Source: a virus. Taken from it: DNA of 46,874 nt. The stretch is taken from positions 1 through 46,874 of the IMG/VR virus record IMGVR_UViG_3300005096_000102; one strand, given 5' to 3'. The first letter of the stretch is position 1; each line of letters opens with the position of its first letter. The position numbers were made by a program, and so were the translations under genes. Positions 1 to 46,874 of this stretch are shown in pieces. The notes below the pieces were generated by a model that was not told the origin of the DNA, ran no database searches, and worked only from the letters and a program-made list of their open reading frames with translations.

Positions 1-205
1 CGCCCGATCCCCTTAGAACGAAGGAAGGACCCCGAGAAAACGAATCTATTGATAGTACAGCTCTAATCGCATGTATTAGTGCTGGTGTATAATTTTCGAT
101 ATGATGTGGATTGTATTGATTCTAACATCTAATCTATTAGGTACTCGCCTATATGCCATAGGATTGCCCTATGTATAGATGTATCAATCATAGATATAAT
201 TAATA
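1..205. other. AT-rich left terminal segment, no supportable gene
   Basis: This stretch is clearly richer in A/T, and in TAG/CTA-type triplets, than most of the window. It contains only short reading frames. One minus-strand frame stays open from about position 120 to the window edge, but it has no start codon or recognisable motif. If the window ends join in the cell, this segment lies between the gpZ-like gene and the terminase small subunit leader, so it may hold packaging or end sequences. That role is inferred from position only. Confidence 0.4.
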
Positions 206-835
206 TTAGCGCCTTGTTCTCATTTTAGCATTGCGTCTCTTAGCAGATTGTACTATACGCCGTCGATACTCTCTTACAAATAGCTCAGTGAATCGCTTAC
301 CACCTAATAGTTGTAGCTCATTCCTAATAAGAGGCTTCTTAAATATAAAGCCCACACTTACTATGCCTTGCTTCTTTACACGCCTTGAAGACGTGTCACG
401 CCTCTTAAACACCTGTTTACTATGTACTGTAGCAATGAAGGCATGCTTAAGGGTGACAGTCTTACCGGGCCGGATACGGGCCTTTAAGGGCTTACGCTTA
501 GAGACTGCAACGCCCTTTTGTGAACGCTTTTGTTGGGCCCCCGAAATGAACTCAATCATAGGTATGGGGGTTGTATTGTAAAGAATTTCACCCTTCATAG
601 TGTGGAACCCTAAACCCCCTAATTTAGCTTTATTAATCACTAGGTGTTTGCTTTTTAACACTCCGGTTTTAACACTCAAACGCTCTTTTATTCGTTGAAC
701 GGAACGTTCACGAAGGGTTAAAAGAGTCCGATTTATAGAAAAATGCACGGCCTTGACGGCGGCATCGGCTTTTAGGTCGTCTAAGTAACCTTCAAGGTTG
801 TCAAAATTGTCTTCGATTGAAATATCAATGGACAT
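206..835 (-). CDS. Minor tail protein Z-like (lambda gpZ family), 209 aa
   Basis: Probably a tail-completion protein acting where the tail meets the head-proximal ring. The sequence shows the pattern of the gpZ/HK97-gp10 group: an N-terminal helical half with a basic RERSVQRIKERL stretch, a central segment with KHAFIATV followed by a basic VFKR run, and a very basic C-terminus. Length (209 aa) fits the family. The ATG is preceded by a good AAGGGG ribosome site. In phages with this module the gene usually sits between the gpFII-like and gpU-like genes. Here those two overlap each other at 39215-39294, and this gene lies at the far end of the window. If the ends join, it would lie just upstream of the terminase genes on the same strand. 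Base composition looks more A/T-rich than its neighbours. Confidence 0.6.
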   Translation of the reverse strand: MSIDISIEDNFDNLEGYLDDLKADAAVKAVHFSINRTLLTLRERSVQRIKERLSVKTGVLKSKHLVINKAKLGGLGFHTMKGEILYNTTPIPMIEFISGAQQKRSQKGVAVSKRKPLKARIRPGKTVTLKHAFIATVHSKQVFKRRDTSSRRVKKQGIVSVGFIFKKPLIRNELQLLGGKRFTELFVREYRRRIVQSAKRRNAKMRTRR

Positions 836-880
836 AAAACCCCTTCGGTAAAAACCTCTTTTTAATGAAGCCCTTAATCA

Positions 881-918
881 GGTTGGCGTCCCAACCGACC
901 CCGCCTCTTTGTGGGGTC
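881..918. other. Two tandem hairpins in the 836-1024 gap
   Basis: Two perfect stem-loops abut each other: GGTTGG/CCAACC (881-886 and 891-896, 4-nt loop) and GACCCC/GGGGTC (897-902 and 913-918, 10-nt loop). A third small dyad, ATGAGT/ACTCAT, lies at 964-982. None is followed by a T-run, so they are not classical terminators. They sit between the lipoprotein gene and the gpZ-like gene in the minus-strand direction of transcription. They could be attenuators or RNA-processing sites. Nothing else is visible in the 189-bp gap. Confidence 0.4.
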
Positions 919-1024
919 CATGGGCAATCAAAATCTTACGATTTCATTTAGGTCCAGCGGTCCATGAGTCGGGGGAACTCATTGATTTAAAGTTTACCCC
1001 CGTTAATTAAAATTTACCAAGTTA

Positions 1025-1273
1025 TTAGTCGTCTAAGAACGTTTTGATCGGTCTTCGCTGTTTTTTAGGCCAAAAACCATGGTCTTTACAGGCTTTGACT
1101 TTGTTGTCGATGACCTTAGTCCACTTCTTAGCACCTAATGAGTCTAACTCAATTTGTAAGTTGTCACATTCGGTTTTAAGTGTTTGCAAGTCTTTAACCG
1201 ACCCCTTAACAGTCCGCCCCATTGCGCAAGCGGTAAGTGGACAACAAAATAATAAAATTAATAATAAACGCAT
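1025..1273 (-). CDS. Small predicted lipoprotein, 82 aa
   Basis: The N-terminus is a short hydrophobic stretch ending in a lipobox, LTAC, with Cys at residue 16. This predicts export, lipidation and anchoring in a membrane. The remaining 66 residues are polar, with two further Cys and a basic C-terminal third. The ATG shares its A with the TAA of the upstream gene (TAATG), implying coupled translation. Size and lipobox resemble outer-membrane spanin (Rz1) subunits or phage surface-exclusion lipoproteins. The main lysis cassette with its own lipoprotein is elsewhere (24368-25640), so this second lipoprotein may have another job. No family was recognised beyond the lipobox. Confidence 0.65.
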   Translation of the reverse strand: MRLLLILLFCCPLTACAMGRTVKGSVKDLQTLKTECDNLQIELDSLGAKKWTKVIDNKVKACKDHGFWPKKQRRPIKTFLDD

Positions 1274-1572
1274 TATTTCTTAGCCGGCTTTGGTTGGTTT
1301 GCTTTACGGGCTTTTTCATTCTTAGCCAATCGCTCTTGTTGCAATTTTGCCAATGCTTTGGCGTCTTCTTTGGCTTTGGCTTTAACCTGTTTGGCCTCTT
1401 CTTTGTCAATGCCCGTTCGTTTCTTCCAAACAGACAATGGCTCACCCGCTTTGCGAGTCATTGACTCATTAACAACAACACTCTCTTTAGCGCCTTTGTC
1501 TGAAATGGTTCGGTTCTCTTCATTAACCGCTTTTTCGTCATTTTTCTTTTTCTTCTTCGTTCCCAGTGCCAT
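1273..1572 (-). CDS. Lys/Ala-rich small protein, unknown function, 99 aa
   Basis: Not recognised. The protein is strongly charged: a poly-Lys run right after the start, then a Lys/Glu/Ala-rich segment that should form a helix or coiled coil, ending in PKPAKK. It overlaps the upstream RHH-like gene by 35 bp and the downstream lipoprotein gene by 1 bp (TAATG), so it belongs to the same minus-strand transcript. The lack of any hydrophobic core segment argues for a disordered or nucleic-acid-associated protein, but that is inference from composition only. Confidence 0.6.
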   Translation of the reverse strand: MALGTKKKKKNDEKAVNEENRTISDKGAKESVVVNESMTRKAGEPLSVWKKRTGIDKEEAKQVKAKAKEDAKALAKLQQERLAKNEKARKANQPKPAKK

Positions 1573-1735
1573 TCGGCCCCCCTATGTCTTTTTTAACGTT
1601 AAAATCAATCCATTTTTGTACTGTAACCCATTTTTCTTCAATTCTAGTGATTATGGAAGGTTTCATTCGAATGGACCGAGTTATTTTCTTCTCGCCTTCC
1701 AACTTTGGGCGCCCACGCCTCTTTTTTGTGCTCAT
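1538..1735 (-). CDS. Putative ribbon-helix-helix DNA-binding protein, 65 aa
   Basis: The sequence begins with a basic tail (KKRRGRPK, AT-hook-like) followed by ITRSIRMKPSIITRIEEK, which has the alternating hydrophobic strand and short helix expected of a ribbon-helix-helix (Arc/MetJ-type) fold. It could act as a small phage repressor or nucleoid-type protein for the minus-strand operon. Its gene starts 86 bp downstream of the resolvase-like gene, with an AAGGA ribosome site. It carries one chance-level copy of the TGGGTTAC box (1623-1630) that clusters in the 2.6-2.8 kb control region. The fold assignment is by eye and tentative. Confidence 0.5.
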   Translation of the reverse strand: MSTKKRRGRPKLEGEKKITRSIRMKPSIITRIEEKWVTVQKWIDFNVKKDIGGPNGTGNEEEKEK

Positions 1736-1821
1736 GTCATTATTCCTTTACAAGGTGCGGCGTGGGGGCCGTACCCCCCAAAGAATTGTTGTGCACGTTT
1801 CTTCTTTTTGCGCCGCATAAA

Positions 1822-2223
1822 TTAAAAATCATCTTTAGTAATCGGTTTAACCCCAATAAATGCTTCCCCGACGTCGCCCAATATCTTAATGAAGTCGTCG
1901 AGGTAAAAGCAAACAACCGGCCTTTGATTGTCGCCCTTAGTTATTAATGCCGGAATGTCCCCTTTGGAGCATTGCACTTCCTCAATAGCGGTAATCGGCG
2001 AATATTTTACTTTGGCTTTGCATTGGAACTTAATTGGGCCGGTGTTGTCGAGGTCAAAACCTAACGCCTCTTGTTTTTGGTTCTCGAGGTGCCTTTTGAC
2101 GTCCGGGTATAGTGGTCTCAATTTAATAGCACAAAATCGCTCAAAGCCATGGCCTTTAGCTCGGGCCGCCTTACCACCTTGAGCACGACTCTTCTTTTGA
2201 ACTTTTTTCTTTTTCTTCGCCAT
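1822..2223 (-). CDS. PD-(D/E)XK nuclease, Holliday-junction-resolvase-like, 133 aa
   Basis: Likely cleaves branched DNA during replication and recombination so that the DNA can be packaged. After a very basic N-terminal tail comes GHGFERFCAIKLRPLYPDVKRHL, then GFDLDNTGP with the metal-binding Asp, then IKFQCKAK, in which QCK takes the place of the usual E-x-K, a known variant in this superfamily. Length fits small phage resolvases (about 130 aa). It is the first gene of the leftward operon that starts in the 2.2-3.0 kb control region, and in a joined genome it would be the first late gene upstream of terminase, where a debranching enzyme makes sense. A general VRR-NUC-like nuclease is the alternative. 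Confidence 0.65.
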   Translation of the reverse strand: MAKKKKKVQKKSRAQGGKAARAKGHGFERFCAIKLRPLYPDVKRHLENQKQEALGFDLDNTGPIKFQCKAKVKYSPITAIEEVQCSKGDIPALITKGDNQRPVVCFYLDDFIKILGDVGEAFIGVKPITKDDF

Positions 2224-2288
2224 AAATCCCCCAATGCCAATAAAGGTAACTCAATAATCATTTGATTGTCGACATTGCAATTGTTTAT

Positions 2289-2304
2289 CCTACAAATTTG
2301 TAGG
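2289..2304. promoter_or_regulatory. 16-bp perfect palindrome, probable operator
   Basis: CCTACAAATTTGTAGG is a perfect 16-bp palindrome, 66 bp upstream of the resolvase gene start on the minus strand. The absence of a T-run on either side and the lack of a loop argue against a terminator. Its place between the minus-strand operon start and the repeat region fits a binding site for a dimeric repressor, for example the RHH-like or HTH protein of this phage. That link is inferred. Confidence 0.5.
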
Positions 2305-2505
2305 GTAAGCCAAAAATGGATTTATCCCATAAATTTAGCAGTTAAAACGGACTTAAAACTAACTTAAAAAGTTAAAATTCGGCGTTTTTGCCAAAAAACT
2401 GGAAGCGTTTTAACTAAAATTAATAAAAATGTTTTTGGTTTTTCGTTTATGACGCGCTCGTTGGTAATGCAACCTTGTGCCCAAACTTAAATTTAACGTT
2501 ATCAG

Positions 2506-2536
2506 TTACCCTTAGAGCGTATGCGCTCAAGGGTAA
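2506..2536. other. Strong hairpin in the intergenic control region
   Basis: Arms 2506-2519 and 2524-2536 pair over 13 bp (TTACCCTT plus GAGCG against CGCTC plus AAGGGTAA) with one bulged A at 2514 and a 4-nt loop. The hairpin is stable but no T-run follows on either strand. It may be an operator, a structured RNA element, or a single-strand structure in a replication origin. Confidence 0.5.
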
Positions 2537-2566
2537 GCTAAAATTTTAAATCTGTCAATAGCTCAA

Positions 2567-2794
2567 GTGGGTTACAAGGGGGCCTTGGGTGACATGGTTT
2601 CAGAAATCTATATAGAATAAAAAAGTCACAACGTTTGCCATTCCTAATTTCAATGTACGTCAAATAGTTAGTCTTTTTCTTACCTGTAAATTCTAAAAGT
2701 AAGTAACCCAAGTAACCCAATGACCCAATTATATAATATCATTAAACTTTTAGTGGGCTACAAGCTTTAAACCTTATGACCCCTTGTAACCCAC
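2567..2794. repeat. Cluster of five TGGGYTAC boxes with flanking 15-bp inverted repeat, candidate origin or operator array
   Basis: TGGGTTAC or its complement occurs at 2568-2575 (+), 2703-2710 (-), 2712-2719 (-) and 2786-2793 (-), and TGGGCTAC at 2754-2761 (+). The outer copies extend to a perfect 15-bp inverted repeat, 2567-2581 against 2780-2794. A longer 12-bp form, GTGGGYTACAAG, is present three times. The central two are tandem at 9-bp spacing and next to an A/T-only tract (2729-2741). Repeated binding boxes beside an AT-rich tract, between divergent operons, are typical of phage origins or multi-operator control regions. No coding frame of substance is present. Confidence 0.6.
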
Positions 2795-2847
2795 ATAATT
2801 TTAACCGCGCTTTTGGTAAAAGGCGCTTAAAAGCGCTTACTAGAACT

Positions 2848-2901
2848 CTAATATCACTAAAATCACTAATATCGCTAAAATCACTAATATCGCAAAAATT
2901 A
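2848..2901. repeat. Iteron-like tandem repeats (18-bp unit x3; 9-bp half-unit x5)
   Basis: Three consecutive 18-bp units start at 2848, 2866 and 2884, with consensus CTAATATCRCTAAAATCA. The first two differ at one position and the third is more divergent. Read another way, a 9-bp unit of consensus AWATCRCTA is repeated five times at 2851-2895. The array lies 133 bp upstream of the receiver-domain gene. Such iterons usually bind a replication initiator or a repressor. None of the window's proteins can be assigned as the binder from sequence alone. Confidence 0.65.
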
Positions 2902-2981
2902 ACAATTCCTTAACAGTCGTGTAAAAACTACAAAAAATGATTCAATCCTAAACAGGCGCTTGAAAATCGCTGAGGTCTATG

Positions 2982-3033
2982 TTTTTTGTGTTACAATAAA
3001 GTTGCGCCAAACGAACAAACGAAGGGGTTCCAA
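2982..3033 (+). promoter_or_regulatory. Early leader and likely promoter of the receiver-domain operon
   Basis: TTTTTTGTGTTACAATAAAG is followed by GCCAAACGAACAAACGAAGGGGTTCCAA and the ATG at 3034. The same arrangement (T-run, TAxxxT, GCCAAAC, AAC/AAAC repeats, AAGGGGTTC, AAATG) recurs before the gene at 6170. The shared block probably contains the promoter -10 (TACAAT at 2992-2997) and a conserved ribosome site (AAGGGG). No good TTGACA-like -35 is seen at normal spacing, so an activator or phage-modified polymerase may be needed (inference). Confidence 0.5.
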
Positions 3034-3384
3034 ATGAAACTATTAATCGTTGAAGACAATCAAGACATTGCCGAAGGGCTTACCGGCCTATTAGAACAGC
3101 ATGACCACACCGTAAGTCATGTGGTGAACGGGGCGTTAGCTCTTGAAGAGCTTAGCCGCTCGGATTTTGACGCTATTATAAGTGACGTCAACATGCCGAC
3201 AATGGACGGGCTCACGTTCTCGGTCCTAGCCCGCGAGAATGGCTTACAAGCGCCCATAATCCTTTTTACGGGGGAAAGTGACCTTGACCCCAAAATGCTC
3301 CAAGACGGACGGATTTCGGCGGTATTTGGTAAAATGGACATTACCCCACTTATTAAAGCAATTAACAAAATGGGGGCGAAATGA
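3034..3384 (+). CDS. Stand-alone response-regulator receiver domain (CheY-like), 116 aa
   Basis: A complete phospho-acceptor domain with no output domain. All signature residues are present: the acidic pair E7/D8 in LLIVEDN, the phospho-acceptor D51 in ISDVNMP, the switch T79 in ILFTGE and the conserved K100 in FGKMD. The frame is open to a TTG at 2986, but the ATG at 3034 is the evident start, since it is preceded by AAGGGG and gives the canonical N-terminus. It is the first gene of the rightward early operon and overlaps the next gene by 4 bp (ATGA). No histidine kinase or partner output protein is encoded here, so it would have to take phosphate from, or dock onto, host signalling proteins. 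Phage-borne receivers are uncommon. The fold is certain; the role is not. Confidence 0.88.
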   Translation: MKLLIVEDNQDIAEGLTGLLEQHDHTVSHVVNGALALEELSRSDFDAIISDVNMPTMDGLTFSVLARENGLQAPIILFTGESDLDPKMLQDGRISAVFGKMDITPLIKAINKMGAK

Positions 3385-3605
3385 TTGAAAGTGACGAAGA
3401 ACTTTTTGATCGGTTGGACGCCACTATTCAAAACGGGGAAGTTTTACTTCTTAACTTTGAAATGGTTAAGGCCCACGTTGAGCGGTGGTCGAGGTTGGTA
3501 GAAGAACACGAAATTGCGGAAGGTCCGCCTTGTTCTTGCACAACTACAATTGTCACCCAACCAAACCCAAAATTTTGTATTGGTTGCGAACGAAGGATTG
3601 AATAA
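3381..3605 (+). CDS. Small protein with C-terminal zinc-ribbon-like Cys pairs, 74 aa
   Basis: Not recognised as a family. The N-terminal 45 residues are acidic and helical. The C-terminus has CSC and CIGC spaced about 15 residues apart (PCSC ... FCIGC), a likely zinc-binding knuckle. Translation is coupled to the receiver gene by an ATGA overlap and to the next gene by TAATG. The position directly behind the receiver suggests the two are made together, but no functional link can be shown. Confidence 0.65.
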   Translation: MIESDEELFDRLDATIQNGEVLLLNFEMVKAHVERWSRLVEEHEIAEGPPCSCTTTIVTQPNPKFCIGCERRIE

Positions 3606-3829
3606 TGTCTCGAGAAATCAACCCAACAACTTTTGCCGAAGCAAGGCAAGCCATGCGAGACAAAACCGTCAAAATCAAAAGGGTTTACTGCGGCCGGTGC
3701 GAAACAATGAGACTCACTGAAGAGTTAAACATTGAGGGTTGCATTCACCACGATAAGCAATATCCCGAATGTCTCGACCGTAAAGCGTGTGAACGTAGAA
3801 AAAGGAAAACAAATAATGGCCGTCGGTAA
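3605..3829 (+). CDS. Small Cys-rich basic protein, putative zinc finger, 74 aa
   Basis: Contains CGRC (residues about 29-32) and a second group, C-x-H-H then EC and AC, before a strongly basic C-terminus (RRKRKTNNGRR). A zinc-stabilised nucleic-acid-binding protein is likely, but the family is not recognised. It starts at the ATG that overlaps the preceding TAA by one base and ends 14 bp inside the next gene. Part of the tightly coupled early operon. Confidence 0.65.
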   Translation: MSREINPTTFAEARQAMRDKTVKIKRVYCGRCETMRLTEELNIEGCIHHDKQYPECLDRKACERRKRKTNNGRR

Positions 3830-4052
3830 GCATGACAAAGAACAATTAGTCAATGGGGTTCGCTTAAGGCATTGCAACCGGTGTGAGCGTTACTTGGAGC
3901 GGGAACAAAACTTTGGAGCTCGGAAGTACAAACCAACGACCACTAACCCAATGGGTTGGATTGGTTTCCAATCGACATGTAAAAAGTGTTTGGCCAATTA
4001 CCTTAAGGAATACCGAGGGTCGGGCCGAACTGAAATGGGGGTGGCGTTATGA
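3816..4052 (+). CDS. Treble-clef-type zinc protein, 78 aa
   Basis: The pattern HCNRCERYL ... NFGARKY ... WIGFQSTCKKCLANYLKEYR has two CxxC knuckles separated by about 30 residues and a conserved aromatic core. This arrangement is common in the zinc-finger part of phage HNH-associated proteins. The HNH catalytic His/Asn residues themselves are absent, so nuclease activity is not supported. The start is the ATG at 3816, with AAAGGAAA as ribosome site; the frame runs open further upstream without a site. It overlaps the next gene by 4 bp. Confidence 0.65.
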   Translation: MAVGKHDKEQLVNGVRLRHCNRCERYLEREQNFGARKYKPTTTNPMGWIGFQSTCKKCLANYLKEYRGSGRTEMGVAL

Positions 4053-4264
4053 AACATAGACGTTTTTTAATCCCCACAACCCATTTAGATTTATTCTTAA
4101 CCGCGCTCTTTGTTAATTTTACGGATACAAACTTTAAACCAATCGCGCAATGGATTTTCCAAACTGAAGAGGGTTATGACGTTATCGTTAAAATGGAACA
4201 CAATAGCCCAACCAGAGAAGCGGAAATTGAACAATTTGTTAAGGACATGAAGGATAACAAATGA
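4049..4264 (+). CDS. Unknown early protein, 71 aa
   Basis: No family recognised. The N-terminal half is hydrophobic and aromatic (LDLFLTALFVNFTD) but is interrupted by charged residues, so it is more likely a folded core than a membrane span. The C-terminal third is an acidic helix. ATGA overlaps at both ends place it in the coupled early operon. Confidence 0.6.
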   Translation: MKHRRFLIPTTHLDLFLTALFVNFTDTNFKPIAQWIFQTEEGYDVIVKMEHNSPTREAEIEQFVKDMKDNK

Positions 4265-4548
4265 AAACATTATTCTTTATTGGTTTTAACTTTGAACAAG
4301 CCAAGTTCCATTCCCGTGAATTTATGTCTGAAGTTGGGGGCGCTTGGATGCGTGACTTGCGTCTTAACAGGTTCACCCACCACAACAAACAAATAGTGAT
4401 TGTCCCGGTGGGCGACATTGCGCCCATACTAGGTTACAAAAACTATGAACTTAAAAAGGTTGGTGAGTGGTATAAGCGGCCAAGCGCCGACCTTAAACTC
4501 ATTGCCCGGCTTGAACAAAGACTCGAAACGTTTGAAGGCCCTCAATGA
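4261..4548 (+). CDS. Unknown early protein, 95 aa
   Basis: No family recognised. A mixed alpha/beta composition with FFIGFNFEQAKF at the start, a central basic/aromatic part and NKQIVIVPVGDIAPILGY suggests a small globular protein. The C-terminus is a charged helix. The ATGA overlaps with both neighbours give good support for it being translated. Confidence 0.6.
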   Translation: MKTLFFIGFNFEQAKFHSREFMSEVGGAWMRDLRLNRFTHHNKQIVIVPVGDIAPILGYKNYELKKVGEWYKRPSADLKLIARLEQRLETFEGPQ

Positions 4549-4907
4549 AATATATTGAACGCAAACAACTTAAAAAACAAGCCGCCGGTTTTTATGCAAC
4601 GGCTTACCGTAAAAACAACCGCGCTAAAAAGGCCAACGTTATTGTTACAGCACTCGAAAGTTCATTCGAAAACTTAGTTGGGTTTCGTAACCTTGCACTC
4701 GACAACTCACAAATCCAAGAGCTCAAATGCTCGTTCCAATACGTTGTCAATGAGGGACTCGAAGACTTCAGAGTACGCGAACAACGGCACTTACCAAAGG
4801 ACGACGAACTCGAAAGTCTTGCGACCAAAATTGTTATTGAAACTTTTGTGGTGCCAAAGACGGACTTAGTTGTTCGCATTAAAGACCTACTTAAGAGGGA
4901 ACTGTAA
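4545..4907 (+). CDS. Unknown early protein, basic N-terminus, 120 aa
   Basis: No family recognised. The first 30 residues are strongly basic (RKQLKKQ, YRKNNRAKKA), followed by a predominantly helical acidic/amphipathic body ending in VVRIKDLLKREL. A nucleic-acid-binding role is possible from the basic arm but unproven. The ATG overlaps the previous stop (ATGA), and its own TAA overlaps the next start (TAATG). Confidence 0.6.
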   Translation: MKYIERKQLKKQAAGFYATAYRKNNRAKKANVIVTALESSFENLVGFRNLALDNSQIQELKCSFQYVVNEGLEDFRVREQRHLPKDDELESLATKIVIETFVVPKTDLVVRIKDLLKREL

Positions 4908-5431
4908 TGGCGCTCTTAAACACTCGGCACGGGAAGGACAAAATGAAACGAACAATAAAAAAAGTTGCCGACGACTTGTTTTCTGAAGTAATGCGCGGTG
5001 AACACGACGACAAATGCGCCATGGGGCTAAAAGACGAAATTGAAAAAAGACTCAACAAAGCATTGCACCGAACCAACAACGCTTACGACCGCAAACCCGG
5101 CAAAAAGGAAATTTGGATGGAACGAAAAATACTTTATTTTAAACTTGAAAATAAAAAGATTGTCGAGGCCAAGAGCATTGAAGAGTGGGGCGAGTTTTTC
5201 AGGTCGCATGACCGCATTGTCGGGAAGACGGAAGTTGGGATTTATTTAATTTCAACTATTTTCTTAGGAATAGATCATAACTTTTACAATGAAGGACCGC
5301 CATTGCTTTTTGAAACAATGGTTTTAGGTACAAAAGAAGACGAATACCAAGAGCGTTTTGCAACTTGGGAAGAGGCCGAAAAGGGACACGATTTTGCGGT
5401 AAAATTAGTTGAAGCGGGGAAAATAAAATGA
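4907..5431 (+). CDS. Unknown early protein, 174 aa
   Basis: The largest unrecognised member of the early operon. The N-terminal 60 residues are basic and helical, with an acidic stretch EVMRGEHDDK. A second part (IWMERKILYFKL ... GEFFRSHDRIVGKTEVGIYLISTIFLGIDHNF) looks like a small alpha/beta domain. The ATG at 4907 has GAGGGA upstream and overlaps the preceding TAA. An internal ATG at 4943 is an alternative start. The C-terminus overlaps the next gene by 4 bp. Confidence 0.6.
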   Translation: MALLNTRHGKDKMKRTIKKVADDLFSEVMRGEHDDKCAMGLKDEIEKRLNKALHRTNNAYDRKPGKKEIWMERKILYFKLENKKIVEAKSIEEWGEFFRSHDRIVGKTEVGIYLISTIFLGIDHNFYNEGPPLLFETMVLGTKEDEYQERFATWEEAEKGHDFAVKLVEAGKIK

Positions 5432-5727
5432 AATTAAGAAACTTTGTCGTGAATTTAGCTATTCCAATGGGCGCCGGCCCAGTTGACACCGCCGCTTACA
5501 TTTTCAACGCCGTTTGTGGTTATAGTGGTGGGCTCAACCCCGACGACCCGTTCTTTGGCCTTAATAGATATTCAATAACTGTCGAACCCATTGAGCTTAA
5601 TCAGTTGACTTTAACGGCTCTTCAAAAGACCGACGCCAAGGGTAAACTTAAAATGGCTATTATGTTGGGCCCTATGAATGAATTGGAAGAGAGACTCGAC
5701 AAAGTTTTAGACGAGGTGTTCAAATGA
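5428..5727 (+). CDS. Unknown early protein, 99 aa
   Basis: No family recognised. It opens with a moderately hydrophobic stretch (FVVNLAIPMGAGPVDTAAYIFNAV) that is not long enough to be a clear membrane span, and closes with an acidic helix (MNELEERLDKVLDEVFK). ATGA overlaps join it to both neighbours in the early operon. Confidence 0.6.
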   Translation: MKLRNFVVNLAIPMGAGPVDTAAYIFNAVCGYSGGLNPDDPFFGLNRYSITVEPIELNQLTLTALQKTDAKGKLKMAIMLGPMNELEERLDKVLDEVFK

Positions 5728-5981
5728 AATTTTATATTCTACGACCAATAGAAGGGTTACTTGACGACGAGAACCCGTGGGAACCTTGGTATGACAAATG
5801 TTTCGGCATGGTTGTGGCCGCAAAAAGCCCCAATGAAGCCCGTAAAGTTGCAACAGAAAACTCTTCGAGTGAAACCGACGACCGGGAAACGTGTTGGTCC
5901 GACCCTCGGTATTCTACTTGTAAAGAACTTAAACTTCCAAAAGAATCAGAGCTCATAATTAAGGACGAACATTGGGCCTAA
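5724..5981 (+). CDS. Conserved-type small protein of unknown function, 85 aa
   Basis: It has a compact pattern that I associate with a small hypothetical protein found in phages and bacteria: FYILRP at the start, PWYDKCFGMVVAAKSPNEARKVA, then CWSDPRYSTCKEL and a final II.DEHWA. No activity is known to me. It is the last gene of the first early transcription unit, and the terminator at 6030-6070 follows 48 bp after its stop. Confidence 0.6.
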   Translation: MKFYILRPIEGLLDDENPWEPWYDKCFGMVVAAKSPNEARKVATENSSSETDDRETCWSDPRYSTCKELKLPKESELIIKDEHWA

Positions 5982-6029
5982 TAATTTAAGTAAGTTTGAC
6001 CCCACGTTTGTTTGGCGACAACATGGGTT

Positions 6030-6070
6030 GGCTCGGTCCTTAACTTAGCGGAAGGGGCCGGGCCTTTTTT
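6030..6070 (+). terminator. Rho-independent terminator of the first early operon
   Basis: A 10-bp stem, GGCTCGGTCC (6030-6039) against GGGCCGGGCC (6055-6064), pairs without a mismatch if two G-U pairs are allowed in the RNA. It has a 15-nt loop and is followed directly by six T residues (6065-6070). It ends the transcript from 3034. Confidence 0.85.
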
Positions 6071-6118
6071 ATGTCTCAGTTAAATACATTAACACAAAAA
6101 AGGTGGGCCTTTTAGGGG

Positions 6119-6169
6119 TGTTTTTGGTATTCTAAGGGTGCCAAACAAACAACAAACCAAGGGGTTCAA
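6119..6169 (+). promoter_or_regulatory. Second copy of the early leader/promoter block
   Basis: TGTTTTTGGTATTCTAAGGG followed by TGCCAAACAAACAACAAACC and AAGGGGTTCAA runs directly into the ATG at 6170. It matches the leader at 2982-3033 in order, spacing and most bases. Lying just after a strong terminator and before a new gene pair, it is very likely a promoter plus ribosome site. The -10 candidate is TATTCT at 6128-6133. Confidence 0.55.
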
Positions 6170-6502
6170 ATGACCGCAATCGAGAAATTCAAATTAATAG
6201 TCGAAGTAAAACAACAAACACCCGAAGAACGAGCCATTGCCGACGAAATTCAACATTGTTCAATGTTTTTGTCGTCCGCCCTTTGTGCCACTGAAGACGA
6301 ACACCACGAAATCTTAGACGTTATGAACCAAGTGACCGTTAAAATTGTCCCTCGGAACTCTTTTAAAAAGGCGTCCCGTTTGGACTTTGACAACCTATTA
6401 ATTGAAGTTTGCGAAGCCGACCTTTACGAAATTTTATTACAAGTTCGCGGTCGATTGGCCGACGCCTTCCAACATTGTTTACAACTGGAAGTTACGAAAT
6501 GA
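6170..6502 (+). CDS. Unknown early protein, 110 aa
   Basis: No family recognised. Mostly helical and acidic, with four Cys residues not arranged as a metal site. It starts at the ATG directly behind the conserved AAGGGGTTCAA leader and overlaps the WGR gene by 4 bp (ATGA), so the two form one unit. Confidence 0.62.
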   Translation: MTAIEKFKLIVEVKQQTPEERAIADEIQHCSMFLSSALCATEDEHHEILDVMNQVTVKIVPRNSFKKASRLDFDNLLIEVCEADLYEILLQVRGRLADAFQHCLQLEVTK

Positions 6503-6783
6503 AAAAATTAGGACGTTATGAACTTGTAGACTCCAAAGCCGGTGTTACGGGCTCTTCAAAATTCTATGAGGTAACTTTCAACGTTCCGAGCAAAACGTTT
6601 TCAGTCCATTGGGGTAAGATTGACGGCAAAAGAATGTCGGCCCATGGTTACTTGGCGCGAGAAGTAACAAAGAAAATTTCTGAAAAACTCCGTAAAGGTT
6701 ATAGGTTTGTTGGGCCCGCCATGGAATGCCGGATTGAATTCCCCGACCATGTTGTAAAAGATGCAATTAAGAAGGTCTCTTAA
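6499..6783 (+). CDS. Stand-alone WGR-domain protein, 94 aa
   Basis: The sequence matches the WGR pattern: SSKFYEVTFN, then FSVHWGKIDGK in place of the typical W-G-R core, then AREVTKKISEKLRKGYRFVG, ending in the lysine-rich helix and K-G-Y that close the domain. WGR domains in PARPs and in bacterial MolR-type proteins bind nucleic acid or partner proteins. Here the domain fills most of the protein with no enzyme attached. The start is the ATG at 6499, overlapping the previous TGA; the longer upstream frame is unsupported. In an early phage unit it could bind DNA ends or modulate a host WGR-containing protein (inference). Confidence 0.65.
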   Translation: MKKLGRYELVDSKAGVTGSSKFYEVTFNVPSKTFSVHWGKIDGKRMSAHGYLAREVTKKISEKLRKGYRFVGPAMECRIEFPDHVVKDAIKKVS

Positions 6784-6812
6784 AAACAAAAAGCCCGGTA
6801 CGGAACCGAGCT
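6782..6812 (-). terminator. Minus-strand terminator ending the kinase/primase transcript
   Basis: On the minus strand an 8-bp stem, AGCTCGGT against ACCGGGCT (plus-strand 6805-6812 and 6792-6799), with one G-U pair and a 5-nt loop, is followed by TTTTTGTTTT. On the plus strand the same stem has a C-A mismatch and no T-run. This orients the terminator towards the leftward genes from 10272. Confidence 0.7.
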
Positions 6813-7123
6813 ATTTGAAGTCAATTTTAACTAAGTCCAATTGGTCATTAACAAACCTGAGAGTGCCCCACTTAGCCGGAGTCTGGGGCTTACCTGATTA
6901 TCACCCAAAATCTTTGCCGGTTGAACGTAGTGCCCGAAGGCGTTCTGTTAAACGTTGCAGGAAGAAACAAGTAAAGTGAACCGCACTTAATTTAAACGTG
7001 CAAGAATTTATTTTAATTTGTAACGCACTTAATAAAAACCGCCCGCCGTGGACATTTATCTCAACCGGAAGCGTCGTGCGCCATGGCGCTTTTTAACCCG
7101 GCGGCGGACGGTCCCCTAGGGAC
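6813..7123. other. Structured non-coding stretch downstream of the dNMP kinase gene
   Basis: About 310 bp lie between the kinase stop and the leftward terminator. They contain a GCCCCA/TGGGGC hairpin (13-nt loop, about 6869-6893), the palindrome GCGCCATGGCGC (7078-7089) followed by TTTTT on the plus strand, and GGTCCC/GGGACC with a 3-nt loop (7110-7124) touching the kinase stop codon. GC-rich complementary tracts lie at about 7039-7048 and 7099-7110. No convincing gene is present: the 72-codon plus-strand frame at 6761-6979 runs through the terminator and lacks a ribosome site. It would be transcribed as a long 3' tail of the leftward mRNA, or as a separate small RNA. Confidence 0.5.
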
Positions 7124-7699
7124 CTATTTAAGATTGCGAATGATTGTTCCGGCAATATCTTTAGCCGGCACTCTAAAAGAGTCAAAAGTTAAATCAAAAC
7201 ACCCTTTTGTTTCCCACTCATCCAATGCAATTTCTGAAGGGTGTTCTTCATTTTCCCGCCATTGAGAACAACGCTCTTGCCTTGCACCACTTGGGCATTG
7301 CAAACGAACTGTTAAGGCATTTCGGAAGGACGTTATTTCGTTTTCAAAACGGCAATCACTAATAATAAAAACAATACTTTTATCCCCACTAAAGCGGGTC
7401 AAATAGTAATTAACATTGTGTTGGATTGCCTTAACCCAAATGTCTTTGTCCATTGAGCGGCCCCATTCGGTGCCTAGTAACTGCAAAAGCTTACCGTCTT
7501 TTGGTTCGACTTTTTCAATGCCGTAATGAACGCCAATGTCGCGAACAGCGTCATGCATTTCATAAATAATTTGTGCAAAAGCCAATTGAACAACTTGGTA
7601 ATTACCGAGTTTTTCTAGTTGAAATTCTATTTCACTTGCCGTTGTTGTTTTGCCCGAGCCTTGTTTGCCCGAAATTAAAATTATGTCGTGGTCGTTCAT
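7124..7699 (-). CDS. Deoxynucleoside monophosphate kinase-like P-loop kinase, 191 aa
   Basis: Probably phosphorylates dNMPs to supply phage DNA synthesis. The Walker A loop SGKQGSGKTT is at residues about 10-19. The segment LLQLLGTEWGRSMDKDIWVKA is the hallmark of phage dNMP kinases of the T4 gp1 type, and IVFIISDCRFENE carries the strand and Asp expected at the nucleotide site. Length (191 aa) is a little short of T4 gp1 but usual for siphovirus and myovirus homologues. The gene starts 11 bp after the stop of the primase-helicase gene, in the same leftward transcript. Confidence 0.75.
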   Translation of the reverse strand: MNDHDIILISGKQGSGKTTTASEIEFQLEKLGNYQVVQLAFAQIIYEMHDAVRDIGVHYGIEKVEPKDGKLLQLLGTEWGRSMDKDIWVKAIQHNVNYYLTRFSGDKSIVFIISDCRFENEITSFRNALTVRLQCPSGARQERCSQWRENEEHPSEIALDEWETKGCFDLTFDSFRVPAKDIAGTIIRNLK

Positions 7700-7710
7700 A
7701 ATGCTTTCCC

Positions 7711-10017
7711 TTAATGTAATTCATTAAATTCTTGATCTAAGAAATATTCAAGTGGTTCTATGTCGAGCGGCGCTTCAATGCATAGGGTATCGCTAAAACT
7801 CACCGCTAAGGCTTCAACGTCGGTCTTTGTTGAGGTCGGGCGGTTACCCTTCCCATCGCTCACCCTATGCCTATTGCCGCGGCTCGGCAACACGGGCATG
7901 AGTTTGTGAGTCCTTCGCCAAAAGTTCGAGCGGCTTAAGTTCTTCTCGTATGTTTTAGACTCTTGGGCAAAGGCTAAGAACTCTTGATAAACCACTTCCC
8001 TTAGTAAGAACTCACCGTCTAAGAAAAACTCTCTTGGACTTTCAAAAAACACATCGTCCCAAAACATTGCGACAACACCTTCCGAAGCGACCTTTGCAGT
8101 CCGCCCGGCGGTCGGGTTTTTAGGTAATAAGAATGGGTCGAACTTTGAAATGTCGCGTTTCATTAAGAAGTCAAAGACTTGATTTACAAGTTTGCCTTTT
8201 TTAATCCCATCCCAAAGCGGTTTAAAGTAAGTTGTGTTACCGGCAAAGTCTTTTGAGCATTCGATTACCATGTAACGCCTATTTGAGCGACCAACGGCCA
8301 CGGCTTCTTCGTTGTTACTTGCAATCATGTACCTAGAATAGTTTTCAATATTGTATCGCCCGCCAAACTTCTCTTCGACGGCCATTACGTCGGAACCGGT
8401 TAAACCTTTCAGAATACCGTCCTCGACTTTGTCACCGCGCCAAGTGGCTTCGTCAATAAATGTTAAAAACTTCTTTGTCTGTTCAACGTTGAATTTTTCT
8501 TTTAAAACTTGAGCGGTCATAATCTTATTGTAAAAGGACCCTAGAATGTTGCCCATAATACCGTCGGCAAGTAAGCCCTTCCCGGTTCCTTCGTCCCCTA
8601 TGAGAACGGGAACAAGAGTTGATTTCTCTGAAGGTTTTTGAACTAAGTGGGCAAGCCAATCCAAAAGCCACTCGGCTTGGAAGTTGTTGCCGTCACATAA
8701 ACATTGTTCAATGAATAATAGGAAGGTGGTAATGTCGCCCGGTATTGCGTGGCATGGAATGTCCGACCACAAATTAAGTTCGTTATCTTTTGCAATTGGT
8801 TTAAAAACAATTTTGTCGAAACTTTTTCTTTGGTAACTTTCTAACCAAACTTTACTTGCCGGAATGTAAGCCGCTCGACTTTCACCACTTGCAAGTTGTT
8901 TGTAATATTTGAAAAAATAAGGGGCCACTAAAGTTTGGAAGGCGTTAAGTCTCATGGTCTTCACTTCTTTTTCACCTTCGGACCCCTTCCGAAGACTAAG
9001 TATGGGGGCATCGCCACCACTACTAAGGAAAGCAAAACCTTTTTTAGTTAAGTCGTCAATAATAAATTCGGGGTGAACGGCAACTTGCTTTTGACCCTCT
9101 TTAAACCACCCCGGATTGGTTTCAGCTTCGTTTAAAATGGCCGATGCTTGACGTTCTCTGAAAACCCGTATATCGGACTCAAAACTAGGGTTTGGGACAA
9201 TCCCACCCTTGTTTCTAATTAAAAAAGTAAGTGTTCGCTCGGTTATCCCATCGTCATTGTTAAGAGAGAACGACGACCATTTATCTTGGGCTTTTTCAAT
9301 GTCGCCCTCTTGGAAACTTTCACCTTGAGTTAAGTCTAAGTAAAGGTCTAAGCCTTCCCCGCTTCCCTCGGTCGCTTTATGCAAAGCCATTCCCGCGCCG
9401 AGCCAATCGTCATAACCAAGGTCAAATTTCTTGAGCTCTTCAACAAGTTTTTTTAAGTAATCATTACCGAGTTTAAAATTTAAAGACTCTTTAGGTTTTT
9501 CGTTGGCAATTTTCTCGCAAAGATCAATGACCCAAGTCGGCGCTTTAATGGCCTTCCTAGTTTTGAAACCCTTCCAAACGTATTGGTTCCCCGCAGCGTT
9601 AACAGTCGGGTACAAGATAACATAACCGTTGTGTTTTATGTCGATGCCACGACGGATTTTTCCTTTGAGTTTCATTTTGCCGTCGTGTTTGAAAATGTAA
9701 TGAAGTCCTTTAGACCCCGTCTCTTGAACAAGTGTTTCAATTTCGCCGTGTGTTTCTATTAAGCCGGTCCAAACTTCCATGCCCGAGTGACGGGTGTCGA
9801 CGTCAACCGCCCACAACCCAGACTTCGCTAAGCTCAACGCCCAACCGCAATTAGGATATTTGTTGACCCAACCCATTAATTCTTTAATATCTTTTGAAGC
9901 CCTGTTTAAGTTGTCCTTAAAGACAGGCTTTTTCGACGACCCGCTTACCGGGAACAAATAGAACCCACGCTTAACGTAAGTCTCAAGAATGCTTTGTAAA
10001 GTCCGTTTATCTTGCAC
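7711..10017 (-). CDS. Primase-polymerase / SF3 helicase fusion protein, 768 aa
   Basis: The replicative primase-helicase. Domains in order: an N-terminal PrimPol domain with catalytic acidic motif AVDVDTRHSG (about residue 70) and GSKGLHYIF; a PriCT-2-like helical domain (about 190-270, YDDWLGAGMALH ... AQDKWSSF); and a C-terminal SF3/DUF5906 AAA+ helicase with Walker A VLIGDEGTGKG (about 473), Walker B FLTFIDEATW (about 520), MIASNNEE and the arginine-finger-like GRSNRRYMVIE. It unwinds and primes the phage genome and would work with the family A polymerase at 15981-17924. Its transcript begins with the small HTH gene only 12 bp upstream. All key motifs look intact. Confidence 0.88.
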   Translation of the reverse strand: MQDKRTLQSILETYVKRGFYLFPVSGSSKKPVFKDNLNRASKDIKELMGWVNKYPNCGWALSLAKSGLWAVDVDTRHSGMEVWTGLIETHGEIETLVQETGSKGLHYIFKHDGKMKLKGKIRRGIDIKHNGYVILYPTVNAAGNQYVWKGFKTRKAIKAPTWVIDLCEKIANEKPKESLNFKLGNDYLKKLVEELKKFDLGYDDWLGAGMALHKATEGSGEGLDLYLDLTQGESFQEGDIEKAQDKWSSFSLNNDDGITERTLTFLIRNKGGIVPNPSFESDIRVFRERQASAILNEAETNPGWFKEGQKQVAVHPEFIIDDLTKKGFAFLSSGGDAPILSLRKGSEGEKEVKTMRLNAFQTLVAPYFFKYYKQLASGESRAAYIPASKVWLESYQRKSFDKIVFKPIAKDNELNLWSDIPCHAIPGDITTFLLFIEQCLCDGNNFQAEWLLDWLAHLVQKPSEKSTLVPVLIGDEGTGKGLLADGIMGNILGSFYNKIMTAQVLKEKFNVEQTKKFLTFIDEATWRGDKVEDGILKGLTGSDVMAVEEKFGGRYNIENYSRYMIASNNEEAVAVGRSNRRYMVIECSKDFAGNTTYFKPLWDGIKKGKLVNQVFDFLMKRDISKFDPFLLPKNPTAGRTAKVASEGVVAMFWDDVFFESPREFFLDGEFLLREVVYQEFLAFAQESKTYEKNLSRSNFWRRTHKLMPVLPSRGNRHRVSDGKGNRPTSTKTDVEALAVSFSDTLCIEAPLDIEPLEYFLDQEFNELH

Positions 10018-10029
10018 TTAGAGCCCCGT

Positions 10030-10272
10030 TTATCTAGTAGTCTTTTTACGTTTGGTTTTTGCGTTCTCTTCCTTAATCTTTGCCTTTGCGTAAGGCTCGT
10101 AAATCGAAGCCCAAGTTACCGAGTCAAGACTCGCCTTTATTATATAGTAAGCCATTTGGGGCCTAGGGACCGATTCAAGGCGCTTCCAAGAGTATACGTT
10201 CGACTCGGACGTCTCGAGTTTGTCCGCCAAAGTTGACGCGCCGACCTGTTCTATGAAATCTGATAATGTCAC
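10030..10272 (-). CDS. Small Cro/CI-type HTH regulator, 80 aa
   Basis: The sequence SDFIEQVGASTLADKLETSESNVYSWKR has the helix-turn-helix layout of small Cro-like repressors, including the S-x-x-x-V/I-Y-x-W recognition-helix pattern. The C-terminus is Lys/Glu-rich. The likely start is GTG at 10272 with a GGGGG ribosome site 5 bp upstream. The start region overlaps, on the opposite strand, the ATG proposed for the SNF2 helicase gene, so its promoter lies inside that gene's 5' end. It probably controls the divergent replication genes. Its operators could be any of the palindromes in this window (inference). Confidence 0.72.
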   Translation of the reverse strand: MTLSDFIEQVGASTLADKLETSESNVYSWKRLESVPRPQMAYYIIKASLDSVTWASIYEPYAKAKIKEENAKTKRKKTTR

Positions 10273-11759
10273 GTTGCCCCCACAAAATAGTGAAATTTAA
10301 TTGTTGCCAAAGCCTATGTTTTATTTGTAATTATGACAACACAAAAATTGTAGGGGACTTTCAACGTATGATTAAAGCAGAGATGCTAGACGACAATAAT
10401 AAAAGCGACTTTATGTTAAAGTTGTCAAGGGCAACCGACGCCGACGTGGTTGTGCCGGCGCCCGAAGGAATGGACTATTTCCCCTTTCAACGCGCCGGCG
10501 TGCTTTACGCAAGCCTTGCCGAACATGTTTTATTCGGTGACCCACCGGGTCTTGGTAAAACGGTCCAAAGCATTGGCGTTATGAATTACGACGGAATTGA
10601 CCGCGCTCTTATTTTATGTCCCGCTTCCATAACAAGCGTGTGGGAAACTCACTTAAATGCTTGGCACTTAAACCCCGGCAACATAATGGTTTTAAGTCGT
10701 AAGAATGTCGACCGCATTCACGAAGCCAACTTTTTAATTATGAGTTATGGTCTCGCTTCAAACCTCAATTACATAAAACAAGTCTTAGCTAACTTTGATT
10801 ATAGCTTAATGGTTCTCGACGAATTCCATTTCTTAAAAAATCCAAAAGCAAAAAGAACCAAACATGTTTTGGCTAAGAACGGCTTGCGAAGTAAGGTTAA
10901 AAAGTCCCATTGCATTTCGGGGACGCCACTTGTTAACCGTCCAATTGAAATGTACCCGGCCATAAAAACTTTCAAACCTGAATTGATAAACCACGCCACT
11001 TACTTTAGTTACGGTTTGAAATATTGCGCCGGACATAAATCAACTTTTGGTTGGAACTTTAGTGGTGCAAGTAACTTGCCCGAACTTGGGCGTCGCTTGC
11101 GTTCCGGTTACATGGTTCGAAGGAAGAAAAAGGACGTCCTAAAAGACCTTCCCGACAAAACTATTTCGGTTGTGTATTTAAACACCGACCCAAAGACAAA
11201 AAAATTAGCTAACGAATACAAAGATTTTAACCTTGAAGAACTCAAAGGGCACCGGACAAATGACGTCGAGTTTGAACACCTTGCAACTCATCGAAGAGAA
11301 CTCGGCGTTGCCTCGGCCCCTTTTGTTGTGGACTACGTTAAAACCCAGCTTGAGTGCGGGCATGACAAAATTTTAGTCTATGCCCATCACACGGAAGTAT
11401 TGGACATAATAAAAGAGGGTCTAAGTGAGTTTGGATTGGTTGAAATTCGAGGGTCCACGCCTTCGGCCTTACGCGGGCGTGCGGTTGAATGTTTTCAGGG
11501 GAATAAAGGGACGCGAGTCTTTTTAGGAAGCATCACCGCCGCCGGCGTCGGGCTTACTTTACACGCTTCAAGTTATGTTATTTTCGCCGAGCCGAGTTAC
11601 GTCCCCGGCGAGAACGAACAAGTAATGGACCGGGTTCATAGGATTGGACAAAAGAACCACGTCCTAGTTGAGTTCTTAGTTCAAAAGGGGAGTCTCAACG
11701 AACGAATTTTGAAAAAGGTTTTAAAGAAACAAGAAAACATTGACGAGGTTTTGGAATGA
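10266..11759 (+). CDS. SNF2-family DEAD-like helicase, 497 aa
   Basis: A superfamily 2 DNA translocase of the kind commonly found in phage replication modules with DUF2800 and DUF2815. Motifs in order: Q/I region YFPFQRAGVLYA, Walker A FGDPPGLGKTVQS (about residue 92), motif II LDEFHFLKN (about 184, DEFH instead of DEAH), motif III CISGTPLVNRP, and motif VI QVMDRVHRIGQ (about 455), which is diagnostic for SNF2. The first 21 residues hold a Cys/His cluster (CPH ... NCC ... CFIC) that looks like a real zinc knuckle and argues for the ATG at 10266, although no ribosome site precedes it. The ATG at 10368 with AGGGGA upstream is the alternative. Confidence 0.85.
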   Translation: MSRCPHKIVKFNCCQSLCFICNYDNTKIVGDFQRMIKAEMLDDNNKSDFMLKLSRATDADVVVPAPEGMDYFPFQRAGVLYASLAEHVLFGDPPGLGKTVQSIGVMNYDGIDRALILCPASITSVWETHLNAWHLNPGNIMVLSRKNVDRIHEANFLIMSYGLASNLNYIKQVLANFDYSLMVLDEFHFLKNPKAKRTKHVLAKNGLRSKVKKSHCISGTPLVNRPIEMYPAIKTFKPELINHATYFSYGLKYCAGHKSTFGWNFSGASNLPELGRRLRSGYMVRRKKKDVLKDLPDKTISVVYLNTDPKTKKLANEYKDFNLEELKGHRTNDVEFEHLATHRRELGVASAPFVVDYVKTQLECGHDKILVYAHHTEVLDIIKEGLSEFGLVEIRGSTPSALRGRAVECFQGNKGTRVFLGSITAAGVGLTLHASSYVIFAEPSYVPGENEQVMDRVHRIGQKNHVLVEFLVQKGSLNERILKKVLKKQENIDEVLE

Positions 11760-12025
11760 TTATTTTAAGGTGTGATGTTTGCGGCGACCGCTTTAAGGCA
11801 CGGGGGATTTTTACCAAAGGTATTAACACCATTGTTGGGATTGGCGAACACGAATTGCACGGGTTCCGGGAACTAATCCCACAACTGAAGAGTCCAGAGG
11901 TTGCCGACGTTTGCGCGAATTGCTTTAAGAAAATAATGTTCAAGCGAAGCGACGTTGCGTCGGAACAAACAACGGGGATTTTTGAACGTGTCCGTCAATG
12001 GATAATCGAGGGTTGTAATGATTAA
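11756..12025 (+). CDS. Small zinc-ribbon-like protein, 89 aa
   Basis: CDVC near the N-terminus (residues 6-9) and CANC at about 53-56 form a likely zinc ribbon around a small beta domain; no enzymatic motif is visible. The ATG overlaps the helicase stop (ATGA) and the end overlaps the next gene by 8 bp, so it is co-translated with the replication genes. Family not recognised. Confidence 0.62.
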   Translation: MIILRCDVCGDRFKARGIFTKGINTIVGIGEHELHGFRELIPQLKSPEVADVCANCFKKIMFKRSDVASEQTTGIFERVRQWIIEGCND

Positions 12026-12227
12026 GGGTTGGCGAAAACAATTTGAAACTGAAGAACAACAAAATGAGTTCGACCAATTCTTTGAAGAGTTTGCAACCTT
12101 TGAAGAGAGTCAACCCAAAGAACAAAAGGGTAAGCAACCCCCAATCAATATTTTTTTAATGAGCCAAATTATTTTAATGAGAAATGAAATTAAACAACTA
12201 AAAAAGGAATTGAAAAATGACAAATGA
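12018..12227 (+). CDS. Unknown acidic protein, 69 aa
   Basis: No family recognised. A Glu/Gln/Phe-rich N-terminal half (EEQQNEFDQFFEEFATFEE) is followed by a Lys/Gln linker and a hydrophobic-basic helix. GAGGG lies 6 bp upstream of the ATG. It overlaps both neighbours, which supports translation. Confidence 0.58.
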   Translation: MIKGWRKQFETEEQQNEFDQFFEEFATFEESQPKEQKGKQPPINIFLMSQIILMRNEIKQLKKELKNDK

Positions 12228-12651
12228 AGACATGGTAAAAAGAATTGGAATGGCATTCATTGCGGCGGGCCATGCGCTTGTTGGAACTGCTAAGCTTGAA
12301 CAACCGGCCCCGACAACAAAGATCGAACCGACCGCTGAAACCGCAACCGAAGAGCCGGCAAAGCGTAAGCGTCGAACCAAAGCAGAAATCGCAGCGGCTA
12401 AAGAGGCCGCGACAACCACACCGGAAGCAACGGACACAACAGGCGACTTCGGCGGAACGACTCACGAAGCCGAAGTTGTACCGGCGGAGCTTACCGAGGA
12501 CGACTTGAAAAAAGCCCTTGTTACTTACGCCAAAGCCGAAGGCAAAGAAAAAGCGTTTGGGGTTTTAGGTAAGTTTAAAGCCAAAAAAGTGGCCGACTTA
12601 GCACCTGAAAACTACGCGGAAGTCTTTGAATTAATCGGTGGGAATGCATAA
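12217..12651 (+). CDS. Phage protein with Ala/Thr/Lys-rich linker, 144 aa
   Basis: Three parts are visible: a short N-terminal helix, a low-complexity Pro/Thr/Glu then KRKRRTKAEIAAAKEAA stretch (about residues 28-85), and a C-terminal globular segment (LTEDDLKKALVTYAKAEGKEKAFGVL ... YAEVFELI) of a kind seen in proteins near phage recombination or ssDNA-binding genes. It may be an accessory of the replication complex, with the linker acting as a flexible or DNA-contacting arm. AAAGGA lies upstream of the ATG. Function not known. Confidence 0.6.
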   Translation: MTNEDMVKRIGMAFIAAGHALVGTAKLEQPAPTTKIEPTAETATEEPAKRKRRTKAEIAAAKEAATTTPEATDTTGDFGGTTHEAEVVPAELTEDDLKKALVTYAKAEGKEKAFGVLGKFKAKKVADLAPENYAEVFELIGGNA

Positions 12652-13208
12652 TGAATTGCATGATAGATTTTGAAACCCTCGGGAACACCCAAGACTCGAT
12701 TGTCGTGTCACTCGGGGCGTGCCTGTTTAACAACGAGGGCATTCATTCAAAGTTTCTTTGTTACTTCGACATAGGCGAACAACAAAAGCTTGGGCGGACC
12801 TTTACGGCGTCGACCCTTGCGTGGTGGTTCAAGCAAAGCGAGGCGGCAAGGGCGGTCTTTTGGGACGGCAAAAAGAAGAAACTTTTAATGGCCGAATTCT
12901 TTGGGGAATTTGAGTGGTTCATTGACGAAGGTTTAAATGAAGCGGGCGAGGGCCGAGACGAGTTAAAAATGTGGGGGAACGGCGCGGACTTTGACAATTC
13001 TATCTTACGCCACATGTATTTTGAGCACCACCCCGTCGGAGAGAACGCAGTTCCATGGAAGTTTTGGAACGGGCGTTGCTTTAGAATGTTCAACACAATG
13101 ACCAACGTTAAAAAGAAAATGAAAATGAAGGGTGCGGCTCATAACGCCTTAGACGATGCAATTTACCAAGCCGAATGCGTAATTGCGGTAATGAATAAGA
13201 AGGTATGA
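12651..13208 (+). CDS. DEDDh 3'-5' exonuclease (exodeoxyribonuclease VIII-like), 185 aa
   Basis: Degrades DNA or RNA 3' ends. The four acidic residues and the His of the DEDDh family are visible: MIDFETLG at residues 4-11, WGNGADFDNS (about 104-113) and AHNALDDAIYQ (about 163). LAWWFKQSEAAR and the length fit the Rv2179c/RNase-T-like group common in phages. It lies in the middle of the replication genes and overlaps the preceding gene by 1 bp (TAATG). A possible role is trimming ends for recombination or scavenging host nucleic acid. Confidence 0.78.
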   Translation: MNCMIDFETLGNTQDSIVVSLGACLFNNEGIHSKFLCYFDIGEQQKLGRTFTASTLAWWFKQSEAARAVFWDGKKKKLLMAEFFGEFEWFIDEGLNEAGEGRDELKMWGNGADFDNSILRHMYFEHHPVGENAVPWKFWNGRCFRMFNTMTNVKKKMKMKGAAHNALDDAIYQAECVIAVMNKKV

Positions 13209-13209
13209 A

Positions 13210-13443
13210 ATGTTTTTTACAATTGAAGAAATTAAGAATTTTTGGCAAGAATATGGTCGAGTAATCTTTGGGGTCTTGGTAATAGTTTACACGGCCATGA
13301 GCTTTCTTATGGGGATGGTCGGACCACCAAAAATTAACCCAAACCTAGTTCCAAGAACATGTAAGGCAACTTCGGTTTGGCATTTAATCAACTTCCCACA
13401 CCGGCTTGGTTGCGAGCTTACAAAACAAAGGTGGGGGGAATGA
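13210..13443 (+). CDS. Small single-span membrane protein, 77 aa
   Basis: One clear transmembrane helix (about residues 17-36, RVIFGVLVIVYTAMSFLMGM) follows a short amphipathic N-terminus. The C-terminal part has two Cys. An AAGAAGG-type ribosome site lies upstream. The stop overlaps the DUF2800 start (ATGA). Family not recognised. A membrane protein within the replication block is unusual and could anchor replication or protect against host functions (inference). Confidence 0.6.
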   Translation: MFFTIEEIKNFWQEYGRVIFGVLVIVYTAMSFLMGMVGPPKINPNLVPRTCKATSVWHLINFPHRLGCELTKQRWGE

Positions 13444-14639
13444 AAAAAATTAACCACGTCGAACGTGCCCATGCAATTTTAGGGGCGTCGAGCTCCAAAA
13501 TTTGGTTGTCATGCCCCGGTGCGCCCCAATTGTGGGCTCAAATACCAAAGAAACCCGCGGGCGTTTGGGCCGAAGAGGGAACCGCCGCCCATGAACTCGC
13601 TGAAAAAGTTTTAATGGACACGCCAAGTGCGAATTATTATGTCGGTAAAAAAGAACGCTTCAATTATAACGGCTTTATTGCAACGGAAGAAATGGCCGTG
13701 CACGTTCAAACTTACGTTGATTATGTTATTAATGCCCGCAATGAGTGCGAAGGTATTTTAACAGTGGAACAAAAGTTCGACCTTGGTTGGATTTATCCCG
13801 GCATGTTTGGGACTAACGATGCAATGATTTATGACGACTTGAACGGCGAGTTGGAAGTGATTGACTTAAAGTATGGCGCCGGTGTTCCAGTCGACGTCGA
13901 AGAAAATTCCCAATTGATTTATTATGCGCTTGGCGCTCAACGGGGCAAAGACATTACAAAAATTAAGTTAACCATTGTCCAACCCCGGTGCGAACACAAA
14001 GACGGGCCTATTCGTTCGTGGACTTTAACCCACAAAGAGTTAATGGGTTGGGCCAACAAGTTAAAGGCCGGCGCGATTGCAACAACTAAAAAGGGCGCGA
14101 CGTTAAGTGAGGGTGAGCATTGTCGCTTTTGTAATGCTGCGGGCGTTTGCCCAAAGCTTGCCAAAAAAGCCATTGCCATTGCCCAAACGGATTTCACCGA
14201 AGCGGCCCCACCAACATTGCCGGCGGTTGAAACGTTAAGCCACGAACAGATTATGAATGTTGTAAAACATAAAACAATGATCGAAGCTTTTTTAAAAAAT
14301 GCGAAGGACTTTGCCAATGAAAAACTTCAAAGAGGTGAAAAAATCGAAGGACTCAAATTGGTCAAAGGAAGAGGCCGCCGCGCTTGGCATCCTTTGCGGG
14401 CCGATGAAGACGAACTTGTTAAATTATTGGGCAACGACATTTATGATAAGAAAATATTGTCTGTTGCAGCGGCCGAGAAGCGTTTTGGGAAGGATATTAT
14501 TAAGGACCGCTGGGTGTCTGTTGAGGGAAGCGCTACGGTTGCGCATGAATCTGATCGTCGAAAGGCGTTACAAGCAACCCCAAAAGACGACTTTGAACAG
14601 ACTGAGGCGGGTACTGAAATAACAATGGACGACTTTTAA
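13440..14639 (+). CDS. DUF2800 family Cas4-like nuclease, 399 aa
   Basis: A PD-(D/E)XK exonuclease-like protein typical of phage replication/recombination modules. It opens with the family-typical AHAILGASSSKIWLSCPG and WAEEGTAAHELAE, carries the catalytic core EVIDLKYGAGVPV (D-x-K, about residues 138-150) followed by QLIYYALGA, and has a Cys group HCRFCNAAGVCP (about 225-236) that could hold an Fe-S cluster, as in Cas4/RecB-like enzymes. The start is the ATG at 13440, inside the previous stop; the longer frame to 13377 overlaps the membrane-protein gene and lacks support. The neighbouring DUF2815 ssDNA-binding gene supports a joint role in recombination or end processing. Confidence 0.85.
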   Translation: MKKINHVERAHAILGASSSKIWLSCPGAPQLWAQIPKKPAGVWAEEGTAAHELAEKVLMDTPSANYYVGKKERFNYNGFIATEEMAVHVQTYVDYVINARNECEGILTVEQKFDLGWIYPGMFGTNDAMIYDDLNGELEVIDLKYGAGVPVDVEENSQLIYYALGAQRGKDITKIKLTIVQPRCEHKDGPIRSWTLTHKELMGWANKLKAGAIATTKKGATLSEGEHCRFCNAAGVCPKLAKKAIAIAQTDFTEAAPPTLPAVETLSHEQIMNVVKHKTMIEAFLKNAKDFANEKLQRGEKIEGLKLVKGRGRRAWHPLRADEDELVKLLGNDIYDKKILSVAAAEKRFGKDIIKDRWVSVEGSATVAHESDRRKALQATPKDDFEQTEAGTEITMDDF

Positions 14640-14694
14640 TACCCGAACGGGTATGAAATTTAAAATTTAATAAAGAACATACCCGAGCGGGTAT
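14639..14694. promoter_or_regulatory. Pair of 16-bp inverted repeats before the DUF2815 gene
   Basis: ATACCCGAACGGGTAT (14639-14654, sharing a base with the upstream TAA) and ATACCCGAGCGGGTAT (14679-14694) have identical 7-bp arms and start exactly 40 bp apart. An AT-only-like spacer (GAAATTTAAAATTTAATAAAG) lies between them and AAGGAAGG follows before the ATG at 14711. Two matched dyads at four helical turns fit a double operator around a promoter. As RNA, they would form two small hairpins instead. Confidence 0.6.
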
Positions 14695-14710
14695 AAAAGG
14701 AAGGTAAGAA

Positions 14711-15334
14711 ATGAGTGATTCCAAAGATAAAAAAGATGAGTTAAAAGTATTAACACCACCGTTTAGGATTAGTTTCCCAAACGTGTTCAAGCCAAGAGCG
14801 GCGTTTGAAAACCAAGACCCAACTTACAATATTCAAATGTTGTTCCCAAAGACGGCGGAAGGTTACCCGGAAAAACTTCGCAAGTACGGGACGGATTTAA
14901 TTACGGTTAAAAAAGCATTGGCCGCGGCATGTAACAAAGAGTGGGGCGAAAAATCTAAATGGCCAAAATTCAAACACCCAGTAATTAGGGACGGCAACGA
15001 AAAACAAGACATGGCTCAATACAAAGAAATGTTTTTCATAAATGCGAAGTCAAAGTTTGCGCCGGGAATTGTTAATCAAAAGAACGACGAAATTATTTCA
15101 CCGGAAGAGTTTTACGCCGGGGGTTGGGCAAGAGCCACACTAAACGTTTACACTTACGACAACAAGTTTGGAGCGGGACCACAATTGGGACTTCAAAACT
15201 TGCAGTTCTTAATGGACGACGAAAGTTTTAGTGGCAAGAGAAACGCAAAAGATGACTTCGAAGCCATTGACGGTTTTGACGACGACGCGGGAACAACGGG
15301 CTCGGCAAGCGAAGCTGATTACAACGACTTTTAA
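14711..15334 (+). CDS. DUF2815 family ssDNA-binding protein, 207 aa
   Basis: Probably coats single-stranded DNA during phage replication. The family-typical opening TPPFRISFPNVFKPRA and YNIQMLFPK are present, followed by the middle segment with WPKFKHPVIRDGN and GWARATLNVYTYDN, and an acidic C-terminal tail (DDFEAIDGFDDDAG ... YNDF) like that of SSB proteins that recruit partners. The gene has the best ribosome site in the block (AAGGAAGG) and its own control region with two inverted repeats, so it may be expressed at a higher or separately regulated level. Its usual partner DUF2800 is next door. Confidence 0.85.
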   Translation: MSDSKDKKDELKVLTPPFRISFPNVFKPRAAFENQDPTYNIQMLFPKTAEGYPEKLRKYGTDLITVKKALAAACNKEWGEKSKWPKFKHPVIRDGNEKQDMAQYKEMFFINAKSKFAPGIVNQKNDEIISPEEFYAGGWARATLNVYTYDNKFGAGPQLGLQNLQFLMDDESFSGKRNAKDDFEAIDGFDDDAGTTGSASEADYNDF

Positions 15335-15336
15335 TT

Positions 15337-15630
15337 ATGAGTCGATGCGATGAGATAAAAGACATTGGATTAAACGTGGGGAAGCATACGGCGGTCGTTG
15401 AAGTCAACGGCTTCGCCGGTTCCCCCGGCATTGATTGCACGAAACACGGCCGGCAACCCGTGGTGTTTGTCGCTGAAATTTCTATGCAATCCGGCGTCGA
15501 CATTTGGCTTTGTGACATTTGCAGTGTTGAGGTCCGATCGGCGATGTTTGATTTGAAGGCAAAGGACTTAAACGACCAACCGGGTATTACTGTTCAACCG
15601 ATGCATTTTGAACCAAAGGAACCCGATTGA
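15337..15630 (+). CDS. Small Cys-containing protein, unknown function, 97 aa
   Basis: No family recognised. A beta-rich body with DCTKHG (about residues 33-38) and LCDIC (about 58-62) suggests a zinc site built from Cys and His. The ATG is only 2 bp after the DUF2815 stop, so it is likely co-translated. Nothing points to a specific function. Confidence 0.58.
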   Translation: MSRCDEIKDIGLNVGKHTAVVEVNGFAGSPGIDCTKHGRQPVVFVAEISMQSGVDIWLCDICSVEVRSAMFDLKAKDLNDQPGITVQPMHFEPKEPD

Positions 15631-15666
15631 TTACGAAACTTAACAAAACATTAAAAGGAAACTAAG

Positions 15667-15984
15667 ATGATACCAATAGAACATGCAAAAGAATTTTTTC
15701 AAGCCCTAACTAAGGGGGAAACCTCAAACGGCCATGAGTTTACCGACGAAATTATTGACAGTTTAACCGAGAAATTATGCTCGCAAAATTGCATAGTTTG
15801 CGGCGAAGAGGCCCAAGTCCCCGGAGTACACATGCCTTCGGAAGACTCGATTTTAATGGCCCGTAGAATGGCGGCCGGCGGTCGCTTAATTTTCTATGCC
15901 GCGTGTTCGAAACACGTCGGACAAGATTGGACGGACGAAATCGAAACCAATTTAATTAAAAGAATGAAAAAGAGACTTCATTGA
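15667..15984 (+). CDS. Unknown protein with Cys pairs, 105 aa
   Basis: No family recognised. CSQNCIVCG (about residues 38-46) and ACSKH (about 78-82) could form a zinc site; helices flank both. AAAAGGAAA lies upstream of the ATG. Its stop TGA overlaps the TTG start of the polymerase gene, so the two are translationally coupled. Confidence 0.58.
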   Translation: MIPIEHAKEFFQALTKGETSNGHEFTDEIIDSLTEKLCSQNCIVCGEEAQVPGVHMPSEDSILMARRMAAGGRLIFYAACSKHVGQDWTDEIETNLIKRMKKRLH

Positions 15985-17924
15985 TTACAATAGATTTTGA
16001 AACCTATTCCGAACTAGACATAAAAAAAGTGGGCGCTTACCAGTACGCCGCCCACCCATCGACTGAAATTCTTTGTTTGGTTTATAAATTCCCCGAGGAC
16101 AAAAATACATTCCTTTGGACCCCTGAGGGTGGGGACATGCCCGAAGACCTATTTAGGGCTATTGAAATGGGTGAGTTTATCGAAGCCCACAATGCCCCCT
16201 TCGAGCGGGTAATTTGGCGCGAGGTCGGAATGAAAAAATACGGCTTCCCGATTGATATTCCGGTGAAACAAATTTTCTGTTCCGCCGCGAAGGCCGCCGC
16301 CCATTCAATGCCGCGTGACCTTGACGGGCTTGGCAAAGCACTCGAGGCCCCGATTCAAAAAGACAAAGAGGGGCACCGAATAATGTTGCAACTCTCAAAA
16401 CCTAGGAAGCCCACAAAAACTAATCTTTCAACAAGGCATTTTGATTTTGAAAAATTTGAACGACTCTACGAATATTGTGAAACCGACGTCCTCGCCGAAG
16501 AGTGCGTCTCTCAAATTGTCCCCCCGCTTGCAGCGAGTGAACGAAAGGTTTGGGAACTTGACCAAAAGATTAACGACCGGGGGATTTTTTGCGACGTCGA
16601 ACTTTGCAAAGTTGCAATCGACTTTGCGGCGACTTTCCAAGACAAACTTCTCGTCGAACTCGTTGAGCTCACTGAAGGCAAAGTGCAAACAGCTAAACAA
16701 GTGGCCAAGTTTAGAGCTTGGCTCGGGACCCAAGGGGTTGAACTCGAAGACCTCACAGCCGCAACAGTTGAAGCGGCTCTTAAAGACCCAAAAATCGCCG
16801 GACGGGGACGACGCGCACTCGAAATCCGAAGACACTTAAGTAAAAGTTCTCTTAGTAAATTCGAAGCCATGGTTCGTTACGCCGGCAAAGACGACCGAAT
16901 TCGGGGGACACTGTTATATCACGGGGCCTCGACGGGACGTTGGAGCGGCCGGGGCATCCAACCCCAAAACTTTATTAGGGGTACAATTAAAGACCTCGAC
17001 ACTTTGTTTTTAGCACTTGAACAACGTGACCTTGACCTGTTTGAAATGCTTTATGAAAACCCAATGGACGCCCTCGCAAGTACGGCTCGGGGCATGTTAC
17101 GAGCGGCACCGGAACATAAATTTATTTCCGGGGATTACGCGGCCATTGAGGCAAGAGCTCTTTTTTGGTTAAGTGGTTGTGTCGACGGCCTTGAGGTGTT
17201 CCGCGGGGGCGAAGACATTTATAAAGACATGGCCTCTTATATTTTTAAAATACCAATTGAAAAAGTAACTAAAGCCCAAAGGCAATTAGGGAAACAAGCA
17301 ATTTTGGGTTTGGGTTTCGGAATGGGCAAGCCAAAATTTATAGAAACGTGTGCTAAGTACGACATTAAAATTCACGAAGACTTGGCAAAAGCTGCGGTCG
17401 ATGCTTACAGAAGTCGGTTTTACCAAGTGCCCGAGTATTGGAAGGGCGTCGAAGCGGCGGCGGTTAAAGCCGTCCGAACCCAAGGGGTTATTAAATACAA
17501 GAATTTAAAGTGGGGCATTAAAGGCCGTTGGCTCTATTGCCAATTACCTTCGACTCGAAAACTTGCTTACTATGACCCGAAAATAAAACAGGTTGCGACC
17601 CAATGGGGTGGCAAGCCCACGCTTACTTTTATGGGGACCAACTCAATGACCCGCCAATGGGAGCGCCAAAAAACCTATGGTGGGAAGTTGGTCGAGAATA
17701 TAACCCAAGCGGTTGCAAGAGACTTAATGGTCAACTCAATGTTTGAACTTGAAAAAGAAAATTACAAAATCGTTGCTACAATTCACGATGAGATATTAAG
17801 CGAAGTCCCAACGGACTTTGGAAGTGTTGAACATTATGAAAAAGTTATGGAACGTTTACCGGCTTGGGCCGAAGGCGTTCCAATTAAAGCCGAAGCATGG
17901 GAAGGGTTAAGGTTTAAGAAATGA
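15981..17924 (+). CDS. Family A DNA polymerase with 3'-5' exonuclease domain, 647 aa
   Basis: The phage replicative polymerase. The N-terminal proofreading domain begins ITIDFETYSE (exo I, D and E at residues 5 and 7) and has ETDVLAEE (about 165) as its third acidic motif. The polymerase domain shows motif A SGDYAAIEARALFW (about 385), motif B RQLGKQAILGLGFGMG (about 435) and motif C ATIHDEIL (about 603). There is no 5'-3' exonuclease domain, as usual in phage enzymes of 600-700 aa. The start is TTG at 15981, overlapping the previous stop; this start gives the family-typical N-terminus. Motifs appear intact. Confidence 0.92.
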   Translation: MITIDFETYSELDIKKVGAYQYAAHPSTEILCLVYKFPEDKNTFLWTPEGGDMPEDLFRAIEMGEFIEAHNAPFERVIWREVGMKKYGFPIDIPVKQIFCSAAKAAAHSMPRDLDGLGKALEAPIQKDKEGHRIMLQLSKPRKPTKTNLSTRHFDFEKFERLYEYCETDVLAEECVSQIVPPLAASERKVWELDQKINDRGIFCDVELCKVAIDFAATFQDKLLVELVELTEGKVQTAKQVAKFRAWLGTQGVELEDLTAATVEAALKDPKIAGRGRRALEIRRHLSKSSLSKFEAMVRYAGKDDRIRGTLLYHGASTGRWSGRGIQPQNFIRGTIKDLDTLFLALEQRDLDLFEMLYENPMDALASTARGMLRAAPEHKFISGDYAAIEARALFWLSGCVDGLEVFRGGEDIYKDMASYIFKIPIEKVTKAQRQLGKQAILGLGFGMGKPKFIETCAKYDIKIHEDLAKAAVDAYRSRFYQVPEYWKGVEAAAVKAVRTQGVIKYKNLKWGIKGRWLYCQLPSTRKLAYYDPKIKQVATQWGGKPTLTFMGTNSMTRQWERQKTYGGKLVENITQAVARDLMVNSMFELEKENYKIVATIHDEILSEVPTDFGSVEHYEKVMERLPAWAEGVPIKAEAWEGLRFKK

Positions 17925-18115
17925 GCGAAGTCTATTGGACAATTTGTTGCGGGCATAGGTATGTTGGCAAAAACCACTCACCCCAAGACGAAAGTGGAAT
18001 TCTTTGCCGACATTGCGTGGGTCGTTGGGTGGGGTCAATTACCAACCCACCGAAACCCAAACCGAGAACTATTTTAAGAAAATGTAAATGTAATGAGGTT
18101 AAGGGTGGCAATTAA
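17921..18115 (+). CDS. Small Cys-rich protein, 64 aa
   Basis: ICCGH, LCRHC and CKCN give at least two potential metal-binding pairs in only 64 residues, so a small zinc-binding protein is likely. It overlaps the polymerase stop by 4 bp (ATGA) and the next gene by 23 bp. Function not recognised. Confidence 0.55.
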   Translation: MSEVYWTICCGHRYVGKNHSPQDESGILCRHCVGRWVGSITNPPKPKPRTILRKCKCNEVKGGN

Positions 18116-18353
18116 AAAGTTTGACGAAATCCAAGAGGACGTTGTTTTCCTTCTATTAAAAGCAGGGCTTCCCGATGAGATCGAAGTTGTCGACGCTATA
18201 ATAAATGAAAAAGAAAAATTCGCCAAAGGTGAGTCGCGCAAAGATATTGTTTTTGTGTTTAGGAACAAAATAACAAAGCACGTTTCGAGGCAAAGTTTTA
18301 ATTACAAAAAAATAGAACGCACGGTTACCAAAGGGGGCCCCATTGAAGCCTAA
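18093..18353 (+). CDS. Unknown protein, 86 aa
   Basis: No family recognised. Two amphipathic helical segments (DEIQEDVVFLLLKAGLP and EVVDAIINEKEKF) precede a basic beta-rich end. The ATG lies inside the previous gene, and the end overlaps the next gene by 11 bp. Reading-frame overlaps are the main support. Confidence 0.52.
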   Translation: MRLRVAIKKFDEIQEDVVFLLLKAGLPDEIEVVDAIINEKEKFAKGESRKDIVFVFRNKITKHVSRQSFNYKKIERTVTKGGPIEA

Positions 18354-18597
18354 AGGGATTAGACTTTTATTTTGGCGACTATGGGGTTGGGGTTTTAGTT
18401 ACAAACTTTGGCGTAAGTTCCACGAACTAACCCGCAAAGGGAATTACACTGCGGCCACGGTCGCAAAGGTCACCACAAACATGTTAAACCAAGAGGCCCA
18501 AAAACTTTATGACAATGAAGCCATTCCCGATTGTAGGGTCTACTGGAAGGGCGCTTGGATTGCTTGCACCGTTACAAAAAAGAGGCCCCCAAAATGA
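18343..18597 (+). CDS. Unknown basic protein, 84 aa
   Basis: No family recognised. The N-terminal 40 residues are rich in Trp, Arg and Lys (LLFWRLWGWGFSYKLWRKF), which could form an amphipathic membrane-surface helix. The start codon is TTG at 18343. The C-terminus overlaps the next gene by 4 bp. Confidence rests on its place in a compact plus-strand gene chain. Confidence 0.5.
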   Translation: MKPKGIRLLFWRLWGWGFSYKLWRKFHELTRKGNYTAATVAKVTTNMLNQEAQKLYDNEAIPDCRVYWKGAWIACTVTKKRPPK

Positions 18598-18878
18598 ATA
18601 AGGATACACCGAGGGCCTCTAAAACAACTTGCGCTTACCAGTTTGTTGGCAAATGGCTTGCCCAAAAAATAGTAAGCATCAAAACCCATGGAGAGCCAAC
18701 CGGCATTAAAACCGACGACCCCGATTTTGTAAATGCTGTTAGCAATTTACTTGACGAACATGACAAACTTTTAAAGTATTGCCGCATTGTCGTTGCGTGT
18801 CACAAAAACGAGGACTTCCACGGGAACGTCGCGGCCATAACAGATTATTTGATTGAACAACTGAAAATTGAACCATAA
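18594..18878 (+). CDS. Unknown protein, 94 aa
   Basis: No family recognised. Predominantly helical, with three Cys. The start is the ATG at 18594, which overlaps the preceding TGA; the longer frame from 18555 lies wholly in the previous gene and is not preferred. Last-but-one gene of the rightward replication block. Confidence 0.52.
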   Translation: MNKDTPRASKTTCAYQFVGKWLAQKIVSIKTHGEPTGIKTDDPDFVNAVSNLLDEHDKLLKYCRIVVACHKNEDFHGNVAAITDYLIEQLKIEP

Positions 18879-18911
18879 TATCGAGAACACAAAAAACAAT
18901 TGGGGGACGCA

Positions 18912-19166
18912 ATGGGTCGAGATAAAAAGAAACCAAACAGCTTAAAGAAGAAACACGCAAGCCAAGAGGACATTAAGCCGGAAGACGCCGCAAAAGCCTT
19001 GAGAGACGAAATAATCGAAGAGGTTAAGCTCTTAGCCGAGGGCAAAATTCGAAGCGTCTATGGGCTTGTGGGGAAGGGAAGAGAGTTAATTGAACTCGAG
19101 TCCGGCGCTTGGAACAAAAAGCCTCTGGATAAACCAGAGGCCGAATTGACCGAAGCCGACCTTTAG
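18912..19166 (+). CDS. Small charged protein at the end of the rightward block, 84 aa
   Basis: No family recognised. The very basic N-terminus (GRDKKKPNSLKKKHASQED) is followed by a Lys/Glu/Ala helix and an acidic tail. The ATG at 18912 has GGGGGA 7 bp upstream and is preferred over the TTG at 18900, which overlaps that site. It converges with the late gene at 19163, overlapping by 4 bp. The minus-strand late terminator hairpin (19121-19141) lies inside its coding sequence, encoding residues near PLDKPEAE. Confidence 0.58.
   Translation: MGRDKKKPNSLKKKHASQEDIKPEDAAKALRDEIIEEVKLLAEGKIRSVYGLVGKGRELIELESGAWNKKPLDKPEAELTEADL
19114..19141 (-). terminator. Late-operon terminator, nested in the convergent gene
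   Basis: GCCTCTGG (19121-19128) pairs perfectly with CCAGAGGC (19134-19141) around a 5-nt loop. On the minus strand it is followed by TTTTTGTTCC, making a good intrinsic terminator for the late transcript. No T-run follows on the plus strand. Confidence 0.8.
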
Positions 19167-19813
19167 GCCGTGGGGGGACATGCTCGTTCAATTATTTCGA
19201 ATTGATTTAATAAGGGTATGACTTTAATTGAAGACACTTCGACCACGTTCGGCGTCGGTGTTGTTAAAACCATGTTCGTTGCGGGGTTGCCGCCCAAGGC
19301 ACTTACAAAGGGCGTGCCGGCAACGTCGGCCGTTAAGACTAAGTTGTCACCCGATGGGCTTGCAGTGACCGGCTCACTTCCAAGGTTAATCGCTGCAACA
19401 AGGCCAGCAACAATTTGAGCCGCCGTGTTTGAAGCCGCGGTAAAACCAAAAGTAATGCTATTAAGAATGACTTCGTAAAGACCGTCGGTCACACCACCCA
19501 CTAAAACGTTATCAATTTGAGCCACGGCCGGGGTGTCAATGTCCTTAAGTTCAACGTCGGCGCTCTTCCATTTCTCGTCGGCGTCGGCCGTTTGAGTCGA
19601 TGTTAGAGCGTAAGGAATGCCCCCCGCGTCGGGGCTTGGGCCGGGAATGGCCAAAGTAATTTCAGTTCGAACACCCTTACAATTGCAAAAGATTAAAAGG
19701 CCGGAGCTATAGGGGCTAAGTCCAAAGGGTTTCCCGTCTTCTTTTTCCAAACAAATTTCGCCTTCGGCGGCGGAACCCGGAATTATTTCACCTCTATTAT
19801 TTTCGTTACTCAT
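19163..19813 (-). CDS. Putative virion-associated beta-structured protein, 216 aa
   Basis: The last gene of the late operon. The C-terminal half carries a pattern common in phage tail and sheath-like beta domains: ITFGFTAASNTAAQIVAGL, VAAIN, VTASPSGDNLVLTADVAGTPF. The N-terminal half has two Cys (FCNCKG) and a beta-rich segment. It overlaps the upstream gene by 8 bp. A minor structural or fibre-associated protein is likely; the exact role is unknown. Confidence 0.55.
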   Translation of the reverse strand: MSNENNRGEIIPGSAAEGEICLEKEDGKPFGLSPYSSGLLIFCNCKGVRTEITLAIPGPSPDAGGIPYALTSTQTADADEKWKSADVELKDIDTPAVAQIDNVLVGGVTDGLYEVILNSITFGFTAASNTAAQIVAGLVAAINLGSEPVTASPSGDNLVLTADVAGTPFVSALGGNPATNMVLTTPTPNVVEVSSIKVIPLLNQFEIIERACPPTA

Positions 19814-20291
19814 AAACGACCCCCTTGACCGTGTTCGATTTTATGGTTGCTTTAACGGTTCCACTTGCGGAAACCTTTTGGGCTATTTTCCCGTCATTAA
19901 TTATGGCTTTAATCTTACCGGCCGCGCCTATTTTGGCAATGATTTTGTTATCCTTAACCACCCCGCGGACTCTAATTGCACCGGAAACTAGGGTTTTTGG
20001 GTCAAAGTCGTCACGTTTATAGACCTCAAAGTCACCGTGTTCACACGCCTCTTCAGTAAAGAGGGCGTCGTAAAAGACAAAGTAATTGGCCCACACCTCT
20101 GGAAGGTTGGGCATGATTTCGCTTAAGTCGTCTTGGTAAACGCCGTCGCCGACGTTGGGAAGTTCGACCTCGTTAATCAGACCCCCGCCGGCCGTTGTTA
20201 CTTTTGCTTTTACAAAGTAAGTGTCGTCCTTTGGTTCCAAATGAAGTTTTAACCTTAAGGGGTCGTTGACCTTGCGAAGCAACTCACTCAT
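19806..20291 (-). CDS. Fibre-region protein with C-terminal repeats, 161 aa
   Basis: Not recognised as a family. The N-terminal 100 residues form a mixed domain (LRLKLHLEPKDDTYFVKAKVTTAGG). The last 60 residues contain about three quasi-repeats of a short beta pattern (IRVRGVVKDNKIIAKIGAAG, IKAIINDGKIAQKVSASG, VKATIKSNTVKGVV) that could stack as a small beta-helix or trimeric fibre. It overlaps both neighbours by a few bases in the late transcript. Confidence 0.55.
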   Translation of the reverse strand: MSELLRKVNDPLRLKLHLEPKDDTYFVKAKVTTAGGGLINEVELPNVGDGVYQDDLSEIMPNLPEVWANYFVFYDALFTEEACEHGDFEVYKRDDFDPKTLVSGAIRVRGVVKDNKIIAKIGAAGKIKAIINDGKIAQKVSASGTVKATIKSNTVKGVVYE

Positions 20292-20695
20292 GCCGCTTTG
20301 TCCTCTTTAATAAATGACAAACGTTCGTCGCTCGGTGCGCCGTTTTCGTAACGTTTTTCAATTGATTCTAGGACGTGATTTTTTTGGCCGGCCAAACGAA
20401 ACATTCCATTGACCAAGTGGGCTAACATTTTTGCTAACCACTTTGCACGTCCCGACTTAATAGCCCGTCCGAGTCTTGAAGAAACCGTTTCGTCCTCTTC
20501 CCCTCTTAAGGCCGCGTTCCACCATTGGTCGGGTGCAACCATGTTTCTCAAGGCATAGTGCTGCAAAGGTTTACCGCGGTCGCCGAGTAGTAAGCCAATT
20601 AAGCTTAATAAAACAAAATAGCCAAGGCCCGGAAGGGTGTATAGGAAAATCAATAAGAAATTAATAACTGCTAAGGAATTTAAAAATATATTCAT
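20288..20695 (-). CDS. Small membrane protein with phage-typical DET-SSR motif, 135 aa
   Basis: Two hydrophobic segments at the N-terminus (about residues 1-20 and 22-38) predict a membrane hairpin. The rest is soluble, with DQWWNAALRGEEDETVSSRLG, a signature I associate with small phage proteins near lysis or tail genes. It might assist host lysis, or act as a membrane anchor. It overlaps the neighbouring genes by 4 bp on both sides. Confidence 0.6.
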   Translation of the reverse strand: MNIFLNSLAVINFLLIFLYTLPGLGYFVLLSLIGLLLGDRGKPLQHYALRNMVAPDQWWNAALRGEEDETVSSRLGRAIKSGRAKWLAKMLAHLVNGMFRLAGQKNHVLESIEKRYENGAPSDERLSFIKEDKAA

Positions 20696-21243
20696 AGTGT
20701 TCCTTTCGGCGCGGTTTTAATCACGTCAACTATTGCTTGGGCGGTGCCGTATTGAATGCAAAGGTTTTCAATATGCATTTGGTAAGCGTCGTTTTGTTCC
20801 GTGGTAAAAGGCGAAGTGGGTTTTATGTCGGTGACCCAATACCTTAAAGCGGTTTCAAACATGCCGTCTTTTAGCATCATTCGAACCATAGTAAGCGACC
20901 CATAAACAGCAAAAGAGTCGTCTAGTGACCCCGGAATTCCGCCGTTCATTGAAAGGTCCCCGACAATTTTTTCATAAACGTCAAAGCCCGAAATGTTTTT
21001 TTGTTTTTGGAGTTGGTAAAATTGATAAAAGTTATCGACAATAAAAAAATCGTCTTGCGTTTGAGCGTATAAATCAAGGCAAGCTTGGTTCACGCTTTTT
21101 ATTGCGTCCCCGGAATTGTCAATTTGATCTAGGGTTATTTTATCGACAAACCATTCCATGTCGTCTTGGTAGCCAAAGCTTTGAAGGAAAGTAAATTCGG
21201 CTAAAAATTGGTCATTTATTGTTTGAGTTATTTTGTATCTCAT
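20692..21243 (-). CDS. Unknown fibre-region protein, 183 aa
   Basis: No family recognised. It is rich in aromatic residues and acidic, with several helices (AEFTFLQSFGYQDDMEWFVDK, QDDFFIVDNFYQFYQLQKQK). It lies directly after the tropism-type fibre gene, a place often used by fibre assembly chaperones, but no chaperone motif is seen. It overlaps its upstream neighbour by 1 bp. Confidence 0.55.
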   Translation of the reverse strand: MRYKITQTINDQFLAEFTFLQSFGYQDDMEWFVDKITLDQIDNSGDAIKSVNQACLDLYAQTQDDFFIVDNFYQFYQLQKQKNISGFDVYEKIVGDLSMNGGIPGSLDDSFAVYGSLTMVRMMLKDGMFETALRYWVTDIKPTSPFTTEQNDAYQMHIENLCIQYGTAQAIVDVIKTAPKGTL

Positions 21244-21995
21244 TAGCTTACCCTCTTAATATAAAGGTTACTTGTTCCCGAAAGTGCCATTGTTGTAGCT
21301 CCGGCGGCGGCCTCTTGGTCCGAACCTAAAGTTATTAATTGTCCACTAATAACAGTAATTCTATTTGTAGTTATGTGACTCGAAGCTTCGTTGTGGCCGG
21401 AGTTACTACGTATGTAACTACTTGCGCCAACAGGTCCAAATGAAGTTCCGTCAAGCTTTGCCCGAATTCTTACGTTCGGCCTAACCGCCGTTGATTGCAT
21501 GTGGACACTTGCCCTTAAATCAATGTCACCGTTGAAGTTACAAATAACCCCGGTTGAGCCGCTTTGTGTGAAATCGCCGCCCCCGTCGTTTGCAAAAACT
21601 CCAACTATCGGAACGTTATTTGAAAAATTTGTTCCGGTGTTTATGTTTGTAGTTGTGTCCGTGTTTGAAACTTGGGCGAAACTTGAAGGCGGAAGTTGGG
21701 TTAAGTTAGCTTTAAGTGCAAGCATTGCGTCGACCGTGGCTTGTAAATAGTAACGAGCGTCGCCTCTAACATCGTTGTGGTATTGAGTGTGGTCGTCGTC
21801 GGCAAGACCCGGCAAAGTTCCGTGGTCCGGTGTTCCGCCGGCACCACCGGGGACATTCCCGCCCGGAGTTACACCGTCACCGACGTAAAGAGTTTGAGTG
21901 TCGGTTTCGTAAATCACTTCCCCGGTCTTCGGGGTTATAGACGTTCGGTTTGCCGACGTTACCCTTAAAACTCTAATTTCGTATTCTTTTGCCAT
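21243..21995 (-). CDS. Tail fibre or receptor-binding protein, 250 aa
   Basis: The N-terminus shows the tail-fibre head motif found in many phages: IRVLRVTSANRTSI ... PKTGEVIYETDTQTLYVGDG followed by T-x-GG. After a region with YHNDVRGDARYYLQATVDAM, the C-terminal half is beta-rich and Ser/Thr/Asn-rich (about residues 100-250), resembling a compact jelly-roll head. Likely trimeric and involved in host recognition. It abuts the preceding structural gene at 21996 without a gap. Confidence 0.65.
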   Translation of the reverse strand: MAKEYEIRVLRVTSANRTSITPKTGEVIYETDTQTLYVGDGVTPGGNVPGGAGGTPDHGTLPGLADDDHTQYHNDVRGDARYYLQATVDAMLALKANLTQLPPSSFAQVSNTDTTTNINTGTNFSNNVPIVGVFANDGGGDFTQSGSTGVICNFNGDIDLRASVHMQSTAVRPNVRIRAKLDGTSFGPVGASSYIRSNSGHNEASSHITTNRITVISGQLITLGSDQEAAAGATTMALSGTSNLYIKRVS

Positions 21996-22796
21996 TTATA
22001 ATTCCCCTACGTCTATTAATGATTTTGGTTCTTTGTTCGGGTTTCCGTCATAGTCCCCGGCATCAAGTACCAATGGAACTACATTCGATTTTGGAATTAC
22101 CGGCTTGATTCTTAATGAAGAGCCAAACGCGGTGTTGACTACGGTTCCCCCTGAAAAAATAGTTCCGCTCACTCTAACCACGTCCCCAATGTTTGCGTCT
22201 AGTAAAAAACCAAAGGGGGCCGACACTAAATTTAATTGAGCGTTTACCGGTATGTTCCAACCGAATGCACCGGGAACGGTTACAAAACCCGTGCCCGTGT
22301 CAACTTGCGGAACCGCCGCAACGGTCTTAAAGCCGCCCGAAATAAACTGGAAGCTAACGTGTCCTTCAACCCAAAACTTACCGGCTTCGTTAAACTGAAT
22401 TTCGCCAATGTTCGGGAATGAAAAATTTATTAACTCAGACCCCGGACGGATTGAAGGGAAGGGGACTGTCGTTAAAGCCGGGAAAATGGCAAGTGCCGTG
22501 CCCCCCGCGTTGTCGAAGGCTTCCATTATGTTTTCGGTTTCAAGGGTTCCGCCGTCCACTACACAAAAAGGAAAACCGGGAACGTCAAACGCCCAAGCGT
22601 CAACTCCGGTTCCGATTTTCATTTTTCTATAACGGACATTGTTTGTCGCGTCTTGGTATCTTGAACCAATGGGCGCGTCAAAAGCAAACGGGGGGCCATT
22701 GCCCCCGGTTTGGTAATACAAAACGTTATCGTCGTCGTCGGTTATTACATAACCATTGGGTCCGATCTTTTTAGCTTCGTCTACATTAATTGCCAC
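21996..22796 (-). CDS. Fibre-region structural protein, 266 aa
   Basis: The N-terminal 70 residues share a module with the next upstream gene product: APIGSRYQD ... YRKMKIGTGVDAWAFDV here against APIGSEYKD ... YQKKFNTSSASDWVEIG there. The remaining part is beta-rich (EAGKFWVEGHVSFQFISGG, NAQLNLVSAPFGFLLDANIG), in the style of a jelly-roll receptor-binding or decoration domain. It probably attaches to the same virion site as its neighbour. Family not named. Confidence 0.6.
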   Translation of the reverse strand: MAINVDEAKKIGPNGYVITDDDDNVLYYQTGGNGPPFAFDAPIGSRYQDATNNVRYRKMKIGTGVDAWAFDVPGFPFCVVDGGTLETENIMEAFDNAGGTALAIFPALTTVPFPSIRPGSELINFSFPNIGEIQFNEAGKFWVEGHVSFQFISGGFKTVAAVPQVDTGTGFVTVPGAFGWNIPVNAQLNLVSAPFGFLLDANIGDVVRVSGTIFSGGTVVNTAFGSSLRIKPVIPKSNVVPLVLDAGDYDGNPNKEPKSLIDVGEL

Positions 22797-22799
22797 TTA

Positions 22800-23996
22800 T
22801 TAACCCGCCAATGGTAAAAAGTTAATTCGTTCAACAGTGTAGCTAATCCCACTTGCTTCATTTGTTTCAAGCTCTAAATGTACTTGTTGAGCGGCCCCAA
22901 CACCCGTGAGGACGGTGTCAATTTGTAAATTAACATTGCCGATGTTCACCTTCTCGTCTCGACTTTCCCTAGAGATAGTCGCGTCGGCGGCCCCATGGCC
23001 ATTGTGAATCTGTTGAATTTCAAGCCTTTTAACTCGGGCCGGGTTTGCCGTGTCCCTCGCAACAATAACCCAAGTTGCAGTTTGGAACTCGTCAACGTCA
23101 TAAGAGTCGGTGTTAACTGCGACGTTTTGGACGAGGACCCCATTTTTCTGAAGTGAGATTTTCTCAATCGCAGCTTCGAGTTCGGTGTTAACCGTGGTTT
23201 GCGGGACGTCGTCCGTTATAATACCACCGGGGTAAGCCCCCATTTCGGTGTCACCTTGTACGATACCTAGAGCGGTGTAAATATTTTTTTGGTTTCCGTC
23301 AAGTTTTTCGATTGCAAGTTCAACTGAGTTGCCCGCTGCAACTACACCCGCGGCACTTGCGTAACCACCACTTAAGGCAATTCCAGTTGCAAACGCCCAA
23401 TCAACATCGCCGATTTTTACAGCATTACCCGCCCCATTTATTTGAACAAGGGCTTGCCCCTCTTGACCAACTGGGTCCGGTAAATAGTTAGGTGTAATGA
23501 AGTTATCAAATTCGGCAAGAGCCGGGTTTGCAACCGGGTCAACCGGAACTGCGAAAGTTACGTTCGGGGCTGCGACAACCGTCGCTTCGAGAAGCACGGC
23601 GGTTCCGCCCGCGGTTCCAATGATAAATTCCCCAACCGTGAAATTTGTGGCGTCAATCCCTGCACCGTCGTCGTCCGTAAAAGGCGTTGAAGTTAAGTTG
23701 CGGACGCCGGGGGTAATTGCTTCGCCCGTGATGACTCGAATTTTCTCTTTACGAAATCCTAGTTGTAAACTTCCACTTCCAATTTCAACCCAATCCGAAG
23801 CCGAGCTCGTATTGAATTTCTTTTGATAAAGCCCACCACCAATTAAATCTTTGTATTCAGAACCAATCGGAGCTTCGTCGGTCTCACCGGCCGTGCCAAT
23901 TGGAGCATTGTCGCCTATTAAAAAATCAGCGAATTTTGTGTCGTCGTCGCCCACGAAAATACGAAGACCCTTGCCTATTCCTTTTAATACTTGCAT
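22800..23996 (-). CDS. Large fibre-region structural protein, 398 aa
   Basis: The N-terminus has the shared API-GS-Y-D / DWVEIGS module (about residues 42-72). The middle part is beta-rich (NFTVGEFIIGTAGGTAVLLE), with a helix-forming stretch AGNSVELAIEKLDGNQKNIYTALG and later NTELEAAIEKISLQKNG, a pattern that suggests coiled segments of a trimeric fibre. The C-terminal 110 residues are again beta-rich. A tail fibre or spike is the best guess. Confidence 0.6.
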   Translation of the reverse strand: MQVLKGIGKGLRIFVGDDDTKFADFLIGDNAPIGTAGETDEAPIGSEYKDLIGGGLYQKKFNTSSASDWVEIGSGSLQLGFRKEKIRVITGEAITPGVRNLTSTPFTDDDGAGIDATNFTVGEFIIGTAGGTAVLLEATVVAAPNVTFAVPVDPVANPALAEFDNFITPNYLPDPVGQEGQALVQINGAGNAVKIGDVDWAFATGIALSGGYASAAGVVAAGNSVELAIEKLDGNQKNIYTALGIVQGDTEMGAYPGGIITDDVPQTTVNTELEAAIEKISLQKNGVLVQNVAVNTDSYDVDEFQTATWVIVARDTANPARVKRLEIQQIHNGHGAADATISRESRDEKVNIGNVNLQIDTVLTGVGAAQQVHLELETNEASGISYTVERINFLPLAG

Positions 23997-24019
23997 AAAA
24001 TTACCTCTTTATTTAGGGG

Positions 24020-24349
24020 TTAAATTTTGGTCCTCACTAAAACCATGCTAACCGGGAACGCTTCGTTGTTAGTAACCTGAAGCTCGACGTTTAAGCCGTT
24101 CTTAATTACATCCGTTCGCACGTTTAGCGGGTTGCCTGAAATAGAGTTAACCATGTGTTCAACGTCTATTTCGGTTTTTTGCACCGAAAGGTTAAGCAAT
24201 TTTATGGCCATTGAGTTTGCCGAGAAATATCGCAACTTGTACTCAAGTCCATTAAAACGGCCGAATGGAACTAAGTCCACGACTAAGGTTTGGCCGGCGC
24301 CAATAGTCCTCTTCTTTTTAATGCTTAAGATTTGTTTGCTCTTCGCCAT
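24020..24349 (-). CDS. Small beta-rich late protein, 109 aa
   Basis: No family recognised. The composition (TLVVDLVPFGRFNGLEYKLRYF, VELQVTNNEAFPVSMVLVRT) suggests a small beta-sandwich, perhaps a minor virion protein. It lies between the lysozyme gene and the fibre genes in the late transcript, with 18 bp separating it from the lysozyme stop. Confidence 0.55.
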   Translation of the reverse strand: MAKSKQILSIKKKRTIGAGQTLVVDLVPFGRFNGLEYKLRYFSANSMAIKLLNLSVQKTEIDVEHMVNSISGNPLNVRTDVIKNGLNVELQVTNNEAFPVSMVLVRTKI

Positions 24350-24367
24350 GTCCCCGTCTTTTTTGTG

Positions 24368-24865
24368 TTACGATAAATAAATTTTTGTGTTCTCATAATC
24401 ACTTTCAACCACCACGGTTAAAAGTCTTCCAATCCAACCCCGCCCAAAGCGGAAGAACATGCGATTTTGAAAATAGTATTCCTTTCGTTTTTGAGCGTAA
24501 CGCAAAAGCGTCTTACGAGCATTGAGGTCGCCCGCAGCGCGTGCCGTGATTGGCCCTATGTTCCCGTCAAGTTTTACATTCACAAGCGTTTGAAGAGCTC
24601 TTGCGGCCCAATTGGTGCCGTGGTTCACGCCGGCGTCGAAAATCATCAATCGAATGGCCGGGGGCAAAAGGTCTAGGTTTAGTTTGTCCCAATAATCTTT
24701 TTTGTAAATTGCGCGGGCGTCGTCTTTTGTGAGCTTTGCAATGTCCACGTCCGGGTAAGACCGCTTAGAAATACCAAACTTGGTTTCCCCGCCGGGGTCT
24801 AAGGGGTCGTTAACGTAACCCCCTTCAAACTTTAGAATGAATTTAACGGCTTGTTTGAAGTTCAT
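24368..24865 (-). CDS. Endolysin, glycosyl hydrolase family 108 lysozyme, 165 aa
   Basis: Cleaves peptidoglycan glycan strands at lysis. The catalytic motif FEGGYVNDPLDPGGETKFGIS, with Glu14 as the acid, is the GH108 hallmark. The middle part (DARAIYKKDYWDKL ... FDAGVNHGTNWAARALQ) is the core lysozyme helix set, and VKLDGNIGPITARA begins the PG-binding-3-like C-terminal part. Length fits the family (160-180 aa). No signal peptide or anchor is present, so it needs a holin for access. The ATG overlaps the upstream stop by 4 bp within the lysis cassette. Confidence 0.9.
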   Translation of the reverse strand: MNFKQAVKFILKFEGGYVNDPLDPGGETKFGISKRSYPDVDIAKLTKDDARAIYKKDYWDKLNLDLLPPAIRLMIFDAGVNHGTNWAARALQTLVNVKLDGNIGPITARAAGDLNARKTLLRYAQKRKEYYFQNRMFFRFGRGWIGRLLTVVVESDYENTKIYLS

Positions 24866-25056
24866 TCGTCACCCTTGAGTTTTCGAATGCCTTTATGGGC
24901 GGCCGAAATGTCGCCTTCATTTTTCTCAACCCTTGAATCGAGCTTCGACAAATACCACGAACCTTTTAAACCAATCCAAACTATACCGGCAATGAGCCCC
25001 AAGTTTGTAATTATAACAAAACCGATTATGGAATAAAACATTGAGGCCGTTTCCAT
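24862..25056 (-). CDS. Small membrane protein with C-terminal helix (holin or i-spanin-like), 64 aa
   Basis: One strong transmembrane helix (SIIGFVIITNLGLIAGIVWIG, about residues 9-29) precedes a charged helix (LSKLDSRVEKNEGDISAAHK) likely to form a coiled coil. The ATG at 25056 shares a base with the TAA of the lipoprotein gene (TAATG) and is preferred over the start at 25122, which lies inside that gene. Small TM-plus-coil proteins next to lysozyme genes act as holins or inner-membrane spanin subunits. Which of these applies is not clear. Confidence 0.6.
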   Translation of the reverse strand: METASMFYSIIGFVIITNLGLIAGIVWIGLKGSWYLSKLDSRVEKNEGDISAAHKGIRKLKGDE

Positions 25057-25268
25057 TACTTGCGGCCTCGACAACGAATTAAAATTTCTCTTAGTTTTTG
25101 AACGTCTTTGTTCGGTAAACAAGCCAAGGTCTCACCTTTTGGGTTGTCTAGGAATTCCCACTTGCCGTCGAACTTAGTAACGATTGGCTCGGAAGCACAA
25201 CCGCTAAGAATTACCGTCGTTAAAAATATCGTTAAGCTTTGCAGCGTCCTTCGTTTCAAATGCTTCAT
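25056..25268 (-). CDS. o-spanin (Rz1)-like lipoprotein, 70 aa
   Basis: The lipobox LSGC puts the lipidated Cys at residue 24, after a basic n-region and hydrophobic core. The C-terminus has ETLACLPNKDVQKLREIL, typical of small lipoproteins in phage lysis cassettes. It likely sits in the outer membrane and helps disrupt it after wall degradation. Its start lies 65 bp inside the preceding gene in another frame, like the nested Rz/Rz1 arrangement. Partner identity is uncertain. Confidence 0.65.
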   Translation of the reverse strand: MKHLKRRTLQSLTIFLTTVILSGCASEPIVTKFDGKWEFLDNPKGETLACLPNKDVQKLREILIRCRGRK

Positions 25269-25392
25269 TGATTGCCTTCAAGTCCTCGTTAACTTTTTTG
25301 TCTTCTTTGACTTTGGCAACCCGTCTCTCGATGTTTTTAATTAGACGAATGAGTTCGGGAAGCGCCGTCATAAATGCCCAAAGCGTTTTCAT
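25204..25392 (-). CDS. Lysis-region helical protein, 62 aa
   Basis: An amphipathic N-terminal helix (LWAFMTALPELIRLIKNIER) is followed by a charged coiled-coil-like part (KVKEDKKVNEDLKAINEAF). No full membrane span is seen. It overlaps the holin-like gene by 4 bp (ATGA), and the lipoprotein gene begins inside its 3' end. By position it could be the spanin partner or a regulator of lysis timing, but it lacks the usual N-terminal anchor. Confidence 0.58.
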   Translation of the reverse strand: MKTLWAFMTALPELIRLIKNIERRVAKVKEDKKVNEDLKAINEAFETKDAAKLNDIFNDGNS

Positions 25393-25640
25393 TTTCCCTC
25401 TTCTTTGTCCTTTAATTTAGGATGCTTCCCGCCGCCCTTTTTAATGTTGGGGAAAAGTTTGTCGATCATGTCAATGGCCTTGCGAATAACCCCACCGATA
25501 CGTTGGACCGCGCCGTCGTCTTTTTTTGTCGGCGTCAACCGAACAATCATTTCGGCCAATGTAACAAGGCTTAAAAGAATTGTCGCAATAACAACCCCGT
25601 GCGTTTTCAAGTAAGCAATTAAAGCTATTAAAAAAGTCAT
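25389..25640 (-). CDS. Holin-like membrane protein, 83 aa
   Basis: A first hydrophobic stretch (FLIALIAYLKTHGVVIATILLSLVTLAEMIV, residues about 3-33) forms one long or two short membrane helices, followed by a basic tail with PTKKDDGAVQRIGGVIRKAID and KKGGGKHPKL. A short membrane protein with a basic C-terminus at the head of a lysis cassette fits a holin. The next gene starts in its stop codon (ATGA). Confidence 0.65.
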   Translation of the reverse strand: MTFLIALIAYLKTHGVVIATILLSLVTLAEMIVRLTPTKKDDGAVQRIGGVIRKAIDMIDKLFPNIKKGGGKHPKLKDKEEGK

Positions 25641-25653
25641 AGGTTCCCCTTAG

Positions 25654-26382
25654 TTATAGGCCAATGAAGGCGTTAATTTCTGCTAAGATTGCGTCTTTGT
25701 CTGCTTGGGTTGTAAGAACCCCGTCGGGTGTTATCCCTTCAATTTGAACCTTGGCGGTGTCGAGTGCCCCGGCTTGAAGTAATTGCATGATCGGTGCAAA
25801 GGTCGTAAGGAACGTAACCGATTGAGCTTCGCTTAAACTTTTTTCGTCGTTACGAATTCCAATGAACGCAATCATTTGAACCCCAAAGCCAATCCGTTTC
25901 ATTCGAACCGCCATTGCACTCTCTTGAGTTGCCTTTGTTGCATCGGCGGCTTGAACACTGGTTTTCAAAGCGGCGTTCTCAACGAGTATTGTTTGTTGCA
26001 TTTGTTCATAACCCGCAATGCCCGTGCAAGACATTGTAAAACCCGGCAAGACGGGGTTCTTAACATACGACGGGTTGTCACTCGCAATACAAGTGATCGA
26101 ACCGTCTAGTATCTTAGCATTACAATCGTTGGACGAGTCGCAGTTGATTGAATTGTAAGGCGCCTTCATTATGGGTTTTGACGGGTCATCGACCATTGAA
26201 GTTTGTGTTTCGTGGAAACGTGGGTCTTTGTTAGTTATGTCGAAACACTTTTGGCCTTCGACCATTTCACACTTTGGATTTTGAGTGTAAATAGTTTTCG
26301 CGCCATTTTTTCCGATAGGGAACCAATTCCCCGCAGCAAAAACCGAATTAGTAAAAAGTAATATTAAAATAATTGTCTTCAT
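25654..26382 (-). CDS. Secreted-type late protein with Sec signal peptide, 242 aa
   Basis: A clear signal peptide (MKTIILILLFTNSVFA, cleavage after residue 16) predicts export to the periplasm, which is unusual for a virion gene. The N-terminal half of the mature part has Cys pairs (KCEMVEGQKCFD; NCDSSNDCNAK) that could form disulfides outside the cytoplasm. The C-terminal 90 residues (MKRIGFGVQMIAFIGIRN ... PDGVLTTQADKDAILAEI) form a helical domain resembling C-terminal parts of fibre-associated proteins. It lies between the large signal-peptide fibre protein and the lysis genes. Periplasmic protein, host-surface modifier and atypical fibre are all open. Confidence 0.55.
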   Translation of the reverse strand: MKTIILILLFTNSVFAAGNWFPIGKNGAKTIYTQNPKCEMVEGQKCFDITNKDPRFHETQTSMVDDPSKPIMKAPYNSINCDSSNDCNAKILDGSITCIASDNPSYVKNPVLPGFTMSCTGIAGYEQMQQTILVENAALKTSVQAADATKATQESAMAVRMKRIGFGVQMIAFIGIRNDEKSLSEAQSVTFLTTFAPIMQLLQAGALDTAKVQIEGITPDGVLTTQADKDAILAEINAFIGL

Positions 26383-26393
26383 TTATTCCCCCT

Positions 26394-28448
26394 TTATTTT
26401 GGACCAACACAAATGCCGCTCATTGATAAATCAGCGGCACCGGCCGTTGACGATAGTAAACACAACGACCTAACTTGGTTTGCACTTAATGAGTTGTCAT
26501 TAGAATGACAAATCCCTTGAATGTTACTTGAATCGGAACTAATGGCACAACTCGGTGGTGCGGAAAAAGTACCACTTGTGAAATTGTGAGTCCAATCCCC
26601 CGCACCGTTATCAGTTACGGAATCAATACAATTGTCGTGCCTATCTAATATCGGTGTCCCCCCTGAGTTATCTACTGAAAACGAACAAATTCGAACATCG
26701 GCCAATTGTGACTCGGGCTTAAAGCTAAGACTATTGGTGATGCCTGTAAAGGCCGCTTGAACCCCACCTTGAATCAGTTTCTCTACAGTTATAATAAATG
26801 TTCCGGCCAACATTAAGTTTTCCGCAACGGTTGCGGTTGCCGTGGTTGCTGATTTCATTAAAAGAGTTTTTTCCCCAGCCGAACCAAAATTAAAGGTTTC
26901 GCATAAAGGCAGACTCATGTCTACCTCTTGGAAACCGGCACTCGTCGTTGTTTTATTGTTGATTTGCTGTAAATTTACACCATTTTGAAGTTCGGTATTA
27001 AGGCCGTCGTTAGAAACGACGTTCCATGTAAAGTTATTCTGAATAGCCCCCGACGCGCCAACTTCCAGTCGAGTAGTGAATTGAGTACAAACTTTATACC
27101 AACCAGAAGTGTCCGCAACAAAATTAGTTCCGTATTGCCCAGAGCCGGCACAAGTTAAACCTTCTGAAGGCCCGCTAAGACAAGGTAACTTAGCACTATG
27201 AGTTCCATAATTCGTTAATACCAAAGACCCAGAAGACAAATACCTAGACGCGACTGTTGCAGTACCTAGATTTATGTTGGCCCCCGTAATTGTTTGTTTA
27301 ATAAAGAAACCCGAAGTTTCTACTGTGAGGCCTTCCTGGAAATTCCCGCCAAGGTCATTTCTTTTTTCAAGCTGGACGTAACTGTCAAACCTTGAACTAC
27401 TTCCGAAAATAAAGGAAACACCACTGGCTGAATTTGCCGTAAAAGTAAGGGTTGTATCTGTAGCCGTGAAAATTGTACTGATTGGCAAGTATACATAATC
27501 CTGACTGGTCCCGGTGTCAGCAATTCGTATAGTTGGCCGATCTAAATCTTGCGCTCCGTTTTCAATATCAACTTGAATAGTTGTATCAACACCGCCGTTG
27601 TTTACAAATAAAGCTAGGCGCCCTCCGATTTCATAAGTTGCGCCAATTTCTAAATTACTATATGTAAACTCTGCAATAATTCCGTTTGTGGTCACGTTTG
27701 CTGTTAATACTTTAGTCTCAATTTCATTTTTTGGTACAGCTTGGACAATGCTCAAACCTGCACCTATAAAAGCCGAGTCAATTTTTATAGGGTCCGCATC
27801 GGCGACCGTAGACTCCAAGCATAATTGTAAGGTGTCCGTGTCAGTGCCGGGGCAAGGGAATGTCAATGTGGAAGGCTTACTATCCGAACCGACCGTTAAA
27901 TTAAAATCAACTTCCGCAACATCGACCCCAGTGTCTCGGGCTACTAATTTATAATCACCGTTGGCCCCAACTGGGTAAGTGTATTTTATTTGAGCTTGGC
28001 AAGTCCCGCCGATAAAGCCCCGCTCGATTGTTATTGCATCCGAACAAAGCGTTTGTGCGGAAGCATCCGAGTCCCAATTGCCTGAAACAAGTCCGTGTAA
28101 TTGTGTCGCAACGTCGGCGGTAAAAACCCCACCCGAGGCGGTCCAATTGTCCGGCGGCGTGCCGGTTTCAAAATCGCCGTTATTGTCTGAAAGTAAGTTG
28201 ACACCCGAGCCCCCGCCGGAACCCGAACCCAAAGGCTTGAAATTTATTCCGTTGGTTGTGAACTCTAAAAGGCCGTTTGTTTCGTTCGATCTTATTTGAC
28301 GAACTGGTCCGAGGTTTATAATTTTGTCGTCGGTTGAGCCGGGTTTGCCGACGGTTAAAACATCGTCGCCGATCTTTGCACCGGAAGCTACAATTGCCGT
28401 AAATAAAACGGCAATAATTATTAAGAAGTTTTTAGCATAGTTTTTCAT
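26394..28448 (-). CDS. Large fibre-like protein with signal peptide and carbohydrate-binding-like domain, 684 aa
   Basis: The N-terminus is a signal peptide (basic NYAKN, hydrophobic FLIIIAVLFTAIV, cleavage near ASGA). Next come a short beta domain, a GSGSGGGSG linker (about residue 75) and a segment opening NLLSDNNGDFETGTPPDNW that reads like a galactose-binding/CBM jelly roll (about 80-240). Further beta-rich domains follow, and a Cys-rich C-terminal 110 residues. The ATG at 28448 with GGGGGA upstream is preferred over 28460, which overlaps the previous stop. Its location downstream of the baseplate genes suggests a host-recognition protein, yet an export signal is not expected for one assembled in the cytoplasm. 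The stretch at roughly 26.6-28.0 kb looks different in base usage from its neighbours. Confidence 0.6.
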   Translation of the reverse strand: MKNYAKNFLIIIAVLFTAIVASGAKIGDDVLTVGKPGSTDDKIINLGPVRQIRSNETNGLLEFTTNGINFKPLGSGSGGGSGVNLLSDNNGDFETGTPPDNWTASGGVFTADVATQLHGLVSGNWDSDASAQTLCSDAITIERGFIGGTCQAQIKYTYPVGANGDYKLVARDTGVDVAEVDFNLTVGSDSKPSTLTFPCPGTDTDTLQLCLESTVADADPIKIDSAFIGAGLSIVQAVPKNEIETKVLTANVTTNGIIAEFTYSNLEIGATYEIGGRLALFVNNGGVDTTIQVDIENGAQDLDRPTIRIADTGTSQDYVYLPISTIFTATDTTLTFTANSASGVSFIFGSSSRFDSYVQLEKRNDLGGNFQEGLTVETSGFFIKQTITGANINLGTATVASRYLSSGSLVLTNYGTHSAKLPCLSGPSEGLTCAGSGQYGTNFVADTSGWYKVCTQFTTRLEVGASGAIQNNFTWNVVSNDGLNTELQNGVNLQQINNKTTTSAGFQEVDMSLPLCETFNFGSAGEKTLLMKSATTATATVAENLMLAGTFIITVEKLIQGGVQAAFTGITNSLSFKPESQLADVRICSFSVDNSGGTPILDRHDNCIDSVTDNGAGDWTHNFTSGTFSAPPSCAISSDSSNIQGICHSNDNSLSANQVRSLCLLSSTAGAADLSMSGICVGPK

Positions 28449-28459
28449 TTTGTCCCCCA

Positions 28460-29053
28460 TTACACTAGAAACGTTTTAAAGTTTGTCACTTTAAGCGTTC
28501 CCGAATAAGTTGTTCCCGTTAAGTCGTCGGTTGTGTATTGCAATTTCGACACTAGACCCGCAACCAATTCAATGTTGAAAACAACACCGGCGTCGTCAAG
28601 TTTAGAGTCAAAAGAAAAATTCCATTTATCATTTTCCGCCCCGGCGTCGTCGGGGTTATAACTTCCATAGAAGGTTCCCATCTCAACTTCGCTATTTGAG
28701 TCAGTCCGACGGGTGATTTCAAAGTCAAACTTGAAGGCCTTGACAACTGAAGAGTCAAAAGTTGGCATTGTAGCCACGTCCAAAGGACCCGAGTTGTTCG
28801 CTAAGGCTTGTTCGATTGGTGCGGCTCTTCCGCCCCTTTGAATGAGTTCAATCATTGAGTCCTTCAGTTGGTCGAAGGTGTCCGTTGACGAAGTCAAAAG
28901 GGGAATACCAACTTCGCGAACTACGTTTGCTATTTCCTCTTGCCATGCATTCGCAATGGCCGCCGAGACCACGGTCGCGGGAATGCTTAACGAAGCATTT
29001 CCTTCCGTGAATAAGTTACCGACGGTCGCCCCGTCCGAATCAATTACATGCAT
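28460..29053 (-). CDS. Tail fibre, baseplate-proximal, 197 aa
   Basis: The first 80 residues match the usual start of myovirus fibres that attach to the baseplate (NLFTEGNASLSIPATVVSAAIANAW, VVREVGIPLLTSSTDTFDQL). The C-terminal half is beta-rich (KFDFEITRRTDSNSEVEMGTF ... YTTDDLTGTTYSGTLKV), perhaps a small receptor-binding or adaptor domain. It directly follows the gp48-like gene and precedes the large signal-peptide protein, the standard position for the first fibre gene. GGGGGA lies before the ATG. Confidence 0.7.
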   Translation of the reverse strand: MHVIDSDGATVGNLFTEGNASLSIPATVVSAAIANAWQEEIANVVREVGIPLLTSSTDTFDQLKDSMIELIQRGGRAAPIEQALANNSGPLDVATMPTFDSSVVKAFKFDFEITRRTDSNSEVEMGTFYGSYNPDDAGAENDKWNFSFDSKLDDAGVVFNIELVAGLVSKLQYTTDDLTGTTYSGTLKVTNFKTFLV

Positions 29054-29091
29054 TTTTCCCCCTGTAATTCTTAAATATTAAAACACTTAAA

Positions 29092-29733
29092 TTATGCAAA
29101 AGAAAACAAAACCGTGGTGTGGGCGGGCTTAAATTTCTCAATCACGCACTCCAACTCATCGTTTTCCGCTAACGTTAATCGTTCTCCGACCGTTGATTGT
29201 CCAACTCTAAATTGACGCACTAAGGCGGCCGGGGCGTTTATCTGCCAAGTAAAAGCCCAACCCGCCGGGCCAACCCCGCCGCCCGGAAGCGTCGAGTTTG
29301 AGAGTTTGTCACCCACTCGGGCTTCGCCAACTCGAAAGTCTTTGAACTCTTCGACGTCAATAACGTCGACGTCGTAACCTAATTGTTGGGCAATCAAAAT
29401 GTAAAAGGCTTGGTTTTGTCCGCCGCCGGTTGTGAGCTTTTGAAGTATTCGGTTTCGCCGCTCACCCAAAGTAAGTTCTCGGTCGGCCGGCGTACATTCG
29501 TCGGGAATGCCCAACATGCGTTCCCAACTATCTATTAATTCGAAAGTTGTGTTCGGGTCCATTTCGTCTAAAAACTTGAGGCCCCGCTCTTCAATTCGGC
29601 ATGGCTCTAAAGCAAGCCCCTCGATTAAGTCTTCGAAGTCCGAACCAAAATTAAAACGCCATGCCCAACCTGTTGGAAAAAGTTTTCGAATAAGACCTTT
29701 ATATTTTTCAAGCCTTAAGGAAGTGGTTGCCAT
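29092..29733 (-). CDS. Mu gp48-like baseplate protein (DUF2313), 213 aa
   Basis: A baseplate wedge-tip protein linking gp47 to the fibres. KGLIRKLFPTGWAWRF at the start, LLDE/LKFLDEMDPNTTFELIDSWERMLGIPDECTP in the middle and the RRNRILQKLTTGGGQNQAFYI helix are characteristic of the Mu gp48/YmfQ family. Length is normal (about 200 aa). It overlaps the baseplate J gene by 19 bp. The C-terminal part (VGQSTVGERLTLAE) is also typical. Confidence 0.85.
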   Translation of the reverse strand: MATTSLRLEKYKGLIRKLFPTGWAWRFNFGSDFEDLIEGLALEPCRIEERGLKFLDEMDPNTTFELIDSWERMLGIPDECTPADRELTLGERRNRILQKLTTGGGQNQAFYILIAQQLGYDVDVIDVEEFKDFRVGEARVGDKLSNSTLPGGGVGPAGWAFTWQINAPAALVRQFRVGQSTVGERLTLAENDELECVIEKFKPAHTTVLFSFA

Positions 29734-30824
29734 GTGATCGCCCCCAATACTGCTAACTCGCCGGTTGCCGGCGCAACGTCAGCCGGTCCCCCGCCATTAA
29801 CCACTGTAATCAAATGATCGGTTTCCCCGAGTGCAATTGAAATGGCTTCATTCATTTTTGAAAGTAAAATTTCCCCGGTTAATACTACGCCGGGCCCGCC
29901 AAAAGCCCCGTTCAAAGCGGCGTCCCTTAAAATCATGTCTTCAAGCTCGGTCTCGACATTGTTTTGAACTTCCGTTGTGTTTGGTTGCAATTGAATAGTC
30001 ATGTCAATCGGCAAAAGGTTTGGCGCAAAATAATTGACGTTTGCGGTCACCGGCCTTAATGGGTCAACGAAGTCTTCCACTTCCGTGATCTTTGCGGGGC
30101 TTGGAGTGATTGGGTTCTCGTCGTCTTCGACAAACGAAAGTCCAACCGTGCCCGGCCCCAAGTTTTGAGGTAAAACCCACGCCCTCGTTATACCCGGAAC
30201 ACTTAAGGCCCATTGTAAGTAATCGTTCGCAGCGCCCCCGCTTGGCGGGTTTTGAATGCGGTCAATTAAACGAGCTCTTAAACTCTCGTCGCCTTCGGTT
30301 GGCTCAGCATCGGTAATAATTGTTGTAACCGTCCCGTCCGAATCGAGTCCCGCAATGGGGCTTTGAATCGAAAGGTTGTCGGCAAGCTCTAAGTTCCCGC
30401 TAAGTTCGTCGGTGTCTGAAAGGACCGCCGTCATTAACAAAACACCCGTGCCCGCGGCCAAAGTAACTTCGGCGTCGACTGTATATTCGAAGCCGTCGTC
30501 ACGTTGATAAATTGTTGCGGCCGGAATTACAACACCCGTTGTTCCGGTAACCGTTAATTCAAATTGAGCGAACGTTGCGACTAAACGATTGACGCCCCAA
30601 ATTCCCGCCCAACGGTCTAAGAACTCAACTTCGGCCGTGTCGGGGAATGCATTTTTTTCTATGAATTTTAAGAACCCAAAAAGTAAGTGGGCAAGTCCCG
30701 CGAGAGCTCTTGAAATAACCCCAATAAACGAGCGGCGTAAAACCGTGACAATTCCTAAAGGGCCTTTTATGTCGCCTTCGACTCGCTTAATTAATTCTTT
30801 TAACGTTGGCCGTTCGAATGCCAT
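29715..30824 (-). CDS. Baseplate J-like protein (Mu gp47 type), 369 aa
   Basis: A wedge component of the contractile-tail baseplate. It starts with FERPTLKELIKRVEGDI and has FPDTAEVEFLDRWAGIWGVNR, both typical of the baseplate J family, then a beta-rich middle (TVTGTTGVVIPAATIYQRDDGFEYTVDAEV) and the family's GDESLRARLIDRIQNPPSGGAANDYLQWA. The length matches gp47 proteins. It lies between gp46- and gp48-like genes, the Mu order. Confidence 0.88.
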   Translation of the reverse strand: MAFERPTLKELIKRVEGDIKGPLGIVTVLRRSFIGVISRALAGLAHLLFGFLKFIEKNAFPDTAEVEFLDRWAGIWGVNRLVATFAQFELTVTGTTGVVIPAATIYQRDDGFEYTVDAEVTLAAGTGVLLMTAVLSDTDELSGNLELADNLSIQSPIAGLDSDGTVTTIITDAEPTEGDESLRARLIDRIQNPPSGGAANDYLQWALSVPGITRAWVLPQNLGPGTVGLSFVEDDENPITPSPAKITEVEDFVDPLRPVTANVNYFAPNLLPIDMTIQLQPNTTEVQNNVETELEDMILRDAALNGAFGGPGVVLTGEILLSKMNEAISIALGETDHLITVVNGGGPADVAPATGELAVLGAITWQPLP

Positions 30825-31277
30825 TTACGCCCCCTTCAATTCTTGTTTATCCCAATTGACTTGAAACCTAGTTTCCGTCGCGTCGGGTTTGAATATTAAA
30901 ATGTCGCCAACTAGAAACCCATTGGTGTCATAGATTGCGGCCACTGAAATGGTTGAAGCCACCCCGTCTTCGAGCATCCATTCTAAAGCTTCTTTAGAAT
31001 AGTCTTCGTAACGTCTCAAGGTCTCAGTTGTCCTCTTCGCACGCTCCAACGTCCAAAGCCTCGAGCCGATTTTGTCTTGGTCGACGTCGGGGAACATGTC
31101 ACCCCACCACCCTTTTTTGGAAGTGGCAAGGTCTGGAAGTTGTTCGTCGGTAACCCGTCGCTCGGTGAACAGTGAAATAGTAACGGCCGTTTGCAGACCG
31201 CCGTCGGCTTCAAGGTCACCGTCCTTTACATTAATGTCGAAACAATTTTCTTTTATCACAATTGCAATGTCACTCAT
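30825..31277 (-). CDS. Mu gp46-like baseplate protein, 150 aa
   Basis: The gp46 hallmark is present: AVTISLFTERRVTDEQLPD, KKGWWGDMFP, KIGSRLWTLERAKRTTETL and RRYEDYSKEALEWMLEDGVAS, followed by a beta-rich end. It is part of the wedge near the tail tip. It lies 1 bp from the baseplate J gene and overlaps the 63-aa gene by 4 bp. Confidence 0.85.
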   Translation of the reverse strand: MSDIAIVIKENCFDINVKDGDLEADGGLQTAVTISLFTERRVTDEQLPDLATSKKGWWGDMFPDVDQDKIGSRLWTLERAKRTTETLRRYEDYSKEALEWMLEDGVASTISVAAIYDTNGFLVGDILIFKPDATETRFQVNWDKQELKGA

Positions 31278-31465
31278 GAGTCAACACCCCCTATGTGGGT
31301 TACCCCGGAAACTGAAACAACTGCGGCCGCAATTATGTGGTCAATTATGCCCTGACAAATTGGTGTCCAATGGGCAAGTAAAACAGCCTCTTGAGCGGCG
31401 TCAATGTCGACGTTAACTGCTTTTAAGTTTGCCACTATTAAAGCGGCCATTGCTGCGGCACTCAT
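31274..31465 (-). CDS. Small hydrophobic late protein, 63 aa
   Basis: No family recognised. An Ala/Val/Ile-rich, mostly helical protein (MAALIVANLKAVNVDIDAAQEAVLLAHWTPICQGII). It lies between the gp45- and gp46-like genes, 2 bp from the former and overlapping the latter by 4 bp. A small trimeric spike partner or assembly factor is possible by position only. Confidence 0.55.
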   Translation of the reverse strand: MSAAAMAALIVANLKAVNVDIDAAQEAVLLAHWTPICQGIIDHIIAAAVVSVSGVTHIGGVDS

Positions 31466-31467
31466 GA

Positions 31468-32043
31468 TTACACCTTAAAACTTTCAAGCTTTGTTTTAAT
31501 AGCCGTTAGAGCCGTGACGTCGGCCGGGAATAACGGTTGGGGCCCAATGCCCGTAACATTCCGATTAATTATATGTTGGTCAATCCATTCAACTAGAACA
31601 GAAATTAATTCATTGGAAGAGTTTTCAATTTTTATTTTTTCAACTTTGCCTTCGAGGTTGTCGCCTTTGAGGGCCAAATATTTTTCATTGGCGTTAAAAA
31701 AGATTGAGTCGCCACCGTCGATTAAGGCTTGGGCGAACTCGCGGGCGACTCGATTGTTTGTGGCAATGACAACGACGTGTTCTCGGTTGCCCCCAACACT
31801 TAAAGCAATACCCTCACTTCCGACCGGCGGTTTTGAAATGAAACCAAACTCTTGGAAGAGCTCGGCGTCGTCGGTGACTTCGTCGGCAAAAAGTTTCAAC
31901 TGCAAAAGTTGAAGACCGCCTTGATCTTTAAGGCTAGAAATTACAGCACGCGAAACCATTAGGTTGACCTTCCGCTTTAGCGGGGCCATGGCAATATTAA
32001 CAAAACGTCGCATGTTTTCTAAACTCATTAAACTTTTTCCCAC
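31468..32043 (-). CDS. Mu gp45-like baseplate spike protein, 191 aa
   Basis: The membrane-piercing central spike or its base. KVNLMVSRAVISSLKDQGGLQLLQLKLFADEV, EFGFISKPPVGSEGIALSVGGNREHVVVIA and the YLALKGDNLEGKVEKIKIEN beta strands follow the gp45 family pattern: an OB-like fold and then a triple beta-helix tip. The length (191) is normal. It overlaps the gp44-like gene by 16 bp. The fine tip (C-terminal His or metal site) is not evident. Confidence 0.82.
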   Translation of the reverse strand: MGKSLMSLENMRRFVNIAMAPLKRKVNLMVSRAVISSLKDQGGLQLLQLKLFADEVTDDAELFQEFGFISKPPVGSEGIALSVGGNREHVVVIATNNRVAREFAQALIDGGDSIFFNANEKYLALKGDNLEGKVEKIKIENSSNELISVLVEWIDQHIINRNVTGIGPQPLFPADVTALTAIKTKLESFKV

Positions 32044-33128
32044 CCCAGTAAGTCGACTGGGTCCTTTTTCTTAGATTTATCTTTTGTAAACTCGAAGGCG
32101 TCCGGTCTGATTAAAGTTAAGTCGGCTTTTGTTCCGCCGCCGTCCTTTACAAATTGAACTTTTTTAACTAAGGCTTGCCCTCTATAACCTAGGAACCCGG
32201 CGTCTAAAAATATCAATTGATTGACGTCCCAAATTGTCCCGTCGTCTTGGCGCCAACCTTGAACACTTACGTCCACTTCAACCGAACGAGCGGCCCGAAT
32301 GTCGGCTTCGTATTTTGCACGCTCCAAAGCCGCGGCGTTGTCTGCAACATTTTCGGCGATAACTAAAAGTTCCCGCGTGCGGGTAATGCCCGAGTCGGTC
32401 GCCTCACCTTTGGAACCAATGGCTTGTTCGGCCGTTCCTTTTGTCCCTTGAGTTTGTGCTTTAATAATGTATTTTGAAAATCGCTCCGAGTTGTCGTAAG
32501 TGGCCGAGCCCCCAAGTAAATTTACCCCTGCTCTAATTTCAGTCGAAGCCAAGGTCGTGTCTTTTTTCGCAAGAATAATGTTGCCTTCAAAAGACGGGTA
32601 CATAATCAAAGACCGAGCTCTTGCCAATCGGTCAAGGGCTTCGAAAATAGTTTCCCCTTGGCGAACGGTAAATTTATCAAACACCGCTCCGGCGTCGGCT
32701 CTTAACAAAAGCTTAACCCCAAAAGGTTCGATTAGTTTTTCGGCAATGGCTTTAAGCCCTAGATTTTTATATTCATTTTTTCCAGTTATCGAAGAGTCAA
32801 TTAAGTCGGCGGTTTTGCTTCGGCCCGAAATTGTAATAGTTCGGTTTTGGGCTTGGAGACTAAATGTCACTTTGTCAATGTACCCGGTGAGGATTGCAGT
32901 CTTACCCGTGTGAATGTGGACGGCCGAACCCGGTTTCAAACTAAAGGGCTCTTGGTCGGCCCGCCATTTGTCAACAACGGTTAAGCGAAACGTACTTCCA
33001 AGAGTGTTAAGTTCCCGACTAATTGAAACGTTCTTCCAACCTTCATAAACTTCCGAGCCAATGAACAAAGTCACGGCATCGTCAATTAATTTTGTTTTCT
33101 GAAATACTTCAGGAACCCGTGCGGACAT
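32028..33128 (-). CDS. Mu gp44-like baseplate hub protein, 366 aa
   Basis: The hub that joins the tail tube to the spike (T4 gp27-like fold, gpD/gp44 family). The opening DDAVTLFIGSEVYEGWKNVSISREL, the FRLTVVDKW strand, AVHIHTGKTAILTGYIDKV and ISGRSKTADLIDSSI are typical, as is GETIFEALDRLARARSLIMYP. The C-terminus is basic. It is placed between the circularization-protein homologue and gp45, the Mu order, and overlaps the next upstream gene by 20 bp. Confidence 0.85.
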   Translation of the reverse strand: MSARVPEVFQKTKLIDDAVTLFIGSEVYEGWKNVSISRELNTLGSTFRLTVVDKWRADQEPFSLKPGSAVHIHTGKTAILTGYIDKVTFSLQAQNRTITISGRSKTADLIDSSITGKNEYKNLGLKAIAEKLIEPFGVKLLLRADAGAVFDKFTVRQGETIFEALDRLARARSLIMYPSFEGNIILAKKDTTLASTEIRAGVNLLGGSATYDNSERFSKYIIKAQTQGTKGTAEQAIGSKGEATDSGITRTRELLVIAENVADNAAALERAKYEADIRAARSVEVDVSVQGWRQDDGTIWDVNQLIFLDAGFLGYRGQALVKKVQFVKDGGGTKADLTLIRPDAFEFTKDKSKKKDPVDLLGWEKV

Positions 33129-34317
33129 CGACCACTTCCAACTCGGTTTCCCCTATAATGAAACCCGGATGCCGAACGTCGTTGCGGTCAATAATGTCTT
33201 GTTCCGCATTTGGATTTTCAAAAAGGTCGTGGGCTAAAAACAAAGAGTGAGTCGTTGTCTTGAGCTTAACCGTCTTAACGTTTGGTAATTCCGAGTCGAC
33301 ATCTGGTAACACCTCGACTAATTGAGCGTTCAAGTCACTCATGGTTTGAAAAACATCGTCGTCGGTTGCGTTAACCGATTGGTCTTCAATTAAGTCGACC
33401 AACTCTTCGCGTTGACCATTGGCCGCTTGGATACTTTCGTACTCAACGTCGGACGCTTGAACCGTCCCTTTAACAATAGCCGAACGACGAATGAAATTAT
33501 TTATTATGTCTTCGTTATTTGATTGTTTTGTTCGCGAGGGTGTCGTTTGTGTAAAGTTAACCCCCGCGTTGCCGACAAACGTAAATAAAGTTGAGTGCGC
33601 CCGAAGTTTACCCTCGGGCGTCCCCAACGCTTCTTCCATAAGACTCAAAGAGTCTAAGAGGCGTGCGGACAACTTTGCAGGGGACTGCAATAAATCGTTG
33701 ACGTCGGCCTTTAGTTTTCGAATAGAAAAAGCTAAATCTGCAATTTGATCGGCCGTTTGAACAATGCCTTCAGTTGCCTTCCCAAAAGCGTCGGCGGCAT
33801 TTTCAACACCACTTCGAGCCGTGTCCACAACAAAACCGGCGGACCCCAAAATACTAAAGTTCTCGTCGAAGTCACCTTTTGCAGCGGCAAGGGCGTCGTC
33901 GGCGGAGTTGTCTAGTAAGACGTCTTTGTCGTCAATGTTTTTAGGGAACCGGTTGTCGCCGGCTTGGTAAAAAAGAAATGTAACTTTGGCAATTCGGCCG
34001 TCGAGCGTGTCTTCGTCGAATGAGGCCGGGCCGACTTGAACTTGCAGGGTCCCATAATACGGGTGTATTAATTCGCCCGGCCCTTCTTTTTCACACGCCT
34101 CAACCAAAGCCGCCTTTGTTTCAAAATAATCGTCGCCTAAAATGTGGCCGTCGACTTGAAACGTTCCCGAAATTTTCCCGAGGTCTTCAGGAAACGGGTT
34201 GTCCCGGTCTGGGAATTCGTGCAATTGAATTCGCCGTCCCGTTGTGAATTGTGAATTGTTAATGAAAAAGGGTACACCCCTGAAACTTGCCGGTCTTAAA
34301 TTGTCTTTCCAATTCAT
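33109..34317 (-). CDS. Mu gp43-like 'DNA circularization N-domain' tail protein, 402 aa
   Basis: Starts with WKDNLRPASFRGVPFFI, GRRIQLHEFPDRD and YFETKAALVEACEKEGPGELIHPYYGTLQVQV, which are the signature of the family annotated as DNA circularization N-domain. In Mu-type tails it is probably a baseplate/tail-tube adapter rather than a DNA enzyme. The second half is helical (VVDTARSGVENAADAFGKATE ...). It directly follows the tape-measure gene and overlaps it by 1 bp. Confidence 0.85.
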   Translation of the reverse strand: MNWKDNLRPASFRGVPFFINNSQFTTGRRIQLHEFPDRDNPFPEDLGKISGTFQVDGHILGDDYFETKAALVEACEKEGPGELIHPYYGTLQVQVGPASFDEDTLDGRIAKVTFLFYQAGDNRFPKNIDDKDVLLDNSADDALAAAKGDFDENFSILGSAGFVVDTARSGVENAADAFGKATEGIVQTADQIADLAFSIRKLKADVNDLLQSPAKLSARLLDSLSLMEEALGTPEGKLRAHSTLFTFVGNAGVNFTQTTPSRTKQSNNEDIINNFIRRSAIVKGTVQASDVEYESIQAANGQREELVDLIEDQSVNATDDDVFQTMSDLNAQLVEVLPDVDSELPNVKTVKLKTTTHSLFLAHDLFENPNAEQDIIDRNDVRHPGFIIGETELEVVDVRTGS

Positions 34318-36134
34318 TAGAATGCCCCCGCAAGTCCGACGTTAAGACCGAGCGAATCGTTTTCGCCTTGGCCGATTACTTTTGTCCCCGGTGGCGCCTT
34401 GACGTGAACGTCCACGCGGGCGTTGTTGGTTCGAGTGCTAAACTCGGAATTGATTTGTGTTCTTTGTTGTTGGGCTTGCGCCGCTCCGGCGTTGGCCCCT
34501 TGGGGTTTAAGTGCGGACAAAGGCCCACCTTTAAAACCTTTTTCTGTAAGTTCCCGACTTGTTTTTTGGTCCGCCGTTTCAAAGTTTACGCCCGGAATAA
34601 AGTTAGCAACTTTTTTTAATCCGTCGACTGTAAAGGCAAAAAACTCTTTTGCATTTTTTAAAGGCTCATTCCAAAAGCCACTAAAGAATTCTTTTATGGC
34701 GTCCCATTCTTTGAAAATCAAAGCGGCCGCAATTATGAATAGCCCGATAGGGCCAAGTGCGAATTTAATCGCAACACCAATGCCGGTTAGGATTGTCGAC
34801 AACAATGGCCCTAAAAGAACAAGTGCACCCCAACCTTGAATCATAAAAGGTAACATCGTTAAGAATGTCCCAAACATAAAAATCAAAGGGCCGATTACTG
34901 CGACAATCCCACCAATTATTGCAACCCACTTAAGGACCGTTGGATTGAGTTTGGAAAACCATCGGAACATTCCCGCGAGTCCCCGAATTAGATTGCCCAC
35001 GAAGTCCATAAAACCGGACTCGGCTAACGCAATGCCTGCGGCTTCAAATGCCGACTTGAATTGTTTGACCGCGCCGTTAAAGCCTTCCATTTTCAAAGCT
35101 GCAATTCTTGAAGACTCTCCGACTGAATCGTCGATTGTTGTTGCAAGCCCGTCCAACGCCTTACCACCGTTTTTCAAAAGTGGAATAAGTTTTGGCCCCG
35201 CACGTTCCCCAAATATTTTCAAGAGGTCGGTTGCAGTCGCGCCTTTTTTGGCAAGAATTTGTAAAGTGTTTTTAAAGTTCTTAACCGAACCGTCGGCGTT
35301 TAAAATTTCCTTTGAAGGGATTTTTAATTTTGCAAAAACTTCTTTTGCTTGCCGGGTTGGTTTAAGTAAAGAAGACATTGCCTTACGAAGTGCAACCCCG
35401 CCTTCCGCGCCTTTAATACCCGCGTTCGCAAGTTCCCCGATGATTGCCATGGTTTCGGCAATGGGTTGTTTTTGCGAAGCAAAGATTGGACCCGCAATTT
35501 TCATTGAGTCCGCCAATTCCACAACTGAGGTATTTGTACTATTCGCTGTTTTAATCATCTGGTCGTTGAGTCGTGTTAAGTCCGAAACTTCCAACCCATA
35601 ACCTTTTAAAACATTCGTCGAAATATCAGCGGCTTGGGCAAGGTCAAGTTGAGCGGCCGCTGCAAGTTCTATGTTGGGCCCGGAAGCGGCCAAAATTTCA
35701 CTCGCACTTAATCCTGCTTGGGCTAAGAACCCCATTGCAAGACCGGCTTCGTTGGCCGTGAATTGCGTTGTTGCCCCAAGGTCTTTTGCCTTAAGTTTTA
35801 ATTTGTCAAGGGCAACACCGGTCGCCCCGGTCTTACCTTCGACGTCCTTCATTGCCGCCTCAAAGTTACCGGCGGACTTTAACGAGAAAACCCCCATTGC
35901 AACAATTGGGGCGGTTAACCCCAAACTCATGCTTCGGCCTACGCCTTGCATTGATTGTCCAACACGTTTTAATTTCTTGCGAAATTTTTCCGTCGACTTA
36001 CTAAGAAGTTTAAACTTGTTATTTAGTTGTCTAATTTTGTTACCGAGCTTAGGCACTTTATTTTTGACTTTGTCGATTACTTTCGACAAACGGTCAATGG
36101 CCTTTATTCGAATACCAGTATTAAAAACACCCAA
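34317..36134 (-). CDS. Tail tape measure protein, 605 aa
   Basis: Sets tail length. The phage-tail/TP901 domain is visible around residues 80-280: NFEAAMKDVEGKTGATGVAL, LGATTQFTANEAGLAMGFLAQAG, and KGAEGGVALRKAMSSLLKPT. Three or four hydrophobic helices (about residues 390-480, VAIIGGIVAVIGPLIFMFG onwards) follow, likely membrane-inserting at infection. At 605 residues the tail should be relatively short for a myovirus. The start is TTG at 36134 with GGGGGA upstream. Confidence 0.88.
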   Translation of the reverse strand: MGVFNTGIRIKAIDRLSKVIDKVKNKVPKLGNKIRQLNNKFKLLSKSTEKFRKKLKRVGQSMQGVGRSMSLGLTAPIVAMGVFSLKSAGNFEAAMKDVEGKTGATGVALDKLKLKAKDLGATTQFTANEAGLAMGFLAQAGLSASEILAASGPNIELAAAAQLDLAQAADISTNVLKGYGLEVSDLTRLNDQMIKTANSTNTSVVELADSMKIAGPIFASQKQPIAETMAIIGELANAGIKGAEGGVALRKAMSSLLKPTRQAKEVFAKLKIPSKEILNADGSVKNFKNTLQILAKKGATATDLLKIFGERAGPKLIPLLKNGGKALDGLATTIDDSVGESSRIAALKMEGFNGAVKQFKSAFEAAGIALAESGFMDFVGNLIRGLAGMFRWFSKLNPTVLKWVAIIGGIVAVIGPLIFMFGTFLTMLPFMIQGWGALVLLGPLLSTILTGIGVAIKFALGPIGLFIIAAALIFKEWDAIKEFFSGFWNEPLKNAKEFFAFTVDGLKKVANFIPGVNFETADQKTSRELTEKGFKGGPLSALKPQGANAGAAQAQQQRTQINSEFSTRTNNARVDVHVKAPPGTKVIGQGENDSLGLNVGLAGAF

Positions 36135-36146
36135 GTTTAATCCCCC

Positions 36147-36326
36147 TTAGCTTTTTGTTTGTGACGCCTTCCGTTCGGCCTCGTTTATCTCTTCGAAGCG
36201 TTCCATCCAAAAATAAATATCATCGCCCCTCATGTTTAACAATTCACTCGCTTGAAAATGAAAAAACCTTGCGAGTGCCCCCAATGATTGTTCCCAATCG
36301 CCGGGGAAGTTTACAATAAGTCCCCC
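36147..36326 (-). CDS. Tail assembly chaperone extension reached by -1 frameshift
   Basis: A 59-residue open frame with no usable start lies between the gp41-like gene and the tape-measure gene. Its translation (NFPGDWEQSLGALARFFHF, then ASELLNMRGDDIYFWMERF and EEINEAER) has the pattern of the second tail-assembly chaperone, similar in style to the C-terminal part of gpE'-type products. It is in the -1 frame relative to the gp41-like gene and opens at a GGGGG run (plus strand 36322-36326) only 3 codons before that gene's stop. The joint product would be about 146 aa. Slippage on a G-run at the end of this gene is documented for Mu (a -2 event, by memory). The frameshift itself is inferred from the sequence. 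Confidence 0.65.
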   Translation of the reverse strand, partial: GGLIVNFPGDWEQSLGALARFFHFQASELLNMRGDDIYFWMERFEEINEAERKASQTKS

Positions 36327-36586
36327 ACTGCTTCGGCCACCTTCATTGCATCGGGCGATTCTAGTTCTTCAAAAATCCCCATAGAAATACCGGAACACTT
36401 CGACGCAATTCGAAGCATGTCGCCGACTTTAACGTCGTCACCTAAAGTTTTAATATGCTTACCTTTAGGTCTCTTGATTTTTAACTCTGTAATTTCTTCG
36501 TCGCCCCATTGAATTGGTTCGTCGAGTGAAACCATTATGAACTTAATGGTCCCTTTCGCTTTTGGTTTTTCGGTATCGTTTTCCAT
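36311..36586 (-). CDS. Mu gp41-like tail assembly chaperone, 91 aa
   Basis: The chaperone that keeps the tape-measure protein competent for tube polymerisation. IMVSLDEPIQWGDEEITELKIKRPKGKHIKTLGD, VGDMLRIASKCSGI and the acidic C-terminal helix match the gp41/tail chaperone E family. It lies between the tube gene and the tape-measure gene, the usual position. Near its end GTG-GGG-GAC provides a G-run where -1 slippage would append the extension encoded at 36147-36326. Confidence 0.8.
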   Translation of the reverse strand: MENDTEKPKAKGTIKFIMVSLDEPIQWGDEEITELKIKRPKGKHIKTLGDDVKVGDMLRIASKCSGISMGIFEELESPDAMKVAEAVGDLL

Positions 36587-36611
36587 TTTTGCAGTCCCCT
36601 TTTTTGCAAAG

Positions 36612-36633
36612 CCGGCCCCCTTATTAGGGCCGG
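36612..36633 (-). other. Hairpin after the tail tube gene
   Basis: CCGGCCC (36612-36618) and GGGCCGG (36627-36633) form a 7-bp GC-rich stem with an 8-nt loop in the 62-bp gap between the tube and chaperone genes. Only CTTTGC follows on the minus strand, so termination would be partial at best. It may reduce read-through or stabilise the abundant tube mRNA (inference). Confidence 0.45.
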
Positions 36634-36648
36634 AAAATTTTTAAAAAA

Positions 36649-37014
36649 TTAAGCGCGAATTTCGTCCGCTGTTCCCGTGGCCGAAATGAATTTGACTTCA
36701 ATTTCGCCCTCTTCGGTTGAGACGTTACCGTCGCCGGCAAAGAACCCATCCTTAAGAACAATAATTTTCCCGTTCGCAAGGCGCAAAGTAATCGTTGCGT
36801 CTTCGAGAAGAACTAAGGTCTCAAGGTTTAAATCAATGTTGTCGGTAATTGCACCTTCAATCATTGCAGCTTGCGGGCTTGTTTTAAACCCGTGGGTTGT
36901 GTCACTTCCGAGAACTTCTTCCCTTTTTTCCTTACCTAGATTGTAAGTCCAAGCCCCTTTGGCGGAATAAAGTTCGCCGTTCGATTTTACTTCAATAATA
37001 CCACCGACTCTCAT
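36649..37014 (-). CDS. Tail tube protein (Mu gp40-like), 121 aa
   Basis: It polymerises into the inner tail tube. GGIIEVKSNGELYSAKGAWTYNL, GFKTSPQAAMIEGAITDN and IIVLKDGFFAGDGNVSTEEGEIEVKF match the phage tail tube family of Mu type, and 121 aa is the normal size. It lies directly after the sheath gene (9-bp gap). Confidence 0.86.
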   Translation of the reverse strand: MRVGGIIEVKSNGELYSAKGAWTYNLGKEKREEVLGSDTTHGFKTSPQAAMIEGAITDNIDLNLETLVLLEDATITLRLANGKIIVLKDGFFAGDGNVSTEEGEIEVKFISATGTADEIRA

Positions 37015-37023
37015 ATTACCCCC

Positions 37024-38502
37024 TTAGAGTATGAATTGGATTTTACTTGCAACAACTCTTAACTGATTAACTAAATCCGGCGGCAACAACATGTCGACCC
37101 TATTAGGGTTGTCGGCGTTTCGTTCAACAATTAAGTCGTCTTTAAATTGACTAAAGTTTTCAACATAACCTTTGCCTTCCCACTCGCGAAACTTAACAAT
37201 AACTTCGGCCTTAATTGAGCCGGGCGTTACTATGGCAACTCCGGGGTCGAACCGTGTTCCGTCGTCGGCTAATTTTGAACGAGGGAAACGTAAAGTTATT
37301 CTTGCGTTAAGGTCGAACCTTAAAAAGCTAAGAGTTAACGGTGTGTTCAAGTAAAGGTAACTTGGGTCCGGTGCCCCAAAAGCGTTTTCTTTGTAAGTGG
37401 TAATTACACCTTCAATTAAAACGTTCCCGCCCGAGTCAACGTTGAAAGTTGCAATCCCGTCGAACAATAATAAATTACGTTCTTCAAGAGTGAACAATTC
37501 CGTTTGTGACGGCGCAAGAATTCCGTTAAGTTGTAATGTTTGGAACGGGCGTGCTGGGTCAATGGAAGCTGAGTTTGCAACTCGGCCGACTAATGAAGCC
37601 GCCCATTGCCAAGGCGAACTTGGCCCCGAAATCCCCATAATGGTTGTGAATTGCGAGTTGCGTGAATTACCAATTGACTGAAGACCCGCCAAGTTGTCAC
37701 GTTTCCCATAAAGGGCGTAACCGTCATTGGCACCGAGCGGTCCAAAACGTTTGGTAAGTTCGGCTTCCATTTTAATTAAACTTTGTGCGTCCGTGTAAGG
37801 GCTCGACATTAAAATGTATTGTTTGTCGCCAATAATAGGCCAAACGTCGTCGACGTCCGGGTTTGCAGTTCCGCCGACCATTGCCGTAACGGTTGCAGTA
37901 ATTCCCGCGGGAAGTTCTTCGCCGTCAAAGTAATTAAATCGAATGTCGATTTCGTTTCCGAATTCACCGGCATTTTTTGCGGTAATGTCAACTTGTTCGG
38001 CGGTTCCGCCGTTGACCACTCCGGTAACAACCAATTCCGCATTTTCTGCGGCGACAATTGCAGCGGCAAACGCCAAAGCAACCGCGACGTCGGTATCGCC
38101 AACGGCAACTCCAACTCGGATATTCTTACCGCCAACCATTGCCGAAATTGTTCCGGCGGCCGTTGCAGTTCCCGCAAACAAAACGTTACCCGCAGCTTTT
38201 GCGGCCGCGCCGTCGTCGTCGAGTGCGATTGCAGTTATTTCGTGGATTGTGTTACTTTCCAAATGAGCGGCAATCATGTCACCCAAAATTGAACCGATAC
38301 CAAAAAATTGGTAACCTTGTTCTTTGGAAGTTACAACATTCGGTTCTAATTCCGGTTTTGTACCGGCCGCGAGTTTGTTTCCGATTAATAAAATATTATA
38401 TTCCTGAGTGGCCCCGCCTTGCACCGCTCGAGTGTTATCGAACTCGGCATAAAACAACGGGACTCTAAGATTACTAGGAATTTCTTCATAAGAAATTGTC
38501 AC
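37024..38502 (-). CDS. Contractile tail sheath protein, 492 aa
   Basis: Forms the outer contractile sheath. The N-terminal EEIPSNLRVPLFYAEFDNTRA and YNILLIGNKLAAGT, the long beta-domain with GTATAAGTISAMVGGKNIRV and the C-terminal ARITLRFPRSKLADDGTRF, GSIKAEVIVKFREWEGKGYVENF are characteristic of Mu-like sheath proteins (gpL). Length is close to Mu gpL (495 aa). It sits between the DUF2635 and tube genes. Contractile morphology follows from this gene. Confidence 0.92.
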   Translation of the reverse strand: MTISYEEIPSNLRVPLFYAEFDNTRAVQGGATQEYNILLIGNKLAAGTKPELEPNVVTSKEQGYQFFGIGSILGDMIAAHLESNTIHEITAIALDDDGAAAKAAGNVLFAGTATAAGTISAMVGGKNIRVGVAVGDTDVAVALAFAAAIVAAENAELVVTGVVNGGTAEQVDITAKNAGEFGNEIDIRFNYFDGEELPAGITATVTAMVGGTANPDVDDVWPIIGDKQYILMSSPYTDAQSLIKMEAELTKRFGPLGANDGYALYGKRDNLAGLQSIGNSRNSQFTTIMGISGPSSPWQWAASLVGRVANSASIDPARPFQTLQLNGILAPSQTELFTLEERNLLLFDGIATFNVDSGGNVLIEGVITTYKENAFGAPDPSYLYLNTPLTLSFLRFDLNARITLRFPRSKLADDGTRFDPGVAIVTPGSIKAEVIVKFREWEGKGYVENFSQFKDDLIVERNADNPNRVDMLLPPDLVNQLRVVASKIQFIL

Positions 38503-38723
38503 TTGTTACCCCCGTCCTTTTTTGGTTTTGCTTCGGTAATTTTCGTTTTCACCTCGGCTTTTTTTACTTCAATCACGGAACCCTCATTGAGACGACGAAG
38601 CCAATAGGTTGATTTCTTAACCTCTTCACCCTCTTGTTTGAGAAGTCTTTTTGTGTCTGGGTGCCTGACAATTTGTCCGGCAACTTTCGGTTTTAAAAAC
38701 ATTCTTCCCCCATTATTCTTCAA
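38499..38723 (-). CDS. DUF2635-like small tail protein (Mu gp38 equivalent), 74 aa
   Basis: FLKPKVAGQIVRHPDTKRLLKQEGEEVKKSTYWLRRLNEGSV matches the DUF2635 pattern found directly upstream of Mu-type sheath genes; a Lys/Glu-rich tail follows. Role in tail assembly unknown. It overlaps the gpU-like gene by 11 bp and the sheath gene by 4 bp. Confidence 0.8.
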   Translation of the reverse strand: MKNNGGRMFLKPKVAGQIVRHPDTKRLLKQEGEEVKKSTYWLRRLNEGSVIEVKKAEVKTKITEAKPKKDGGNK

Positions 38724-39294
38724 AGTTAATTTGGTCTTCGGCGTCTATTACTTCGTCTTGCGGCGACTCGTCGTGGTGACCAATTTGCCACTTGGAGTCA
38801 ATTCGCTTTAAGTCGTCCAAACAATTAAGTCCGGGTTGGTTTGCGTTTTGATAAAAGAGAACTCGGTAAGTCAGAACCAAAGCACCGGATGGGCTTTGCC
38901 CGTCGGCTTCGGTCTGATACTCAGTTGAAGTCAATTCAATGCGGTCGACGCATTCACCTAAAGTTTCGTCGACTTCCATAATGTCTTCAACTCGTTCCCC
39001 CATTACTTCTAGGTTGTAATCTAAGTTGTCGTCGGTGTCCCCGGCGGCAAGGCATTCAATCGAAAGGTTAAATTCACGCTTGTAAGTTTTAGGGGCTTCA
39101 TTAAAACGTTGGATGCCTTCATTCGACGGATAAATTAGGATTACCGGAAGGTTCTCAACCCAACTTGGGCCGGTCCTTCCAATAAAAACTTGCTTCCCCG
39201 CAGGGGTCCCAATTTCAATAAGAGTATCGCGAACGTACTCTCGTATCTTCCGTTTTAATAGCCGCATCTGTTTTATGAAGTAACAGCAAGGCAC
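38713..39294 (-). CDS. Tail terminator-like protein (gpU-like / Mu gp37 equivalent), 193 aa
   Basis: Probably caps the tail tube/sheath before head attachment. LLKRKIREYVRDTLIEI, KQVFIGRTGPSWVENLPVILIYP, REFNLSIECLA and LVLTYRVLFYQN follow the alpha/beta pattern of gpU-type terminators. The first start is GTG at 39294; ATG at 39267 would give a cleaner N-terminus and a shorter overlap with the gpFII-like gene. The usual gpZ gene is missing between these two. Confidence 0.7.
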   Translation of the reverse strand: MPCCYFIKQMRLLKRKIREYVRDTLIEIGTPAGKQVFIGRTGPSWVENLPVILIYPSNEGIQRFNEAPKTYKREFNLSIECLAAGDTDDNLDYNLEVMGERVEDIMEVDETLGECVDRIELTSTEYQTEADGQSPSGALVLTYRVLFYQNANQPGLNCLDDLKRIDSKWQIGHHDESPQDEVIDAEDQINFEE

Positions 39295-39595
39295 CGCCTT
39301 GACCGTCTTCCCTTTTATCGTTTACTTCGTAACGGGTGTCCCTAACTTGAACTTGGTCCCCCCGTTTAATATCGAATTTAACGTCGTTAAGATTAATACC
39401 TAGGGTCGGTTGGTTTGCTGAAATCACTTGTTCGGTATCTGGGTCAATAGCTTGATAGTTATTGTCAAACACCGCTTCAATTTTGTGAATTCCGCCGGCT
39501 TTAGGATAAAAGGTAACCGTCTCACCGAATGTTTTCATTCCGTGATTTAAAACCCGATCAACTTTTCCCCTAAAGTCACTCATTCCAACCCTCAC
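39215..39595 (-). CDS. Head-tail connector, lambda gpFII-like, 126 aa
   Basis: FGETVTFYPKAGG, IEAVFDNNYQAID, TLGINLNDVKFDIKRGDQVQVRDTRYEVND and GQGGALLLLH match the gpFII head-tail attachment family. It binds the connector after packaging and offers the docking surface for the tail. Length (126) is typical. It overlaps the gpU-like gene by 80 bp (or 53 bp if that gene starts at 39267). Confidence 0.78.
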   Translation of the reverse strand: MRVGMSDFRGKVDRVLNHGMKTFGETVTFYPKAGGIHKIEAVFDNNYQAIDPDTEQVISANQPTLGINLNDVKFDIKRGDQVQVRDTRYEVNDKREDGQGGALLLLHKTDAAIKTEDTRVRSRYSY

Positions 39596-39620
39596 TTAAA
39601 AGAGGCCCGAAGGCCCCTGA

Positions 39621-39968
39621 TTACATTCCGTTACCCGCGCCCGGTCCTAGTGGTAACAACACTTGAACGGGTGCCGTTGAAGCCGGTGCAACTCTATGAG
39701 CCGTCCCACAATCAAAGTCACCACCACCGGCGGCCACAACTTTGTTGGTCGCAGTAAGATAACCAACCAAGGCACCTTGTGCGAACGGAACCGAGTCCGG
39801 GTTTGGAACTTCAACAACTCCAACCGTTAAAAGTTCACCTTCAGCACCACTGAGAATTTTCCCGGTGGCCGCTCCAACAATCGTTCCAACTTGAACGAGT
39901 GCGCCTGACTCAACATCGGCGCCCGGAGTGAAAGGCATCATTTGTCCTGATTTTACAAAAGTTTTCAT
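39621..39968 (-). CDS. DUF2190 capsid decoration-like protein, 115 aa
   Basis: FVKSGQMMPFTPGADVESGALVQVGTIVG, GELLTVGVVEVPN and DFDCGTAHRVAPASTAPVQVLL match the DUF2190 family, thought to decorate or stabilise capsids of lambda-like heads. It directly follows the protease-capsid fusion gene, the usual place for the head decoration gene. Confidence 0.82.
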   Translation of the reverse strand: MKTFVKSGQMMPFTPGADVESGALVQVGTIVGAATGKILSGAEGELLTVGVVEVPNPDSVPFAQGALVGYLTATNKVVAAGGGDFDCGTAHRVAPASTAPVQVLLPLGPGAGNGM

Positions 39969-40007
39969 TTTTTACCTCTTATTTTTTAAGTTTAAAATTT
40001 TAGCCAA

Positions 40008-40025
40008 GGCGGCGATTAAGCCGCC
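40008..40025 (-). other. GC-rich hairpin after the capsid gene
   Basis: GGCGGC (40008-40013) and GCCGCC (40020-40025) pair perfectly around a 6-nt loop, 18 bp downstream of the capsid stop in the minus direction. No T-run follows closely on that strand. It probably protects the 3' end of the abundant capsid mRNA or reduces read-through; this is inference. Confidence 0.45.
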
Positions 40026-40042
40026 ACTTTTTCAATGAATAA

Positions 40043-42223
40043 TTAGACGCCGGCGTTTTTGTAGAACCCACGGTAATCCAAGATTCGCATTCCAAAAACA
40101 TAACGAATTTTTGTTTCCATGCCGTCAACTTCAAAGCCCTCACGAACTGAAATTTCAGGACCGCGACCGTCAAGTCGTGCCATTTCCGCCATTTCAACCA
40201 TTGCTTTAGCTGCGAACATGTACCACGCAGTTGACGAAGCGGCATCCAAGCGAGGCTCAACAATTTGTTGAAGGTTGCCCGAGAACGGGTTCACTTGACT
40301 GTTTTGGTTTGGTGTAACTTGGCTTAAGAATTGATTACCAGTCGTTTCAAGAGCCGCCGGCGTTACTAGGAAGTTGGCATTAAGTCCGCCTATTAATTCC
40401 CCGTCAAGGTCAAGGTGGGTTCTCATTGCTTGACGACCTTTGCCTAATGAAGCAATCGAAATAACCGAAGGCACGGCATCCAAGTTGTTGTGGCCCGCTG
40501 TATTGAATAGTGCCAAGTTTGTCTCAAGCATAACTTGCGAATTGATAATTAGGTTCCAAAAGATTTCACTTTCTTTTTCACGGGCACGTTTACCGAGTTT
40601 TGCGGCAATATCCGTGAATGCTCCGAGGTCATCATTCATCATGAGTTCCCAAGTTCGCCCAATGATCTTACCAAATTTTTCAACTTTGTAAGTTTCTTTA
40701 GACTCTTCAAGCGTTGTTCTCTCATACTCGCCGTGCTCATTAACCGGAGTTAAACGACCGCCGTCACTTAGCTTCATTTTGTTAATGTTTTTGAAATCGG
40801 GAACACTTGTTTCGTTCACGAACGGCATAAATGTTGCCGGGGCCGAAGCGTAAGAATCGGAAAGACTTTTGTTCGAAACGTCGGCTAAAACATTTGGAAA
40901 GTCTGAAGAGTGGTGCAACGCTCTAGTTGCAACTTCATTCTTAGTTAACGTGTGAGCGTTAGTCACGCCCTCACTTGCAAGAAAATTTCTTGCAGTTTGA
41001 ACGAGTGAGTCCGTGCGGAACTCAGTGTCGCCCTCTTCCAACTTATAAAGTGCTGGGTTCGTGCGGTGTAACAAACCTCTTACCGCCGCTTTTTTTCTTA
41101 ACTCTTTTTGTTCCATGTCTTTTACCTCGACTCGTTGGTTCATTGTTACACTGCTAGTTCTTTTTTCCATTTCTTCAAAAATAAGTGCACGGGCGTCCGT
41201 CACTGTAATCTTTGCGTCTCGGCAAAGAGTGTCCGCAAACTTCGGTTCAAGTTTTGCAACTGTAACCGCGCTGCGAATATCGTCTTGGCGTTTAATTTCG
41301 GCCAAGCGAATAGCTTCGGGGTCGACTTGCGTTGTTGCAACTTTTGCAGCACGCGCGGCATCGTCCGCAGCTTTTTTGTCTGCGGCTTCTTTGTCCGCAG
41401 CTTCTTTGTCGGCCGCTTCTTTGTCGGCCGCTTCTTTGTCGGTCGCCGCTTTTTCGTCGGCTTCCAATTTGTCGGCATCGGCATCTAATGCGGCCGCTTC
41501 CGTTTCCGTTGTAACGGCTTGTTCCTCTTCGCCTTCATTGCGTAACTCGAGGGCCTTTGCACGTTTGGCTTCGGCCTCTTTTCTTTTTATCTTAAACAGG
41601 CTCATGGCCCCCCCTTGTATTGGTTGATTTCTTATTACTTCAACGTCATTAAAAAATTGTTCGTCGAGACTTCGAGCTTGCGCCCCGTCGTCGGCGGGAA
41701 TTGCAACGAAACTTAATTCCATTGGTTCCCAATCAACCGCCCGCAAAACAGGTAAGTCTTCGAATTTTTGTTTTTGTTCTTCAAATTTATTCACGCGGTA
41801 ACCAATGCTTAACTTGGTAATAATTCCTTCGCGAATGTCTTGAACGGTTCCGGCTCGTTCGGGTCGGTTGGTCAAGCGAACTTTTGCAACCCCAATGTTT
41901 TGGCCGTCTTTGTCTTTTTCGATTCGGGCACTTTCGACTTTGCCTATAACATCGTCAAGACCACTAATGCCGCCCCCACCAAAAATACTTTGAGCGGTTC
42001 CGTGGTTGTCTAAGACCGGCGCACCGGACTTGAAACGTGAAAGGTTAACATGCGATTTTTTCAAACTTAACTCTTCGAAAAATTCCCCTTCAGAAAACGA
42101 AAACCTTTTTACTTTCGAACCAGTTGAGAAAACCACTTCAATACTATTTTCGTCCTCGTTGAAACTCGAAGCCCTGAAGCTTGCATGCAAACGTTCACGC
42201 TTAACTTTAATCTTGCGTTTCAT
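40043..42223 (-). CDS. Prohead protease - major capsid protein fusion, 726 aa
   Basis: Residues about 1-190 form an HK97-type prohead protease: PVLDNHG with the catalytic His (about 73), ITKLSIGYRV with the Ser (about 137) and EPMELSFVAIPADDGA. Residues about 205-350 are a scaffold-like helical linker with repeated AADKE units (encoded by 15-bp repeats at 41372-41446). Residues about 355-726 form the major capsid protein (RKKAAVRGLLHRTNPALYK ... VEKFGKIIGRTWELMMNDD, ISVREGFEVDGMETKIRYVFGM). The capsid would be matured by self-cleavage of the protease and linker. The start overlaps the portal gene by 17 bp. No stop or frameshift separates the parts. Confidence 0.88.
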   Translation of the reverse strand: MKRKIKVKRERLHASFRASSFNEDENSIEVVFSTGSKVKRFSFSEGEFFEELSLKKSHVNLSRFKSGAPVLDNHGTAQSIFGGGGISGLDDVIGKVESARIEKDKDGQNIGVAKVRLTNRPERAGTVQDIREGIITKLSIGYRVNKFEEQKQKFEDLPVLRAVDWEPMELSFVAIPADDGAQARSLDEQFFNDVEVIRNQPIQGGAMSLFKIKRKEAEAKRAKALELRNEGEEEQAVTTETEAAALDADADKLEADEKAATDKEAADKEAADKEAADKEAADKKAADDAARAAKVATTQVDPEAIRLAEIKRQDDIRSAVTVAKLEPKFADTLCRDAKITVTDARALIFEEMEKRTSSVTMNQRVEVKDMEQKELRKKAAVRGLLHRTNPALYKLEEGDTEFRTDSLVQTARNFLASEGVTNAHTLTKNEVATRALHHSSDFPNVLADVSNKSLSDSYASAPATFMPFVNETSVPDFKNINKMKLSDGGRLTPVNEHGEYERTTLEESKETYKVEKFGKIIGRTWELMMNDDLGAFTDIAAKLGKRAREKESEIFWNLIINSQVMLETNLALFNTAGHNNLDAVPSVISIASLGKGRQAMRTHLDLDGELIGGLNANFLVTPAALETTGNQFLSQVTPNQNSQVNPFSGNLQQIVEPRLDAASSTAWYMFAAKAMVEMAEMARLDGRGPEISVREGFEVDGMETKIRYVFGMRILDYRGFYKNAGV
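41372..41446 (-). repeat. Five 15-bp tandem repeats coding for AADKE units
   Basis: The plus-strand unit TTCTTTGTCGGCCGC is repeated five times (41372, 41387, 41402, 41417, 41432) with a few base changes. It encodes five consecutive Ala-Ala-Asp-Lys-Glu-type pentapeptides in the linker of the protease-capsid fusion. Unit number could change by slippage; the reading frame is kept in 15-bp steps. Confidence 0.85.
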
Positions 42224-43652
42224 TTGACGGTTCCCCCTCTTTGTTTGAATCTTGACTTCGTCCGTTCTTCGCAGTCTTGCGGGCGTCCGAGTCTAAGGTT
42301 AATCCTAATTTGTCAATTGCATCAATGTCGCTTTTGTATTTTGCCAAGTGTTCGCTTGGGTCGCCGCCTTGGGACATGATTTCGTCAGACAATGTTGTTA
42401 TGCCCGCACGAATTGAGTCAACGATTGCCGGAACTTCTTTAGTTGGGTCAATCATTTCACGCCTTGGCGGAACAAACCTATGAGTTGCCCCCGAAGCATT
42501 AACCCCTTGAATTGCTAAGACCTGTTTGAAGTCATTGAGCACCGGAGTTAAAAATCTTAATTCCATAATTTGTTTTTGCCACTTCTTAACTAAGCGACTG
42601 AATTCAATCCAACCCATTCGGCCACTTGAAAAATTCGTGTCGCTAAAGTCCCCGGTTAAACTTTCGTAAGTTATCCCATAGCCCGCGGCCACGTTATGAA
42701 GTTCGGTCGAAGTAAACTCTTTGTAATTTTCTGGAGTTGGTAAGTTCGGGAACTCGATTGTTTTACCGGCGGGAAGCTCTTCAATGAGTGCCGGCTCTAA
42801 GCGTTCCATTAAGTCGCAATCGTCGTCGTCGTCGGTTGAACTATCAATTGAAAGGTCTCTTACAAATGCTGTAAAACAAGCCGCGACTTTTTGCCTCATG
42901 ACCGTCGCGTCGGCGAAATCGTCGAGGTCTTTTATTCGGACCATGCAAGGCGTGCCCCAAGGGATGCCTCGGGCTTGGCCCGGTCGGTCCATTCTATATA
43001 TGTGGTAAATTTCGTCGGCGGGAACTCTCTTGGCTTCAACAGAAGAAAACAAACCATGTTTGTCCTGCCCGCCGGGGTGCCTATTATAAAGCCAATAAGC
43101 AACCCTTCGACCTTGTTGGTCGAACTCAATCCCTTGAATAATTGTGTTCCCTTTTTCGGGGGCGAGACCGGTCTTAACAATCGCTAAGAAGTCCGACTCT
43201 AAAACTTGATATTGTAGCGGGAAGCTCATTGCGGTATTAAACCGCTTACGAACTAAAACTTCGCCCGACTCAACAACGGCTTCCATTATTAAACCTTGCA
43301 GTCCGTCAAGGTTGTGGTGCCCATCAAAGTCGCAGTCAGTCGAACTTGCCCAACGTTTCCAAGCCTCTTCAACCGGCCCGTCTTTGTCAGTAAAACCACT
43401 TTCATTAAATTGAACCTTAATCCCGGCGCCGACTATATTAGACGACAAAACCATTATGGCTTTAGCAACATACGAATTATTACGACGAAGGTCCCGCGAA
43501 CGGCCCCTTAACATCGGCAACGCAATCGAGGTCTCACCGTTGGCCGAGCGCCCGGAAGCGAACCAACTTTTTAGCCTTTTAGATTTTGACGCGGCGTCGT
43601 AACCACGTTTGGATTTTGAAGTTTTCTTGTTGCGCCATAGATTGAATTTCAT
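42207..43652 (-). CDS. Portal protein, lambda gpB family, 481 aa
   Basis: Forms the dodecameric entry ring of the head. GRSRDLRRNNSYVAKAIMVLSSNIVGAGIKVQ, VEEAWKRWASSTDCDFDG, GLIMEAVVESGEVLVRKRF and RPGQARGIPWGTPCMVRIKDLDDFADATVMRQKVAACF are typical for the lambda-type portal family. Length (481) is slightly short of lambda gpB (533). It lies between gpW and the protease-capsid gene, the lambda order. Confidence 0.92.
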   Translation of the reverse strand: MKFNLWRNKKTSKSKRGYDAASKSKRLKSWFASGRSANGETSIALPMLRGRSRDLRRNNSYVAKAIMVLSSNIVGAGIKVQFNESGFTDKDGPVEEAWKRWASSTDCDFDGHHNLDGLQGLIMEAVVESGEVLVRKRFNTAMSFPLQYQVLESDFLAIVKTGLAPEKGNTIIQGIEFDQQGRRVAYWLYNRHPGGQDKHGLFSSVEAKRVPADEIYHIYRMDRPGQARGIPWGTPCMVRIKDLDDFADATVMRQKVAACFTAFVRDLSIDSSTDDDDDCDLMERLEPALIEELPAGKTIEFPNLPTPENYKEFTSTELHNVAAGYGITYESLTGDFSDTNFSSGRMGWIEFSRLVKKWQKQIMELRFLTPVLNDFKQVLAIQGVNASGATHRFVPPRREMIDPTKEVPAIVDSIRAGITTLSDEIMSQGGDPSEHLAKYKSDIDAIDKLGLTLDSDARKTAKNGRSQDSNKEGEPSNETQD

Positions 43653-43653
43653 T

Positions 43654-43896
43654 TTAACAGTCGCCCAATCCTTTAGAGTGACGGCCCGTTATGCGCCGCC
43701 CGCCGAAGAGTCCGGGTTCCCCGCACTTCTTACCGTTGAGTTCTTTTTTCATTAGGTTTCGGATTTTTAGCATTTCGTCAAGTCGTCGATACTCGACTTC
43801 TTTGTCCGTGTACTTAACTCGAAGGACGCCGTCGGTAATTGCTTTTTCAAGGGCAACTAAATTTTCTTGCGTAAACGCAGTGTCATTTTTCGCCAA
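43654..43896 (-). CDS. gpW-like head-tail joining protein, 80 aa
   Basis: FTQENLVALEKAITDGVLRVKYTDKEVEYRRLDEMLKIRNLMKKEL matches the gpW family, which stabilises packaged DNA and prepares the connector. The size is close to lambda gpW (68 aa). It sits between the large terminase subunit and the portal, the lambda order. Confidence 0.85.
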   Translation of the reverse strand: MAKNDTAFTQENLVALEKAITDGVLRVKYTDKEVEYRRLDEMLKIRNLMKKELNGKKCGEPGLFGGRRITGRHSKGLGDC

Positions 43897-43917
43897 AGAC
43901 TATCCCCCCGAATGCCG

Positions 43918-45849
43918 TTACCAAAAAGTTGAGCGGCGTTTCTTCTTTTGAGAAGTTTGGCCCGCTTCCTTTTTTGTGTCACGTTTATTATTCTTTTTTT
44001 TCAGAGGTTTCGCAACCCCCATGTTTCTTTCAAAGCGAAGCCAATCATTTTCTTTAAAACGGTCGATGCCAACCAATGACGCGACGGCCCGATTATATAC
44101 ACGAACGTCGAGTGCTTCGTTTCGTTCTCGCGATTTAACCCACTCACTTACCGCATACCCCCGATTGTTATTTCTGACTATTACTTTTTCCGCCGTGAGT
44201 TGTTTGAAATACTCTTCGTCGTACTGCGGAAAATGACAAAACCCGCTCGGGTATTGGTCTTCGCCGATTGGCCGGTCTAATTTTAACCAAGAATAAAGTT
44301 CGCTTTTTAAAAGTGACACGCCGACCGACCAGACCTTTACACCCCTTTTGTATAGCTTCCCACTATGCCGGTAATCAATAGTTCGCGGCATCCCCACCGG
44401 AATGGCCATGTTGTCCGACCCCTTCAAAGGTACAACTCGAGTGATTGGAAATTTGCGACAAAAGTTATAGACGTGATTTGTATTATATCCTGAATCGACC
44501 CCGACCAAACGCAAGGGCATTTCAATGTCGGTGCCGGCAACATTGTAACTTCGCTCCAAAAACTCTTCAAATTTTTTCCAAACTTCGGGTTGGTCTGTTC
44601 GCCCGGTTAAGACAACGTAGTCAACCGACCAACTCTCTTTGAGCCGGCCCCAAGCCACAACCTCAATTTCAATTCTATCTTTTTGAATATCAGCGGCGGC
44701 CGTTAAAAATAAACCCCCCGGCGGAACAACTCCAACCGTGTACTCTTCGCGGGCATGATACAAAACTTTCCACTCGGGCGAGTCGCCTTCTTCGCGGTAA
44801 GTTTTCCCCAAGACCGTGTTAACAAAGGCCCGCATTTTCTCGGTCTTCTTCTCTTCTTCCAATTCCTTTTTAGCCGCTTCAAACTCTTCGGCGGCCTCGC
44901 TCCAAGAATACCAACCCACCGGCGAGTACAAAGAATTCAAATGGAAGCCAACAACTTTAGACTCTGGGTTTTGGGCAACCCACTTGCCGGCCTTTAACAT
45001 TTTAGTTTTTTGGTTCTCTGGTATTCCGACGCCGCACTCAATGCAATAGTATAGAACCGTTTGCGACTTACCCTCTTCCCATTGTAAATTTTTAAAACTT
45101 AGTTTTTGGAAGTGGTTGCAGTCCGGGCACGGCACTTCATAATATCGTTGGTCGCTTAATTGGAATTCCGAATCGATCTTTGAAGACCCGTCAATAGTGG
45201 GTGTTGAAACTAGAAACGCTTTACGTTTTGAAAATGTCCTCGACCTCGCTAACGCTAAACTAATTGGGTCCCCTTGACCGTCAACGTCTTGCGGGTATTC
45301 GTCGACCTCGTCTAAAAAAAGAAACCGAGCGGGCATTGATTTAAGACCCGCAACCGAATTCGAACCGGTCATTACTAAAGCCCCACCGTCAAAACTCTTT
45401 TGCAATATTGTATTATTAGAGTCACGCGACTTTGCCGCTGCAACTTTTTTCCGAAGCCTTGGCGACTCGGCAATCAATGGTTCGATTCTTAGTCGTGAGT
45501 TTCTTCGAGCGTCTTCCACTCGAGGTAAAACCATTAAGAGCGGACCGGGTGAGTTGTCAATTATGTAACCAATCCAATTGTTACCGGCTTCGGTTCCCCC
45601 AACTTGGGCGCCCTTTTTAAACACAACCTTGCGGGCGGGGTGGTCCGAACTTAGAACGTCCATAATTTCTTTAAGGTATGGGGTCCGCTCGGTTCGCCAA
45701 GGGCCCGCTTCGCTTGCAGCTTTTGAACTTAACATTCTATGTTTGTCCGCCCAATCACTCACTCGAAGGATTGGTTCGGGTTTCATTGCTTCATAAAACC
45801 ATTGGTCAACGTCTTCAACTTCCAAGGGACAACCAAACCATAACGGCAA
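43918..45849 (-). CDS. Terminase large subunit, lambda gpA family, 643 aa
   Basis: The packaging motor and cos nuclease. Walker A-like KKGAQVGGTEAGNNW (about residue 80), FLFLDEVDEYPQDVDGQGDP as Walker B (about 180), a Cys cluster (YEVPCPDC ... YYCIECG, about 238-273) and the nuclease Asp motif LVGVDSGYNTNHVY (about 448) identify the gpA family, whose members mostly cut at cos sites. The TTG at 45849 is the first possible start. It overlaps the tail of the 28-residue membrane ORF and lacks its own clear ribosome site, so coupled translation is likely. ATG at residue 22 is an alternative. Confidence 0.93.
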   Translation of the reverse strand: MPLWFGCPLEVEDVDQWFYEAMKPEPILRVSDWADKHRMLSSKAASEAGPWRTERTPYLKEIMDVLSSDHPARKVVFKKGAQVGGTEAGNNWIGYIIDNSPGPLLMVLPRVEDARRNSRLRIEPLIAESPRLRKKVAAAKSRDSNNTILQKSFDGGALVMTGSNSVAGLKSMPARFLFLDEVDEYPQDVDGQGDPISLALARSRTFSKRKAFLVSTPTIDGSSKIDSEFQLSDQRYYEVPCPDCNHFQKLSFKNLQWEEGKSQTVLYYCIECGVGIPENQKTKMLKAGKWVAQNPESKVVGFHLNSLYSPVGWYSWSEAAEEFEAAKKELEEEKKTEKMRAFVNTVLGKTYREEGDSPEWKVLYHAREEYTVGVVPPGGLFLTAAADIQKDRIEIEVVAWGRLKESWSVDYVVLTGRTDQPEVWKKFEEFLERSYNVAGTDIEMPLRLVGVDSGYNTNHVYNFCRKFPITRVVPLKGSDNMAIPVGMPRTIDYRHSGKLYKRGVKVWSVGVSLLKSELYSWLKLDRPIGEDQYPSGFCHFPQYDEEYFKQLTAEKVIVRNNNRGYAVSEWVKSRERNEALDVRVYNRAVASLVGIDRFKENDWLRFERNMGVAKPLKKKNNKRDTKKEAGQTSQKKKRRSTFW

Positions 45850-45901
45850 TGCAAAAAATTATAATCATAATCAACATTGAAAGGGACTCGCCGGCGTTCA
45901 T
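45815..45901 (-). CDS. Membrane microprotein between the terminase genes, 28 aa
   Basis: A short ORF: MNAGESLSMLI, then a continuous hydrophobic run (MIIIFCIAVMVWLSL), ending GS. Its ATG overlaps the stop of the small-subunit gene (ATGA) and has AGAGG 8 bp upstream, a better site than the large-subunit start possesses. Its stop lies 35 bp inside the large-subunit gene in another frame. It may be a single-span membrane peptide or mainly a translational coupler for the terminase gene. Confidence 0.5.
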   Translation of the reverse strand: MNAGESLSMLIMIIIFCIAVMVWLSLGS

Positions 45902-46689
45902 TTCTGCAACCTCTTTAAGTTCTCGAGGGCTTTATTAATGGCGTGGCTCAAAGTTGTCTGCAATTCGATCAAGTCTTTACACGCTAAAAGGTCTGGGCCG
46001 TACTGTTCGGGAATGTTTTGAATGGCGTCCCGAGTCTCAACGCCTATTTTCATGATTCGTTTTCTTAGTTGTTCACCGTCAACGAGTATTCCTTTGTCAA
46101 TGTCGAGCTTCATTTGTAACTGTTCGGCCTTGAGGGCCTCGGTAAGTGCGCGGTGTTTCTGATATTTTTCAGCGTTCGTAAGTAAAACATCTTTAGCGGT
46201 AACAATTTTTTTACCCTCAAAGTCTTCCACTTGAACGTCATCAGCAAAATAATAGCCCGACTCGTTATCTAAAACTAGACCGTCGAACTTTTGTTTCCTA
46301 AACTGTTCGGCATGTACCTCTTCGCGGCTAAGTTTTTCTTTTGGTTTGTCATCGGCTTTGCCGGTTTTCACATTATTTTCTTCGCCGGTGACCTTCGAAG
46401 CGCCCTGTTGTTCGGCCTCTTTGGCGTTTGTTTGCTGTTGAGGGCTCTGTTTTTTACCAACTAACTTACCCTTTTTTAATTTCTCAACGGCTTGTTCTTG
46501 CGAGGTGGCCGCATCCGTGCACGCGTCGAGCGCAAAGGTGGCCGCATCATAATCAATTTTACGGTGGCGGTCCCCCTCAACAGTAACGAAACACTCTTCA
46601 GGGATAAATCCCTGTTTTATCTTTTGCCGAATGTTTGACTCGTTGCACCCGCGCCGCCGCGCAAGTTCCCGAATTGACACTAATTCCAA
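45898..46689 (-). CDS. Terminase small subunit, Nu1-like, 263 aa
   Basis: Recognises packaging sites and delivers the DNA to the large subunit. The N-terminus has VSIRELARRRGCNESNIRQKIKQGFIP, a winged-HTH-type DNA-binding segment typical for small subunits, then a long low-complexity charged linker (about residues 80-150), and a helical C-terminal part likely used to bind the large subunit. The TTG at 46689 with GGGGGG 8 bp upstream gives this N-terminus. The longer frame to 46794 would translate what looks like promoter DNA, so it is not preferred. Confidence 0.75.
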   Translation of the reverse strand: MELVSIRELARRRGCNESNIRQKIKQGFIPEECFVTVEGDRHRKIDYDAATFALDACTDAATSQEQAVEKLKKGKLVGKKQSPQQQTNAKEAEQQGASKVTGEENNVKTGKADDKPKEKLSREEVHAEQFRKQKFDGLVLDNESGYYFADDVQVEDFEGKKIVTAKDVLLTNAEKYQKHRALTEALKAEQLQMKLDIDKGILVDGEQLRKRIMKIGVETRDAIQNIPEQYGPDLLACKDLIELQTTLSHAINKALENLKRLQK

Positions 46690-46874
46690 GTTGCATTCCC
46701 CCCACTGAATTTTCGTGTTCACTTTAATATTTTTTATAGTCCTTTGTAAAATTAAATAAAACGGCTTCCCATAAATGGGCCCGCGCCCCGTCATAAAATG
46801 GGGCGAAGTCTCACTATGAGACGGTATCGCGTAGAGTCGTAAAATTTACTAAAACTAAGCGATCTGTGCGGGCT
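46690..46874 (-). promoter_or_regulatory. Leader of the terminase genes, possible cos-proximal region
   Basis: 185 bp without a convincing gene. It contains three small dyads, CCCAT/ATGGG (46768-46779), CGCCCC/GGGGCG (46784-46805) and GTCTCA/TGAGAC (46808-46822), and an A/T-rich tract (46720-46760, with TTTACA and TATAAAA on the minus strand) that may be a promoter. Distance from the window end to the small-subunit gene equals that from cos to Nu1 in lambda (about 190 bp), so cosB/cosN functions may reside here. This is inference from layout. Confidence 0.45.

What the first reader, a model, noticed from the sequence alone, without database searches (positions are those of the whole stretch)
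3034..3384. Phage-encoded stand-alone receiver domain opens the early operon
All catalytic residues of a response-regulator receiver are intact (E7, D8, D51, T79, K100), but there is no output domain and no kinase in the window. It is the first gene after the control region and so probably among the first made. It may act as a phosphate sink or decoy for a host histidine kinase, redirecting host signalling, which is rare in phage genomes.
Basis: partly seen in the sequence, partly recalled or inferred. Interest (0 to 1): 0.65.

Follow-up and report, generated by a model that had tools for sequence, protein, structure and literature searches.

The report
Phage-borne single-domain response-regulator receiver
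An uncultured tailed phage carries, as the first gene of an operon of small unknown genes, a complete CheY-like phosphate-accepting switch with no output domain and no partner kinase; it is real and probably plugs into the host's signalling, but such genes are already known in a few other phages and nothing here shows what it does.

Summary
Window 3034-3384 (+) encodes a 116-residue stand-alone receiver (PF00072, 66 bits, E=4e-18) with E7, D8, D51, T79 and K100 in place. It folds as a receiver (AlphaFold pLDDT 86; PDB receivers at TM about 0.9). It is the only receiver in a 46.9-kb myovirus record, and HATPase_c, HisKA and Hpt models find nothing. It leads a tightly overlapping rightward operon of small unknown genes, divergent from the late operon. 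Codon usage matches the phage, so it is not an obvious recent import or chimera.

It belongs to no identifiable host family: best matches are mostly 30-39% identical to receivers from many lineages, and the tree leaves it on a long unplaced branch. This mildly favours a phosphate sink or kinase competitor, but a CheY/EpsW-like protein-binding output is not excluded.

It is not unprecedented: Alteromonas phages V22 and A5 and two further kinds of viral contig carry unrelated stand-alone receivers. Verdict: real, new member of a known, sparse kind; function untested.

The parts
3034..3384 (+). Single-domain response-regulator receiver, 116 aa (acid pocket E7/D8, phospho-acceptor D51, T79, K100)
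3021..3027 (+). Shine-Dalgarno-like GAAGGGG 6 nt before the ATG
   Evidence: sequence; supports the ATG at 3034 over the upstream TTG at 2986
2989..2997 (+). Possible extended -10 promoter element TGTTACAAT, no good -35; inference only
   Evidence: read from the sequence; the consensus scan did not list it and found no excess of promoter-like sites
2224..3033 (.). 810-bp divergent non-coding region between the leftward (late-type) genes and the rightward operon
2848..2899 (.). Array of 9-bp units (18-bp period CTAATATCGCTAAAATCA), unique in the genome; candidate iteron or operator array
   Evidence: 5 matches, 0.03 expected
3381..3605 (+). Next gene, 74 aa with two Cys pairs, start overlapping the receiver's stop (ATGA); no family
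3605..6979 (+). Rest of the rightward run of small, mostly overlapping ORFs without known families (one weak WGR match at 6490-6783)

Best explanation
This is a genuine single-domain receiver made by a tailed phage that has no cognate kinase of its own. It most likely accepts a phosphoryl group on D51 from one or more host histidine kinases or Hpt proteins, and so competes with the host's own response regulators (phosphate sink or kinase competitor), damping or redirecting a host two-component pathway during infection. Shown: receiver fold and catalytic set, absence of output domain and kinase, operon position, phage-like codon usage, altered output face. Inferred: phosphorylation by host kinases, early timing, sink behaviour, and benefit to the phage.
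For: All five catalytic residues are kept although the protein is mostly only 30-39% identical to any receiver found, which implies selection for phosphorylation chemistry. The fold is intact. No kinase or Hpt in the record, so the donor must be a host protein or a small phosphodonor. The output side is altered: the residue at K-3 is V97 instead of an aromatic, the Pro after the Lys is M101, T79-to-K100 spacing is 21 instead of the usual 22, and helix 4 is only 6 residues at pLDDT about 65. In the comparison set 27 of 29 longer receivers and 15 of 21 short ones with an assignable Lys have K-P, and 28 of 29 and 17 of 21 an aromatic at K-3. It heads an operon of overlapping small genes with phage-like codon usage (z=-1.0). 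Precedents of principle: DifD of Myxococcus is a single-domain phosphate sink for a kinase (PMC12802240); phage protein PIT4, which has no conserved domain, acts by binding several host histidine kinases (PMC10714779).
Against: No biochemical data, host unknown, no close homologue in which to measure selection. Loss of the aromatic and Pro is seen in some cellular stand-alone receivers too (the Bdellovibrio plasmid receiver lacks the Pro), so it does not prove lack of output. A 116-aa receiver can equally signal by binding a target. The structural model is least reliable in exactly the altered region.
Confidence: 0.42

Rival explanations
1. CheY/EpsW-like output by protein contact: once phosphorylated by a host kinase the receiver binds a specific host or phage protein (motor, pilus, polysaccharide enzyme, polymerase or phage regulator) and changes its activity.
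For: Many characterised single-domain receivers work by binding targets; EpsW allosterically activates a glycosyl transferase (PMC12802240). The closest stand-alone cellular matches are CheY-like chemotaxis-type receivers sharing the ISDVNMPTMDG block, but those were fetched partly through that very block.
Against: Usual output features (aromatic switch, Lys-Pro, helix 4) are altered; no partner gene recognisable in the operon.
Confidence: 0.3
2. Spo0F-like phosphorelay intermediate: it shuttles phosphate between host kinases and a host Hpt or regulator, rewiring rather than draining a pathway.
For: Single-domain receiver with full catalytic set; Spo0F among the structural matches.
Against: So are hundreds of other receivers; no Hpt in the record; host unknown.
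Confidence: 0.1
3. A phosphorylation-independent role or a passenger gene: the receiver is used as a binding scaffold for a kinase or other protein, or is a cargo gene of little effect.
For: Receiver folds can act without phosphorylation (general knowledge); nothing in the window proves function.
Against: All five catalytic residues retained at great sequence distance, phage-like codon usage and tight translational coupling.
Confidence: 0.15
4. cRec: a divergent receiver acting as a cyclic-phosphate processing enzyme in nucleotide conflict systems, as proposed for jumbo phages.
For: Phage-borne stand-alone receiver-like domain (PMC7824862).
Against: The protein matches ordinary Response_reg strongly; the annotated cRec phage protein is only a marginal structural match, TM 0.55, E 0.019, far below ordinary receivers; no NAD/ADP-ribose enzymes recognised among the genes scanned.
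Confidence: 0.03

Closest known systems
CheY-like protein of Alteromonas phages V22 (ORF30, 149 aa) and A5 (gp11)
   Same: Stand-alone receiver in a tailed phage without a kinase beside it; function unknown, called an auxiliary metabolic gene (PMC7289586, PMC10579305)
   Different: Lies in the late region beside tail fibre and chaperone, has canonical YIPKPF output motif and a C-terminal extension (V22); not specifically related to the window protein (tree)
Stand-alone receivers in IMG/VR contigs L026/L027 and L028
   Same: Single-domain receivers (about 120 aa) among viral genes
   Different: 27-33% identical at most, different neighbourhoods, not grouped with the window protein in the tree
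Single-domain response regulators of bacteria (CheY, Spo0F, EpsW, DifD)
   Same: Fold, size, catalytic residues
   Different: No aromatic at K-3, no Pro after Lys, short helix 4; carried by a phage without its kinase
Bdellovibrio sp. HAGR004 plasmid pBdHAGR3 stand-alone receiver (117 aa)
   Same: Same length, 35% over residues 1-100, TG after beta 4 and no Pro after the Lys
   Different: Keeps the aromatic at K-3; not grouped with the window protein in the tree; no evidence that the phage infects Bdellovibrio
PIT4 of Pseudomonas phage LSL4
   Same: Early phage protein that interferes with host two-component systems (PMC10714779)
   Different: No receiver domain; [quoted passage not shown]

Membership tests
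Response-regulator receiver domain (PF00072) | Sequence match above the curated cut-off | tested here: met
   66 bits against 30.2, E=4e-18
Response-regulator receiver domain (PF00072) | Acid pair, phospho-acceptor Asp, Thr/Ser and Lys conserved | tested here: met
   E7/D8, D51, T79, K100 (alignments)
Response-regulator receiver domain (PF00072) | (beta-alpha)5 fold | tested here: met
   AlphaFold model and Foldseek against PDB; residues 80-100 are low confidence
Response-regulator receiver domain (PF00072) | Accepts phosphate on the Asp | not testable with these tools
   needs phosphotransfer assay
Single-domain response regulator (CheY/Spo0F class) | No output domain | tested here: met
   116 aa, receiver covers the whole protein
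Single-domain response regulator (CheY/Spo0F class) | Canonical output features: aromatic at K-3 and Lys-Pro (common, not universal in the class) | tested here: not met
   V97 and M101; because these features are not universal, this argues against CheY-type output, not against class membership
Single-domain response regulator acting as phosphate sink | Drains phosphate from a kinase that has another regulator | not testable with these tools
   host and kinase unknown
cRec (cyclic-phosphate processing receiver of jumbo phages) | Divergent receiver linked to NAD/ADP-ribose processing genes | tested here: not met
   ordinary Response_reg match; marginal structural match to an annotated cRec; no such enzymes recognised among the genes scanned
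Alteromonas phage CheY-like family | Specific sequence relationship to V22 ORF30 / A5 gp11 | tested here: not met
   V22 and A5 group together at 100/100, window protein elsewhere on a long unplaced branch

The most novel reading that the evidence does not exclude
A phage early protein that is a stripped receiver: phosphorylation chemistry kept, output face altered, made as a dedicated phosphate sink to silence host two-component signalling at the start of infection.
Probability: 0.3. Interest if true: 0.6.

Novelty: new member of a known kind. Interest (0 to 1): 0.33.

Why it matters
If the sink reading is right, phages use the host's own signalling currency to jam two-component systems, a simple and general takeover strategy; none of the papers searched here reports a phage receiver tested for phosphotransfer. 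The gene is small and easy to express, so the question can be settled with standard assays once a host, or a panel of kinases, is at hand.

Tried and rejected
Close relatives: single-protein scans of viral contigs with the receiver, primase and helicase found none. A wider receiver alignment was too diverse to scan with. Nucleotide search of phages gave nothing. The phage-collection receiver hits inspected are response regulators with output domains, mostly in unverified, probably bacterial contigs, and were not counted as phage precedents. Host assignment was not achieved: the large terminase subunit resembles Wolbachia WO, Rhodobacter and Silvanigrella phages, the polymerase phages of several Gram-negative hosts, and capsid relatives in Pseudomonadota genomes are at most about 38% over full length. 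The tree does not place the receiver. A recent-import reading was tested and not supported (codon z=-1.0). Promoter and terminator scans found no excess over shuffles.

Full report
Observation. The ORF at 3034-3384 (+) starts with ATG behind a GAAGGGG element and encodes 116 residues with E7, D8, D51, T79 and K100 as stated. It matches PF00072 at 66 bits, E=4e-18, and PHROGs of unknown function. The AlphaFold model (pLDDT 86.3, pTM 0.81) shows the alternating five-strand receiver fold and matches solved receivers at TM mostly 0.85-0.92. This is far beyond chance.

Setting. The window is a virus record of 46,874 bases with myovirus structural genes (sheath, baseplate, tape measure, portal, fused capsid-protease, terminase), an endolysin and its own replication genes (primase, helicase, exonuclease, ssDNA-binding protein, polymerase). 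No integrase was recognised among the proteins scanned. Structural genes run leftward from 46,794 to about 19,163; a neck/tail completion gene at 206-835 and other genes up to 2223 run leftward too, so the late operon probably continues across the ends of a circularly permuted map (inference). The receiver is the first gene of a rightward run of small overlapping ORFs from 3034 to 6979, behind an 810-bp non-coding region. The next gene overlaps its stop codon (ATGA). None of the neighbours tested has a clear family; the WGR match at 6490-6783 is below the curated cut-off. Early timing is plausible but not shown.

No kinase. PF00072 finds only this gene. HATPase_c, HisKA and Hpt models find nothing at E<=1, while most control genomes ring. 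Any phosphate must come from the host or from a small phosphodonor.

Origin. No close relative was found in viral contigs. Matches in bacterial genomes and plasmids are mostly 30-39% identical over 80-110 residues and come from Gammaproteobacteria, Betaproteobacteria, Helicobacter-labelled bins, Omnitrophota, rhizobia, Pantoea (44% over 81 residues) and Bdellovibrio. A maximum-likelihood tree of 59 receivers leaves it on a branch of 2.7 changes per site with no supported group. Codon choice fits the phage's core genes (z=-1.0), so a very recent import or an assembly chimera is not supported.

Anatomy of the output side. In the comparison set, 28 of 29 longer receivers and 17 of 21 short ones with an assignable Lys have an aromatic residue three before it, and 27 of 29 and 15 of 21 have Pro after it. 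The short set includes the window protein itself, is small, and is biased toward resemblance to it, and some Lys assignments in it are doubtful. The window protein has V97 and M101, a spacing of 21 instead of 22 from Thr to Lys, and a helix 4 of only 6 residues at low confidence. From established knowledge of receivers, this face carries the conformational signal to partners in CheY and to dimerisation in OmpR-type regulators. Catalysis is kept while the usual output face is altered. This is a mild argument for a sink or kinase competitor and not a proof.

Mechanism. The best-supported account is that the protein takes phosphate from host kinases or Hpt proteins and competes with the host's regulators (0.42). 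The main rival is a CheY/EpsW-like output by binding a specific target (0.3). A phosphorelay role (0.1), a phosphorylation-independent role or passenger (0.15) and a cRec-type enzyme (0.03) follow. DifD shows that single-domain receivers can be sinks, EpsW that they can be allosteric effectors (PMC12802240), and PIT4 that phages do attack host kinases (PMC10714779).

Precedent. Alteromonas phages V22 and A5 carry stand-alone CheY-like proteins in a shared host-recognition module (PMC7289586, PMC10579305). Viral contigs L026/L027 and L028 carry two more kinds. BFVD lists further receivers in tailed phages, including a 143-aa 'CheY-like receiver' of an uncultured caudovirus. In the tree the Alteromonas and contig receivers do not group with the window protein, which suggests several separate captures, although deep branches are weak. 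The finding is therefore a new, divergent member of a sparse known kind.

Verdict. Observation confirmed; interpretation partly supported; interest 0.33. It would rise if phosphotransfer and a D51-dependent effect on host signalling were shown.

Noticed in passing
2848-2899: Array of alternating 9-bp units (CTAATATCR/CTAAAATCA), found nowhere else in the genome and far above chance; may be a replication-initiator or regulator binding array in the divergent control region.
   Followed up: partly
2567-2590 and 2771-2794: 24-nt inverted repeat (83% complementary) with 180 nt between the arms in the same control region, with related GTAACCCA repeats at 2701-2728.
   Followed up: no
10030-10272: Small helix-turn-helix protein, weakly like phage repressors/YdaS, transcribed away from the helicase gene at 10266; candidate replication-region regulator.
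   Followed up: partly
6490-6783: Small protein with a weak WGR-domain match (E 0.0016, below cut-off).
   Followed up: no
40043-42223: Capsid-protease fusion (726 aa) with an internal tandem repeat at 41363-41464; relatives in Rhodobacter, Pseudomonas and Bordetella phages at 33-37%.
   Followed up: partly
22800-23996 and 26394-28460: Two large late-region proteins (398 and 688 aa) without any Pfam or PHROG match, in the place where tail fibres are expected.
   Followed up: partly
whole window: The phage has no near relative in the collections searched: packaging genes resemble Wolbachia WO/Rhodobacter phages while the polymerase resembles phages of Janthinobacterium, Xanthomonas and Pseudomonas; apparently a new genus-level or deeper lineage.
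   Followed up: partly
phages collection, e.g. OR846615, OR847096, MT835528: Many unverified 'phage' records appear to be bacterial contigs carrying ordinary response regulators; they inflate apparent phage receiver counts.
   Followed up: partly
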